Assembly: GCA_903813345.2 (NCBI GenBank)
Contig: CAIIXF020000010.1
Coordinates: forward strand, 30,248,828-30,312,827
Origin: Owenia fusiformis
Taxonomy: Eukaryota > Annelida > Polychaeta > Sabellida > Oweniidae
DNA length: 64,000 bases
Direction of reading: 5' to 3'
The position numbers were made by a program, and so were the translations under genes. Within the stretch, counting starts at the first letter, position 1; each line of letters opens with the position of its first letter. Of the stretch, positions 1 to 64,000 are shown one piece after another. Under the pieces are notes generated by a model. That model searched no databases and had not been told where the DNA came from. It was given only the letters and a program-made list of their open reading frames with translations.

Positions 1-156
1 CTGCAGTATATTGCATACCCACTAAGCAATGAGAACACGATTCGGAAGTACGCAATTGTCAATTGCATTGATTGAACAAACGGGTAATCATTGTGTCATT
101 TTCACCTGCGGTATATGACATATTCGGCAAGTGAGTATGACATATTCTGCAGGTGA

Positions 157-491
157 CTATCAGGTATTCACTGAAATAAATGTATCGCATATTCACGGCG
201 GAATATCACATACTCACATACTCATCTGCGGAATATGCCATAAACTGCAGATGAGTATGGCATATACTGTATACCTGTATCACAAATACCACGCAACCAT
301 AAATGTATGCCATACTCCGCGTAACATCGTATCTGTTACGCGGAATATGGCATATATTCATGGTTGCGTGGTATTTGTGATACGGGTGTATATGCCATAT
401 TCAGCTGTGGTATATGGCGTATTCCGCAGGTGAGTATGGCATATTCCGTATTGAATATGTGATACATTGATTTCAGTGAATACCTGATATT
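157..491. repeat. 335-bp imperfect palindrome (foldback)
   Basis: The left outer arm beginning TATCAGGTATTCACTGAAAT reads back as the reverse complement at 453-491. The centre, around 318-343, is a near-perfect hairpin (CCGCGTAAC / GTTACGCGG) flanked by arms containing ACCACGCAACCAT / ATGGTTGCGTGGT. A TATGNCATATTCC-like motif recurs throughout. It could form a long hairpin or cruciform. No coding sequence is convincing here. Confidence 0.75.
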
Positions 492-815
492 TTAATAAAT
501 ATTTAAAAACAAAAACTTGAATATTATTGTTAAATGTTATTGTTAAATTATAAAAGTAGAACCTGAATTATCATGGAGACTTTGTGGTTCTCCTTTCTCT
601 CTAAATTTCATCTTCTTGCAACTTGGGGTGTCTTTGTTTAATACAAGACTCATTACCCTGAACCTCAGGCTTCAATTAAGTTCATTCTTGAAATGATATC
701 CACCTTTCTTCTATACATTTTGATATGGATGCAACTCTATAAAATGTTTGACGAAATCTCTGGTGGCTTGAAGTTGGAATGGAAACATTAGAAACCTGGC
801 CCTAGAATGAAACAG

Positions 816-1911
816 TATAGTAGCCCGGACAGAATTGTTCAATGGTCACTTTTTCTTTAATAACTTTTTCAATTTTCAGTATTATCAAAATTCGATTACA
901 TGTTTGAAAACTAGAGTAAAATTCTGACATACAAAAAACATATTTAAGGAACATCTCTAAATTTATTGATATTATAGGCATTCAAGGTATGACTGGCGCA
1001 AATACATAATTCATCATTTTGCCTCATATTTGTCCAAATGGCGGCATATTTTGTGAATTTGAATGTTCATCAGTTGAAAGGTAATATTTAACGATTGTCA
1101 CAGGACTATAGGGCCATGCTGCCACCATTACAATCCTGATGTAATGCAACAACTGACCAATCATCAAATACAAGAAGTCAACTCCCTCCAATGGTATATG
1201 AAATCAACTCTATTGAAATGTTCGGGGTTGTGTTCAAGAGGATGTGAAAAGGTGGCGCCCCAATGTGTGGGGTGTGGCGAGAGTAGGTCCTCAATCTTTT
1301 CAAGAGCTCCAAACAGCCATCTCAGAGGCCACTGAAAAGCTCAAGAACAATTCACATGCATGCCAAGGATGGGTTAAGGGGCGTGTGACTGGGAAAGACA
1401 TGACAGACTGTGGTAGTATGACCCTACAGTTGCACAGGTTAAACGATCTAGGGTTGCTAATTCACTACGAGTAACAATGGAATGGCCAAAAAACTTAAGT
1501 CCTACGACCTTACCAATATACTGTACATACAATGTACAAGTACTGGTATACATACAAGTCAATTTAAAGGTTATAAATGCAGCTATTACCTCATACCAAA
1601 GCAGCAGTCTACATGATTTTGTAGGCCTATGCCATTTCTTAAATATTAACTTTCAACTGAACATTCAAACCACTAAATATGCCGCCATTTTGAACAAATA
1701 TGAGACGAAATGGTGAATTATGTATTTGCGTCACTCATACTATGAACACCTATAATATCAATAAATTAAGGAATGATCCTTAAATATTTTTTTTGTATGT
1801 CAGAATTTTACTCTAGTTTTCAAATATGTAATCAGATTTTGATAATACTGAAAATCAAAAAAGTTATTAAAGAAAAGGTGACCATTGAACAATTCTGTCC
1901 GGGCTACTATA
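816..1911. mobile_element. Tc1/mariner-like DNA transposon remnant with ~250-bp TIRs
   Basis: The ends are inverted repeats starting TAGTAGCCCGGACAGAATTG, with similarity extending about 250 bp inward (818-1055 against 1650-1909). Both ends abut TA, as expected for a TA target duplication. The interior carries a broken transposase-like stretch. The arms differ at scattered positions, so the copy is old. Confidence 0.7.
1144..1474 (+). pseudogene. Degraded Tc1/mariner-like transposase fragment
   Basis: Two overlapping frames (1144-1335 and 1244-1474) contain stretches such as VNSLQW and RPNVWGV followed by SFQELQTAISEA. These resemble the C-terminal part of Tc1-type DDE transposases, where a Leu-Gln-Trp segment precedes the catalytic region and a QELQxAIxE helix follows. 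The frames are disrupted and no intact DDE triad is visible. The family call rests on these short motifs and on the surrounding TIRs with TA flanks. Confidence 0.45.
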
Positions 1912-2809
1912 TACAGTAATTATTAGGAGTACTTAACTTGGTCTTTCGTGTACGTTTATTTGAAGAACCTCAATATTTTATGTAATAGTAATGAGCTTTC
2001 CTCGTGATCGAAGCGGGTACTCGTGATATCTGCTCCTGTTTTCAGCGGGACCTCCTCATGTTTTCAGCGGGGCTTCCTCATAACTTCAGCGGGGCCACTG
2101 GCACACCTTCAATGATGTATTTCACCCCCACAGTGGATGTTTTTGAAAACAAACTGATCAATACATACAATGTTGGTCAAATATTCATAATGAGGTATGT
2201 ATATCGTAGTTCGTGTCTCTATTTTAACCATAAAAGTAATATGTTAACAGTAAATTATTCAAACGTGCATATTGACGCCCGTTTCTTCCGTGCCAGTAAA
2301 AATAGTTATCTTTCATGTCATTGTTTGTGAAGATATACCTGTTCTGAAAGTATACCTAAAGTATCAAAGAACAGTAATGCGTATTCTTACCTTTTTGGTC
2401 CACATTTCCAGATGAATTAAATAAAAAGGACTTTGCTCGTGATTTCAGCGGGAACTTGCTCGCGACCTCTCAATTATAACGGGGCTTTGGATACAACCCG
2501 TGAACAGTATATTTGACCATAGTAACTAGAAAAACAGCAACTCCACGGGGTATCAAATCCCACCAAACAAAATATATTTAGACTATTAGTGGCCATCTTG
2601 AATTTCCTTCTTGAGCAGAGCTTGTTTGTCCCTAAGCATAAACATATAAAATGTAAACCATATCTCTCAATTAGCATTTAAGTTATCAAAGATAACATTT
2701 CTTTTTTATGAAATATTGCAGCCATTTTGAAATTCAGCCACCATTTTCAAAATCTTTCTCGAACAGAAATATCATTTCTTTACTTTCATATTTTGTAAGG
2801 TTGTTTTTA
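1912..2809. other. No gene recognised
   Basis: AT-rich sequence with a few short repeats of a TTTTCAGCGGG-like motif around 2040-2095 and 2441-2476. The open frames are short and show no family resemblance. Confidence 0.4.
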
Positions 2810-3619
2810 GCCTTGCCCAAGTTGGTCTCTTTTACTTATCTTGATTTTGTATTATGACCGCCTTGTACCCAAGAGAAGGCCATGTGCTTTACCGACCAAA
2901 TGTTTATGATGGTAAAATTTGACCAATCAATGACAGCCCTGACGCATTCGCTCATTATTATGCACGGTCAAAAACAAGTACACTTTTCACCGGGACTTTT
3001 CACAAACAAATCTTGCACAAATTCATCATGAAAATACAAATATTTTATCAGATAAATATCAATAAGAGTTAAGTGGATGCTGGGGCATCGATCGGATTTG
3101 ATTCGATAAGATTTCAACAAGAAACGTTGAAACGATCGCTGAATTCAAATGATCGAACATCTGGTCTGAGATTCAATCACTTAATCAGATTGACGATTAC
3201 ATGGCCGGACCGGACCAGTGCATTTTCACCACGAATTTAGTTTTAAATCAAAATTGAAACGCATGATTTAATTTATATTAATGACCCCTTACATTCCAAT
3301 GTACATTTAATTACATAATATATTGTAACTCTAAAGAAATACTCAATCAGATCATTGAATTTCAAGTTGTAGACAGGTAGTTTGCTTTGTTTATGCAGAT
3401 CAACCTGATAACGTTTTGATTGGTCAATCAGCCTGAAGTCACACATCGTGTCCATGTGATGTTCTAAATCAATAAGGTTTTGCGATACCCCTGACAGCGT
3501 AGGTATTATGGAAATCTCGATACCGCTGAATAAATAATATCAGCAGAGATGTATTGGATTGTACAAGGCGGTAATAATTCAAGATCAGATAAGTAAAAAA
3601 ATACTGACTTGGGCAAGGC
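2810..3619. mobile_element. MITE with ~60-bp terminal inverted repeats
   Basis: The left end GCCTTGCCCAAGTTGG and the next ~45 bp (through GACCGCCTTGTAC) are mirrored at 3565-3619 (GTACAAGGCGG ... CTTGGGCAAGGC). The interior has no transposase frame, so the element is non-autonomous. A clear target duplication was not established. Confidence 0.65.
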
Positions 3620-3652
3620 AAAGTTGCTTTCAATTCTCCCAGTTCACTTCTA

Positions 3653-4007
3653 AAAGGACTATTCTTGGTTTAGAGAACAGTCTCCTGGGCTAATAATTTT
3701 TTTATGAAAAATATAGAATTTTTACCCAAATTAAATTATAAATATTCAAAAGAGTACATTTAAATCTACAAGATGTAAAAATATCACAATTGTCCGAAGC
3801 AGTGGTTACAAGTCTCGATTTGGAGAAAGAAGTTCATCAGTGTATTGTGCTAATAATCTTTTGATGAAAAATCTAGAAATATCACCCAAATTCAATCATG
3901 ACTATTCAAAAGAAGACATTCAAATCTATATTATGTAAAAAAAAGTCCAAAGCATTGGTAGTGCTTAACTAGAGTGATGAACTCTCCTAACCGAGAATAG
4001 TCCTTTA
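3653..4007. mobile_element. Small foldback MITE with internal duplication
   Basis: The termini AAAGGACTATTCTTGGTTTA and AACCGAGAATAGTCCTTT are inverted copies. Inside, a ~130-bp segment (CTAATAAT...CACCCAAATT...ATTCAAAAG) occurs twice in tandem, at about 3691-3790 and 3848-3945. No coding content. Confidence 0.55.
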
Positions 4008-5099
4008 AAAATGTGTTATCATTAAACTAATGATTTTGTTTTTCTATGTATTTCAGAGAGGTCACTTCACTCCATCCTTCAAGATCGCTCCTTCACTGCT
4101 TTCATGCAGCTCGTGTAATGTAATGCAATGAATCACTCTTGGGTAAAAGTTGACTTCACGCTGGAGTGAACCATAAACTGAACAACACTGTTGTATCAAA
4201 CATTAATCAATTCCTCTGTAAGAATAATAGACAAGATGCGAGTAAAAATAATCTTCAAAGTGGTGTCATATTTGAAATCTACATGTAAAAGTACATCGAG
4301 AAATATGGTTTGAAAATTGTTCATCAACTTTGAAAGTTTTTTTTTAAATGTGACTTCTAGTTTAATTTTGCATAACTATTAGATATACCTATTGTTACCT
4401 ATCTTCAAATGAAACATCTTTGAGTTTTAAGTTTTAGATTTTATGGAAACTTTTGACAAGTTTGGAAAATGTTGTATTTGCAAAAGGGACATAAACTTTT
4501 GTCTTTTTGGAAGAAAGGGGAGCACTATTATTACCAAATGCAACTTTAGTAGGTCCTCATGGCCTGACCTAAATCTCTGACTTTTATTTTTGACAACAAA
4601 AAACATGATTCTTTGGTAGCCAATCAGATTTGCCGATATAAACACACCCAGGTCGAAGTAATAGAAAACATTGTGTATTTGAAAATCATGATAGCATGTT
4701 TCTTTACTACTATGCTGCAGTAACAGTGACCTGAATGTGATGTTAAATCTTTGCATCCCAGGGTTGAATGTTATTTCTGATTTTCAGGTTATTAAAATTT
4801 CTTTTTCTTGAATTCCTGAGAAAATGAGAAAAAATGGCATAACCGGGAACACCGAATGGTGATTTTATCTTTATCAGATGATTAAAGTATCTATTATACA
4901 TTTACCCCACAATTATTGAGTTATCTGTACAATAACACCCAGTGATATTTCTGATATTATGGAAATCTGTGTAATATTTTTCATAAAATCTTTTATCAGC
5001 CACACATATAGCTGCTATCATTTATCAGCCACATATCTGTATGATAAAAGAATTTGAATGTTTTGGATGTTTTTGAACTTTAGATTGTATCATAGGACA
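4008..5099. other. No gene recognised
   Basis: Non-coding sequence. A 330-bp minus-strand open frame at 4427-4756 has low-complexity, non-domain composition and no splice or family support. Confidence 0.4.
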
Positions 5100-5700
5100 A
5101 GGCATTAACATGACAAAATGTCACCATCTATTGCTGAAAACTGGAAGATGATTTTGAAAAAAAATTGATCAATTTGAAGCAAGTTGTAAAAATACCTTTT
5201 TTGACCCTGAGAAGGTCATTGAAGGTGAAATCTCAAATCTAAAGTCAGATTTGAACTGCTGAGAACTTGTAGATGATTTTGAAATTGTTTGACCTTGAGA
5301 AGGTTATTAAAGGTAAAAAACTTTTTTGACCTTGCTAATGTCATTGAAGGTTTACTCGATAGTCTAATTTTTTAAAGTCTTTTAAGAACTTCCAGATGAT
5401 TTTGAGAAATATTGGTCAATTTAAAGCATGTTGAAAAAGACCCCCTTGCACTTTTTTGACCTTGAGAAGCCCAGTGAAGGTCAAATCTCAATTCTAAAGT
5501 CAGATTTGAACTTCTGATAACTTGTAGATAATTTTAAAAAAATGGTCAATTTGGATCATGTTGAAAAAAACGTTTTTGACCTTTTTTGACCTTGAAAAGG
5601 TCTTTGAAGTTCAAATCTTAAATATAAAGTCAGATTAGAACTTCTGAAAACTTGTAGATGATTTTGAAAAAAACTGAAGTCAGTCTTAACAGTGTTTGTT
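5100..5700. repeat. ~125-133-bp tandem repeat, about 5 copies
   Basis: The motif AACTTGTAGATGATTTTGAAA recurs at intervals of about 122-133 bp (near 5146, 5271, 5393, 5526, 5657). Each copy also carries TTTTTGACCTTGAGAAGG-type sequence. Minisatellite with diverged units. Confidence 0.65.
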
Positions 5701-6038
5701 AAGTTATTGGAAGTTCTAAGAATTTGTTACAGACGCCAACGACCAACCACCAACCATCAACCACTGCTACTAAAAACCGAGACCATAACAATATGTTACT
5801 ACTTTTTGATGGTGACATAATAAACCCAACATAAGATCAATTCTAGTGATATCAATTTATTGCCTTGTAATTATCAAATATCAACACTCATTTGCTTCGA
5901 TCACTTGTGCTGATATTTAATAATAACTCATTGATAAAATTGATATTACTCAAAATGATCTGATATATGTATATATCAACATTTTGATCCATCTGAAATG
6001 TTTCTTCTCGTAAAGTTATAATAGTTATCACATCTTAA

Positions 6039-7024
6039 AGTGTGCGCCCGACCTGGCTACGTATATAACAGAGTTTATACTGGCGGATTAGACTAGTTCA
6101 TTTTTTATATGTGTGTGAAAGCTTTCTCTTATTTGCGTTTTTTTCGTTTAGTACGGTTTTGTTATAATTGCCGAGGTCATATAACCGGGATAAAACAATG
6201 ATTATCGTTGACTGCGCACACACAAAACATTAACGTCGAGTGAACAGTGTTATTAAAAACAACAAGCTTTAAAATACAATGCCCAGTAGTGTGATAATAA
6301 GCTGTACACTACCACTGCTGCATGTACATATAAGGGCTCATAAAGAGTGGATAGGGAGGCTGTGTTTGTCACTTTTAAATTTTACATTTCAAAATTGCCA
6401 TTTTACATGTCATGATTTCTTGGTTTCATTCGTTTAGCCGATCAAAACATTGTAAAACAATAAATCGTCTGTTACGTATAATCAATTTTGTTCAGTTTTG
6501 ATTAGTTGTCAATGAAGTTACGTTCATCTGAATCCATGATTCAAAACAAAAATCATATTTTCTTCACTTCAAAATACTTCAGTGAGATGAATGCTCGGAA
6601 TTGTCGTTTGCAATAACTTATTGTCGTATTCGTTCTTTTATCTACTCGATAGAAGCATTTAGTCGTACATTTGATGCCAGGTCACCTTCTCGCGTACCTC
6701 TTGGGGAGCCCCACATTTGTGTCTGTACTCATGGAAGTAAATTCCCCGGTGTAGCCGAGAGCCACAAACTTTCAACAGGTTCGAAATGGCCAATTTCTCT
6801 CATATATACTCATATTTTATTAATTATCACCAGTACGAAGTATTGCTAATAACTATATGTAATTTCAATAAGGAAACTTATCTGGCTACATGTAAATTCA
6901 ATATCAACACTAGATGTTCGCTCAACACGTCCTGGCTTACCTTGTGATGACAAACCCTGGGTTTTCACTATTTATAGTTTATCAACACCTGGACGCATGC
7001 GCATTTTATAGTTTATCAGGCACT
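6039..7024. mobile_element. piggyBac-like non-autonomous element (MITE), 986 bp
   Basis: The element is bounded on both sides by TTAA (6035-6038 and 7025-7028), the target sequence duplicated by piggyBac transposases. The ends share AGTG[T/C]. A shorter copy in inverted orientation lies at 53631-54216, also bounded by TTAA. This copy carries about 400 bp (roughly 6552-6950) that the shorter copy lacks. No transposase is encoded. Confidence 0.8.
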
Positions 7025-7749
7025 TTAAGTGTGTCAAATATGCTAGGCAAAACATTCCCTTTTATCTTGAGATCAAAATTACTTAACAGAAAAGAACATG
7101 AAGAATGTCAATGCCTAATGTCTATGAGCATGACAATACCTACAACATGTTTCTTAGGGCTAATAAAACTATGAAGTACAAATATGTTAACACAATTTGA
7201 TTGTCCAACCCTCTTTATTTAAACATTATTTGTATTTCTCTCTAACCTATGTATTATACTGTAGAATCAGTCCACATTTAAAATGTGTTTGTTCAATGTC
7301 TTTCACAAGTGGGATCAATACAATAATGAATCACTTCTCAATAGAAAGGGGATTCCCCAATATACAATTGGAAAAGAACAAGATCAATGCAGGTGCTGGG
7401 AATTCCAAATTTCTTGAAAAACAATATGTATAAAAATGTAATAAATATTAAAATATAATGTAAACTCTAAACAGCATGGTATTAAAGACAATGGATAATG
7501 AACATTGATGAAATTTATTAATTATAGGAGGAAAACTCTAAAAAGTATAGTGTCACTCTATTCAAAAGAATACAAATAGATGTACGTTGATATCATATAT
7601 GCATTTTAGGCAATTTCTGAAAACATTGAAGATATCATGAGGAAAGTATCTGAATTAATAAACAAAAGAGAACAGGCTTCAACATAAACAATAATATAAT
7701 CAATACAAGCTGTATTAGAATGAGCCCTCTAAGGATGGTAGGACATGGT

Positions 7750-7940
7750 GATGTCCATATATTCTAAAATGCAACCAAGTAAAATAAGATAATTTATCTA
7801 AATAAATAAAAATGGGATATGTTATTCCTGATTGTTCCTGTGATGTCAATATATTCTCAAATGTTACCAAGTACATTGTACATTAAGATAATTTATCTTA
7901 TTAAATAAAAATGGGATATGTTATTCCTGATTGTTCCTGT
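7750..7940. repeat. 92-bp direct duplication upstream of the cGLR gene
   Basis: Two adjacent copies of a ~92-bp unit start GATGTC[C/A]ATATATTCT and end CTGATTGTTCCTGT. They lie about 190 bp upstream of the cGAS-like start codon, within what could be its promoter or 5' UTR. Any function is unknown. Confidence 0.7.
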
Positions 7941-8127
7941 TGACTTTGCCTAATTAATATCATCATAATAGTGTGATGATACATAATGCTTCAGACAGAA
8001 TAACATTATTTAAATTTCATCATACAGACATAAGTGCTCAAACAAAGCTAATGCGTCTTAATACGTTGGAGATTTGGAGTAAGAAAGTTGGAATTAAATC
8101 CTGTACATTTTACTCATTGTACATTAT

Positions 8128-9831
8128 ATGATAATGGGAGCAGGTAGTAGTAATAGTAACAGTAGTAGTCATAGACAGAAAGTAATCACATCTTTAATCA
8201 AGAACACTCTCACTGCATCTGAAGACCAACAACTATCTAAACATGTAACTGAATTATACAGCTTGGCTAAATTGAAACACAGCCAGAAAGACATAGACAG
8301 CCATGAACAGTATATCAGGACTCGTGTTATACAACCAATTATTGATAAATTCAACAAAATGCAACCAGCATTAGCAGTGGATGATGTACTACTAAATGGA
8401 AGCATGTCAAATAAAAGTAAAATAGAATCTCCCAATGAGACTGATTTTGTCCTCCCAATGGCTCTCTCCAGATATGTAGTGATATCTCCTAGCGATAGTG
8501 AAGCAGAGGATTATGAGCCTGGTGAGTTGTATGTAGATTTACCTGATGATCCTCACACTGATTTACTAAATCTCACTAAGAAACATCAAGAATTAATTAA
8601 GTATGACAATTCACTAGATCCATATCATTTAACTGCTTCTATTATACATGAAACTGTTGCAGAGTGTTTATCACAACTACACACTGAGTGTGTACTGATC
8701 TACAAGGGAGAGAAAGATCTAAAGTATGAGCCTGTAGAATCATCTCAGCTGGAAGAGAATGCAGTCATCCTGCATTGGAGACCACATGGTCCATGCATCC
8801 AACTCAGGGTGTGGGGACCATTGTATGTTACAGACATAGATCTGGCATTCTGTCTGAAAATACTCAATATACCTCAGCTGCCTCATACAGAGGACAATTT
8901 CTTTATGGCATTGCCTATGAGATACTGGGTGAAATCATTCTATGAGAAACCACACTTGCGAGCATCCAGGATAGATGATCATCATAGGATTATACTGAAA
9001 ACACTGAAATATATTCTATCACAGTATGAGAAGACACTTCATGTTTATGATAAAACAGAGTTACATTCCCATGCACTATTCACCATAGTAAGATACCACC
9101 AGGAGCAATGTGATAACACTGCAGAAGAACCATCTATTGCTGAATGTTACTGTGACATCTCAAACAATCTATGTAAGCTGTTGCTAGAATCTGTAGAGAA
9201 TACAACAGAGGTTAAAGTAAGTGATGATTGGATTGAAGATCTCTTTGATAAAGACTGTCCTGATATGGATATCTATAAATCAGTTTATGGTGATTATAGA
9301 AGCACTGAAACAAGAGTATTCCTACTTGTTGTGTACATCCTATCAGAACTACTGACAACATCATGTATAAGTTCTCTTGAGTTCTACTGTGAGTATCTGA
9401 AACTGGTGTTTAGAGAGTGTGAGCTAGAATACTGGAGACAACTGATACTCCAGAATCCACGCAGGAAGTATAGATCTAGTAAGAGGGAAGAGATCTCATC
9501 TGTAGAGGATGTTGAGAAATTACGAAAATATTATCATGTTTATGATTATCCAGTTATGGTTGATACAGAGAGAATTCTGTCAAGACTGAAACCCAAGATA
9601 ACCTCACTGCAACCAAACATTCAATCTCATAGCAGTGAACCCAGTGTATATGAAGCCAATACCAAGCAAAAGTATACCCACTTCTTATCTCAAACATCCT
9701 CATTAGGATCTCACTCCACTGAACTAGTGCTTGCTGTCTCACCATTATTCTCACTTTGCCCCCATAACTTGTCAATCATCCCAGACCCAAGCAGGACTTC
9801 ACCATGTTATATACCAGGATGTGCAAGCTGA
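8128..9831 (+). CDS. cGAS-like receptor (cGLR), Mab-21 family nucleotidyltransferase
   Basis: Intronless 567-residue frame. A Gly91-Ser92 helix-N-cap motif (LNGSMSNKS) precedes Glu104-x-Asp106, and DID at residues 236-238 offers the third acidic residue. This is the cGAS/Mab-21 nucleotidyltransferase arrangement. A Mab-21-type helical lobe follows (RASRIDDHHRIILKTLKYIL). By family knowledge such enzymes sense nucleic acid or other ligands and make cyclic dinucleotides that signal to STING; here that is inference. Starting at the second Met (8134) gives MGAGSSNSN, a good N-myristoylation consensus, which favours that start and suggests membrane attachment. The frame ends at 9831, but the next frame is open and apparently homologous in style (see 9728-10483), so a one-base indel near the C5 run at 9759-9763 is likely. 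It could instead be a genuine shorter protein. Confidence 0.85.
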   Translation: MIMGAGSSNSNSSSHRQKVITSLIKNTLTASEDQQLSKHVTELYSLAKLKHSQKDIDSHEQYIRTRVIQPIIDKFNKMQPALAVDDVLLNGSMSNKSKIESPNETDFVLPMALSRYVVISPSDSEAEDYEPGELYVDLPDDPHTDLLNLTKKHQELIKYDNSLDPYHLTASIIHETVAECLSQLHTECVLIYKGEKDLKYEPVESSQLEENAVILHWRPHGPCIQLRVWGPLYVTDIDLAFCLKILNIPQLPHTEDNFFMALPMRYWVKSFYEKPHLRASRIDDHHRIILKTLKYILSQYEKTLHVYDKTELHSHALFTIVRYHQEQCDNTAEEPSIAECYCDISNNLCKLLLESVENTTEVKVSDDWIEDLFDKDCPDMDIYKSVYGDYRSTETRVFLLVVYILSELLTTSCISSLEFYCEYLKLVFRECELEYWRQLILQNPRRKYRSSKREEISSVEDVEKLRKYYHVYDYPVMVDTERILSRLKPKITSLQPNIQSHSSEPSVYEANTKQKYTHFLSQTSSLGSHSTELVLAVSPLFSLCPHNLSIIPDPSRTSPCYIPGCAS

Positions 9832-10483
9832 ACATTACTATCATAAAACATACATGCAGAATCAGGCAGGACAACAGTACCATATGGCACACATGTTTAA
9901 TACTCAGGGTTATACTCAGCTAAATTACAACCCATTCTTACCTCAAACAGTATCACTGGAATCAAACGTGCAATATCATAGTAAGACCAGTGTATTTGAG
10001 AACAATACTGAGCTGTATTCCAGCAATCAGGACCAAACACCCCAATTATCTTGGGCAATCCCATCAGGATCAAACGGTTCATCTCATAACACAAAAGTCA
10101 GTATATCAGAGGACAATAGTAAGTTACTGTCTGTCATTCAGGAACCAACCCAAGTTGTATCTTCAACAGAAAAATGGTGCCATTGTGAAAGATGTGGGGA
10201 AAGTAGTAACATAGTCAGCAAATGTTGGATCTGCAATCTCATAACTTGCCTTAAATGTAATATATTGGGACTAAAATATAAACTCTGCTCACCATGTTTA
10301 AGCCATTGGAAGAACTCCAAAAAATCTGAGGAGAGAACTGATCAATATTCTGACAGCTGTGGACAAATCTCGGTTCCATATTACACAGGATCAAAATCAA
10401 ATGAACTTTCAGGGTCAAGGGCATCTGAAGAGTCAGCTCCATCACAAACTAAGAAACGCAAAAGAAACCAAGAAGGAGATTGA
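9728..10483 (+). CDS. Frame-shifted C-terminal part of the cGLR gene: Cys-rich zinc-binding-like tail
   Basis: Open in the +1 frame relative to 8128-9831, and overlapping it by about 100 bp. It has no good start of its own, because a TAG at 9725-9727 closes the frame upstream. Ser-Val-Glu-Asn-type degenerate repeats occur in both frames (SVYEANTK at the end of the first; SVFENNTE and SISEDNSK in the second). This argues that both once formed one reading frame of about 785 codons. A Cys cluster follows: WCHCERCGES, then KCWICNLITCLKCN, then KLCSPC. The spacing fits a two-zinc cross-brace or ribbon fold, but I do not recognise the family. The extreme C-terminus KKRKRNQEGD is basic and NLS-like. 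Sequencing error, real pseudogenisation and programmed frameshifting are all possible. Confidence 0.6.
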   Translation, partial: CLLSHHYSHFAPITCQSSQTQAGLHHVIYQDVQAEHYYHKTYMQNQAGQQYHMAHMFNTQGYTQLNYNPFLPQTVSLESNVQYHSKTSVFENNTELYSSNQDQTPQLSWAIPSGSNGSSHNTKVSISEDNSKLLSVIQEPTQVVSSTEKWCHCERCGESSNIVSKCWICNLITCLKCNILGLKYKLCSPCLSHWKNSKKSEERTDQYSDSCGQISVPYYTGSKSNELSGSRASEESAPSQTKKRKRNQEGD

Positions 10484-10854
10484 TACTAAGATATATAATA
10501 AGAGAACAAATGTAATTAAAGTATGGCCTAGAGATATTATCAGATACATAGTATTTATATTGGATATGTATTATAAAGGACTTCATAACAGAATTCATTG
10601 CGAACTAAGATGGACTTTCATGCCATCGACAATAGGCACTATGACATAATTTGTAAGCTGCAACAACAAATACAAACACATAGCGAGCAGATTCTGTTAG
10701 TGTAAGTAGACCTTTCAGTTATCTAGTGCTATGATATAATGTCATGCAAAATTTTTCACAGTTTTCTCTTTTAATCTGAACTTGACTATTTGACATTGCT
10801 TGACAGTTTAAAGTTTGTCAACACATAAGTTTGCTTTACTTTGTGACATGGGCT

Positions 10855-13165
10855 AACTTTACCTCAGACCTCAGTCTCCCCTCAACACCTCCAGGAATAA
10901 ATGGCAAGTCCCAGGCTCAACAAAGGTATGTTGAATGTTGATGTGGTGTTCTCATGTTGAAACTGGACTCTATTATACATACAGACGATGTCCTTAAATG
11001 ATGAATCATAACTTCATGTATTTCGGAGTGGATGCATTACCCCAAAGAGCACTACCTCACTATCCCCCCTCAACATCCCAAGAATAAATGGCAAGTCCCA
11101 GGCTCAACAAAGGTATGTTGAATGTTGATGTGGTGTTCTCATGTTGAAACTGGACTCTATTATACATACAGACGATGTCCTTAAATGATGAATCATAACT
11201 TCATGTATTTCGGAGTGGATGCATTACCCCAAAGAGCACTACCTATCTCCCCTCAACATCCCAAGAATAAATGGCAAGTCCCTGGCTCAACAAAGGTATG
11301 TTGAATGTCAATGTGATGTTCTAATGTTGAGACTGGACTCTATTATACATACAGACGATGTCCTTAAATGATGAATCATAACTTCATGTATTTCAGAGTG
11401 GATGCATTACCCCAAAGAGCAATACCTCACTATCTCCCCTCAACATCCCAAGAATAAATGGCAGGTCCCTGGCTCAACAAAGGTATGTTGAATGTCAATG
11501 TGATGTTCTAATGTTGAGACTGGACTCTATTATACATACAGACGATGTCCTTAAATGATGAATCATAACTTCATGTATTTCAGAGTGGATGCATTACCCA
11601 AAGAGCACTACCTCACTATCTCCCCTCAACATCCCAAGAATGAATGGTATTTCATGGCTCATCAAAGGTATGTTGAATGTTGATGTGAAGTTCTAATGTT
11701 GAAACTGGAGTCTATTATACTGTATATACAAACTGCACTTAAATGATGAATCATAACTTCATGTATTTCAGAGTGGATGCATTACCCAAAGAGCACTACC
11801 TCACTATCTCCCCTCAACATCCCAACAATAAATGACAAGTCCCAGGCTCAACAAAGGTATTTTGAATGTTGATGTGGTGTTCTCATGTTGAAACTGGACT
11901 CTATTACATATACAAACTGTACTTTAATGATGAATCATAACTTTATGTATTTCAGAGTGGATGCATTACCCCAAAGAGCACTACCTCACTATCCCCCCTC
12001 AACATCCCCAAGAATGAATGGCAATCCCTGGCTCAACAAAGGTATTTTGAATGTTGATGTGGTGTTCTCATGTTCAAACTGGACTCTATTACATATACAA
12101 ACTGTACTTTAATGATGAATCATAACTTTATGTATTTCAGAGTGGATGCATTACCCCAAAGAGCACTACCTTACTATCTCCCTCAACATCCAAAGAATGA
12201 ATGACAAGTCCTTAGCTCATAAAAGGTATGTTGAATGTTGATGTGGTGTTCTCATGTTGAAACTGGACTCTATTACATATACAAACTGTACTTAAATGAT
12301 GAATCATAACTTCATGTATTTCAGAGTGGATGTGTTACCCCAAAGAGCACTACCTCACTATCTCCCTCAACATCCAAAGAATGAATGACAAGTCCTTGGC
12401 TCATCAAAGGTATGTTGAATGTTGATGTGATGTTCTAATGTTGAGACTTGACTCTATTATATATACAAACTGTACTTAAATGATGAATCATAACTTCATG
12501 TATTTCAGAGTGGATGTGTTACCCCAAAGAGCACTACCTTACTATCTCCCTCAACATCCAAAAGATGAATGACAAGTCCTTGGCTCATAAAAGGTATGTT
12601 GAATGTTGATGTGATGTTCTAAAATTGAGATTGGACTCTATTATATTTACAATCTGTACTTCAATGATGAATCATAACTTCATGTATTTCAGAGTGGATG
12701 CATTACCCATAAGAGCACTACCTCACTATCTCCCCTCAACATCCCAAGAATGAATGGCAAATCCCTGGCTCATCAAAGGTATGTTTAATGTTAATGTTAT
12801 GTTCTAATGTTGAGACTGGACTCTATTATACTGTATATACAAACTGTACTTAAATGATGAATCATAACTTCATGTATTTCAGAGTAGATGCATTACCCCA
12901 AAGAGCACTACCTTACTACAGTATCTCCCCAACATCCCCAAGAATGAATGGAATGTCCCTGGCTCATCAAAGGTACGTTTAATGTTGATGTTCTAATGTT
13001 GAGACTGGACTCTATTATGCTGTATATACAAACTGTACTTAAATGATGAATCATAACTTGATGTATTTCAGAGTAGATGCATTACCCTTGAAAGCACTAC
13101 CTCACTATCTCCCCTCAACATCCCCAAGAAGGAATGGCATGTCTATGGCTCATCAAAGGTATGTT
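10855..13165 (+). repeat. Tandem array of ~12.5 exon-like cassettes, ~186-bp period
   Basis: Units repeat at 183-190-bp spacing; GATGCATTAC-type anchors lie at 11031, 11218, 11401, 11588, 11776, 11960, 12145, 12329, 12513, 12697, 12887 and 13076. Each unit has a TATTTCAG-like acceptor, an ~84-86-bp segment and a CAAAG|GTATGTT donor, then a ~100-bp intron-like spacer. The first two full units have CGG instead of CAG at the acceptor. Single-base C indels (for example in the units at 11588, 11776 and 12145) and TAG in the last two units break the reading frame. Not all copies can be coding. The most economical reading is a minisatellite grown from an exon plus intron. Confidence 0.85.
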
Positions 13166-14350
13166 AACCCATTGCTCTTACAATGTTAACCCAATGGTTA
13201 GGGGTGGGGGCAGATCTGCCCTCCCCCTAAGGAACTTTTTTTCATAGATTATCTTTTGACCTGAAACTTTCTGGCTTTTTTTTAAAACTGATTTAGGCAT
13301 GTTTTAGCGAAATAATTGTGACTCTTACACTACAAGGAGGAAATTTAAAGCTGTTCGAAATTGGTAAAATACCCAAATTGTCATTTTTTACTTGAAATGA
13401 ATAACCCCTATGTTCTAAGAATATGAATTTCTTCATTATTAATGGCTTAATAAGTAAGCTCAAAATACTGGGAATTGAATATCATTTCCAATGATACCTA
13501 ATACACATTCATATGATTGTCTGTTCCTTAGATAATATGGGGGGGGGGCAGATCTGCCTTCTCATTGTTGGTGTAAATCTCTACAGCCTAACCGTTTAAG
13601 GGTTAAGTGACTCCGATCAGTTTCCCTATTATCTAATTGTTTTCTTACTATTCAGACAAGGCTTTAACCACTGATGCCATCTATTTCAAAATCTATAATA
13701 AGTCATCTACATTATACTACTAGTCTTAGTGTATATTTCCTTTTCAGTCTGTTTACATTACAAAGTAAAGCAAGACCGATCTTGATGAAATATTATAGAT
13801 AGTATCACTTTGAATCAATCAATCAATCCAACCAATGAAACAGCTATTTACAGGTACCCCGAATTATTATTTAATTAACCATCGCATGTGGAGTCTGATC
13901 AACTTTGCAGGGGCAACCTCCATCCCCAATCAAGTATACTTTGGAGTGCTCCGAAACGTGAGGAGGTAGAAGTACTGATGATGCGACATGTCCACTTTAT
14001 TGACCTTCCAAACCTCACCACTATCTTTAATGTATTGTAGCATAGCACCAAGTCAATGATGTTTAATAAAACTTTAACTATCAAGTGGTTTCATGAATTG
14101 CTTGATCCGATACAGCCACCAAACTTTGTCACAAACAGAGATTTAGGACTGCATTTAAATAAGTTTACTCTAAATATGATTTTTTAATGTTCAACAATCC
14201 AATGGAATGAAGTCCCTTTTCATGTTTCATTTGAGAGTATTCTGTTGACCATTTTCAACCCATCCATTGACAAAATTGATTGTTTAAAAAAGTAGGATAA
14301 GCACGGAGATGGACTCATATCTTTTCAAAATTTTAACAAAACATACATAC
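13166..14350. other. ATR intron 7 / intergenic, no gene recognised
   Basis: Contains two G-rich spots with GGGGGCAGATCTGCC (around 13206 and 13545) and short AT-rich sequence. A 61-codon minus frame at 13899-14084 lacks splice and family support. The next ATR exon expected after 14351 was not found here. Confidence 0.4.
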
Positions 14351-14465
14351 CATTTTCAACTGCTCCTCGCCAAACTCCAGGTGGCAGCACAGGGTACTCC
14401 AGAGAGCGGGAAGTTTAATTCCGGCAAACTGCCCAAGTTCTAAGGCTAGTTTTGACAGTATACAC
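14351..14465 (-). CDS. ATR: ATR exon 7
   Basis: Acceptor TTTAG|GTGTATA and donor AAAATG|GTATGT, phase 2 in and 0 out. It encodes CILSKLALELGQFAGIKLPA and then LWSTLCCHLEFGEEQLKM. LW..xCxxLEFG matches the LLWQIGCVLLEYG segment of vertebrate ATR. Confidence 0.75.
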
Positions 14466-17400
14466 CTAAACAGAACATGCATAAATATACTATAAATGTG
14501 TTATTTTGATAATAAATATTTTGAGTTATCTGTATTCAATAATTCCAGGGATAGTTTTGAGTCTTAACTTAGAGGAATCAGTTCTAATCATTAAATTTTT
14601 AATTATTTCATGAATCAGAGGGCCAATCAGAGGGTTCAATACTCAAACAATAAATTTAATTAAATCACATGGAGAAAAAAGTAAAATCAAATTGCAATAT
14701 TGAAAAAATCTTCTTGATTATAAATAATTTATGATGGCAAATGAAGACACCAAATTACAAAATATTTATTTACGTTATGTTCGTCTGCAACATCTCACAG
14801 GCGTGTTCATCAGGTAGAAGTAACAGCTTACTGGTTAGATCAATGTCCGTCTGCTCTTCAATCCCCTTGAACAAACATATAAAATAAATGTCATGCTTAT
14901 TTCACTTTCATTCAATGTGATTTCTGTACAATTTAAATTCTTGACATCATGTATATTAAACCTGCACATCACTCCAAAACGCAATCTTGGGTTGTTTCGG
15001 GGGTGAACTTTATCATTTTGAGCTTAATGAAAGATTTTAGAATGATGAACAAATGGGGCAAATCTTGTGTATAAATACTTACGATAAATGTGTCATTTGA
15101 AAGATTGTTCATTGAATTGTTTCGATTGGTGACGACAATATGATTTTGGAAAGGTTTCTAAATTAAGAAAGTGACATCACTTCCGAATTATCGCATTTAA
15201 CATAAGTAGCGTTTAATTACTCCAATCATTCATAATAACTCGGTGGCCTTGCGGTAGAATGCTTGCTTAGCACGCAGGAGGCTCGGGTTCGAATCCCCAA
15301 CGAACTTTTTTATTTTTTTAACTAAATGATTGTTCTTTGATATTACGCAGAAAAAAACTTTTTTATATACATAAACTTTATATTAAAAACAATATATGCC
15401 AACATATTGCAATTTGGAGCAATGTGCAGGTTTAACTTTATTCCTTGCTAATTCCTCTCTTGTCTTGTCTATTTGACATTTTAAAATATGACAGACAATG
15501 TTGTTCCAATCTTTTTTCAATGTCTGTCTGATTCATATATATTATTTTAAGTCCCTACTTATTCTATCCTCTATGTAATAATTTCAACATCTGCTCTATA
15601 ATGCTCGTTAATCTCTTGATTTCAGCAAACTGATAAACCAATAATAGGATTCCAACAATTTGGACCAAATGACCATGTGTGATCAAAGTAGACAAAAAGT
15701 TCTACACTGGGATAACAAAGAAGCCATCCTGTGGCATTCACTTCCCCAAGCAGTGTTAGAGCCTTCATTTTCAACTGTTCTCCTTTATATTTCCAGATGA
15801 ATGATTCTGTTTGGAGAATGCGAGAGCAGCCCTCTGCCATCTCATTGCTGTTAGTAGCAATTCCCATAGTGTCCCTGAACTAAGACATGGCAGATTAGCA
15901 AGGCTGCAGACTACCTTGAAAATATGAATCCAGAGGCTTAAGAGTGTCCCTGAACTAAGTCACTGCAGATTAGCAAGGCTGCAGACTACCTTAGAAATAT
16001 GTATCCAGAGGCTTAAGAGTGTCCCTGAACTAAGTCACGTCAGATTAGCATGGCTGCAGACTACCTTGAAAATATGTATCCAGATGCCTAAGAGTGTCCC
16101 TGAACTAAGTCACGTCAGATTAGCATGGCTGCAGACTACCTTAGAAATATGTATCCAGAGGCTTAAGAGTGTCCCTGAACTAAGTCACGTCAGATTAGCA
16201 TGGCTGCAGACTACCTTGAAAATATGTATCCAGATGCCTAAGAGTGTCCCTGAACTAAGTCACGTCAGATTAGCAAGGCTGCAGACTACCTTGGAGATAT
16301 GAATCCAGAGGCCTACGAGTGGTCCTGATCAAAGTCACTGCAGATTGGTGGCTGCAGACTACCTTGAAAATATGTATCCAGAGGCTTATAGACTATTAAG
16401 ACAGAGATTTAAGGAGCCTTTGAACCATTATATGATACTGCATTGAGGTGATCAACAAATTGGACACAAATTGAGCAATGCTTATCTTAACTCTAGTCAA
16501 AGTTCTGTTGCTACATTGAGATAGCAATTCTTTTTGGCTCATATATGTATTTGTTAGACTGTTTATCCCAAATACCATTGACTGTATATTCTAAATAGCA
16601 CTGACTGTATATTTTAAATACCATTGACTGTATATTCTAAATAGCACTGACTGTATATTCTAAATACCATTGACTGTATATTCTAAATACCATTGACTGT
16701 ATATTCTAAATAGCACTGACTGTATATTCTAAATACCATTGACTGTATATTCTAAATAGCACTGAATGTATATTCTAAATACCATTGACTGTATATTCTA
16801 AATAGCATTGACTGTATATTCTAAATACCATTGACTGTATATTCTAAATAGCACTGACTGTATATTCTAAATACCATTGACTGTATATTCTAAATACCCT
16901 TGCCTGTATATTCTAAATACCATTGACCGTATATATTCTAAATATCACTGATTGTATATTCTAAATACCATTGACACTATATTTTAAAAGCCATTTTTAT
17001 ATAACAAAATATAAATGCTTCCTTTTAAATGTAATCTGGATGTAGTTAAAATGTAATTCTGTTACAAAGCATCACAACATATGCCCAGTAGGGCATCTAG
17101 TGGCATGATTTTATAGTGTATATTATATAGGAATTATGAAATGAGCTGAATAGACTAATACATGATAAGTCAGAGTGAGAACAATATTCTTAACTTCTGT
17201 GTTGAAGAGCTCTCATTTCTGGTGCAGAATATTTTTCACATCTGGGTTCTTTCCCATTGAAATAATAAACAGGGTCCGATTTTGACCTAACATTTCAGCT
17301 TTATTTGACATTCTTCTTCACATATACTTGCATAATCGATAAAAAATATATGTCCTTATCATAACTGCAAGGCATTTCCACATATATTTTCCTAAACTGA

Positions 17401-20400
17401 CGAAGATAATCATGAAATGTATTATTGGGATGACATTGACTCATTTCCGGAAGCCGAGACCCAATGACTGGATATGAAACAAGAACCAAGTTCTTATGTA
17501 TATAAAATTGGTTGAACTTTATGTTTATATATATTTGACTTGTATCAATTGGGAGGGTTGTAACTGGAATTGATGTAAACTTTTTAGTCCAGACAATACC
17601 CAAGAACATGCTTTATATCGCCTATTGTCTATTGTGTATAAGTCTGAATTGTGTATGTCCTATTAGTGAAGTGTACCAAAGTATAAGTATTTTGGAGAAT
17701 GAATTCCATTTTATTTTTATTTGTCCTTTAAATAACTAAGAGTAAAGCTCATTAAACAGTATTGAAACAGTATCGGTTTGTGCTTTGTACGACATTCTGT
17801 CCAACTTGTGCTGAATTTCAACATATTGAATGGCCCATCATCATTTATTCCTTAAAAGGGCAACAAGGACTGTAGAGGGAAAATTCAAAAGTTTTTCTCA
17901 GCTATCAGGGCTTAACATTTTCTTTGACATTCCTATTTTGTTAAAATGTATGGATAAACTGTCAATTTCAGCATTAAGAAGTGTAAATTCAGTTCAAAGC
18001 TTCTATAAAGGGAGTCCCAAATTATAGCTTTTTATGATCCACTGCCTTTCAAGAGGAATATCAGCTGATATTATGTTCATCCAGGGAGTTTCTTTTTAGA
18101 TAATAAAAATATATGTTGGTCTTAATGAAGTATCCAAACTTCAATATATTTTGACACTGGTCGATGATCGTTGAATGGCCCCAATGACCTAATTGTTGCA
18201 CCTTTAATTATTACACTTTATCATTACAACAAAAGCTTATTATTGTAATATTAAATGTCAAAAATAGAGTCAAAGTTTTATATAGGTACTAAATATGATA
18301 TGTAAACATGTAATGTAGTCTAATGTACTATTTTTGTAAAAATAAGGGCATATATTTTGTTTGTAATTAACTAAACTACATGTATAAACTTAAAAGCGAT
18401 CGCTTTATGTTACTTTTCTGTCATATCTGCATTCATAACACTTCACTCGAGCTAGTGGGACCATACAGATCTTGAGGGACTATTCTTACCATATTGCTGA
18501 CATAAGAGGCTTTGACCATATAAGGGAAGGGAATACAACTTGTCCAAATACACACTACTATACCTTGCATTTGGTGTTCATGAGCAACCCATTTGGCTTA
18601 TTAGTAATGATTATGTATTTGTTTTTATTTGTCTGTTCCTTATGAATGGTTTATGGTTGAAAATTAGATGCTAGTAAGGCACTTTCAAAAATATATTAAA
18701 CAATTCAATTAGACAAACAAAGTATCTTATGCATTTCTAGGTGTTAGGTATAGTAGTGTGAATATTGTTTTTAATCTAAATATAAAACAACTATATTAAT
18801 CAGTAGATATATCAATTTTTATCTTAATAATTCCCAGACATAATTCTAAATCAATGATGTTTCAAAATTCAATATGAAGTTTTTAAAACATGCAGTTTTC
18901 TACATCTTATTATCACTAAATCCACTTGATTCTTTCCCATCTTTTGACATCCCTTGACACCATTTCTTAATTAATGGCGATAGATTTGTCCATTACCTTT
19001 GTAGGCGTGTCACCTGTACGGACTGTACTATTGATTGGAATGCTAAACCGTTGTAGTTCTGCACAGAAGTCCTCAGGTGTATTTTCATCATAATACTTAT
19101 CACTGATTTTCACCAAATCTGAAACAATTCACACTTAAACACCCTATGCAGACAGAGCCTGTGGGAAATATTGGGTGCGGAGCAAATGAGCGGAGGGTGC
19201 GGAGCTAACGGTCATTTTTGAATTTAAATTTGGGATATTTCTGAAACTAAGCCGTTTTGGGACTTCAAATATACCAAGATATGTGTATTTGACACCAAAT
19301 ATCAATACAATTGTGAAAATAGTAGCGCAATTCATTCTATAGCGACGCAGTGTGCCTTAAACCTTTCCCAGACTTATATATTTTGAAATTATCCTTTTAA
19401 TACTGAGTCCCAAGCATTCATAAAAAATGGTGTTCAAGGTACACTATCTATACAAATTATTTTTGCATCTTGGAAGCCAGGCAGTATCTGTGTGATTTTA
19501 TAAAAATTCGGAAATGTTTTTCAGATATGAGCCCCCTTTAAATATTGGGTGCGGAGCAGCTCCATAAACGTACCTCCGCACCCAATATTTAGAGGGGGCT
19601 CATATCTGAAGAACATTTCCGAATTTTTATAAAATCACACAGATACTGCCTGGCTTCCAAGATGCAAAAATAATTTGCATGGGTAGTGTATCTTGAACAC
19701 CATTTTTTATGAATGCTGGGGACGCAGTATTAAAAGGATAGTCTCAAAATATATAGGTCTGGGAAATGTTTAAGGCATAATGCGTCGCTATAAAATGAAT
19801 TGCACTACTATTTTCACAATTTTATTGATATTTGGTGTCAAATACACATATCTTGGTATATTTGAAGTCCCAAAACGGCTTAGTTTCAGAAATATCCCAA
19901 TTTTAAATTCAAAAATGACCGTTAGCTCCGCACCCTCCGCTCATTTGCGCCGCACCCAATATTTCCCACAGGCTCTGTCTGCATAGGGTGTTAAATAATA
20001 GTTTTCTTTTCATAAAGATGACAATTGCATTTTGCTTTTACAATATAATTCACCTACATAATTGTTTGAACTACAGGGTGCCCCCAAAATATGTTACCCT
20101 TCAATTTTGTTATTATCATAAATATTACATTTAAGTTTTCATCATACAGATTACTTCATCGCTTGCAGAAATCTCTCTTTCTAAATCTCAAAATTGAAAC
20201 ATGTCCCACACGAGTGGTCCTGGAAATCAAGAGGGAGGGGGGTCCAAAAAAATGTTCATGCTTACAAGAAAGAAGTTTTTTGCCCAATTTTGAAATTTTG
20301 GGAGAAGCAGATTTTTGGGCCCCAATTCTTTTCAAGACTCCCCTTTTATCTCAAAGTGCACCATTATCCACCCCTGCTCTCCTCCCACACAACTTACCTT

Positions 20401-23400
20401 GAAGGCTATAAATAAATTCAAACAGAAGATTACGGAACATGACAATGTCCTTGACCTTGACCCCTTGCAGAAGGTTGACGATGAGGTCAATAGAGCGGGA
20501 ATGCAACTTCTCACACCCCCTGGTGGCCAGAAGGCGAAGTAAACGTGATATCACCCAGGATGTCACAGCTACAAGTAAATAAATAAAAAAAGGTCAGATT
20601 TTATTTACAGTAAAAACCACAAAGCAAAACATTTCTATGATAAATTTTAGTGCTGATGTGCCTACAGTCTGATCCATAGACACACCAACACTAAAACTTA
20701 AGACACGGGTTTAAAATTTATTTTAACATTAATAATTTCAACTATGAGTTGACCATGAAATTCTGATATCTCACAAAGAACTATCTATCTCCAATCTAGT
20801 GAGAGCTCATGGCCTTTGCTAAGTTCCTTTCTAGCAAGGTAGTCTAGAGCTGATCTGAGTATCAGAATGTGACTCTTCCTACTTCATATAGGTTTTGGAC
20901 GGATTGAAAGATGGCAGCACAATCAAGTGTTATAGGTAAGATAATGTTCCATTTATGGTTTGGCAAATGATTTCAGAGTCAGATTGTTCACCATGAGTAC
21001 ATTTGTTTTCTCAAGATAAAATTCAAATGATAATAAAATCGTCAACAATTTGACTTTCCAAAACGGAGGAGATCACCTCACAAAAGGTTCTAAAAAATCA
21101 AGCCAAATGTCCTGTTTAAAAACCGCATTACCCCATTATATATAGTACTAAAACTTCCTATCAATATTCTACTTGTTGAGACCTAATCAATTTGAGTTTT
21201 TCTGAGCTAATGGGAATTTCAGCTGTATTAACTTAACATGGGGATATACACCATTGTTCTCCATAGGATTTTATTCCAAGTAGGTGCAAAATTCTAATTT
21301 TCGCAATTTAGGCCAAATATGGTCAGAATATATCTACTTTTCATGATTAATCTCATTTTCAAATGGGTGCAAATGGATTCTCATGTGGGGGTGCATGCCA
21401 CACATTATTAAAATCTCAAGTGGGTGAAGTGCCTCGAAAATATGTTTCTTTTGGGAGGTGTCTACTTATAAATGTTCATTTAACATTAAGTCAGTTGGTC
21501 TTGGGACTCTTGGAATAAATGTTCCACAAACAGAGGTGTTCCACTTCTAGAGGTGTTCTACTTTAAAGATTGTAAAGCCATATATTTCCCATGTTTCTGA
21601 ATGTTACATTTTGTTCTTATATGTGATTTTAAATATGGATAATACAACTTGTCTTATTCTTTGACCCCATTCTAAAAAGATCTGCAATACTCCACACTCG
21701 CCTTCAAAGAATCATATGTGCTCAACAAAATGATAGATATTCAGGTGTTTCATTAGCAGCAGGCAACGGGCAATTTTCACTGGTTGTTTTCACAAAATCG
21801 CCTGTTGTTTAAAGGGACTTTTCCATGTTAAATTTATGATTTCCATTAATTTTGCCTGTTGTTTTCATTTATTAAAGATGCATTATGCCATAGGTTTCTC
21901 CCCCAGACAATCAACGATGTCCTATTGTTATTGCTCATACAATATCTCACATACCATGGATATGTCTTGAGAATAACTTTTGGGTATATTATTGCCGAAA
22001 TATCGGAAATAATCAACACAACAACCAAACTCCAGAATTAAACACAATCAATTTCTCGGCTAGGGAGGGGAATCCTCATTGAGTCATACAAGCGCCCACA
22101 AGCACCTTGAACCAGGCAGCCAATCAGGTTTATGATAAACAAATTCAACGACCAATCAGATAACAGGAGGACTTTCCCGGTATATTCAAACTTCAGATTG
22201 AATTTAATTTCTTCGAAAATAATTAGATCAGCCAGCACAATCGCAAAATTAACACTGAAAGAGGGGGATTTGGAACATCTTCTTTGGTGAGTAGATGGGT
22301 GAATATGTGGTGAAACTCAATATGCAAAAAAGTCCAGGTAGGTCTTGATTGTGCTATCCTATGGCATAGAGCCTCTTTAAGCCTGTTGTGAGAAATTCTT
22401 GTGAAACCCCTGGATATTATATCAGGTTATATCACATTGTTTAACACAGACAGTCTAATCATTTATCATGTGCTTTATGTCAAATTATCAGTCACTAACA
22501 CGTTAAGTATCAAATATCAATGTTTTCTTGACATCAAGGATTTAAAGAACACTTTATGATAACACTGTACAAGGCATAACATTTTATCTTGTTATACTTA
22601 TTCTATTTATATTCTCCACAAAGGAGTGGTATCGATATGGTGAACTTTTTGAACACACGTTTCTCTTAAACCAGTCATTAAAACATTCTGAAGATTTTAC
22701 ACATTGTCAATTTAATGGTCTTCTTTTGGAGGGCAACATTATAATTTGAAATATATATATATACTTTTCTCTATATTGTTTTAGAAAACACATCAGACAC
22801 TTCTTTCGTTCTTGGTATCATATGTTCGGAATGATATGAAACATCTATCCGAACCTCATTGGAACAGAACGACAAAAACACAACATACTTAGGTCTCTCA
22901 ATATAGTAACTGTACAAAGGAAAGTTTGGTTGATTTTAAAAAGTATCTTGTTAATGTAATAAAAGGTTTAACTTAATTTTAATCTATTTTGGGGGGTTTT
23001 GTTTTAAGTTTCTGCATAACTTTTGTTAAATCAACCAAAATGTCCTTTGTACGAAAAAAAAAATTCCTTTGTATAACTATAATATTGAGAGGTCTAAGAA
23101 AATGTTGTTTATGCTATTTTGTTCCAACAAGGTTCGGAAAGACATTTTATTTCATTCTCAAGAATTGGTAGAATTAAAAAACAATTGCACTAAAAAACAA
23201 AAATATTTAAAAAAAACAGTTATATAAAATATATATAAATACCTTTTGAATTAAATTGTTGCCAATCCGTCAACATTACATAAAGGACCGTGTTTTCTTA
23301 CAGAATGTTTACAATAATTGGTTTAAGAGAAAAACATTGTTGAATAGTTCACCATATCGATACCTATCCTTTTCTTTGAGTATCATTTTTGGAAATTCTA

Positions 23401-26400
23401 TCAAATTCGAAGTACTGACTTTGTACCAGTCTATTTTATTTCTCGCTGAAAATACTCCTATCAAGTCATTTTGGGTTTGAATGTATGATCACAGAGGTTT
23501 TAACAGGTTGTTGAAATGTAATTTTCTCAGGAGTCAAAATTTGTTTTTAAACAATAGAAAATCAGGAAAATGCATATTTTTCTACGATTTCTACTGCTTA
23601 ATGCATTATTGGTAAGTATTTCAATTGGATATCTTAAGATATGTGTGAGATATTTATTTCTATTTTCAGTTGGTAAATAAGTTGCAAGATTGTTACATTT
23701 TTTATATGTGTAATGATTTTATTGTTTTGTACATTAATTTGCCATTGTGTGTGATTTTTGAAGAGATTGTTCCAACATGTTATTTCTACGTCTCCTAGCT
23801 TAAATAAAACAATTATAACTAGACTTTGGAAATTGAATAAAGTTCAATTTCAGACTCCAGATTGAGACCATTTTTAGCCGAGTCATCCAGAATAAGCTGA
23901 GTCATCCAGAAAAAGATGGATGAATAAAATAGGAAGGTAGGATAGGATAGAATAGGAAGGAACGATAGGATAGAACAGAATAGGAAGAAAGGATATGATA
24001 GGAGAGGATAGGAAGGAAAGATACGAAGGACGCATAGATAGGAAGGATAGGATAGGATAAGATCAGATAGAAAGGATGGATAAATTTTTCAAAATTTTCG
24101 ACTTCTCTACTCTTGACTTTCTATCAGGATACCATCAGATCGATTTTCCAAAATTGAGCTTTCAAAACGCCATAACTTTCGAACCAGAAGTCGGAAAATT
24201 CTACCCTTAATTCATAACTCACACGTTAAATTTGGAGAAATTTTTATTTTGACCTACTTTTAGGACACCATATCTCAAAAGTGGGTCGAAATATTTTCTG
24301 ACGGCAAAGGCTAACACTATAAGCACACTCTTTCCTACCTGTATACAAAATTTTGAAGCAAATCATTTAAACATAGTGTCAGAATTGGAAAAAATAAGGA
24401 AAAACTATGAATTTGACCTAGATTTTGACCTAGGGATTTTGGTGTCCAAATTTTGAAGTTAAGTAGCCTTCGAGGTCCCCTTCTTTCATAAGCTTTCATT
24501 ATTTTAAGCTGTACTTAGTCTATATCTCGTATTTTACACTTCAAAAAAATCTTTTTTCCTATTGACATAACATGGGGCACCAAATTTAGCGATTTTTGAG
24601 CTTTAAATATGTCATAACTTCCGAACCGGAAGTCCGATCGAAATTTGATTTGCAGATTCGGATTCCTGAGAAAATTCTATACTTAATTCATAACTCAAAC
24701 GTTAAATTTGGAGAATTTTTTATTTTGACCTACTTTTCTGACACCATATCTCAAAAGTGGGGCAAAATACTTTCTGACGGCAAAAGGCTAACACTATTAG
24801 CACACTCTTGGCTACATGTATACAAAATTTCGAAGAATATAATTAATCTGTAGTGTCAGAATCGCAAAAATAAGGAAAAACTTTGAATTTGACCTAGATT
24901 TTGACCTAGGCATTTGTGTCCAAATTTTAAAGCTAGATGGCTTTTGAGGTCCCATTCTTTTAAAAGCTTTCATTATATTTAGCTGAACTCTTTCCCATTG
25001 ACTTAACATGGGCTCCAAATTAAGCGATTTTTGAGCTTTCAAAACGCCATAACTTCAGAACCGGAAGTCTGATCCATATTTTGTTTTCAGATTCGGAATT
25101 CTGAGGAAATTTCCTATAAGACTGATATCCTGGACATTTGATTCGGAGAACTTTTTTTGGACCTCGTTTTTGGACACTGATATCTCGAAATCGGTTAGAG
25201 ATATCAAAAAACTAAATGACGCTAGCTTTCCTTCTTTTTTATAAGGAACACAATGAAAAAAACCGGATCGAAAATATTTAAGGACGACCGAGAAAATCGA
25301 AAAAAAGTGACAAAGTACTGGATTTGACTTAGTTCCTGACCTTTGACCTAGATAAAAATTTGACCCAATTTCCTACCAACTAGATACTGAACCTAAATAT
25401 ACTGTATTATAGTCTTTACTGGATTCCTTATAGTTATTGAAAAAACTCTTAAAGAAAAATAAGAAAAATAAGAATAAGAAGAAGAAGAATGAGAATACTG
25501 GCAAAAACAATAGACTCCAGATTGACATCTGGAGTCTAATAAGAATACTGGCAAAAACAATAGACTCCAGATTGACATCTCTGGAGTCTAATAATGCAAA
25601 TTTTGAGTACAGTCGGATATGAAATATACAATTATTGAAAGAATGATAATTCTATTTTTGTTTGCAAGGTACTAAGTAACCAAACAACAAATGCATTGCA
25701 TAAAAAAAAGTGAACAAAGTTAGAAATTATTACAGACGGATTAACAATAATAATCTACAAAATGTTAATAATGCTTTTACAGGGTTCGTACACCTTTTTC
25801 AAAATGAATTTCCCTGACAATTCCCTGACATTTCCAGGCAAAAAAGGAAATTTCCAGATCTAATTTTCCTCGCGCGCCCTCTAAAAAGTCTCAAACAACT
25901 GTATTATTCAAGACAAAAAGACTTATTATGAAACATTTGGGGTTTCTCCTTCAGTACCACTTCTCATGACTTAACTACTTGTACAGGCAGTCTTATTCAC
26001 CAATTTATTCCTGATAAATTTTATTTTTTAATATTACATATTTTACATTGCATTAGGCCAAAGGTAAACATACATGTACAGGGGCATAGTCAACAAGTAT
26101 CAAGGAGGTGCATCATTTGGGGTTTGCATCACTGCGAGCGAAGGAAAACCAGAAGGGGGGGGGGGGGGGTACGGGGGTTCATCCCCGGAAATTTTTTCAA
26201 AATTGACAATTGTATATGGTGCATTCTAAGCATTTCAAACTATAATTTGTTAATGTTTTCTAATGAATCCAAATGACAACTGAAACTTTAAAATTTTGAT
26301 CTAAATCCTACTAGAAAAATAGCAACTCACTTGAGGGGCAATTCCCACCTAATGAAACATATTTCTATTGAATACTATCATTGTGAACATTATATGATAG

Positions 26401-29400
26401 CAATAACCTGGCATTACTATTGTCTTCTCCCTTTTGGGAAAATTACACCAAAACAATTGACACCATATTAGAAATTCCTTCTCAAGTAGCATCACCAGAT
26501 CACGAAAAGGCTCAGGCCTATGATACCAAATCAAATAATCAGTATTTTGTGTTATCAGGAATCAAATTTCTTTAAATTATCAAAAATTTCATAAAAAAAT
26601 GGTGGCAATTTTGAATTCAGAGACCATCTTGAATATTTCTTCTTGAGCAAGTCCTTTGTCCCTAAGGCTACATCATACAAAATTTGAGCCAAAGTAAAAT
26701 GCTGGGTTCATCTTTACAAGAAGAAAAATTTGGACCAAATTCAAAAACTGTTAATAGTACCCCACACACATTTTGGTTGCCTACTTCCATGTGCTAAGGT
26801 TTTCAAAATTGGCAAAGCCCCTGAAAGTTGAAAAGACTGACGTACGATCGGACTGTCGAACAGACAGCTTCTTAATATAATAAATACAATTTTACATTGT
26901 AAAGAGCTCCCAGATTTTTTTTTGTTTTTCACCTCCCGCCACCCCCCTCAGATTAACCCCTCATCAAACCATGAAATATATACCAGTAATTAACTAAGGC
27001 TAAGCTTACTACATAATAAAAAAGCATAATTGTATTAAATCATCTATACATTATTTTTATTGTTCGGTTTCAGTGTAATGTTCACACTGTTCTTACAAAT
27101 AGACAATACCAGATCTAATGTCATTCAACCAACCCTAATGAAAAGATTTGCAATTTGTGGAAACAACTAGATGATTTTGGATTTCACTTATATCCTGTCA
27201 TAGCCCTAAAATGTATTTTGCTGGAACATTATTCTTTCAACATTGATACAAAATTCCCTGACATTTCCCTGACACATCTACTGTTTCAAAATTCCCTGAC
27301 ATTTTTGGCTCTTTTTGACCCAATTTTAAAATTCCCTGACATTTCCAGCACCTGGAAAAATAAATAAATTTCCCTGACATTTCCAGGTGTGTACGAACCC
27401 TGTTTTAGTACAGAATAATGTGCTGACATGTTATGGATTCTACTGATATAATAAAATGTAATCTGAATGTTATTGACTTGCTCTAAAATTATCTGGAATT
27501 ATCGAATTAATAAGATCTTATAAGACAAGTTATGGATTCCACTGATATAATTGATATGTAATCTTGATGTCATTGACTTGCTATATTGATTCTAAAATTA
27601 TCTGAAATTATTGGAATTATCCAATTAATAAGATCTTATGAGGCAAAGCTATACCAAATCCTGTTGAGAAAAAATCTATTTTTCATTTTAACCAAGCATG
27701 ATAAAAATAATGAAATAAATACTATTTTTAAGGTAAGGACTGATGCGGATGATAGTCAAGATGTTGAGATTGGCTTTGACATGCCTGATGCACACTATGA
27801 AGACAAAGAGAGTATGTCCCAAATCATCCCAGAGTGTGAAAAGCACTTCTATGGACCATCCTGTGATATCTACTGCAACCCTGTTGATGATGAGCTTGGT
27901 CACTACCTATGTAATCCCATCAATGGAGAGAAGGTATGTCGAAATGGCTTCGCTGAACCAAAAACGGACTGTACTGTCAAGGTACCAATTAAACAAAACT
28001 GTCCTATAAGTGGTGATTGTATTAATGGAACATGTGTGAACCAACGATGTGTGTGCAACCCGGGCTGGACTGGAATGTATTGCGAAGAAATCATTGTTGG
28101 TTGTTCAAGTGGTAATCCTTGTCTAAATGGTGGAGTATGCCGGAACACAAATACTGGCAACAGATACCAATGCTTTTGTCAACCCGACTGGACCGGTACA
28201 AACTGTGAGACACCCATCAACAGATGTCCTCTAAACTATTATGGCCCAAGCTGTGAGGTATTTTGCCTCGCCGCAGATGATTGTGATGGAGGGCATTATA
28301 CATGTGATCCAAACACTGGGGCGAAGGTTTGTCTTCCTGGCTATGCAGTTCCTGAAAATGATTGTAAACTCAAAACAATTCCCAAACCATCTGATCCAGA
28401 TTGCCCAATTGACTCTCCTTGTGTTTATGGAAGATGCTACAGACGAGCGTGTTGCTGTAATGAACATTACTCTGGTGTAAGATGTGAAACATTTATAGAC
28501 TATTGCGTAAGCCAACCTTGCCAAAATGGTGGAACATGTAACCCGTTGGTAGGTGGGAACACATGTACTTGCTTGAGGGACTACACTGGTACTCATTGCG
28601 AAACCTATGATCCCCAATGCCCTCCAAATTACTACAACCCTCCTGCTTGTAATGTGTACTGTCTTGCTGCGGATGATTGTGAAAGAGGGCATTATACATG
28701 TGATCCCAACACAGGAGCGAAAGTTTGCCTACCTAGGTATGCTATGCCTGAAAACGATTGTAAAATCAAAACTCTTCCACCTCCATCGGATCCAGATTGT
28801 CCAACTGACTCTTTTTGTGTTTATGGAAGGTGCTACAGACAGTCTTGTTGCTGTAATGAACATTACACTGGTGTAAGATGTGAAACATTTATTGACTATT
28901 GCATAAGCCAACCTTGTCAAAATGAAGGCACATGTAATCCAATGGTAGGTGGGTACACATGCATCTGCTTGAGGGACTACACTGGTACTCATTGCGAAAC
29001 ATATGATCCGCAATGTCCTCCAAATTATTACAATCCACCTGCTTGCAATGTGTACTGTCTTGCTGCGGATGATTGTGATAGAGGGCATTATACTTGTGAT
29101 CCAAACACTGGGGTGAAGGTTTGTCTTCCTGGATATGCAATGCCTGAAAATGATTGTAAACTCAAAACAATTCCCCCACCATCTGATCCAGATTGCCCAA
29201 CTGACTCTCCATGCGTCTATGGCAGATGCTACAGACAGTCTTGTTGCTGTAATGATCATTACACTGGTGTAAGATGTGAAACATTTATTGACTATTGCTT
29301 AAGCCAACCTTGTCAAAATGAAGGCACATGTAATCCAATGGTAGGTGGGTACACATGCATCTGCTTGAGGGACTACACTGGTACTCATTGTGAAACATAT

Positions 29401-32400
29401 GATCCCCAATGCCCTCCAAATTACTACAACCCACCTGCTTGTGATGTGTACTGTCTTGCCGCGGATGATTGTGATAGAGGGCATTATACATGTGATCCAA
29501 ACACAGGAGCAAAGGTTTGTCTTCCTGGATATGCAGTTCCTGAAAATGACTGCAAAGTAAAAACACTCCCTCCATCAAATGATCCAGATTGCCCAATTGA
29601 CTCTCCGTGTCTTTATGGAAGATGCTACAGACGGGCATGTTGCTGTAATGAACATTACACAGGAGTTAGATGTGAAACTTTTATAGATTATTGTGTCAGC
29701 CAACCTTGTTTGAATGGAGGCACATGTAATCCAATGGTAGGTGGTTACACATGCATCTGCTTGAGGGACTACACTGGAACTCATTGCGAAACCTATGATC
29801 CACAATGTCCTCCAAATTACTACAACCCACCAACTTGCAATGTGTTCTGTCTTGCTGCGGATGATTGTGATAGAGGGCACTATACTTGTGATCCTAACAC
29901 AGGGGCCAAGGTTTGTCTTCCTGGATATGCAGTTCCTGAAAATGATTGTAAACTCAAAACAGTTCCCCCACCATCTGATCCAGATTGCCCAACTGACTCT
30001 CCATGTCTTTATGGAAGATGCTACAGACGAGCGTGTTGCTGTAATGCACATTACACAGGAGATAGATGTGAAACTTTTATAGATTATTGTGTCAGTAATC
30101 CATGCCAAAATGGTGGAACGTGCAATGCCACTGTTGGAGGGTTTACATGTACATGTCCAAAAGACTACACAGGGAGATGGTGTGAAACATATGATCTGCA
30201 ATGTCCTCCAAATTACTATAACCCACCAGATTGCAATGTATACTGCCTTGCCGCAGATGATTGTGATAGAGGTCATTATACTTGTGATCCTAACACAGGG
30301 GCCAAGGTTTGTCTACCTGGATATGCAATGCCTGAATATGACTGCAAAATAAAAACGATTCCCCCACCAACTGATCCAGATTGCCCAACTGACTCTCCAT
30401 GTGTTTATGGAAGATGCTACAGACGGGCATGCTGCTGTGATGAACAATACACGGGTGTTAGATGCGAGACCTTTATAGACAATTGCGTAAGTGAACCTTG
30501 TTTAAATGGAGGCACATGTAATCCAATTGTAGGTGGGTACACATGCACTTGCTTGATAGACTATTCTGGTACTCATTGCGAAACACATGATCCACAATGT
30601 CCTCCAAATTACTACAATCCACCTGCTTGCAATGTGTACTGTCTTGCTGCGGATGATTGTGATAGAGGGCATTATACTTGTGATCCCAACACTGGTGCAA
30701 AGGTATGCAGATATGGTTGGGATCTACCAGAACTGAACTGTACACTCAGAATTATCCCAAAGCCAGTTGATGAAGAATGCCCAGACTCTGAGATAACTTG
30801 TGTAGCAGGTCAGTGTCATAATAAATCTTGCTGTTGCTATGACAACTGGACAGGACCCCATTGTGACATACCAGTAGACCACTGTTCAAATAACCCTTGT
30901 TATAATGGATCAACATGCGAAAGAGAGACAGATCGATACAGATGCATTTGTGCAAAAGATATGTATGGGTATAACTGTGACACATACTGTAAACCAGCTG
31001 ATGATTGCCCAACTGGCCACTACACATGTGACAGTAAATCAGGAGAAAAGATATGTCTTGAAGGTTGGGAGACTCCGGAAATCAACTGCACACTTAGAAT
31101 CATCCCTCCTCCTTTAGATTCTGAATGCCCTGATGAAGGATTCTGTGCCGCTGGTCAATGCCACAACAAAAGCTGTTGTTGTCATGACAAATGGACAGGA
31201 ATGCTTTGCGAAACAAGAATTGATGAATGCCTCAGCGAACCATGCCAGAATGAGGGTACATGTCAAGCAGATGAGTCAAAGTACGAATGTCTTTGCGCTC
31301 CAAATTACTATGGCTACAACTGTGAAACACTGTGTAAAGATGCAGATGACTGCATCTATGGGCACTATGTGTGTAACAGAACAACGGGCGAAAAGATATG
31401 TCTTGAAGGTTGGGCTTTGCCAGAGATAAACTGCACACTAAGGACAATTCCACCTATTGTAGATCCTGATTGCCCAGATAATGGTGTTTGCGTATCAGGG
31501 CAATGCCATAACAATGGTTGCTGTTGTAACGATCAATGGACTGGCGAGTTTTGTGATGTCATAGTAGACGCCTGTGCAAGTAACCCATGCCTGAATCAGG
31601 CCACCTGTAACCCAACAGATGGGGGTTACACATGTCTTTGTGATTTTCGATATACAGGAACTCACTGTGAGACTTTCATTCCAAAGTGATTATTTTCACA
31701 ACCTCCAAGTTAATCGTGCTTTAACTGTAATATAGCCATTGTGCTAGCAAAAAACTAGACTTATATCAAATTTCATTGTAAAATGTAACAAATTCATTGT
31801 GTTATAACAAATGCTTTCATTGAATATAATCTTTTTAACTGTAATTTAGACATTGCACTCGTATAAACTGCTTTCATCAAATAAATATACATGTATTATA
31901 ATAATTATTTTAAAATATAATATAGACATTGTGTTAAATTAAACTGTTTGTATGAACTATAAATTTTAAACTGTAATGTACGTTAAGCTGGGCTAGTATA
32001 AAATGTTTTCATGGACTATCATATTTTTGTAAACTAAAATATAGTCATTGCAACAGAAAACATGCTTTCATGGACTATCAAATTATAAACATTTACTGTA
32101 GACACTGTCCTAGTATAGACTGTTGTCATGGACTATCAAATCATTTAACTGTGCAACTGCCTAGTGTAAACTGTTTTCATGGACTATCATACTTTTGTAA
32201 ACTGAAATGTAGAAACTGCACTAGAAAAACCTACTTCCATGGACTTTCACATTATTAATTGTATCATAGACAGTTATAAACTAATCTAGCAATTTAATTA
32301 TTCCAAATTTGACTATCACATTTGTAAACTGAAATGTAGAAATTACCCTAAAGTAATCTGCTTTTTGTGTATCAGCACTTTTGGTGGTGACATAATAAAT

Positions 32401-35400
32401 ATATATTAATTCAATAATTTCAGCTTACCAAAACCAATGTCTACATCAGTCTGAGGGGATACATTGATTTCTTTGGTTGCATGATCTTTTGCAAGTTCCG
32501 GCATTTTGACAAATATCTCTGGCCGTGATGTCATACATTGTTCAATGAACTGGAAACTGATTTCACATTGTGATTGGTTGGATTTAGCCAAATCTTGTGA
32601 CACTGAAAAAGATGAATGTTAAATGCATCGTTAACAAATTATGAAATCAAATTTCTGACTTTTTTCCCCAAACACTTGAAAGATTCCATACAAAAAAATA
32701 TTGAGGCTAAAATTTACTTCTCATTATTTAATACTGAACAATATTTATAGAAAAAGTTTATTTTTAGATTTTAGATTTTGTCACATGACAGCTATTATAT
32801 CTAACCATACAAACAAAACATATGAAAGAAAATAATATTTTATTTTAATTACCTTTATCCAGATTAGTCAGAAATCTGTTAATGAGTTGACATAGGACTT
32901 TTCTATACTTGGACACATGTTCAGATGTGATGGTCCCCTCATGACTGGAATGAAACAATAATGATGAAATTGGATTTGGAATAACTTCATAAATCTGTTA
33001 ATGAGTTGACATAGGACTTTTCTATACTTGGACACATGTTCAGGTGTGATGGTCCCCTCATGACTGGAATAAAACAATAATGATGAAATTGGATTTGTAA
33101 TAACTTCTCAAATCTGTTAATAAGGTGAAGATCACTTTTCTGACTTCAAGACATGTTCAGATGATGGTCTGAAATATAATGATGACAAAACTATAAATCA
33201 AATTACTGATATGTATATGAACCAATCGTTTTTTTTACCTATAAGTAAATAGATCAAATACACTAGTCTAATATAGAATAGTAACTTTAATCAATAATCT
33301 CATATTACTTGGAAAGTCATCTTGATTCAAGGAATCACTAATATATTTCAAAACAATACTTAGAAACTTGGGATTAAGAGGTTTAATAAACAAAGAACCT
33401 ACAAATCATAATATTTGTCTATAATCACCTAGGAATAAAATATTACTAAAAGTTCTAGTTCAAAATCTTATATAGAATAAAAAATAAACAGAAATATATA
33501 AAGTAAACATAATATCACATAATCAACACTTTTGATAGCATAAGATGTCTAGAATCATACACAAATCAACATAAAATTGTTGATAAAAATAGAGTACGAT
33601 GAGCATGAGCGAGCAGCAAATTTTAACAAATTTATTCATCCTTTTTCTAATATGATTTATATCCCATGCTTAATCCACTAAATCCTTACATTTCACTGAT
33701 TAATTCTGAAAAGCAAGGCCGTTGTTATTATGATGTTAAATAATATTTGAGAAAATAAATGATATATCATTGCATGTTAAACTCAAGCTTTTCTAAGAAT
33801 AATCGAATAATTTGACTTCAGAATGGCGAAGGATGTCATGATAATGCTGAAAATCTGAGCAATGATTTGACGAGTGATCAGCTTAAGTAATTTTGTGATA
33901 TCACACTTTTGAGGAATGAGTTTTTTGTAATGCAAATTACTAGCCAAAGAAATTATGCTTGTATAAAAATAATATCCGCATCTTGTACACAAAAACTGAA
34001 TTAAAAAAAGGTGACCGACCTTTCAGAACTTTCCTAATAATTAGGAATACAGTAACTTTGTTGGTATCAATAGTGTCCAATAAAATCCATAGAATATGGT
34101 ATTAAAATTTTTTCTGAGTTCTTGATAATCAAAACAAGTTCATTATGCATCCCTATTTATCGATACAATTCATAACAACACTGCAAACATCTCCTTCACA
34201 CGAGCCTTCATTTTTTAAAAATGATCTCTTGTTTGAAGCTTCTAGCTCAATTTTGAAGGAACTAAAATTAAAGATACATCTTATTTTTTGGCATGTTTTG
34301 GCACATTTCTGACTGAAATCCGAAAAAAAATTGGCGGTTACACCCCCCCCCCCCTCACTAAAAGCTGGCTTTGCCCCTGTGTTATATTCTACTTTTAGAT
34401 ATCCAATCAATGTGACTGAAAAAGAGATGAATTTAAAAGTTCTAAGATTCCAAGGTATGTAAATGGTATACCTTGGTAATTCAAGGTGAGGAATAAATGG
34501 GATATCCAAAATGTGACAACCTCAGCTCACAGGGCTTCAAAATCCAGAATATGCTCTTTCTTTTTACCCCCTGCGATAAGCAGTTAGCATTTCCCCGATT
34601 AAGAACTTGCAATCTGATTGGTCGTCTCAACACTGCGACAGAAATCATGTATAAGTCATTGTGCATAATACGATCACGTGATTCAGTTTAATCAGGTGCT
34701 TCCAAATTGGTTATAGCAGGGGGGGAAGAAGGAGGTATGGATTCTGGAAACCTGCTTAGGAGGTTGAAAATGTGACTTTAGAACATATCCTAGGTTCACA
34801 TTCCAGGGATCTGATTTAAAGGGAGTCTTAAAGAGATAAATCCAAAGAGCACAGTGGATTGATTGGTACAGCCTACTAAGTACCTTTATGTTTGTCTAGT
34901 CAATCATGAATTTTTTACCCTGGAACTCTAATATCTTGAAAATTATTTCTTTGAAGAACTATGATATTTTGGAAATTCTTAACAATTTAAGAGTCTGTGT
35001 TTCTTTCACATACACATATATATTTCTACAATCAATGTTTTACTCTTTCCCATGCTGTTTTGTCTTTCAAAGCAATAGAGTAGAAATTAGATTAACTTTA
35101 TCTCATAGGAAACATATCAAAACAATTTTGGGTAAACTTAAAGTAAACAGGACATGTGATGAAATGGAAGATGATAAAAGTTTATACTTAAAGGGAGAAT
35201 CAGATCTAGCGAGCTAGCAACCTTAACAAAAACTGTTTCAATTTTAGAATATTTCTGGCTCATATCATTCTTTGTCATTTCTATTTTCTAAAAATCCAAG
35301 TGCATAATTTCAGGAAAACATACAATTTCTACAATAATGGATCATTTTCTTATAAATATGGTTACCATATTTATTATTTGGGGGAATATTAAAGTCCCCT

Positions 35401-38400
35401 TTTTGCACTTTAAATCTAAAATATCTTCACCAACATATTGCGGATCTTTTGGAAGATATCACATGTGAGATTGTGGATTGTATATGTTGCTTGCAATTTT
35501 ATCACCCCTTATAGATCTGATTCTGCCTTTAAATTCTTTTCTACAACTTGAATAAATTGATCAAAATGGCTTTCTGGACATTCTCTATAAAGCTCATGAT
35601 TGATTGGAAGGCAATTTGAGAACATGTATTTCTACTTTATTTTGCTAACAGGATGTAAACAGACTGATTGGTGAAATACAGGATGATAAAACTTGATACA
35701 GACTGCTATAAGTTTTTGGAATCAGCAGGTATCTGATGAAAAGTGAATATAAATCTGATAGACACATTCTGACTTTTCAGGCCAACCTCTGAAGCTCAAA
35801 CCAACTTTATTCAAACTTCTTATCTTGAACTATAGTCATTTTACCTCTACTCAATTCTCTCATCTTGCTTTCTAAAGTTTTAGTTGCTATTAAACCTCTT
35901 TTGGAGATGCCATTCTCTTTTATATTCATAACCAGAACAACGGCAACGCCAAAGCGTAGCGAATCCCATCAAACAGAAATGGCTGGCATTTTTACAAACG
36001 AAATATGTAGCAAATATCATAAAATAAACACACATAAGAAAGGCCACCATTTTCAAAATGGTTGCTCACAAGCCAAGATGTCATCAGAAGATGTAATTTG
36101 CTTTATCTTTATAGTATTCACATACCAAATATGAACAAAATCGCTCCACTACTTTTCGAGTTACAGCAAAAATCGTAAAATAATGAGTAAAGGCAGAGTA
36201 AAATACATTAAAATGGATGGCCACCTTCTACCAAAAGTGTCATTAGACAGTGTGCCACGCTTATGTCATTCACATACCAAATATGAACAAAATCGCTCCA
36301 CTACTTTTCGCGTTATAGTAAAATACGTTAAAATGGTGGCCATTTTGAAAAATGGTGGCCATTTTGAAAAATGGCCGCCTTCTACCAAAAGTATCATTAG
36401 ACAGTGTGCCATGCTTATAGTATTCACAAACCAAATATGAACAAAATCGCTCCACTACTTTTCGAGTAATAGTAAAATATGTTAAAATGGCGGCCATTTT
36501 TCAAAATGACCGCCTCCTACCAAAAGTGTCATTAGACAGTGAGCCATGCTTATAGTATTCAAATACCAAATATGAACAAAATCGCACCACTACTTCTCGA
36601 GTTACAGCAAAAATCGTAAAATAACGAGTAAAGGCTGCCACTTTTCAAGATGGCTGCCATGTGCTTCTTTAATATCTATATTTCTAGCTTTATCAATGTC
36701 CTATATAATTTTTCTACATTTAAAACATATTGCTATTACAGTTTTACATATTGCACCTAAATTACTGTAAAATAGGCACTAAAATGGCCGCCATTTTTAA
36801 ATGAGCAGCCATTTTGAAAATCGGCTTTCGAGCAGAACTTCTACCCTCATAGGGTATATGTGTACAAAATATGAACAAAATCGGGCCAATGTTATTTGAG
36901 TTATTGCCCGGACGGACGGACGGAGGCGTTCCATATATCCCTCCGAACTTCGTTCGATGGGATAATTAGGAAATATAGTGAAGGTGAGGGGGCGTGATGG
37001 GGTGGGGTTAAAAGACTGAAGTACTTTGAAATCCTGTTCTACGAGTTTAGAAGTAAAAAAAGACTATGCAGATCGAGTTAAGAAGAACTTTCTCAAAAGT
37101 ATTAACCAATTTTTTAACTGAAGTTAAATATTTGAAAGGTAATTTGAGTTATATTCCATGTAATTTAATGAAGCTACCTATATAAAAGGCCCCATATAAA
37201 GTTTAATAACAAATAAATGAAAAAAGCATATTTTCTTTACATGGGGCCTTTAAAAAGCAAATGATGTGAATTTACACTCATCACATCTTTCTGCCTTAAA
37301 ACTAGCAATATAGATAGGAACTAAAAGAAGGCAAGCTCTTTATTAACTACCCTTTGCATTCGTTTGACTTCACTTCTTAGAGAGCTTCGTCTTCACTCTT
37401 TCAAACTAAAATAAACCTGTGAACTCACCGCGCCAATTAGTGTTCGTCGGCCAAATTTGACCGACGTTCTATATATGGTTATTCCTTCTGACGTCATCGT
37501 TGAGCCCGAAATTGACCAATGACATGCGCATATTTAATTAGAACACATTTGGCGTATGTTTCTTCAAGCTCGCCCATTGGTGGAAGAAAGGTCAGCGCGT
37601 AAGTCAAAAGTGATTTATTACCCAAACTGTCACCGGCACCCGTCGTGGGGGCGGGGCCACTAAACTGTAATATGGTCTCTACTAGGCAGAGTGTAGTTTA
37701 ACTAGACTCTGCACGCAGGGTATTTATTAACCGAACTCTAGCATCTAATCATTTTTCTATTATTGGGCAGTAAATGTCTAATTTTAATCCAAAGCTGTAA
37801 TTTTAACAAAGATTGCACCATTGATTGCCGCAATCACTAGAACAAAAGCCCTATAAATATGGATCATTAGTGCATGTTGTTGCATCAAAAATAACAGGAA
37901 ATTATCTGATAAATCTTTCCGATTCAGGAAATAGAGCAATAATCTTATCTATTGCCTTTACAAATAATATCACATTGTCTTTGTTCAGTATGGATTTATT
38001 TACATCTCGTCTCTGGGCAACGGAATGAATATTTAAGAAATATAGACCGAAGATCAGGTGTTATATTGATGAATAAACCCTGCAGGTCAAGGCACAAATG
38101 CTTTCTTCGGAGCTTTTGTGCTGAGCCCAAAGGGGTTTATTCGTTGATATAACACTTGCTCTGAGGTCTATATTACGATTCAAATATGAAAACATTATGG
38201 TCAGTCATTACTACACTCCGACGTTATGATGGCACACATTACTCATATTACCCAAGGTATTGTTGACGAATACACCCCAGGAGAAATGTTGACTTTGTTC
38301 ACAGTTTATAGAAGACATGAATACAGTCATGTTTGAATTAAGTAATATTTTATAAAAATATATCATTTAATGTTAAATAAAGGGTTTGTTCATCTTCACA

Positions 38401-41400
38401 ACTTGGTCTTCACTACATTTTGATTGATCACCTATGAGACAATTATGAATGTAACTTAAATTTTTTACAATAATGTTGTCATTAGACAGAAATATTTTTG
38501 AGTAATTTCAAATATAGTAAATATTTGGATTTAGTAAACAGATAATAGTTCTCAAAATCAAAATGCTTATTCCACTCTAAATCTTTTTCTCAAAATTTGA
38601 AAGAACTGTCCAATTGTTTACATTTTTCTAAAGGGATAACTCTATTTCTAATATTTCTCTTTTTCACTTTCAGTTCCAAACCATGGCTATCTTTGCATTA
38701 AAAAGATAGTTTAAAGCTTCATTAAAGATTTCAGCTTAAATCTGATGTTTATTTTTTATTTATTTTGTACTAACATGGTATGGTATTCCTCTATAAACTA
38801 CCTACTGATATTAGCCATTACACATTCCAAATTTAATGAATTCTAGATTTCAATCAAAAAATTATTGATCATTCTTTATAATGTAAGAGTTGGCAATGAT
38901 GGCAACTTTCAAGGCTCCCAGGAATTTGTATTTTAGTGGTTGTCGCAAATAACCAAGATGCCAGTAGACAGTTACCACTTTCACCACTAGGTGGCTTAGT
39001 GGGGTCAGATAACATGGCAGATTAGTTGTACTTTGTAAGTTAACTAGCCCAAGGATAGGGATGGAAAATTTGATCTTAGGGAGATGCCTTTATACTCCCA
39101 ACCTACAAATGAAATCTTTAACCCAAATTAAAAGGACAAAGAACACACAATATATCTTTTTAAAGAGAATTTCTAGAATACAAAATCTTATTAACAAACT
39201 GAAAATCCTTATTCATAACAATCATGTTTAACAAAAGAAATCATTTAGATACCAACCGCAAAATATATTTTCCCAAAAACAAAACATTTTTAAGTGTGGA
39301 TACAAATATGCATAGATGTTTATAAACTACTAAACCCAAACTATTTTCTATATCATTTAAACATGATAATTATTTTCTGAGAAAGTTTCACCCACCCCCC
39401 CTCCCCAAATCCAAATGGTTGACCCTCTATATTTCACTTGCTGTTTTGGCATAACTTCAGTATAGGCAGAATCAGAACAGAAGAATATTGATGTATTAAG
39501 CTCATAGTGCAAACACAGACAATCATATCAATTATGGATTATCATAATTAGGTTTGATGCTGTATAATAGTGTCATTCATCATTCCAGAATGCCAGTCTT
39601 AATAAAATGACACAACAGTGATGTTCAAAAAGACAAAATAGAGTGAAAGAGAGAGAGGAATTAGCAAGGCAAATATAAACAAACATGTAATTAACAGTCT
39701 AAGTTGTATATAAATGGAAGAAAATTAGTCACTTATTTCATTCAAATTCTAAGGAGGAATGAGAGGTATTAGCAAGGAATAAAGTAAACAGGCATGTAGT
39801 CAACATTCTAAATTGTATATAGAAATGCAAGAAAATCAGACATTTTATTCAAATTCTAAAGAGGAATGAGAGGAATTAGCATTCAAGGAATAAAGTAGAC
39901 AGACATGTAGTAAACACTCTAAAGTATAGAGAAATGCAAGAAAATCTGATACTTTATTCAAATTTTAAGGAGAATTCAAGATGAATAAACATGAGCAGAC
40001 AGATATTTTTTATGGACTTGTGATTACATTGATAAACAGCAAGCCTCAAATTTATGATGCCTGAAAAAAATTCTCCATATTCTAACAAGATTCAGCACTT
40101 TAAATAATGTTTCCTATCAATTACAATGATTATAGTGATTACCAGGAAGAAATGTTGAAGATGTAATAAATAACAGCGATAAAAAGTAAGTCAACTTGCA
40201 AGACTTTAATAAAACTATACAACAAAGGGTTTTTGTTGTTGATAAATCATGGATACTGAAACAAATAAGTGATGACAGAATAGGAGGAAATTAATATTAT
40301 GGAAATATGTGCTTAGTGAAGGTAATGTTGTAAAAGCATTTTTGTACCCAAGTGCATTCATCATAATTTGCTTGTATAGATTTGTTAATGAACAATGAAC
40401 TTTAATGAACAGGGCGACACAATTTAATAGGAAACCTCTTCAGATGGAATTTTGGATTCGTACTGACTAGGAATAACAAAACTAAAACAAAGCTACAAAT
40501 ATTTATATTCACCAATATTTTACTTTTCCCATTCCAAAAATAATAATTACCGTTCAAAAAATATGGTGTTAATGATGGATATTGAAAATGTGACATCAGT
40601 TTTGAACAGGACATTCCATTATCCATTACAGGCAAAAATATGGGGAGCATCAATATCTATATTTGTTGCGATATTTGGAACATTCGGGAATGTGATAGCG
40701 ATAATGGCAATTGTCAAGTTTCCAAAGTTACGGACAAAGCCGAACTTGATGGTTCTCCATCTGAGCTTAACTGACTTAATCCTGTCTGTCATTTGTATGC
40801 CAATTATGGCGGCGAATGATTTAATAGACGATGGAATCTTCAAAGACAGCGAAAGTACATATTGTCAATATTACATGCCATTTCAGTTCTCGATGCAAGG
40901 GACAAACATGTGTTCATTAGTTATTATGACGATTAATCGCTATATGAAAATTGTTTGGACAAATCATTATCCAAGAATGTTTACCAACTATACTGTAATA
41001 ACACTTATTGTAACAGCCTGGCTATTCCCACTGATATGCCTCCTCCCTGCAACTATCAAAATTTGGGGAAAATTTGGATTTGTGGAAAGGAAGAATATAT
41101 GTACTATATTAAGCGGAGATGGATATACAACATTCTTATTTCTGGTGAGCTTTGTCATTCCGTTTATATCTCTGATCGTTTGCTATACACATATTTTCAT
41201 CACTGTACATCGACAACAGAACGTCATCAAATCACATCGAAAGCACTCAACAACACCAAGACGGGTTTCACGAATTAGCCAGTGTATTCCAAACAACTTA
41301 TGCACCATGGAACTTCAACTTACGAAAATGATGCTCGTAATATTCCTAGAATACACGATTTTGAATCTCCCGATAACATTAATAACGATTCTCGATAAAA

Positions 41401-44006
41401 ATGTCACATATCCAGTGTTGAATCGTATCGCTGCTGGGTTAAGTTGGATGAACGCAAGTTTCAATTTCGTAGTTTATGCGATTATGAATTCTCAATTCAG
41501 GCAGGCATATGGAGAACTTTTTGGAATATCAAGTGCGACGACAAATTCCATTCCAGGTTCAAGAACAGATAACACAAATCGAAGACAATCATAGTGATGT
41601 TTACCATGACGATGATGTAAAATAGAATGCATTAAATGCATCTATTGTATTGAAATTACAAGCTTCACTTTTAAAAATGGCAGAAGACTAGTTATACAGT
41701 TAAACCTGTCGAAGCGGAACAGCTTTGGTATCTCTAAAAAGTGTTCCACTTGGGACATGTTCCACTTATAGAGGTTCATTTAACATTAAATCAGTTTGTC
41801 TTGGGACTCTGAAAAGTGTTCCACTTGGGAGATGTTCCACTTCGAGAGGTTCATTTAACATGAAGTAAATTGGCCTCAAGACTGTTATGTTCCACTTCTA
41901 GAGGTTTTCTACTTTACATGCTTCACTGTAATTTGAATTCCGCTAAATAATGAAATCAATCTTCCTTGGATTATTTTAAATTTATAAATCAATAATAATT
42001 GAGTTCTACAACTTGTTAATGTGATTTCCCGAGCTAACTACAAAATAACCAGTTTTGGCCAAAATATTGCAATATTTCATCATAATTTGACAAGGTGGCA
42101 TGTAATATTCATTCAAATTTTTATCAGGGTTTGGCACCTTGTTATTCTGATGCTGGAGACAGCATGATACTCATAACATCTTTCTGCTTCACCTGAACCA
42201 TCTCAAAACAGGCTAAATAAATGAAAACAACAGGCAAAATTAATGGAAATCATGAATTTAACATGGAAAAGTTGAAAAGTTCCTAAAACAACAGGCTATT
42301 TTATGAAAACAACCAGTGAAAATTGCCTGTTACCTGCTGCTTATGAAACCCCTGCACGACCAGGGAAGATGAACAGTTTTTACTAGGATATCATGACATC
42401 TCTACCAGCTGGCACACAATGCCATCCTGACAAACAGTACAGTAGATAAACTGGGACTGCCACAACTTGAGCATGCCACATATTCCCCCATAAGAGTCCC
42501 AGGCAACTTTTAGTTACAAAGTGAAGTTAAGTAAAGGCTAAGTGGAATCAGTTTTCAAACTTCAGATGATCTAAGAAAAGATGTGGGAGAATTCCCAAAA
42601 AAATGAGTTATCATGGATTTTGAAATCTGTTTGCAGACTACCACGAAAAATGCATCGCTAATGGTGGCAATTTGTAATGTGTGTTCAATAACTGAGCAAT
42701 TAATTGTTCATAATTCTATATTGAAATGAGTTATCAATGAAGTCCTTTGAAAGAATATAAGCCAATAAGGAACTTACGGCTCTTTTATAATTATAAGATA
42801 TTATTTTTCTTTATTGTTCCATTTGTTGTTGTAAGTGTTTTTATGGAAACAAACAGAACAGCATTCCAAAAATTCCAGACATTTACAATCTCTAATTATC
42901 TAATTAAGGTCAATAGGATCTTGTAAAGATTTGAAACAAATTGAATTAACCTGTACAAGAACTGCACTTGAAGTACTTTTACCCCCACCCATAAAATGAT
43001 CTTACTCATGCTTTTTTATTGCATTTTCCTTAAATCTTAATTAAACCCAAAAAGTTTTTTAATTTATACTGTATACTTTATAAGCTTGTTTCCTTTAAGC
43101 CTAGCTCGTTCCCTATTTTTCACTCTGTTTTGCATTTGGAAACTCTTTTTGGAAGGGTGAATGAATGGATGAAGGTGTTAATCAAGTCTGGCTAATTAGG
43201 GAAGATATATTCTTAACTTACAAGAATATTCTTTACAACTTTGACCTGCATAAGTGTGGATGTTAAGGTAGGGGAGGGAACATTGCAAGTTTTCCATTAT
43301 AAGATAAGAAAATATTTTAGTTTTCCTTTTAGAATGTACGCAGTCTAGTTATAGACCACCCTCTGCCTAGTATACAGAGTGTTTCATTATGACTGCCCCC
43401 CCCCCCATCCATAGGCAATACTAGATCACATGCCCCCATAATCTATATACCGTAATAAAGCTTATTCAGTTCTGGACCTATGTGCCAAATTTTAGCATGC
43501 CTGATCTTTGGGACATAATTTGTGAACTTGTATTTGGAAGTCACTTATCCCCTCAATTTGCATGTTTTATGTCTACTATTCCTGATGGATTTAAAGAGAG
43601 GTATAGAATGCTATGTAATCCATTGTATCATCTAGCGCTCTCTGGTCATTTCTTTGGAATATTTAATACATCTAGATATAAATGTCTTTCGAATATCATA
43701 ACAAATTATTATATATTTTAATATACCTATTCGCCTTTTCTACTATTAAGAAAACACCACTTTGAAACTCAGAAATAGAACCTCCATTAAGTGGCAAATC
43801 GAAACAGTTACAAAATTTCACCAATAAAGACAATTTTGGTAAAAATAAACAACTTGAGAAAAATCGCTTAATGGCTCTTTCTAATGAATCCCCTGGTATC
43901 ATGAAGACCAAACATGAAGACATAAAATTAAGTACATATAGGATAAACTGTGTAATTACCTGATCATTTCAGCCAGGGTCTCATTCTCAAACAGTGCAAA
44001 TGCCAT
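14351..44006 (-). CDS. ATR: ATR checkpoint kinase gene, 5' part (7 exons, N-terminal 271 residues)
   Basis: ATR is the PI3K-like Ser/Thr kinase activated by RPA-coated ssDNA through ATRIP; it acts in the nucleus. I assembled seven minus-strand exons: 44006-43960, 32944-32853, 32602-32429, 20568-20398, 19118-18997, 14865-14774 and 14465-14351. All have AG/GT borders and compatible phases, totalling 813 nt. Recognition rests on the N-terminal HEAT region: KYRKVLCQLINRFLTNLDK, then SWVISRLLRLLATRGCEKLH, matching the RQILCQFIDR and WIITRLLRIAAT segments of vertebrate ATR. Only the HEAT N-terminus lies here. The kinase domain and most of the gene must lie beyond the left side or be missing. Introns 1 and 3 contain plus-strand genes (a GPCR and a DSL/EGF gene). 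Confidence 0.85.
14774..14865 (-). CDS. ATR: ATR exon 6
   Basis: Acceptor TTCAAG|GGGATTG and donor ATAAC|GTAAAT, phase 0 in and 2 out. It encodes GIEEQTDIDLTSKLLLLPDE and then HACEMLQTNI. Weakly conserved; accepted because its phases fit exons 5 and 7. Confidence 0.65.
15240..15306 (+). tRNA. tRNA-Ala(AGC)-like sequence, probably a pseudogene or SINE head
   Basis: The A box (TGGCCTTGCGG) and a perfect B box (GGTTCGAATCC, 15286-15296) are present. A five-pair anticodon stem (CTTGC/GCAGG, one G-T) holds loop TTAGCAC with anticodon AGC. The acceptor stem pairs poorly and the T stem has one C-C mismatch. A T-rich stretch follows, which can terminate Pol III. It lies in ATR intron 5. More likely a tRNA-derived SINE or tRNA pseudogene than a working tRNA gene. 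Confidence 0.55.
15622..15867 (-). pseudogene. ATR-like fragment spanning an exon-7/8 type junction
   Basis: On the minus strand, 15797-15733 reads KGEQLKMKALTLLGEVNATG. Its GEQLKM equals the end of ATR exon 7 (GEEQLKM), and the rest aligns with the following vertebrate ATR segment (KIKSLAISFLTEL). No splice site separates the two parts, and the fragment lies upstream of exons 6 and 7 in intron 5. It therefore looks like an intron-less partial copy (retrocopy) or a rearranged duplicate. The flanking parts of the open frame are not recognisable. Confidence 0.4.
15868..16388 (+). repeat. 75-bp tandem repeat, ~7 copies
   Basis: The GTCCCTGAACTAAG anchor recurs exactly every 75 bp at 15871, 15946, 16021, 16096, 16171 and 16246, with a diverged last unit near 16321. 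Because 75 is a multiple of three, a periodic open frame appears. In the frame reading AADYLENMYPEA each repeat ends in TAA, except the last, which continues as EAYRLLRQRFKEPLNHY to a stop at 16444-16446. Neighbouring units are nearly identical, indicating recent amplification. Confidence 0.85.
16570..16975. repeat. 24-bp tandem repeat, ~17 copies
   Basis: Units of the form CCATTGACTGTATATTCTAAATA alternate with GCACTGACTG... variants. The period is 24 bp throughout, degrading at the right edge. Confidence 0.9.
16976..18996. other. ATR intron 5, no gene recognised
   Basis: AT-rich. Open frames at 17301-17609 (-) and 17830-18027 (+) have no recognisable domain, splice context or conserved motif. 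Confidence 0.4.
18997..19118 (-). CDS. ATR: ATR exon 5
   Basis: Acceptor TGTTTCAG|ATTTGG and donor ACAAAG|GTAATG, phase 1 in and 0 out. It encodes DLVKISDKYYDENTPEDFCA and then ELQRFSIPINSTVRTGDTPTK. This part of ATR is poorly conserved, so support comes from splice phase and order. Confidence 0.7.
19138..19992. mobile_element. Near-perfect 2 x 419-bp foldback element
   Basis: The left arm 19138-19556 and right arm 19574-19992 are inverted copies of the same length, separated by 17 bp. Termini are AACACCCTATGCAGACAGAG. Only scattered mismatches are visible, so it is either young or maintained by gene conversion. Matching short frames in each arm are a by-product of the duplication. It sits in ATR intron 4. 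Confidence 0.85.
20398..20568 (-). CDS. ATR: ATR exon 4
   Basis: Acceptor CTTGTAG|CTGTGAC and donor TTCAAG|GTAAGT, phase 1 in and 1 out. It contains TSWVISRLLRLLATRGCEKL and FRNLLFEFIYSLQ, the clearest ATR signature in the window. Confidence 0.9.
20569..23569. other. ATR intron 3, left part: dispersed repeats only
   Basis: Holds a GTTCCACTTCTAGAGG-type repeat at 21475-21570 (also at 41745-41925 and 50577-50608) and a GCCTGTTGTTTTCATTTA-type repeat at 21740-21875 (also at 42195-42355 inverted and 63290-63430). No gene was recognised. Confidence 0.5.
23570..23611 (+). CDS. Multi-DSL protein, exon 1 (signal peptide)
   Basis: The ATG opens MHIFLRFLLLNALL and runs directly into GTAAGT, phase 0. 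It is a short hydrophobic leader of signal-peptide type. The next exon (27733, after TTTTTAAG) is phase 0 and continues VRTDADDSQD, giving a plausible cleavage site near the junction. The pairing is inference: the exon is short, but a strong donor at exactly this point, correct phase and the missing leader of the downstream exon support it. Confidence 0.6.
23819..25592. mobile_element. Helentron/HINE-like element, family A copy
   Basis: The 5' end has CTAGACTTTGGAAATTG, a GAAATTG/CAATTTC palindrome and AGACTCCAGAT. The 3' end has a GACTCCAGAT...ATCTGGAGTC hairpin followed by TAATAA. A second 3' hairpin (25562-25589) follows the first (25512-25537). The interior is non-coding, with a GGATA-rich stretch at 23925-24065 and GAACCGGAAGTC repeats shared with 57301-60704. 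Helentron affiliation is tentative; it rests on terminal palindromes and AT-microsatellite insertion. It lies in intron 1 of the multi-DSL gene. Confidence 0.55.
25780..27402. mobile_element. TIR element, CAGGGTTCGTACAC termini, 1.6 kb
   Basis: The left end CAGGGTTCGTACAC and right end GTGTACGAACCCTG are inverted. Both are flanked by TTTTA (25775-25779, 27403-27407). Subterminal TTCCCTGACATTTCC motifs repeat near both ends. CAGGG starts recall hAT elements, but an 8-bp duplication is not seen, so the superfamily is open. No intact transposase. A G15 tract lies at 26155-26169. Confidence 0.7.
27733..31689 (+). CDS. Secreted multi-DSL/EGF repeat protein, main exon
   Basis: A 1318-codon uninterrupted exon; with exon 1 the protein is about 1332 residues. 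It consists of about ten DSL-like modules (for example YYGPSCEVFC, then GHYTCDPNTGAKVCLPGY), most followed by two EGF domains (a CCC-containing one, GRCYRRACCC, and a calcium-type one, CQNGGTC...GTHCE). Units 3-8 repeat exactly every 396 bp (28621, 29017, 29413, 29809, 30205, 30601), so they arose by tandem duplication. The last two DSL modules have lost one EGF boundary. No transmembrane segment precedes the stop, so it should be secreted. DSL domains bind Notch in Delta/Jagged ligands, which carry one. A soluble Notch modulator or extracellular matrix role is inference. The gene lies wholly inside ATR intron 3, opposite strand. The start here is the acceptor AG at 27731-27732; the open frame itself extends upstream into intron. 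Confidence 0.85.
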   Translation, partial: VRTDADDSQDVEIGFDMPDAHYEDKESMSQIIPECEKHFYGPSCDIYCNPVDDELGHYLCNPINGEKVCRNGFAEPKTDCTVKVPIKQNCPISGDCINGTCVNQRCVCNPGWTGMYCEEIIVGCSSGNPCLNGGVCRNTNTGNRYQCFCQPDWTGTNCETPINRCPLNYYGPSCEVFCLAADDCDGGHYTCDPNTGAKVCLPGYAVPENDCKLKTIPKPSDPDCPIDSPCVYGRCYRRACCCNEHYSGVRCETFIDYCVSQPCQNGGTCNPLVGGNTCTCLRDYTGTHCETYDPQCPPNYYNPPACNVYCLAADDCERGHYTCDPNTGAKVCLPRYAMPENDCKIKTLPPPSDPDCPTDSFCVYGRCYRQSCCCNEHYTGVRCETFIDYCISQPCQNEGTCNPMVGGYTCICLRDYTGTHCETYDPQCPPNYYNPPACNVYCLAADDCDRGHYTCDPNTGVKVCLPGYAMPENDCKLKTIPPPSDPDCPTDSPCVYGRCYRQSCCCNDHYTGVRCETFIDYCLSQPCQNEGTCNPMVGGYTCICLRDYTGTHCETYDPQCPPNYYNPPACDVYCLAADDCDRGHYTCDPNTGAKVCLPGYAVPENDCKVKTLPPSNDPDCPIDSPCLYGRCYRRACCCNEHYTGVRCETFIDYCVSQPCLNGGTCNPMVGGYTCICLRDYTGTHCETYDPQCPPNYYNPPTCNVFCLAADDCDRGHYTCDPNTGAKVCLPGYAVPENDCKLKTVPPPSDPDCPTDSPCLYGRCYRRACCCNAHYTGDRCETFIDYCVSNPCQNGGTCNATVGGFTCTCPKDYTGRWCETYDLQCPPNYYNPPDCNVYCLAADDCDRGHYTCDPNTGAKVCLPGYAMPEYDCKIKTIPPPTDPDCPTDSPCVYGRCYRRACCCDEQYTGVRCETFIDNCVSEPCLNGGTCNPIVGGYTCTCLIDYSGTHCETHDPQCPPNYYNPPACNVYCLAADDCDRGHYTCDPNTGAKVCRYGWDLPELNCTLRIIPKPVDEECPDSEITCVAGQCHNKSCCCYDNWTGPHCDIPVDHCSNNPCYNGSTCERETDRYRCICAKDMYGYNCDTYCKPADDCPTGHYTCDSKSGEKICLEGWETPEINCTLRIIPPPLDSECPDEGFCAAGQCHNKSCCCHDKWTGMLCETRIDECLSEPCQNEGTCQADESKYECLCAPNYYGYNCETLCKDADDCIYGHYVCNRTTGEKICLEGWALPEINCTLRTIPPIVDPDCPDNGVCVSGQCHNNGCCCNDQWTGEFCDVIVDACASNPCLNQATCNPTDGGYTCLCDFRYTGTHCETFIPK
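31690..32390 (+). repeat. 3' region of the multi-DSL gene with ~51-60-bp repeats
   Basis: TTTTCATGGACTATCA-type motifs recur at about 32011, 32070, 32128, 32179 and 32239, with diverged copies back to ~31700. An AATAAA lies in CAAATAAATATAC near 31880 and another in ATAATAAATATA near 32393. Either could be the poly(A) signal, only 40-550 bp from the opposing ATR exon 3. Confidence 0.6.
32429..32602 (-). CDS. ATR: ATR exon 3
   Basis: Acceptor TTTTCAG|TGTCAC and donor TTTTG|GTAAGC, phase 1 in and 1 out. It encodes VSQDLAKSNQSQCEISFQFI followed by EQCMTSRPEIFVKMPELAKD, aligning with the ATR segment that ends in the FIQHIMKSSPLMFV helix pair. Confidence 0.85.
32853..32944 (-). CDS. ATR: ATR exon 2
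   Basis: Acceptor TTCCAG|TCATGAGG and donor AAAG|GTAATT; phase 2 in, 1 out. It encodes SHEGTITSEHVSKYRKVLCQ and then LINRFLTNLDK, the first conserved HEAT helix of ATR. It is embedded in a 119-bp tandem duplication (see 32853-33190). Confidence 0.85.
32853..33190 (-). repeat. 119-bp tandem duplication carrying ATR exon 2
   Basis: AAATCTGTTAAT anchors occur at 32872, 32991 and 33110, giving a 119-bp period. The first copy is the real exon. The second (to ~33063) keeps the acceptor and most of the coding sequence, but its donor end is replaced. The third is badly eroded. The upstream copies are probably pseudo-exons. Confidence 0.85.
33191..35934. other. ATR intron 1, left part, no gene recognised
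   Basis: AT-rich with a C12 tract at 34343-34354. An open frame at 34906-35217 has low-complexity composition and no domain. Confidence 0.4.
35935..36970. repeat. Dispersed element with 135-155-bp internal tandem repeats
   Basis: CAAATATGAACAAAATCGC recurs near 36127, 36279, 36433, 36568 and 36866, alternating with AAAATGGCGGCCATTTTT-type palindromes. The right end carries a (GGAC)n run and a CGAACTTCGTTCG hairpin; GATGGGAT there mirrors ATCCCATC at ~35963, suggesting matched ends of one mobile element. Confidence 0.55.
37183..37254. repeat. 72-bp hairpin element
   Basis: AAAAGGCCCCATATAAAG at the left mirrors CTTTACATGGGGCCTTT at the right, with AT-rich loop sequence. Probably a tiny foldback MITE. 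Confidence 0.55.
38040..38172. repeat. ~130-bp foldback element
   Basis: TATAGACC, then AGGTGTTATATTGATGAATA and AACCC, is mirrored by GGGTTTATTCGTTGATATAA then CACTTGCTCTGAGGTCTATA. Palindromic along almost its whole length. Confidence 0.6.
38173..40562. other. ATR intron 1 / upstream of the GPCR, no gene recognised
   Basis: Contains three diverged copies of an AAATTCTAA(G/A)GAGGAATGAGAGG-type unit (39740-39990), about 115-120 bp apart. Any GPCR promoter would lie near the right end; no TATA box was assigned. Confidence 0.4.
40563..41594 (+). CDS. Class A (rhodopsin-like) GPCR, single exon
   Basis: 343 residues. N-glycosylation sites NVT and NRT precede TM1. Class A landmarks: GN in TM1 (FGTFGNVIAIM), LSLTDL in TM2, a Cys before TM3, NRY in place of DRY at the TM3 end, a Cys in extracellular loop 2 (KNICTIL), Pro in TM5, and NFVVY in place of NPxxY in TM7. 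TM6 lacks CWxP (FLEYTILNLP). This resembles the invertebrate melatonin-receptor-like / Moody-Tre1 / GPR84-type group. Ligand unknown. It is intronless and nested in ATR intron 1 on the opposite strand. Met codons at 40563, 40572 and 40575 are alternative starts; a start at the MMD pair would shorten the protein by three or four residues. Confidence 0.85.
   Translation: MVLMMDIENVTSVLNRTFHYPLQAKIWGASISIFVAIFGTFGNVIAIMAIVKFPKLRTKPNLMVLHLSLTDLILSVICMPIMAANDLIDDGIFKDSESTYCQYYMPFQFSMQGTNMCSLVIMTINRYMKIVWTNHYPRMFTNYTVITLIVTAWLFPLICLLPATIKIWGKFGFVERKNICTILSGDGYTTFLFLVSFVIPFISLIVCYTHIFITVHRQQNVIKSHRKHSTTPRRVSRISQCIPNNLCTMELQLTKMMLVIFLEYTILNLPITLITILDKNVTYPVLNRIAAGLSWMNASFNFVVYAIMNSQFRQAYGELFGISSATTNSIPGSRTDNTNRRQS
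41735..41925. repeat. Dispersed GTTCCACTT repeat
   Basis: GTTCCACTTGGGA and AGAGGTTCATTTAACAT recur twice here, about 80 bp apart. Related copies lie at 21475-21570 and 50577-50608. Starts about 140 bp downstream of the GPCR stop, so it may be within its 3' UTR. Confidence 0.6.
42195..42355 (-). repeat. Dispersed repeat, inverted copy of 21740-21875
   Basis: AATAAATGAAAACAACAGGCAAAATTAATGG through CCTGTTACCTGCTGC is the reverse complement of the segment at 21740-21875. A partial direct copy is at 63290-63430. Family unassigned. Confidence 0.65.
43960..44006 (-). CDS. ATR: ATR exon 1 (start codon)
   Basis: The minus-strand ATG at 44006-44004 opens MAFALFENETLAEMI and ends at AG|GTAATT, phase 2. 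Joined to exon 2 it gives ...EMISHEGTIT. No untranslated 5' exon was sought. Confidence 0.75.
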
Positions 44007-44519
44007 CTTTTCAAATGCCTTTCAACATTATCTGGTTGGTAGTCTGGAAGAATGAAAAAATTTCATCTCATTTTTTCAATCGACACCAAAGACAGGTTAA
44101 ATGGGCCACATAAAAATATTTTCAAGGTTTAAATTTTTTACGTCAAGTTTTTCTTGCAATGTCAAATGAAAGATGGCGATGATATTCATATAAGTAATTT
44201 ATTTAATAAAATTGGTCTATGTGTATACCAAATAAGCCATCTATTCATTCAAAAGTATTTTAAAAACACATTTTAAAATGAAAACAGTGCAAGTGCTGAT
44301 AACTTTCAGTGTACTTCTATATAACAATCCATATCATTTGACAATATAATTACAATTGTCGCTAATTGTATCAATTAACCTTACCAATTTTATGTGTTTT
44401 ACTTACCTCATGATTGGTTGAAAAAAACTTGAACAAATAAAAAAAAAGTGCTGATACCTATCTCAGAACTCTGCTATTTTCTAAATAGGTTATTTTTTCT
44501 TGCATTGATAATTGCATTA

Positions 44520-44653
44520 GAGGCTTGTCTGGCTACAAGCCCCTGTGACGACCCCCCCCCCCTCCCCCACTACAGCAAGGACTCTGATAGAGAAGGTGTT
44601 TAGTCAAGTAGAAGGGGGGGGTCACAGAGGCTTGTAGCTAGACTAGAGAGGCT
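44520..44653. repeat. ~130-bp foldback with C/G homopolymer arms
   Basis: AGGCTTGTCTGGCTACAAGC, then GTGACGACCCCCCC, is mirrored by GGGGGGGTCACAGAGGCTTG then TAGCTAGACTAGAGAGGCTT. A short palindromic element between the ATR and TPGS2 starts. Confidence 0.55.
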
Positions 44654-45900
44654 TAATATAATGTAGTGTGCGACTGACTGAGTGTATGACTTATTGTTTT
44701 CCACAAATATTTTGTTCCATTTTTCATAATTAAGTACACAGTATATCTCTTAAAAGCCTGTCATCTGATACTCTTCATACTGTCATATGAAGAATATGAA
44801 AAAATTCAGAAAATTTTTAGACTGAATTTCCTCGCTTTTTATACATTTTACAAAACAAATCTTACCAGTCTTTTCTAGGCACATAAGTGCACTCTGTGCA
44901 AAACTCAGGGGGGGTAGATTTCCCAAAGATGACCTGTAGTATTTGACATGTTTGATAATCAATATCATAAACAGGCTTCAGGCTGTTGTTTTATGAGTAT
45001 TCTCTACAAGTTTGGATCGAGTAACTTCAATAGTATTACGGTAGTTTTGAAATGACGATGTTGAAATGATGTTAAACTGAAATAAACGCCATTTTAATGA
45101 TTTCAAATTACTTAACACATGCGCAGCACTGAATGAGCACATGCTCATGGTTGTTCCCGTGATCACATCCTGCAATTTGATTGGACGTCATATAATGGGG
45201 AATCCCCTAATACAATAGAATATGAAAGAATTGTGAGAGCTACTCACTTCTTCTGTGCAAAACTTGAAAAATAACATGTGACTCATTTGAGGAATGCAGC
45301 AAAATTCCGAACATGCACCCTGGCCTTAATGGTCATAAATTAGACCACTTATGATCTTGATCACTTCTTAAATGTGTTTAGAATTTATGCCGAAGGCAGC
45401 GCATGGTAATCGTGTCAACCGATGAATTAGGGACTGGGCTATAGGCAACTATTTGACTTGGAGAACTCTTGCAGATTATTGACATAGACTAGACTAGACT
45501 ACTAGCAGTTTGTTACATTTTGTTGTTTTTTGGAAATCACTAGCAAAAGTGAAGAATTTTATGAAACCAATTGCATGATTGAAAGTTCGATCTCAATATT
45601 AAGATAGAACTCTAAACGTACATAATATAGTTTGTCTATGGTCATCTTATGGCTATATTACTCTAAATGTGCCTAGATATGCGCAAAATCGTCTTGGAAT
45701 ATTTCAAGTTTGAAAACTTCTGCTCGAGTGCGCCACAGGTGAAATCTGATTGGTTAAAATTCCCGGGAAACTACTTTCATTTTGATTCTTTGAAATTAGC
45801 ACATCGGCAAAACAAAACACAATCACCATCAGTGTGTTCTTTAGATAGTGTAGGGGATCTATGACGAATCTTCAGCGATCTTTCTCCAATCTTTTCGTAC
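44654..45900. promoter_or_regulatory. Head-to-head ATR/TPGS2 intergenic region, left part
   Basis: Lies 5' of ATR (minus start at 44006) and of TPGS2 (plus start at 47484). No TATA box or recognised motif was assigned. It is somewhat richer in CG dinucleotides near 45890-45960. Listed as the region in which both promoters must lie. Confidence 0.3.
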
Positions 45901-45905
45901 TTTTT

Positions 45906-46416
45906 ACCATTTTTATCACGGACGTCAAGTAAGTTTCTGGCGAAAGCCGGAGCATAGATTATTTAGAGGACTGGAAACCAGAATGACCTACCTTTTTATT
46001 TCCCGAATCTCGCCTGAAATTAGCTCATCTTGGTGACTGTAACCTGTATATCTGTATTAATAGAGTCTTTTTGTATCGCATCTGCCTCAATTTTAAAGTT
46101 TAATTGGTATCTTTAATATGATTTCACTGTTTTTGTGGACTGGTACGATTAAGCCAAGCTGATCTGTTCAAAGTACTTTTAGTACTAATTATCGCAAATG
46201 ACAATAATTTTGGAAACAAAATTATACTAAATAGATTACTAATCATCTAAGGTAAGAAAAACTAGATGAACAACTGAGTCAATAGTGAGAAATAGGCCAA
46301 AATGAACTGCCAGAATTGAAATAGACTGCCATCTTGTTTCCAGTCCTCTAAATAATCTATGCTCCAGCTTTCGCCAGAAACGTACTTGACGTCCGTGATT
46401 TTTATAGTCATTTTCT
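45906..46416. mobile_element. TIR element with ~80-bp arms
   Basis: TTTTTATCACGGACGTCAAG followed by TTTCTGGCGAAAGCCGGAGC (45913-45955) and on to GACTGGAAACCAGA is mirrored at 46335-46410 (TCCAGTCCTCTAAATAATCT ... GACGTCCGTGATTTTTAT). The arms flank ~350 bp of non-coding sequence. Confidence 0.65.
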
Positions 46417-46708
46417 GCAGGTGGAGCACATCACTGTTGAGTGAATGCAAGATACGATTTGCAATTTCGATGTTACCGAAACTGACCGACATTTTCGTTA
46501 TATTCCAAACCTGTCTCCAATATTTCCGTAATTATGCATCAATAGGGTCTCAAGGGGATACGGGATGGTGTTTATGTATTCATAAGGTATGTATGCATGC
46601 TTGAATCACATTATTTGTGTAATATGACCATGGTTTCAGGGTTTAATTAGTTCTGCTTGTCGAAACCTGCTGAACGATTAAATTAACGCATCAAGGGCAA
46701 AATGATCA

Positions 46709-46782
46709 TGGAGGTTAGACCTAGCCGGGGCCATAAGACATGTCAGATAAGAAACGAGGCCCAGGCTAGGTCTAATGTTGTT
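46709..46782. repeat. ~74-bp hairpin
   Basis: GGTTAGACCTAGCCGGGGCC and GGCCCAGGCTAGGTCTAATG are inverted copies with a 30-bp loop. It lies about 700 bp upstream of the TPGS2 start. Confidence 0.5.
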
Positions 46783-47483
46783 GGACTAACATCCGGTAGG
46801 TGAATTATAACATGGGACTTTTGCTAGTGGAAATAAGACGATTAAAAATTTGAAGTGAAAAATTACGACTCCAGGACTGACTCTAGCTTTGTTGGAGAAT
46901 ATCGATGTTGCATTTTGGCTGCCAATCCTTCTTGAAGACATTGACTGAGAAATTTAAAAATTATGAAAAATTATGAATCGTTTGTTTTTCTTAAATTTGC
47001 AAGTGACCTGAAGCATTTTATCATAATCTCTTAACTAGTTTATTTATCCTTAACTTATCATTCATATTTCACTCCAAAATTATTTGATAATTGCAAAAAG
47101 AATGAAGAAAACTTACATCAGATTAATTTTCTCATTCGTACTCCCGCCATTTCCGGTTTATCAATTCAGGCGACCTCAAAGCTTTCACGAAGTAGGCCTG
47201 CGAAGTAGGCCTCTAAAATTAATAATGAAAAGTAATAAAATCAAAGATACAAATAGAATTTGAAAAATTTCTAATTTAATTCATAAGATATTGAATAATA
47301 ATTAATTTCCAATAGAATTAGAATGAAAAAATGAGAAGTATATAATTAAATATTTCGTGATATGAAATAGACCGTCATTTTTAAGTTTGTTTACAAATGG
47401 CTGACGAGGAGATTTCAAAATTGCTCAGAAAAACTGCAATTTATGTATTATGTATCATGTTAGTATACTAGATTACTGTAAGA

Positions 47484-47547
47484 ATGGCAGAGTCCAAATC
47501 TAAGACATATTTTGAACAGCTTACATTTGGAGTTGTGAAATCATTGG
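47484..47547 (+). CDS. TPGS2: TPGS2 exon 1
   Basis: Opens MAESKSKTYFEQLTFGVVKS and ends LG at TTGG|GTGAGT, phase 1. Start chosen as the first ATG of the exon, with no upstream in-frame ATG nearby. Confidence 0.8.
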
Positions 47548-50500
47548 GTGAGTGGAACATGCACAATAAAATATTGCAGAATGTCAGCTTCTGAAGTTCA
47601 ATCTGAGCTTGTGAACTTGTGAGTGAACATCTCCTACTTCGAGTCCCATGACTGCATCATCATGATCTTGGGCTTTCAAGAGAAGTAGTTTACTATGTAC
47701 ATCACATGTGGAGATCTATTCAGACTATTGACTCTGTATGCAGTGCAAAAACAAACAAAATCATTAGGCTTACTTCTATATTCATGTATCTTTAAAACTA
47801 CTATGTTGCTACATTTAATCAGTCAGCATCATTCTAATTTGGCACTGGACTTTATATATGTCTCTGATTGACTGTAAATTGGCCATCACTCGAAATCCGT
47901 AGGAAATTACATAGGATGTTCCTAGTTTTTAAAGTTAATAAGGGTAATGCTCCGAATTATGTTAGCTCTATTTTTGCAAAGTTTAAAAGAGCACCTATAA
48001 GAGATCTAAGATTAACCTTACCATATCACATCCCCGCGAAAAGATCATCAATCCAAAATAGATCATGTGTTTTTTCTTGTTTAGGAGAGTGGAACTCACT
48101 TGAGCCAATTTTAAGAGAGTGCATTAACATACATTCCTTTAAGAGGGCATTGACAAAGAGTTTGATGAGCACAAACATAACTTTGGCATCTGATATCAAT
48201 GTCAGTAGATCACTTGAAATCTATTTAAACAGAATAAGAGTGGATTTTATATTTAAAGCTCATTTACATGCACATAACTTTGTAAATATTCTTTCGCCAG
48301 ATTGTGCTTGTGGCCACACAAATGAAACCACAATTCATGTGTTTTTCTCCTGTCCCATTCGACAGAATTATTTTATTACTTTTGAACAACAACTCTGTGA
48401 TCTAAATATTGGATACAGAAATTTATGTAAGAACAGGCAGGAAAAACTAAACTTTATTCTTTATGGCCACGAAACACTTAAGAAAGAGCAAAACATTGAT
48501 ATTTTGAAGTTGAGTGCAGTGTTTATCAGGAACTGTGTTGAGGGACCCCAGGCAGTCTAGTGACCTATTATGCTTAATAGTATCATTACTATCGGATCAT
48601 TTGCAGACCTAGTTTTGTGAATCATCATCCTAAAAGTGGCTTATAATGTACCTTACAAAGCCGCTAATGTATTTGTGTTTATTGTAATAATTTGAAATAA
48701 AGAAATACAATATAAAAAAAAAAAAAAAAAATTGACTGTAAAATAAGTGATTTCTGATATCCTGAAGTCACATTAGATTACCTTGCCTTCACCATTTGTA
48801 CTACAGCACTGAGACTCAGGACTCACAAGCCAACAAATATGAACCACTAACCGTGATTGTGTGCAAAAATGTATACAAATTTCCATTAACTTTAGATACT
48901 CATTGAGTGATGTCATGTTATAATCTCAATCTTTTTTGTGGATGGTGTATGGCATTTGGTGGTGACATTTAGCATGTTAATGCCTTGTTAAATTAATTAA
49001 TTGTCCTTGTTTTATTTATTGTAGACAAAAGGAAAGGAATATGTGATGTTCGTTTAATTGAGAAGACGCCTGCAGAGCGCCATACAGTAATATCCTGGGA
49101 GCAGGTAGGCTACAGTAAAATTTTTAATGTTTGTAAGTACTTTGAATTTAAAAAATAAGCAATCAAAGGACCATATTGAAACAGTATATGTAAAAATAGA
49201 AACATTTATACATGTCCTAACTTTTGCATGTTTTAGTTTGTTTTGTAGTTAGCTGTCATATCTGTGGCCACTAATATTTTGATGCTTCTCTGCCATGTTA
49301 TTTTCGGAAAAATTAATATGGCTGAAACTCCTTAATTTACAAAAGGCCACAGCTTTGCTGCACATAGCTATCTGAAATATACAAAAGTTAGGACTTGTAC
49401 ATATGTTTCTATTTTTTATACAGTATACTGTATTGTATTAGTATACTATACTGTTTTCTTATTTTTTAAATTAAAAGTACTTACAAACATTAAAAATGTT
49501 ACTGTAGTTACTTATAAAAATAAGAAATGCACCTCCTATAAGAGACAATGGCGTAACTGAACATTATGTCTGTGCTTGAATATGGTGTATTTCCTCATAA
49601 ATGGGCCTTATCATAAACCTATAGAGACTACTATCAAAAACTTCAGTTCCGTCATATCATCATTTTTTCTGTACAGCAGTGTACATCACCAAGATTCAAA
49701 ATATGATGCTTACGGTTTCTGCAGGGACACATTTATTCATATGATCTATCTAAGTATGTTCCTTGGTGGCTTTGATTTGCATTACTTACTTACCCTAATT
49801 TTTCGTTTACCCACCAAGATATTCTGTTTTCTTAAAGCAGGTAGGATGATTGTAAAGGACTAAGATTTGGAATCATAGAAATTCATGAAGTCCCGTTTTT
49901 CACGTTTTCAAGTTTTATCTTTTTGTCATATACATGTATGTATAAAGGCTTACATGTACATGTACATGATGTACTCCATCATTGATTTTGTGAAAGAAAT
50001 ACTTCATTTCTCAATTTTATTTCAGAAGCACTCATGTTTTCTACCAGAAGATGTTAAAAGTTTCTTCTTAACAACAGATGGACTTGTCTTGAAATGGAGT
50101 GTCAAAGTCAATGGTATGTACTATGTATTTAAAGGGAGGGGGTCTATATTAGTGTTGTCTACTTATACTTTATGCTTTTGTTGATTCTAAATGAAGAAAA
50201 CTTTATATCATTCAAAAATGTTATTGTAGGAAACTTATTTGTTGATTAGTTTCAAATAAAATGTCTTCCTTTTAAAAATCATTGTATGCATATGCATGTA
50301 CTTTCAAATGACATTGACTTTAGCCTCTCTCCTAATATTCTGTCATCATTTCTATACAACTGGGTAACCTGAGAATCATGAGTTTTGCATGCACTGTAAC
50401 ATTTTTACAATTTCTTTCATTTTCATTACATTGTATTTTAATCTCTGCTAAAAGTATGAATACCACAAAAAGCTCAAATTATTCTTTGATTTTGAATCTG

Positions 50501-51711
50501 ATTTATATTCCTCTAACAATGAATATTTTGCCTGGTTGCATCAGAACCTTGGGAATTTAGGAAACTGTCCATTTGAAATACAGAGGTGTTCCACTTCTAG
50601 AGGTGTTTTTTTACCACTATTTTTTGGGAATTAACTCTTTAATTAAAACCTTATATAAATGTTGACACGCCAGTGTTAAGCATATCCTGTTTTATTTATA
50701 GATTCCGTATTACCAATTGGTCGAGTAGAGATTAATGGAATATCAGGTCTTACTAAAATAGCCCCAGGGAATTCCATAACTGCAGCAAAGGGGGCACCAG
50801 ACCTTAATGATATAGAATCTTCAGATGAAGAAACAGAAGGTAATTTTCAGTTCTATTTTCAATGGCAGTTCCCTTTTGTTGGCCTCAGAATTAGTTTTTA
50901 GTTTTTTGGCCCAAAATTGTGTAAGGCCCAACATTTTTTTGGGCGCAGAACTTTTTTCCAGACTCTAAATTTGCCCCCCCCCCCCCCCCCCCCCCGCCTT
51001 GTTAATTTCTGGATCTGCCACTGATTTTACTTCAGCATTCACTGAAAACCCACACCATTAAACATGTTAAAAGTTTCTCCTTCTTGCTGGAAATAAGATA
51101 GAAACATCCACATACCCACATTTAAGTCTTTTAAGGCTTTTAAAGCATTTCTAATTTTATGATAAAAATTGAAACAGCAATAATTTTGAGACTTGTGTAA
51201 GATATAAGTAAGACCAAACTGCTTGCTTTTAGGTGATGAAACCAGCTATCCAAGGTTCAACCCCTCATGTCGCATATTTGAACTAGATCCATGTGGTGGC
51301 TTTGGAATGGTTTGCTTGGTGTACAGGAACACAAAACCAGGTATGCTACCCTTTTACTAAGGGTTTTCTCATGTTATGAACCTTTCAATCTTCAAAAATT
51401 TCAGGTATGGAGTGTGGTCAAACACACATGTCTTCAACCCCCCCCCCCCCCCCTTCTCCATGCATGAATAAAAAACAGATTTAAATATTTTGAATCTTAC
51501 TTTTACAACATTTGAATTTAAAAAGACATGAAGTAATACATACTGTAGACATTGTAAAAAGGATATTCTCAGAGCTTTTTTCCTTTAAATTGAAAGTGAA
51601 TGAGAGTATTCCTACATTTGAAAAACAATTGCTTTATCCTATGGAATTTCTGATTGTTTCAACATTTTTTCAAAATTTTATTTCTAATTTTTTTCCAAAT
51701 GTTTTTATGTC

Positions 51712-51743
<32 letters not shown>

Positions 51744-54700
51744 CGTCCGTACGTCCGGCAGTTTTCTCCAAAACCGCTACCGATATCACCTTCAAATTTT
51801 CAGGGATAACTTATGAGTGCATACAGATGTGGACGAAAAAGTTTCAAGTCGATACCTACTTCCTGTCGGCCATTTTGAAGTCAAATGCTAAAATCCTTGT
51901 CTGCAAACTTTAAGAAAAATGGCTTCACTGTTGCTTTTAAAACTTTAAAATCCTGTTCAGCTCACTTGATTCTAGATCTGATTAGGTTTTGGACCTGTAA
52001 GCCCAGTCATGGCAGCCATTTTGAATGTTTTAAGAAAAGTAAGCGTGCGATAATACTTTGTATCATATTGAATGGTGTTTTTGAGTTTTCATACTTAGAC
52101 TATTTAGTAGCTTTATAAAAAATTTCAGGTGTACTTTATTGTAAAAGCCTATGTTATTGTTAACAGTGGTTATATGTGCTAATTTTGTAAAAAGAAATCA
52201 GCAAAAAAGTGTAATCACTTTTTTATTGTCGGCCATTTTGGATTTTTCCATCCTAAAATTTTGTCTGTAAAGTCTTGTCTATGCGTTTTTAGGCGAACCG
52301 TTTGGTAGATCATTTTCAAATTTTCAGGGATGATTATTAGTATGAAAATCTAGATCTGATTAGTTTTTTGGCATTCTGGGTAAATGTCAAGGCAGCCATT
52401 TTGGATTTTCCGTCCTAAAATCTTGTCTGTGAAGTCTTGTCTACGCGTTTTCAGGCGAACCGTTTGGTAGATCATTTTCAAATTTTCAGGGATGATTCTT
52501 AGTATGAAAATCTAGAACTGATTAGTTTTTTGGCATTCTGGGTAAATGTCAAGGCAGCCATTTTGGATTTTCCGTCTTAAAATCTTGTCTCTAAAGTCTT
52601 GTCTATGCATTTCCAGGTGAAGCATTTGGTAGATCAATCTCAAATTTTTAGGGATGATTCTTAGTATGAAAATCTAGATCTTATAAGTTTTTTGGCATTC
52701 TGGGTAAATGTCAAGGCAGCCATTTTGGATTTTCCGTCCTAAAATATTGTTAGTAAAGTCTTGTCTATGCGTTTTCAGGTGAACCATTTGGTAGATCAAT
52801 TCAGGGATGATTCTTAGTATGAAAATCTAGATCTAATTAGTTTTTTGGCATTCTGGGTAAATGTCAAGGCAGCCATTTTGGATTTTCCGTCCTAAAATCT
52901 TGTCTTTAAAGTCTTGTCTACGCGTTTTCAGGTGAACTGTTTGGTAGATCAATTTCAAATTTTTAGGGATGATTCTTAGTATGAAAATCTAGAACTGATT
53001 AGTTTTTAGGCATTCTGAGCAAATGTCAAGGCAGCCATTTTGGATTTTTCCGTCCTAAAATCTTGTCTGTAAAGTCTTGTTTTCTGGTTTACTGTTTGAC
53101 GGATCAATTTCAAATTTTCAGGGATGGTTCTTAGTATAAAAATCTACAGCTGACTAATTTTTTGGGCATTCTTGGTAAATTTTAAGGTGGCCATTTTGCA
53201 TTTTCAATTCCAAAATTGTAACAGTAAAGTCTTGTCTACTCATTTTCAGGATAACCATTAGACGGGATCACCCATTGGTGGGGACATATTGTACACATTT
53301 GTGTTCTTGTTTCTAATTTATCAGATTTTTTTCTAATTTTTTCAAAACATTTTTTCAAAATTTTTTTAACTTATTTTTCAAAGTGGCATGTTATGCCTTT
53401 CTGAAGGAACACATTTCTGTCAACAAGGAACAGTTTTCAAAAGGACCAAATATTTTTTTCTATTGACTTACATGACAGAGAACCCTCTCTGTAAGGAACA
53501 CCTGTCAATTGGGAACAAGGAACAGTGTTTAAGGGCAAATATTAAAAATTCAAGTGTTCACAAGGAACATTGAAAGTTGGTTACACTGTACCTTTCTTTG
53601 TCCCTTTGGCTTTTAAATTGTACTTATTAAAGTGCCTGATAAAATATAAAATGCGCATGCATCCAGGTGTTGATAAACTATAAATAGCGAAAACCCAGGG
53701 TTTTTGTTTTGAAACATGGATTCAGATGAACTTAACTTCATTCTGACAACTAATCAAAACTGAACAAAATTGATTATACGTAACAGACGATTTATTGTTT
53801 TACAATGTTTTGATCGGCTAAATGAATGAAACCAAGAAATTATGACATGTAAAATGGCAATTTTGAAATGTAAAATTTAAAAGTGACAAACACAACCTCC
53901 CTATCCACTCTTTATGAGCCCTAATATATACATGCAGCAGTGGTAGTGTACAGCTTATTATCACACTACTGGGCTTTGTATTCTAAAGCTTGTTGTTTTT
54001 AATAACACTGTTCACTCGACGTAAATGTTTTGTGTGTGCGCAGTCAACGATAATCATTGTTTTATCCCGGTTATATGACCTCGGCAATTATAACAAAACC
54101 GTACTAAACGAAAAAAACGCAAATAAGAGAAAGCTTTCACACACATATAAAAAATGAACTAGTCTAATCCGCCAGTATAAACTCTGTTATATACGTAGCC
54201 AGGTCGGGCGCACACTTTAAGTACTATATTACTTTTGTAGCTTCTCCTCTCCTTTGTTGTCATTGTCCTTGTTCATTCATTGTTACTCTTCTGCTTTACT
54301 CTCCGACAATCTTTCATCATTTCCTGATGATGCAATCTTAACCAATTCAACAAAACCATAATAGGGATTGAAGGAAGTACATACCCCTTACAAAAATTAA
54401 ATGATGACAATTTTTTTATTTAAAATATAATGAAAACGAGTAGAATTACCAAGGATAGATAAATGAAATAAATAAATATACATCTAGTAAGTACTCGATT
54501 TTGTAATGAAATACTAGAAAATTGGCTCATTCAGTCAAATTTTAGCGAGAAGATGCATGGAATAAAAGTGACATGAGAGAAAAATGATGCAGGGGTAATT
54601 TACGAAACCTGATGCAATTATAGGTAAATTCCCCCATTGGCAATGATACCTTATAGTTTTCTATTCACACTTTTACAACAATGGGTAATTAAAAGTCAAA

Positions 54701-57700
54701 AAGGCCAATAGGTATTAATATCTAATTAAATCTTAATTAACCACATACGTCTATGTGCAATACATAAATCCTACATCTGAAAAAATACTCTGGCCTAAAT
54801 CATCACAAGATCATATTCAACCAAAATTACACATGCCTCATTAGCATAATTAATGAACGTGCTAATTTTGGCATGCACCATCCTTTTCAATGGCTATATA
54901 AAGAGGATGATTTTGAGAGGAATCATTACTTCATCAACAAATCACAATGTTGTCTGCTGCAATCTTTTTGGCTGGACTTGCCTGTGTTTTCGCTGAGGGA
55001 TACGGATGTAAGTACTTTCCATTTTTTATTATTAAAATGATTTTTTTTTATTTGAGATCAGTGATTGAATTTTTTCAAGATTAACATCAGTTTGTGTGTA
55101 TCAGTTGAGGAGATACTTTGCAATAAAATCTGAAGATTGTTTCAACTTTTGGTTTATTTTTTTTTAATAATCACTATTTGTTTTTTCTCTGTGGGAATTG
55201 GATCTGTGATGTTTTTGAAATCTAGTTGCTGTGTATATCTCATGTAATAATACACTGTCCCATAACTATGAATTCTGAATCATGTAAATGACCATTTAAA
55301 CTGTTTAATACAAAGCAGTGTAATTTGTAGCTTGTAACTTTGCAAAATGCTGACCATTGAGTTTGTTTAAAGTAATACAGTATGTGTCCTATTGAACCAA
55401 AGGCATATTTAAATGCTAAACATGTATTCAATTTTCTAGCCCGATGCTACGACTGCAACTACGCCCCATCTGGTTACACCAAGCAGGTGAACTACTGGAC
55501 CAGAGTATCCTCCAATGCAGGATACGCTGGATGTGCCCTTGCCAAATATGGAGATGCTGAGTCCCTCGACAAATGGAGCTGCGCATCTGGAGAGTGCTTC
55601 ATCCGTAAAGACCCCAATGGTCTCGTGTACCGTGGCTGCGCCAACAAGGAGAACCTTCCCCTTGGAGTATCTACCTACAAACAGTGCGCCAATCAGGCTG
55701 GTTCTCTCTGGTATTTCTGCAAGGGAGATCTCTGCAACAGCAAGCAACTTGGAGACTATGGAGTCTGTGGATACAAACCTGCTTACTATGATACCTACAA
55801 GAGTAAGTCTTTCATATAATGTATTATAACAAAAAAGTTACTAATATGTATGTGTTATAACAACATGAACAACTAGACATTTAAAATCGCCACGGGGGCG
55901 ATTTCGTAGAATGCCGTTCCTCGCCGCAGCAGCAAATTCGGTGCACAATTGACCTTTTTCAAGGTCACGCAGAGGTCGAATTCCAAAACTGAAAGCATAT
56001 TTGATATCATATTTTGCCATATTTTTGAAATTTTGGCACTCAATTTAAAAACCCGTACCCTTATCCTCCCAGACGCACTTTAAAGCGCTGTCGCGTGCCC
56101 CCTATATAGATTAGGAAAACAAAGTGTTAAACTTGTTATTTCTTGATACCATTTAGGCAGTCATAATATACAGTAATCTGCTCTATATGGGCTTATTAGT
56201 CTTTTGCAGATATTATTGACATAGACAATAGCAAACCGGAAGTGTACTTTAATCGAAGAAAATTAGTTTTTATTGCAATTAAAGCTGTTTTATCACCACA
56301 ATACCACAAATATCACCAAAAATGGCGATTTGGAAGAATCTTTACTTTATTTGGAGCAGTCGAAGTACCCCATATGGTGCAGATAGTGATGAAATCACCC
56401 AAATTATAAACCCTAGAGATATGTTAAATGGGAAGAGTAAGGCATGCAAAAAATAACTACAGTGGCTCCTTGAACAGGTAAAACAAGAAATAAGTTTTAC
56501 GTCATTTTACGGTGAAGGTCAAAGGTCAAGGTCAAAATGTTGACCTAATTTACTCTAGTTTAGTACAGTGTAATACAATGGTACCAATTTCGAATCAATT
56601 TGAGCAATTTTAGCAATTTAACCTTTTTGACCTTTTCAAGGTCACCCGGAGGTCAAATTCCAAAACCACAAGCATATTTAGAATCAGGGACATCCATACT
56701 TCATACTTGCAAAGAATTGGAATGAAAATCCTAGTTTTCAACTTTGAGGTCATTTGAAGGTCAATGTCAAAGGTCAAGGTCAAAATGGTGACCTAATTTA
56801 CTCTATCCGAGTACAGTGTAATACAATGGTACCAATTTGGAATCAATTTGAGCGATTTTGATTTTTGAACTTGTTGACCTTTTCAAGGTCACTCAGAGGT
56901 CGGATTCCAAAACCGAAAGCATATTTGGAATCAGGGGCTTCTATTCTTTATATCTGCTCAGAATTGGGATCGGATACACAGTTTTCAAATTTTGCCCCAC
57001 TGGGGTGCCCCATTTTTCAAATTTGGGGCACCCAATTTTAAAACCCGGAATATATGTGAAATGGCAATTGTGAGGGATGGCATATGCAAATTTTGGGTAA
57101 AAAATAAAAATGGTTACTCCTTGTACGTGCAAAAATGTAAAAATTTGCGATTTGACCTTGGCTAATTAGGGAGGGGCTAATTAAAAAAATGAAGGCATTT
57201 CCCTGTAGCCCAGGAACATGTCAAGGTTGATGGTATATGCTAATTAGCTGACATGTCGGTGTGTGCGGAGAAATCTTGCGTGGAATAATAATAATAATAA
57301 CTAGATTTTGGAAATTGAACGAGTTCAATTTCAGACTCCAGATCTAGACTTTTTTTAGTCGAGTCATCCAGAATAAGCCAAGTCATCCAAAATAAGCTAA
57401 GTCATCCAGAAAAAGATGGATGGATGGATGGATGAAAAAGGAAGGAAGGATAGGATAGAATAGGAAGGAACTATAGGATAGAATAGGAAAGAATGATATA
57501 ATAGAATAGGAAGAAGGGATATAATAGGAAGGATAGGAAGGAGAGGATACGAAGCAAGGGTAGATAGGAAGGAGAGGATAGGATCAGAAAGGAAGGATGG
57601 ATGCATTTTTTAATATTTTCTTCTCTACTCTTGACTTTCTATCAGGATACCATCAGATCGATTTTTCTTGAAATTTCAAAACGTCATAACTTCCGAACCG

Positions 57701-60700
57701 GAAGTCGGATCGAAATTTGATTTGCAGATTCGGATTCCTGACAAAATTCTATCCCTAATTCATAACTCATACGTGAAATTTGGCGAATTTTTATTTTGAC
57801 CTACTTTTCGGACACGCCATAACTTCGGAACCGGAAGTCGAACTGAAATTTGGTTTGCAGATTCGGATTTCTGAGAAGATTCTATTCTTAATTCATAACT
57901 CAAACGTTAAATTTGGAGAACTTTTTATTTTGACCTACTTTTCGGACACCATATCTCAAAAGTGGGTCAAAATACTTTCTGACGGCAAAGGACTAACACT
58001 ATTAGCATATTCTTGGCTACATGTATACATAATTTCATAGAATATAATTAAAGTGTAGTGTCAGAATCGAAAAAATAAGGAAAACCCATGAATTTGACCT
58101 AGATTTTGACCTAGGCATTTTGGTGTCCAAATTTTCAAGCTAGATGGCTTTTGAGGTTCCCTTCCTTTAAAGGCTTTGATTATATGAAGCTGAACTCAGT
58201 CTATATTCTGTATTTTTCACTTCAAAAAAATCTTTTTTTCCTATTGACTTAACATGGGCACCGATTTTTGAGTTTTCAAAACGCCATAACTTCCGAACCG
58301 GAAGTCTGATTCGAATTTGGTTTTCAGATTCGGAATCCTGAGAACATTTCCTATAAGACTAATGTCCTGGACATTTGATTCTGAGAATTTTTTTTTGGAC
58401 CTCGTTTTCGGACACTGATATCTCGAAATCGGTTTGAGATATCAAAAAACTAAATCCACCCTAGCTTACCTACTTTTTTATAAGGAACACAATGAAAAAA
58501 AACCGGATCAAAAATATTGAAGGACGACCGAGAAAATCGAAAAAAGTGACAAAGTACTGGATTTGACCTAGTTCTTGACCTTTGACCTAGATAAAAATTT
58601 GACCCAATTTCCGAGGAACTAGATACTGGACCTAAATTGACCAACCGATTAACTTTACTGAAGACCCTATGGTTATTGAGAAAACGTGCCTAGAATAATA
58701 ACTAGATTTTGGAAATTGAACGAGTTCAATTTCAGACTCCAGATCTAGCCTTTTTTTAGCCGAGTCATCCAGAATAAGTCAAGTCATCTAAAATAATCTA
58801 AGTCATCAAGAAAAAGAAGGATGGATGGATGGATGGATGAAAAAGGAAGGAAGGATAGGATAGAATAGGAAGGAACGATAGGATAGAATAGGAAAGAAGG
58901 ATAGAATAGAATAGGAAGAAGGGATAGAATAGGAAGGAGAGGATACGAAGCAAGGGTAGATAGGAAGGATAGGATAGGATCAGAAAGGTAGGATGGATGC
59001 ATTTTTCAATATTTTCTTCTCTACTCTTGACTTTCTATCAGGATACCATCAGATCGATTTTTCTTGAAATTTCAAAGCGCCATAACTTCCGAACCAGGAG
59101 TCGGATCGAAATTTGATTTGCAGATTCGGATTGCTGACAAAATTCTACCCCTAATTCATAACTCATACATTAAATTTGGCGAATTTTATTTTGACCTACT
59201 TTTCGGACACGTCATAACTTCGGAACCGGAAGTCGGATCGAAATTTGGTTTGCAGATCCGGATTCCTAACAGAATTCTACCCTTAATTCATAACTCAAAC
59301 ATTAAATTTGGAGAACTTTTTATTTTGACCTACTTTTCGGACACCATATCTCAAAAGTGGGTCAAAATACTTTCTGACGGCAAAAGGCTTATGCTATTAG
59401 CACACTCTTGGCTACATGTATACACACTTTCGAGGAATATAATTAAAGTGTAGTGTCAGAATCGCAAAAATAAGGATAAACTATGAATTTGACCTAGATT
59501 TTGACCTAGGGATTTTGGTGTCCAAATTTTGAAGTTAGGTAGCCTTCGAGGTTCCCTCCTTTCATAGGCTTTCATTATTTTAAGCTGTACTTAGTCTATA
59601 TCTCGTATTTTACACTTCAAGAAAATCTTTTTTCCCATTGACATAACATGGGGCACCAAATTTAGTGATTTTTGAGCTTTCAAAATGTCATAACTTCAGA
59701 ACCGGAAGTCGGATCGAAATTTGGTTTGCAGATTCGGATTCCTGAGAAAATTCTATACTTAGTTCATAACACACACATTAAATTTGGAGAATTTTTTATT
59801 TTGACCTACTTTTCGGACACCATATCTCAAAAGTGGGGCAAAATACTTTCTGACGGCAAAAGGCTAACACTATTAGCACACTCTTGGCTACATGCATACA
59901 AAATTTCGAAGAATATAATTAATCTGTAGTGTCAGAATAGCAAAAATAAGGAAAACTTTGAATTTGACCTAGATTTTGAACTAGGCATTTTGGTGTCCAA
60001 ATTTTGAAGCTAGATGGCTTTTGAGGTCCCATTCTTTTAAAAGCTTTCATTATATTTAGCTGAACTCAGTCTATATTTCGTATTTTTCACTTCAAAAATA
60101 TATTTTTTCCCATTGACTTAACATGGGCACCAAATTTAGCGATTTTTGAGCTTTCAAAACGCCATAACTTCCGAACCGGAAGTCTGATTCGAATTTTGTT
60201 TTCAGATTTGGAATCCTGAGAAAATTTCCTATAAGACTAATATCCTGGACATTTGATTCGAAGAACTTTCGTTTGGACCTCGTTTTCGGACACTGATATC
60301 TCGAAATCGGTTTGAGATATCAAAAAACTAAATCGACCCTAGGTTTTCTACTTTTTTATAAGGAACACAATGAAAAAAAACCGGATCGAAAATATTGAAG
60401 GACGACCGAGAAAATCGAAAAAAGTGACAAAGTACTGGATTTGACCTAGTTCTTGACCTTTGACCTAGATAAAAATTTGACCCAATTTCCGAGGAACTAG
60501 ATTCTGGACCTAAATTGACCAAATGACTGACTTTACTGAAAATTTTATGGTTATTTGGAAAACTGGTTTAGAATAATAATAAGAATAAGAATAAGAATAA
60601 GAATAAGAAAACTGACGAAAACAATAGACTCCAGATTTCATCTGGAGTCTAATAATAAGAAAACTGACGAAAACAATAGACTCCAGATTTCATCTGGAGT

Positions 60701-63700
60701 CTAATAATAAAAATAAGAAAAAGGCGAAAACTATAGAATGCCGTTTCTTCGAAACCGGCATTCTAATAACTATAACAATAACATGAAAATGCAAAATAAA
60801 CTGAAAAAAACAAACTTCTCCTGAAACGTCCTTGATTGCCCAGATCATGTGATTATCGTAAATTTCAGGTCCCTGTGATGGCAAATGCTACAACAACCCC
60901 AGCGGTCTTTTCGCTGACAAATACAACAAGAATGGTTTCATCCAGTGTGGATGTGACTACAAATATGGCAAAGCCTGTATCTGCTGCAAGCCTTTCTTCA
61001 TGAAGTGCCCATACGGTAAGGATAATCATTTATCACAACATGAAACAAAGTCGTTTGAAAAACATGTACTGGGAAATGTCATATTAGAGAGATACTGTAT
61101 GTTAAATGAATAGCTAGTATGTAGTATGTAAATTGTTATTGAGATCTCATGAAGCATAGATGACAGTGTATTGTAGTCTTCTTATCAGATTACAATGGTC
61201 CGTACAATAGCAATAGAATAGTGCATTTTAACATTTTATAAAATCCACTATATGATTATACTTTTTTATACAGGAACTGCCTTTGATGACTACACCAAGG
61301 TATGCAGCAAGGCTGCTTATAACCCACACTACGCCCCTGCCCCATACAAGCCTGAACCAACCTATGAGGCTGAACCAACATATGAGGCTGAACCTGTCTA
61401 TGAGGCTGAACCTGTCTACGAGGCTGAACCCACTTATGAGGCCGAGCCAGTCTACCATGCCCCATCATACGGATATGGATATAGATACCAAGCCCCATCA
61501 TACAGATACAACAACGTCTATTAACTGTTAAACAAATATAAATTTTTGCAATTTTTGTGCAATATTACAGTTATATGTTGTTAATAAATGCTTACAATTA
61601 AATTAGAAATGTATTTTGTGCTTTCGATCTCAAATTATGGAAGACATTCGTAGATTATCAAGACATTCATACATGGTAGAAAATATTGAAAGTTGGTGAA
61701 CACAAACCTTTAAATAAACAGTTTAAAAGGGAACCTGTTTTAGGTCTTCGAACCACTATTACAATTGCAATCCAGTTCCTCATGGACCAAATAGAAAATA
61801 CATTAAGAAAATAAATGTATTTCTCAATACAAACTCTTCCTATAAATATAGGAACCCTTAGAATTTTAACAAGTATAAAATGAAAGCATTTTCAGACACA
61901 AACCATAATATAGTAATAAGGTGACACATTAAAATAGTCTATATTCCTCCATTTTAATCTTCCATTTTTGATAAACATGGTATTTCATCCGAGATGTCAT
62001 TATCCTCACTCTCCCAATTTATTCGTGGAATGCTTCATGCTTCCCTACATGTATGTGGTAAATGTCATATTTCTCAAATGCTTTCTTATATGGTAAAACA
62101 AATGTTATACTGGTTGTTATAATCATTGAGGTTTATCATACAGTATTTCTTGAATGTGTCTAGCTATTTATGGTAAAAACAGGAAGTGGGTCAGCTTAAA
62201 GCACTATTGTATAATTGCAATTTGTTTTATGCCTCTTTTGTGTGAACCCAATAAATGATTTCAACTTTATGAACCCATAAGTACCAACCAGAGCTCAACA
62301 TACCGTGAGCATTTAAGGATCCAAATTTAGCTGATCATATCACCATGCAAGCTAATACATATGGTCCTCTACCTTAGCTACCCGGGCTTAGCTATGCTAT
62401 GATACTGCTGAGGAAACTCGTGGAAACTCATGAGGTTTACTTGAATATAAGCTGTTGGTTTAAAATACCCATGCAATACACAGGCCGTAGCCAGGGGGTG
62501 TGAACCTCCCCCCCCCCCCATGGGCCAAAAGTTATTTCAAAATCATGCAGTTTTTCACCATTCTGTGCACTTTTTAAATGATTTTGGCCATTTTTGAACC
62601 AAAATTGTCAAAGTGAACCCCCTTGGACTTTTCAGAGTGACACCCCCCCCCCCCCCCTTGGCAAATCCTGGCTAAGGGTCTGTAACACATACAATTCAAT
62701 GTTCATTAATTGTTTGAATAGCATTACCTAGCATATTCTTCTCATTTATAATTTGACAATTTTTCTAGGTGTCCCAGCTCATGACCCAGAGATTTGGTTT
62801 ATGGACCGAGCATACAGATGGCACTTTCTCGCTGACAACTTCACAGCATATTTCCGACTGATGGTTGCCCATGTTGGATTGCCTCAATGGCAGTATGCAT
62901 TTACAGACATTGGCCTCAGTCCTTTTGCAGAGGTAAATATGGTTCAACTATCCCCTCTAGCTACATGTAGTGTGAATGTGTGTATGAATGTTAATATCTA
63001 AGCACAAGTGCCAAAGGAAAGGACCAAATAAGTTGCCATGTGTAAGTAGGTTACTTCTGGTGTGTCTGAGCTTAACCACCTGTTCCCTCAGATTGCCTGA
63101 TGAAACAACCTTTTTGGGGCTGAATGAATTCATATTTTTCTTTGAAAATTTGGCAAGGCACTGCCTCATGTCCGGTTACACTCATGATTGCACTTTGATT
63201 GCACTTGTGCTGATGGGTCCTTGTACAAGCAGGTTGGTGCTACATTATTCTTGTGATCAAAATTCCAGGTGTGAAAACTGGTGAAAATCAACTGTTGCCT
63301 GCTCCTAATGAAACCCCTGGAGACTATAACAACATGTCACCACTTTTCAAATTTTCCATGTTAAATTTATGATTTTCATTAATCTTGCCTGTTGTTTTCA
63401 TTTAATTAGCCTGTTGTAAGAAATTCTAGTGAAACCCTTGGTCACTGACTTTTTGTTGTGTTTACCAGTCTGCTTTCAGCATTCAGTGTCTATAAAAATG
63501 TCAGATGACATTTTGCATGTTAATTAATGCCTTGTATAAATTTCTATAGATGCTAGGGCATTAAAATAGTCCCAAGACCTAATTTGATTTTGGCATGCTG
63601 GGTAAATAACATGGTGGCCATTTTGCTCTTCTCAGTGCAATATTTATCATTGTGTGATAAGATTTATGGCATGAGCCCACGGAACAGAGCCATTTTTACT

Positions 63701-63871
63701 AATTCATTCTTCCAATTTTTATTGACAGCAATGGTTCAATGTATATGCGCCCTTACGTATGGGGCTAGACAGCGGGGACTACTCTGAGAATTATGAGGAA
63801 ACTGGCTTAGAGGATACACCCAACCCCTGTCTTGATGTTGGAAAAGTCTTTAAAGGAAAATCAGATAAAAA
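47484..63871 (+). CDS. TPGS2: Tubulin polyglutamylase complex subunit 2 (7 exons, 3' incomplete)
   Basis: TPGS2 is a non-catalytic subunit of the TTLL1-containing complex that adds glutamate chains to tubulin in cilia, centrioles and neurons. Exons: 47484-47547, 49025-49104, 50026-50113, 50702-50839, 51233-51340, 62769-62932 and 63729-63871. All have AG/GT borders and phases 1,0,1,1,1,0,2, giving 261 complete codons. Diagnostic segments are FLPEDVKSFFLTTDGLVLKW (SMI1/KNR4-like fold), ESSDEETEG (acidic linker), IWFMDRAYRWHFLADNFTAY, LPQWQYAF and QWFNVYAPLR. The gene runs off the right edge; the basic C-terminal tail is not yet reached. Intron 1 holds a LINE fragment. The 11.4-kb intron 5 holds a complete same-strand gene (54947-61524). 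Confidence 0.9.
47879..48560 (+). pseudogene. LINE ORF2 C-terminal fragment
   Basis: About 227 open codons without the reverse-transcriptase core. Visible marks of non-LTR ORF2 C-termini are FKVNKGNAPNYVSSIF (the K..GxAPxYL segment), EWNSLEP and the Cys/His cluster CACGHTNETTIHVFFSC. The apparent Met at 47868 lies in the target duplication, not in the element. It is non-functional alone because the endonuclease and RT domains are missing. Confidence 0.8.
47879..48730 (+). mobile_element. 5'-truncated LINE (non-LTR retrotransposon) with 12-bp TSD and poly(A)
   Basis: ATTGACTGTAAA occurs at 47867-47878 and again at 48731-48742. Between them lies the 3' end of an ORF2, an AATAAA at 48696-48701 and an A-tail to 48730. 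This is the structure left by target-primed reverse transcription with 5' truncation. The uninterrupted reading frame and perfect TSD mark it as recent. It sits in TPGS2 intron 1, sense orientation. Confidence 0.9.
49025..49104 (+). CDS. TPGS2: TPGS2 exon 2
   Basis: TTATTGTAG|ACAAAAGG to GAGCAG|GTAGGC. Encodes DKRKGICDVRLIEKTPAERH then TVISWEQ. A MITE begins five bases into the following intron (49110). Confidence 0.85.
49110..49508. mobile_element. ~400-bp MITE abutting the TPGS2 exon 2 donor
   Basis: CTACAGTAAAATTTTTAATG, then TTTGTAAGTACTTTGAATTT, is mirrored at 49457-49508 (AAATTAAAAGTACTTACAAA ... ACTGTAG). A second inner inverted pair surrounds GTCCTAACTTTTG / CAAAAGTTAGGAC. The left tip begins five bases after the exon border. 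Confidence 0.65.
50026..50113 (+). CDS. TPGS2: TPGS2 exon 3
   Basis: TATTTCAG|AAGCAC to CAATG|GTATGT, phase 0 in and 1 out. Encodes KHSCFLPEDVKSFFLTTDGL then VLKWSVKVN, a conserved TPGS2 block. Confidence 0.9.
50702..50839 (+). CDS. TPGS2: TPGS2 exon 4
   Basis: TTTATAG|ATTCCG to ACAGAAG|GTAATT. Encodes DSVLPIGRVEINGISGLTKI and an acidic segment NDIESSDEETEG. Too short to stand out as an open frame but phase-compatible on both sides. Confidence 0.85.
50974..50995. repeat. C22 homopolymer (one of at least eight C/G tracts)
   Basis: Runs of 11-22 C or G also occur at 26155-26169, 34343-34354, 43396-43406, 44552-44562, 51438-51453, 62508-62519 and 62643-62657. All are outside exons. Confidence 0.9.
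51233..51340 (+). CDS. TPGS2: TPGS2 exon 5
   Basis: CTTTTAG|GTGATG to AACCAG|GTATGC. Encodes DETSYPRFNPSCRIFELDPC then GGFGMVCLVYRNTKPG, matching the IFELD..GxGKVCLVY block of the family. Confidence 0.9.
51711..53270. repeat. (CTGT)n tract followed by ~162-bp tandem repeats
   Basis: The microsatellite at about 51711-51755 leads into units containing GGCAGCCATTTTGGATTTTC, spaced 162, 162, 153 and 162 bp (52391, 52553, 52715, 52868, 53030), with eroded flanking copies. Non-coding; TPGS2 intron 5. Confidence 0.85.
53631..54216. mobile_element. piggyBac-like MITE, 586-bp copy (inverted relative to 6039-7024)
   Basis: Bounded by TTAA at 53627-53630 and 54217-54220. Its sequence is the reverse complement of 6039-7024 apart from lacking a ~400-bp internal block; the junction falls at ACAAA microhomology. 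The junction reads AACCCAGGGTTTTTGTTTTG. Confidence 0.85.
54895..54902 (+). promoter_or_regulatory. TATA box of the Ly6/CBM14 gene
   Basis: TATATAAA lies 45 bp upstream of the ATG. That places a transcription start near 54925 with a short 5' leader. The match to consensus and position fit a strongly expressed gene. Confidence 0.7.
54947..55007 (+). CDS. Ly6/CBM14 gene exon 1 (signal peptide)
   Basis: MLSAAIFLAGLACVFAEGYG then GGAT|GTAAGT, phase 1. A classic signal peptide with cleavage likely after VFA. Confidence 0.9.
54947..61524 (+). CDS. Secreted Ly6-domain / chitin-binding / Tyr-rich repeat protein (4 exons)
   Basis: Exons 54947-55007, 55440-55802, 60869-61015 and 61274-61524 sum to 822 nt (273 residues plus stop). 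All introns are phase 1 with AG/GT borders. Order: signal peptide MLSAAIFLAGLACVFA; a Ly6/three-finger domain (CYDC ... FCKGDLCN); a CBM14/peritrophin-like Cys pattern (CDGKC ... CPYGTAFDDYTKVC); and a tail of six EP(T/V)Y(E/H)A repeats ending in Tyr-rich YGYGYRYQAPSYRYNNVY. Codons are GC-ending compared with TPGS2, which with the TATA box suggests high expression. A structural extracellular role (cuticle, shell or adhesive matrix, with Tyr for cross-linking) is inference. The whole gene lies inside TPGS2 intron 5, same strand. Confidence 0.85.
55440..55802 (+). CDS. Ly6/CBM14 gene exon 2 (Ly6 domain)
   Basis: TTTTCTAG|CCCGATGC to ACAAGA|GTAAGT. Begins SRCYDCNYAP and closes the domain with FCKGDLCNSKQ; ten Cys are visible in the domain. 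The open frame continues falsely into the intron. Confidence 0.9.
57301..60704. mobile_element. Family A element A1, itself split by A2
   Basis: The 5' end CTAGATTTTGGAAATTGAAC starts right after (AAT)n of the outer element. It runs to ~58701, breaks off in TAGAATAATAA, and its 3' hairpin GACTCCAGAT/ATCTGGAGTC appears at 60677-60702 after the inserted A2. Confidence 0.6.
58702..60653. mobile_element. Family A element A2 (innermost)
   Basis: 5' end CTAGATTTTGGAAATTGAAC, GGATA-rich block 58815-58990, repeated GAACCGGAAGTC segments, (AATAAG)n, then its own GACTCCAGAT/ATCTGGAGTC hairpin at 60625-60650 followed by TAATAA. Related to 23819-25592. Confidence 0.65.
60869..61015 (+). CDS. Ly6/CBM14 gene exon 3 (chitin-binding domain, first half)
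   Basis: AATTTCAG|GTCCCTG to TACG|GTAAGG. Encodes SPCDGKCYNNPSGLFADKYN, KNGFIQCGCDYKYGKACICC and KPFFMKCPY. It is separated from exon 2 by 5 kb of nested transposable elements. Confidence 0.85.
61274..61524 (+). CDS. Ly6/CBM14 gene exon 4 (repeat tail and stop)
   Basis: TTATACAG|GAACTG. Finishes the CBM14 motif (GTAFDDYTKVCSKA), then six near-identical hexapeptides and the Tyr-rich C-terminus; TAA ends at 61524. Confidence 0.9.
61583..61588 (+). terminator. Poly(A) signal AATAAA of the Ly6/CBM14 gene
   Basis: AATAAA lies 59 bp after the stop codon in an AT-rich 3' UTR. It would end this mRNA inside TPGS2 intron 5. Confidence 0.7.
61589..62768. other. TPGS2 intron 5, right end; no gene recognised
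   Basis: AT-rich with two C-tract repeats (62508-62519 and 62643-62657), both beside a GTGTGAACC or GTGACACCC-like context that suggests fragments of one dispersed repeat. Confidence 0.4.
62769..62932 (+). CDS. TPGS2: TPGS2 exon 6
   Basis: TTTTCTAG|GTGTCC to GCAGAG|GTAAAT. Encodes VPAHDPEIWFMDRAYRWHFL, then ADNFTAYFRLMVAHVGLPQW and QYAFTDIGLSPFAE, the best-conserved TPGS2 stretch. It lies 11.4 kb from exon 5. Confidence 0.93.
63290..63430 (+). repeat. Dispersed repeat fragment (third copy)
   Basis: CATGTTAAATTTATGATTTT and GCCTGTTGTTTTCATTTA match the repeat at 21740-21875. Lies in TPGS2 intron 6. Confidence 0.55.
63729..63871 (+). CDS. TPGS2: TPGS2 exon 7
   Basis: ATTGACAG|CAATGG to AAAAA|GTATGT, phase 0 in and 2 out. 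Encodes QWFNVYAPLRMGLDSGDYSE and then an acidic stretch ending DVGKVFKGKSDKK. Further exons lie beyond the window. Confidence 0.85.
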
Positions 63872-64000
63872 GTATGTACTGTAGTATATATTAAATACTC
63901 CTAGTTCATTACAGTATCATTGGAAACCTATGTGGCCAAGGCATTTCTTTCATGCATTCTGAGACAATAGTTTGCAATATTACTATTATAATTTAAAAAA

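Follow-up and report, generated by a model that had tools for sequence, protein, structure and literature searches.

Canonical Notch ligands of the Delta and Jagged/Serrate types combine one DSL domain and the EGF repeats that follow it with a signal peptide, an MNNL/C2 domain, and transmembrane and cytoplasmic parts. The receptor-facing residues of the DSL domain have been named for human Jagged1 (PMC3415683); the C2 domain is the other Notch contact site, and ligands are described as differing more from one another in the DSL-EGF11 site than in the C2-EGF12 site (PMC5538765). Genes with several DSL domains per chain are, as such, already known. The cnidarian examples are described as containing only DSL repeats, from 1 to 11, with one gene that has an MNNL domain and 3 DSL domains (PMC2770060, in which file 7 is named for Nematostella), and a survey of 138 lophotrochozoan DSL genes reports an expansion via tandem repeats, with mention of more than one DSL domain, in which bivalve DSL tandem-repeat genes without EGF stand beside a DSL+EGF branch and some molluscan Delta2 ligands are reported to lack a transmembrane domain (PMC8166818). 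Secreted, disulphide-bonded EGF modules resembling those of Notch ligands are also found in mussel adhesives, namely Pvfp-5beta, whose two tandem EGF modules share 47-50% identity with the EGF modules of Delta-like 1, and Mgfp-2, which likewise has EGF motifs (PMC9314366).

Here we describe a gene of Owenia fusiformis that encodes ten tandem DSL-EGF-EGF modules on one chain, located in a 64 kb stretch of DNA that was analysed as a whole (the window). The protein shares with Delta and Jagged/Serrate the order of DSL and EGF domains and, by prediction, a signal peptide, and its module 1 aligns along DSL-EGF with human JAG1 (2VJ2) and DLL1 (4XBM), which served as canonical ligands together with the genome's own Jagged-like (C8:9.60M) and Delta-like (C8:20.94M) genes. 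In contrast to these ligands it has ten DSL domains rather than one and is without MNNL/C2, transmembrane and cytoplasmic parts, and its modules have mostly lost the receptor-facing residues and gained an extra pair of cysteines. Like the cnidarian genes it carries several DSL domains per chain, but each of its DSL domains is followed by two EGFs, whereas the cnidarian genes are described as DSL only (PMC2770060); it similarly differs from the tandem-repeat branch of PMC8166818, which is presented as confined to bivalves and free of EGF, and resembles the Delta2 ligands of that survey in having no membrane anchor. The main text of the survey does not name Owenia, and its account makes no mention of single-exon arrays or of the cysteine pair. 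Direct sequence comparison covered the PDB and the Owenia fusiformis genome, and relatives in other animals were compared through the descriptions in these papers.

The gene plan predicted from the DNA is a short signal-peptide exon followed, after a 4.1 kb intron, by one giant exon on the forward strand (Table 1). An initial annotation had placed a signal exon at 23570, and this position proved to be the sole match in the 64 kb window, on both strands, to a strict first-exon pattern (ATG, 13-16 codons, hydrophobic core, GT[AG]AGT donor) that was defined after a looser scan. By the same kind of pattern scan, predicted first exons of similar length, identical phase and hydrophobic character precede the paralogues on C1, C12 and C8, and a weaker candidate under the strict pattern precedes the one on C2; in L027 there is also a single stray match, which does not share the strand of the C2 gene. 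When the DNA upstream of the window gene was compared with the corresponding regions of four paralogues, no convincing conserved signal exon emerged, and the exon plan was detected by the pattern scan instead. The C1 paralogue begins at the same aligned residue as exon 2 of the window gene, after an acceptor of its own.

Table 1. Features of the multi-DSL gene in the window
Feature	Position	Strand	Remarks
Exon 1, start codon and most of signal peptide (MHIFLRFLLLNALL)	23570..23611	+	14 codons; phase-0 donor; predicted
Intron, 4.1 kb	23612..27732	+	simple repeats inside; donor GTAAGT; acceptor ...TTTTTAAG before GTAAGG
Exon 2, nearly entire protein	27733..31689	+	open reading frame, 1318 aa and stop
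Signal-peptide end and short acidic N-terminal stretch (VRTDADDSQDVEIGFDMPDAHYEDKE...)	27733..27834	+	alignable with C1 paralogue
Module 1, DSL-EGF-EGF	27835..28224	+	18 Cys; without extra Cys pair
Module 2, DSL-EGF-EGF	28225..28617	+	20 Cys
Module 3	28618..29013	+	exactly 396 bp; 20 Cys
Module 4	29014..29409	+	exactly 396 bp; 20 Cys
Module 5	29410..29805	+	exactly 396 bp; 20 Cys
Module 6	29806..30201	+	exactly 396 bp; 20 Cys
Module 7	30202..30597	+	exactly 396 bp; 20 Cys
Module 8	30598..30948	+	117 aa; 18 Cys; last two Cys of second EGF double as first two of next DSL
Module 9	30949..31293	+	115 aa; 18 Cys; DSL fused to EGF before it
Module 10, DSL-EGF-EGF, then C-terminus TFIPK	31294..31686	+	20 Cys
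Candidate poly(A) signal	31880..31885	+	190 bp past stop codon; pattern match only

The initial annotation had described about ten DSL domains in DSL-EGF-EGF units within one exon, and this reading held up: the exon is open throughout, the whole protein scores 128.8 bits against Pfam DSL (cut-off 24.2 bits) with 10 stretches at E<=0.01, and each of the ten modules exceeds the cut-off when scored singly. Modules 1, 2, 9 and 10 did so as whole modules (45.9, 36.1, 35.8 and 37.7 bits) and modules 3-8 as 47-aa DSL pieces (28.7, 32.7, 33.0, 35.9, 32.7 and 31.2 bits). As full DSL-EGF-EGF units, module 6 gave a DSL match of 30.0 bits and modules 3, 4, 5, 7 and 8 gave none at E<=0.01, and in a whole-genome DSL search four of the ten window modules were among the matches listed; we read the missed modules as filter losses, since the cut DSL pieces score well. 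The Pfam EGF domain matched 10 stretches of exon 2 at E<=0.01, with hEGF matches as well. A profile of the ten DSL domains, run over the open stretches of at least 20 aa in a six-frame translation of the window, revealed no further module. An eleventh DSL stretch, seen at E up to 10, disappeared at E<=0.01, and a match to a phage protein (PF20800) lay below its own cut-off and was taken as chance.

The unit length, originally given as exactly 396 bp, applies to six of the nine intervals: the GH[YFL]xC anchors are spaced by 131, six times 132, 116 and 115 aa, and Tandem Repeats Finder reports a period of 396 with 6.1 copies (score 3374) at 28276-30704. The number of cysteines is even in all ten modules, and the encoded chain is acidic (pI 4.5) and rich in cysteine (14.7%), proline (9.9%) and tyrosine (7.1%). 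No transmembrane helix was recognised in exon 2, because the top 19-aa hydropathy is only 0.81, and the TGA stop codon (31687-31689) directly follows the last EGF, so that the transmembrane segment and cytoplasmic tail of canonical ligands were not encountered in this exon; the chain is soluble by sequence, as first proposed.

The window protein is not a one-off. At least four further single-exon multi-DSL genes, with 19, 16, 12 and 7 modules, were found on other large contigs, so that with the window gene the family numbers five paralogues or more in this genome. Other DSL-rich loci are also present in the genome beyond the five array genes. The module counts given below were drawn from seven genes (66 modules). 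They exclude the C1:48.0M gene, whose 15 units represent a different type, as well as DSL exons at loci that were not read as ORFs (C1:52.308M, C1:31.8-31.9M beyond L009:2409-5000, and L026). A module tree was read without support values. Ratios of dN to dS were computed on the 29 of 64 modules that have exact length. Among the five such modules of the window gene the mean dN/dS is 0.10 (10 pairs, with dN greater than dS in none), and the gene is under purifying selection. The ratio of 0.47 for the C8 gene, with three of six pairs saturated, was not used; it is probably due to the ungapped comparison of its module 7.

Two alternatives bear on these observations. The array might be a decaying or mis-assembled repeat without function, given that assemblies can collapse or expand tandem arrays, but the low dN/dS makes a chance open array hard to sustain, 1318 codons are open, and four open relatives occur elsewhere in the genome, of which three share its first-exon plan; we regard this as highly improbable. 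The dispersal of at least five genes with 7 to 19 modules, together with the further DSL-rich loci, would suit a secreted recognition or defence protein with a repeat number that differs between paralogues, for instance a factor of the immune system or the mucosa that binds patterns. Against such a role, which we consider quite unlikely, stand the mean dN/dS of 0.10 in the window gene, pairwise averages that give no sign of diversifying change, and Pfam matches that include neither a lectin nor another known binding domain.

Five receptor-facing positions were scored in human Jagged1 numbering (F199, R201, R203, D205 and F207). JAG1, DLL1 and the genome's own Jagged keep all five, whereas the window modules keep one (eight modules) or two (two modules): R201, R203 and F207 are absent from all ten, with A or V in place of R203, while D205 is retained in all ten and F199 in two, seven others having Y, so that position 199 is aromatic (Y/F) in nine. 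None of the 66 modules keeps three or more of the five; R203 is kept in 3/66 and F207 in 0/66. An MNNL/C2 domain is absent from the Pfam matches of exon 2 up to E=10, and the four MNNL matches of the genome (two on C8, one on C150 and one at C1:52.3M) do not adjoin any of the five array genes. The ten potential Notch-binding modules of the initial annotation are therefore unsupported.

The residue loss lowers the likelihood of Notch binding and is not decisive, because the genome's own Delta itself keeps only two of the five residues (Y and K at 199 and 201, no F207; Y, K and N at three of five positions) and because true ligands differ from one another more at the DSL site than at the C2 site (PMC5538765). 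A soluble multivalent modulator, in which many weak modules would bind Notch or its ligands and act as a decoy, or as an agonist when clustered, could draw on this variability, on a DSL domain that is genuine by sequence, on the retained D205 and aromatic residue at 199, on multivalency to offset weak affinity, and on the precedent of Delta2 ligands without a membrane anchor (PMC8166818). It must also accommodate the wholesale loss of R201, R203 and F207, the lack of the C2 contact site (PMC5538765) and an extra cysteine in the place of F206, and on balance we find it unlikely. By consensus patterns that we take to mark Notch-pathway-type sugars, the second EGF (EGF2) of the modules carries O-glucose sites in eight of ten units and O-fucose sites in nine of ten; these favour a Notch modulator, and they are not required by a purely structural role and count against it.

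The extra cysteine in the DSL domain and another in the EGF that follows it (EGF1) occur together: both are found in 62 of the 66 modules, neither in two and only one in none, with two undecidable (module 1 of the C12 gene, and the C1:31.9M module, which has the DSL cysteine and no EGF after it). The DSL cysteine is absent from JAG1, DLL1 and the genome's own Jagged and Delta, and the EGF1 cysteine from JAG1 and DLL1. The two modules with neither come from two similar genes, in which they occupy the same position; the co-occurrence therefore represents few independent events. Fisher's test gave a p of 0.0005, which we do not rely on because paralogous modules are not independent. The pair probably forms a disulphide between the DSL domain and the EGF after it, in the loop with which ligands present F206/F207. 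AlphaFold2 models of one module (A1, ten window rows; mean pLDDT 52.7, pTM 0.31) and two modules (A2, nine rows; mean pLDDT 59.6, pTM 0.29) were too poor to judge a disulphide.

DLK1 is a Delta-like protein that is not known to carry a DSL domain. It is reported to bind an activin receptor, ACVR2B, and not Notch (PMC12216052). By analogy, the modules might target a growth factor or the receptor for it; the protein would then be a binding protein, or would regulate another pathway in the manner of a ligand. The window protein does have DSL domains, and its sequence gives no pointer to a partner of this kind, which leaves this alternative very unlikely.

We give about an even chance to the reading in which a secreted matrix or adhesive protein has taken over the head of a Notch ligand and uses it as a repeat unit armoured by disulphides. 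A DSL-EGF head would have become detached from the C2 (MNNL) domain and the membrane anchor, acquired the extra cysteine pair, lost most of its Notch-facing residues and been amplified as a repeat. Its likeliest role would be structural, in an extracellular material to which it would contribute stiff secreted repeats rich in tyrosine and cysteine, and we favour such a role over Notch signalling because most of the residues that grip Notch are gone from the copies. The material might be tube, adhesive, cuticle or mucus, the sequence itself naming none, and the protein would act in the manner of the EGF-type mussel byssal proteins. The likeness to Pvfp-5beta and Mgfp-2 is one of sequence: the material function of these two proteins has been studied, whereas that of the window protein is proposed here, and the account of them describes no DSL domain and, in Pvfp-5beta, only two EGF modules (PMC9314366). 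The tyrosine content would permit conversion to DOPA.

The fuller scenario is more tentative and, taken whole, rather doubtful: an early-branching annelid may have made the head of a Notch ligand into construction material, with single-exon genes of up to 19 DSL-EGF-EGF units, a new DSL-EGF disulphide at the lost Notch face, and a tube or adhesive scaffold as the product. DSL domains are taken as the mark of a Notch ligand; an annotation that looked at them alone would label these genes 'delta-like'. This array family, which lacks the C2 domain, the anchor and most Notch-facing residues, suggests that a match to DSL does not necessarily imply Notch signalling. It also provides a candidate for a secreted material protein and lets the proposed conversion of a signalling head into a repeat module be put to the test.

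The exon at 27733-31689 on the + strand is a single open exon of 1318 codons plus stop that encodes ten DSL domains, each within a DSL-EGF-EGF module (numbered 1 to 10 from the N-terminus). Against the Pfam DSL profile the whole protein scored 128.8 bits (cut-off 24.2), with ten stretches at E<=0.01. Scored singly, 10/10 modules exceeded the cut-off, with modules 1, 2, 9 and 10 submitted as full modules and modules 3 to 8 as 47-residue DSL pieces; five modules submitted to Pfam as full DSL-EGF-EGF units gave no DSL match, and only 4/10 window DSLs were among the matches listed by the genome-wide Pfam search. We therefore confirmed the DSL array proposed in the initial annotation as real: ten domains above cut-off in one open exon. 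Its exact 396 bp period held for the core, where six successive spacings between DSL anchors are 132 residues, but not for the array ends, where the spacing is 131 residues at the start and 116 and 115 residues at the finish.

By pattern scan we found a short hydrophobic first exon, MHIFLRFLLLNALL, at 23570, which was also the sole match to a stricter first-exon pattern on both strands of the window. The scan likewise identified MLSTVFLLCLIAVT, MYSVLQFLLLYCYM and MNTILPFLLICYAYM, in phase 0, upstream of the big exons of the paralogues on contigs C1, C12 and C8, respectively; the C2 gene has a weaker candidate only, with a GTATGT donor. Exon 2 starts at the same aligned residue in the window and C1 proteins. 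Together these first exons and the common start support the predicted junction from 23570 to 27733. The protein is most likely secreted, because the window exon contains no transmembrane stretch and no strong internal donor pattern.

The Pfam DSL search of the genome listed 63 matches, and besides the window gene we found four large single-exon genes with the same modules (see table). The same five loci were the best among the matches listed in a genome search with window module 4, with weaker DSL matches listed at C1:52.3M, C6:22.8M and C10:9.06M. A tree built from the 29 modules of exact length, interpreted without support values, scattered the window copies among C1-gene modules instead of uniting them in one group; the two arrays may therefore descend from a common amplified ancestor or have exchanged repeats. 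Ten pairs within the window gene gave a dS of 0.76 and a dN of 0.076, with dN exceeding dS in 0/10, and the protein is therefore under purifying selection.

Coordinates of multi-DSL paralogues and other features (C, contigs; L, extracted genome pieces)
Feature	Location	Description
C1 paralogue	C1:2.73M	single exon, 2592 codons, 19 modules
C2 paralogue	C2:27.55M	single exon, 2193 codons, 16 modules
C12 paralogue	C12:34.22M	single exon, 1526 codons, 12 modules (11 by Pfam)
C8 paralogue	C8:7.73M	single exon, 910 codons, 7 modules
Short-unit multi-DSL gene	L006 2902-4851 (+); C1:48.004-48.011M	15 short DSL units
MNNL and DSL exons	C1:52.303-52.310M (part in L010)	one strand; MNNL fragment 52303234 (30.0 bits), DSL exon 52308129, DSL-EGF-EGF exon 52309682
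DSL cluster	C1:31.84-31.93M (parts in L009, L024, L025)	19/63 listed DSL matches in ~87 kb, all same strand
Jagged-like head	C8:9.60-9.67M	MNNL and DSL exons
Delta-like head	C8:20.94M	MNNL and DSL exons
Open frame	L005 (C8:7.730-7.738M), - strand	325 aa, beside C8 paralogue, same strand
Fold-back element	window 19135-19995	422-nt arms, 95% complementary, 17 nt between
Satellite-like array	window 10875-13165	184 bp x12
Satellite-like array	window 15868-16388	75 bp x7
Satellite-like array	window 16557-16995	23 bp x19
Satellite-like array	window 52232-53250	162 bp x6
Homeodomain frame	C262:14791-17163	four matches inside one 1717-aa open frame
Hox cluster	C1:17.97-18.47M

A canonical DSL-EGF-EGF unit has 18 cysteines, six per domain. 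There are 20 in each of window modules 2 to 7 and 10, and 18 in module 1. Modules 8 and 9 carry the extra pair and still total 18, since two cysteines are shared at the border with the following module, serving both as the final two of the second EGF and as the opening two of the DSL after it. The count is even in 10/10 modules. One surplus cysteine lies directly before the DSL GHY motif and the other between Cys 4 and Cys 5 of the first EGF. In a survey of seven genes that left out the C1:48.0M gene with its 15 units, 62 of 66 modules had both, two had neither, none had one alone and two were undecidable; the two with neither are module 1 of the window gene and module 1 of the C1 gene, and probably trace to one event. 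The DSL cysteine is absent from JAG1, DLL1 and the worm's own Delta and Jagged (named from their best PDB relatives), and the EGF1 cysteine from JAG1 and DLL1. We infer that the extra cysteines form a DSL-EGF1 disulphide.

The initial annotation had named a decoy, a clustering agonist and a matrix component as possible roles of a soluble chain of Notch-binding modules. The receptor-facing patch of Jagged1, whose importance was confirmed by mutants, comprises F199, R201, R203, D205 and F207 (PMC3415683). At these positions the ten window modules have Y (7), F (2) or L (1); L (7), K (2) or N (1); A (9) or V (1); D (10); and R (6), L, G, T or Y (1 each), respectively, the alignment near 207 including an indel. 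At least three of the five residues were kept in 0/66 modules. All five are present in JAG1, DLL1 and the own Jagged, but only 2/5 in the own Delta, which has N at the F207 position and warns against over-reading residue loss in the modules. The ligand C2 domain is also used in Notch binding, and its site is described as less variable than the DSL site (PMC5538765); a Pfam search of the exon found no C2 domain. The altered face and absent C2 weaken the decoy reading. The second EGF matches the O-glucose and O-fucose consensus patterns in 8/10 and 9/10 modules, respectively, so a connection to Notch-pathway machinery is possible.

Elsewhere on C1, the DSL exon at 52308129 has the extra DSL cysteine, and the DSL-EGF-EGF exon at 52309682 has the full pair followed by a Thr-rich stretch; together with the MNNL fragment on that strand, these exons are a possible intermediate if all belong to one gene. 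In the 31.84-31.93M cluster, two L009 exons encode EGF repeats and then one DSL that has the extra cysteine, and in one of the two the EGF array is long and rich in N-glycosylation motifs. The Jagged-like and Delta-like heads share contig C8. The open frame beside the C8 paralogue resembles the terminal part of a polyprotein from a non-LTR retrotransposon. Four homeodomain matches are unusual for a single frame, and those on C262 include no large coordinates; the C1 Hox cluster, by our reading, includes Post2, Lox2, Lox4 and Lox5 (with KLTGP) homeodomains, which places the animal among the lophotrochozoans.

Multi-DSL proteins have precedents. Cnidarian genes of 1 to 11 DSL domains alone, plus one with an MNNL and three DSLs, were described in 2009, with their reality doubted (PMC2770060). 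A survey of 138 lophotrochozoan DSL genes, whose annelids were Platynereis, Helobdella, Urechis and Capitella, recognised two branches: one, seen only in bivalves, has a DSL or tandemly repeated DSLs but no EGF, and the other combines DSL with EGF (PMC8166818). The C1:48.0M gene gave no PF00008 EGF match, with EGF_laminin above cut-off; since it sits in an annelid genome, the EGF-less class may be wider than bivalves. We found no published description of DSL-EGF-EGF arrays with the extra cysteine pair in the literature covered, which included few subscription journals.

The window protein is long, acidic and very cysteine-rich, with Tyr- and Pro-rich repeats. Because of these features, the purifying selection and the altered receptor face, structural secretion would fit it better than signalling. 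The mussel adhesive Pvfp-5beta, whose two EGF modules share 47-50% identity with the Delta-like 1 EGFs, provides a precedent for Notch-ligand-like EGF modules in a secreted adhesive, and Mgfp-2 also has EGF motifs (PMC9314366); in the proteins of tubeworm cement and mussel plaques, DOPA derives from tyrosine (PMC4275877). We consider the chances about even that the window protein is a secreted structural material of Owenia, and a role specifically in its tube or as an adhesive is a more tentative suggestion.
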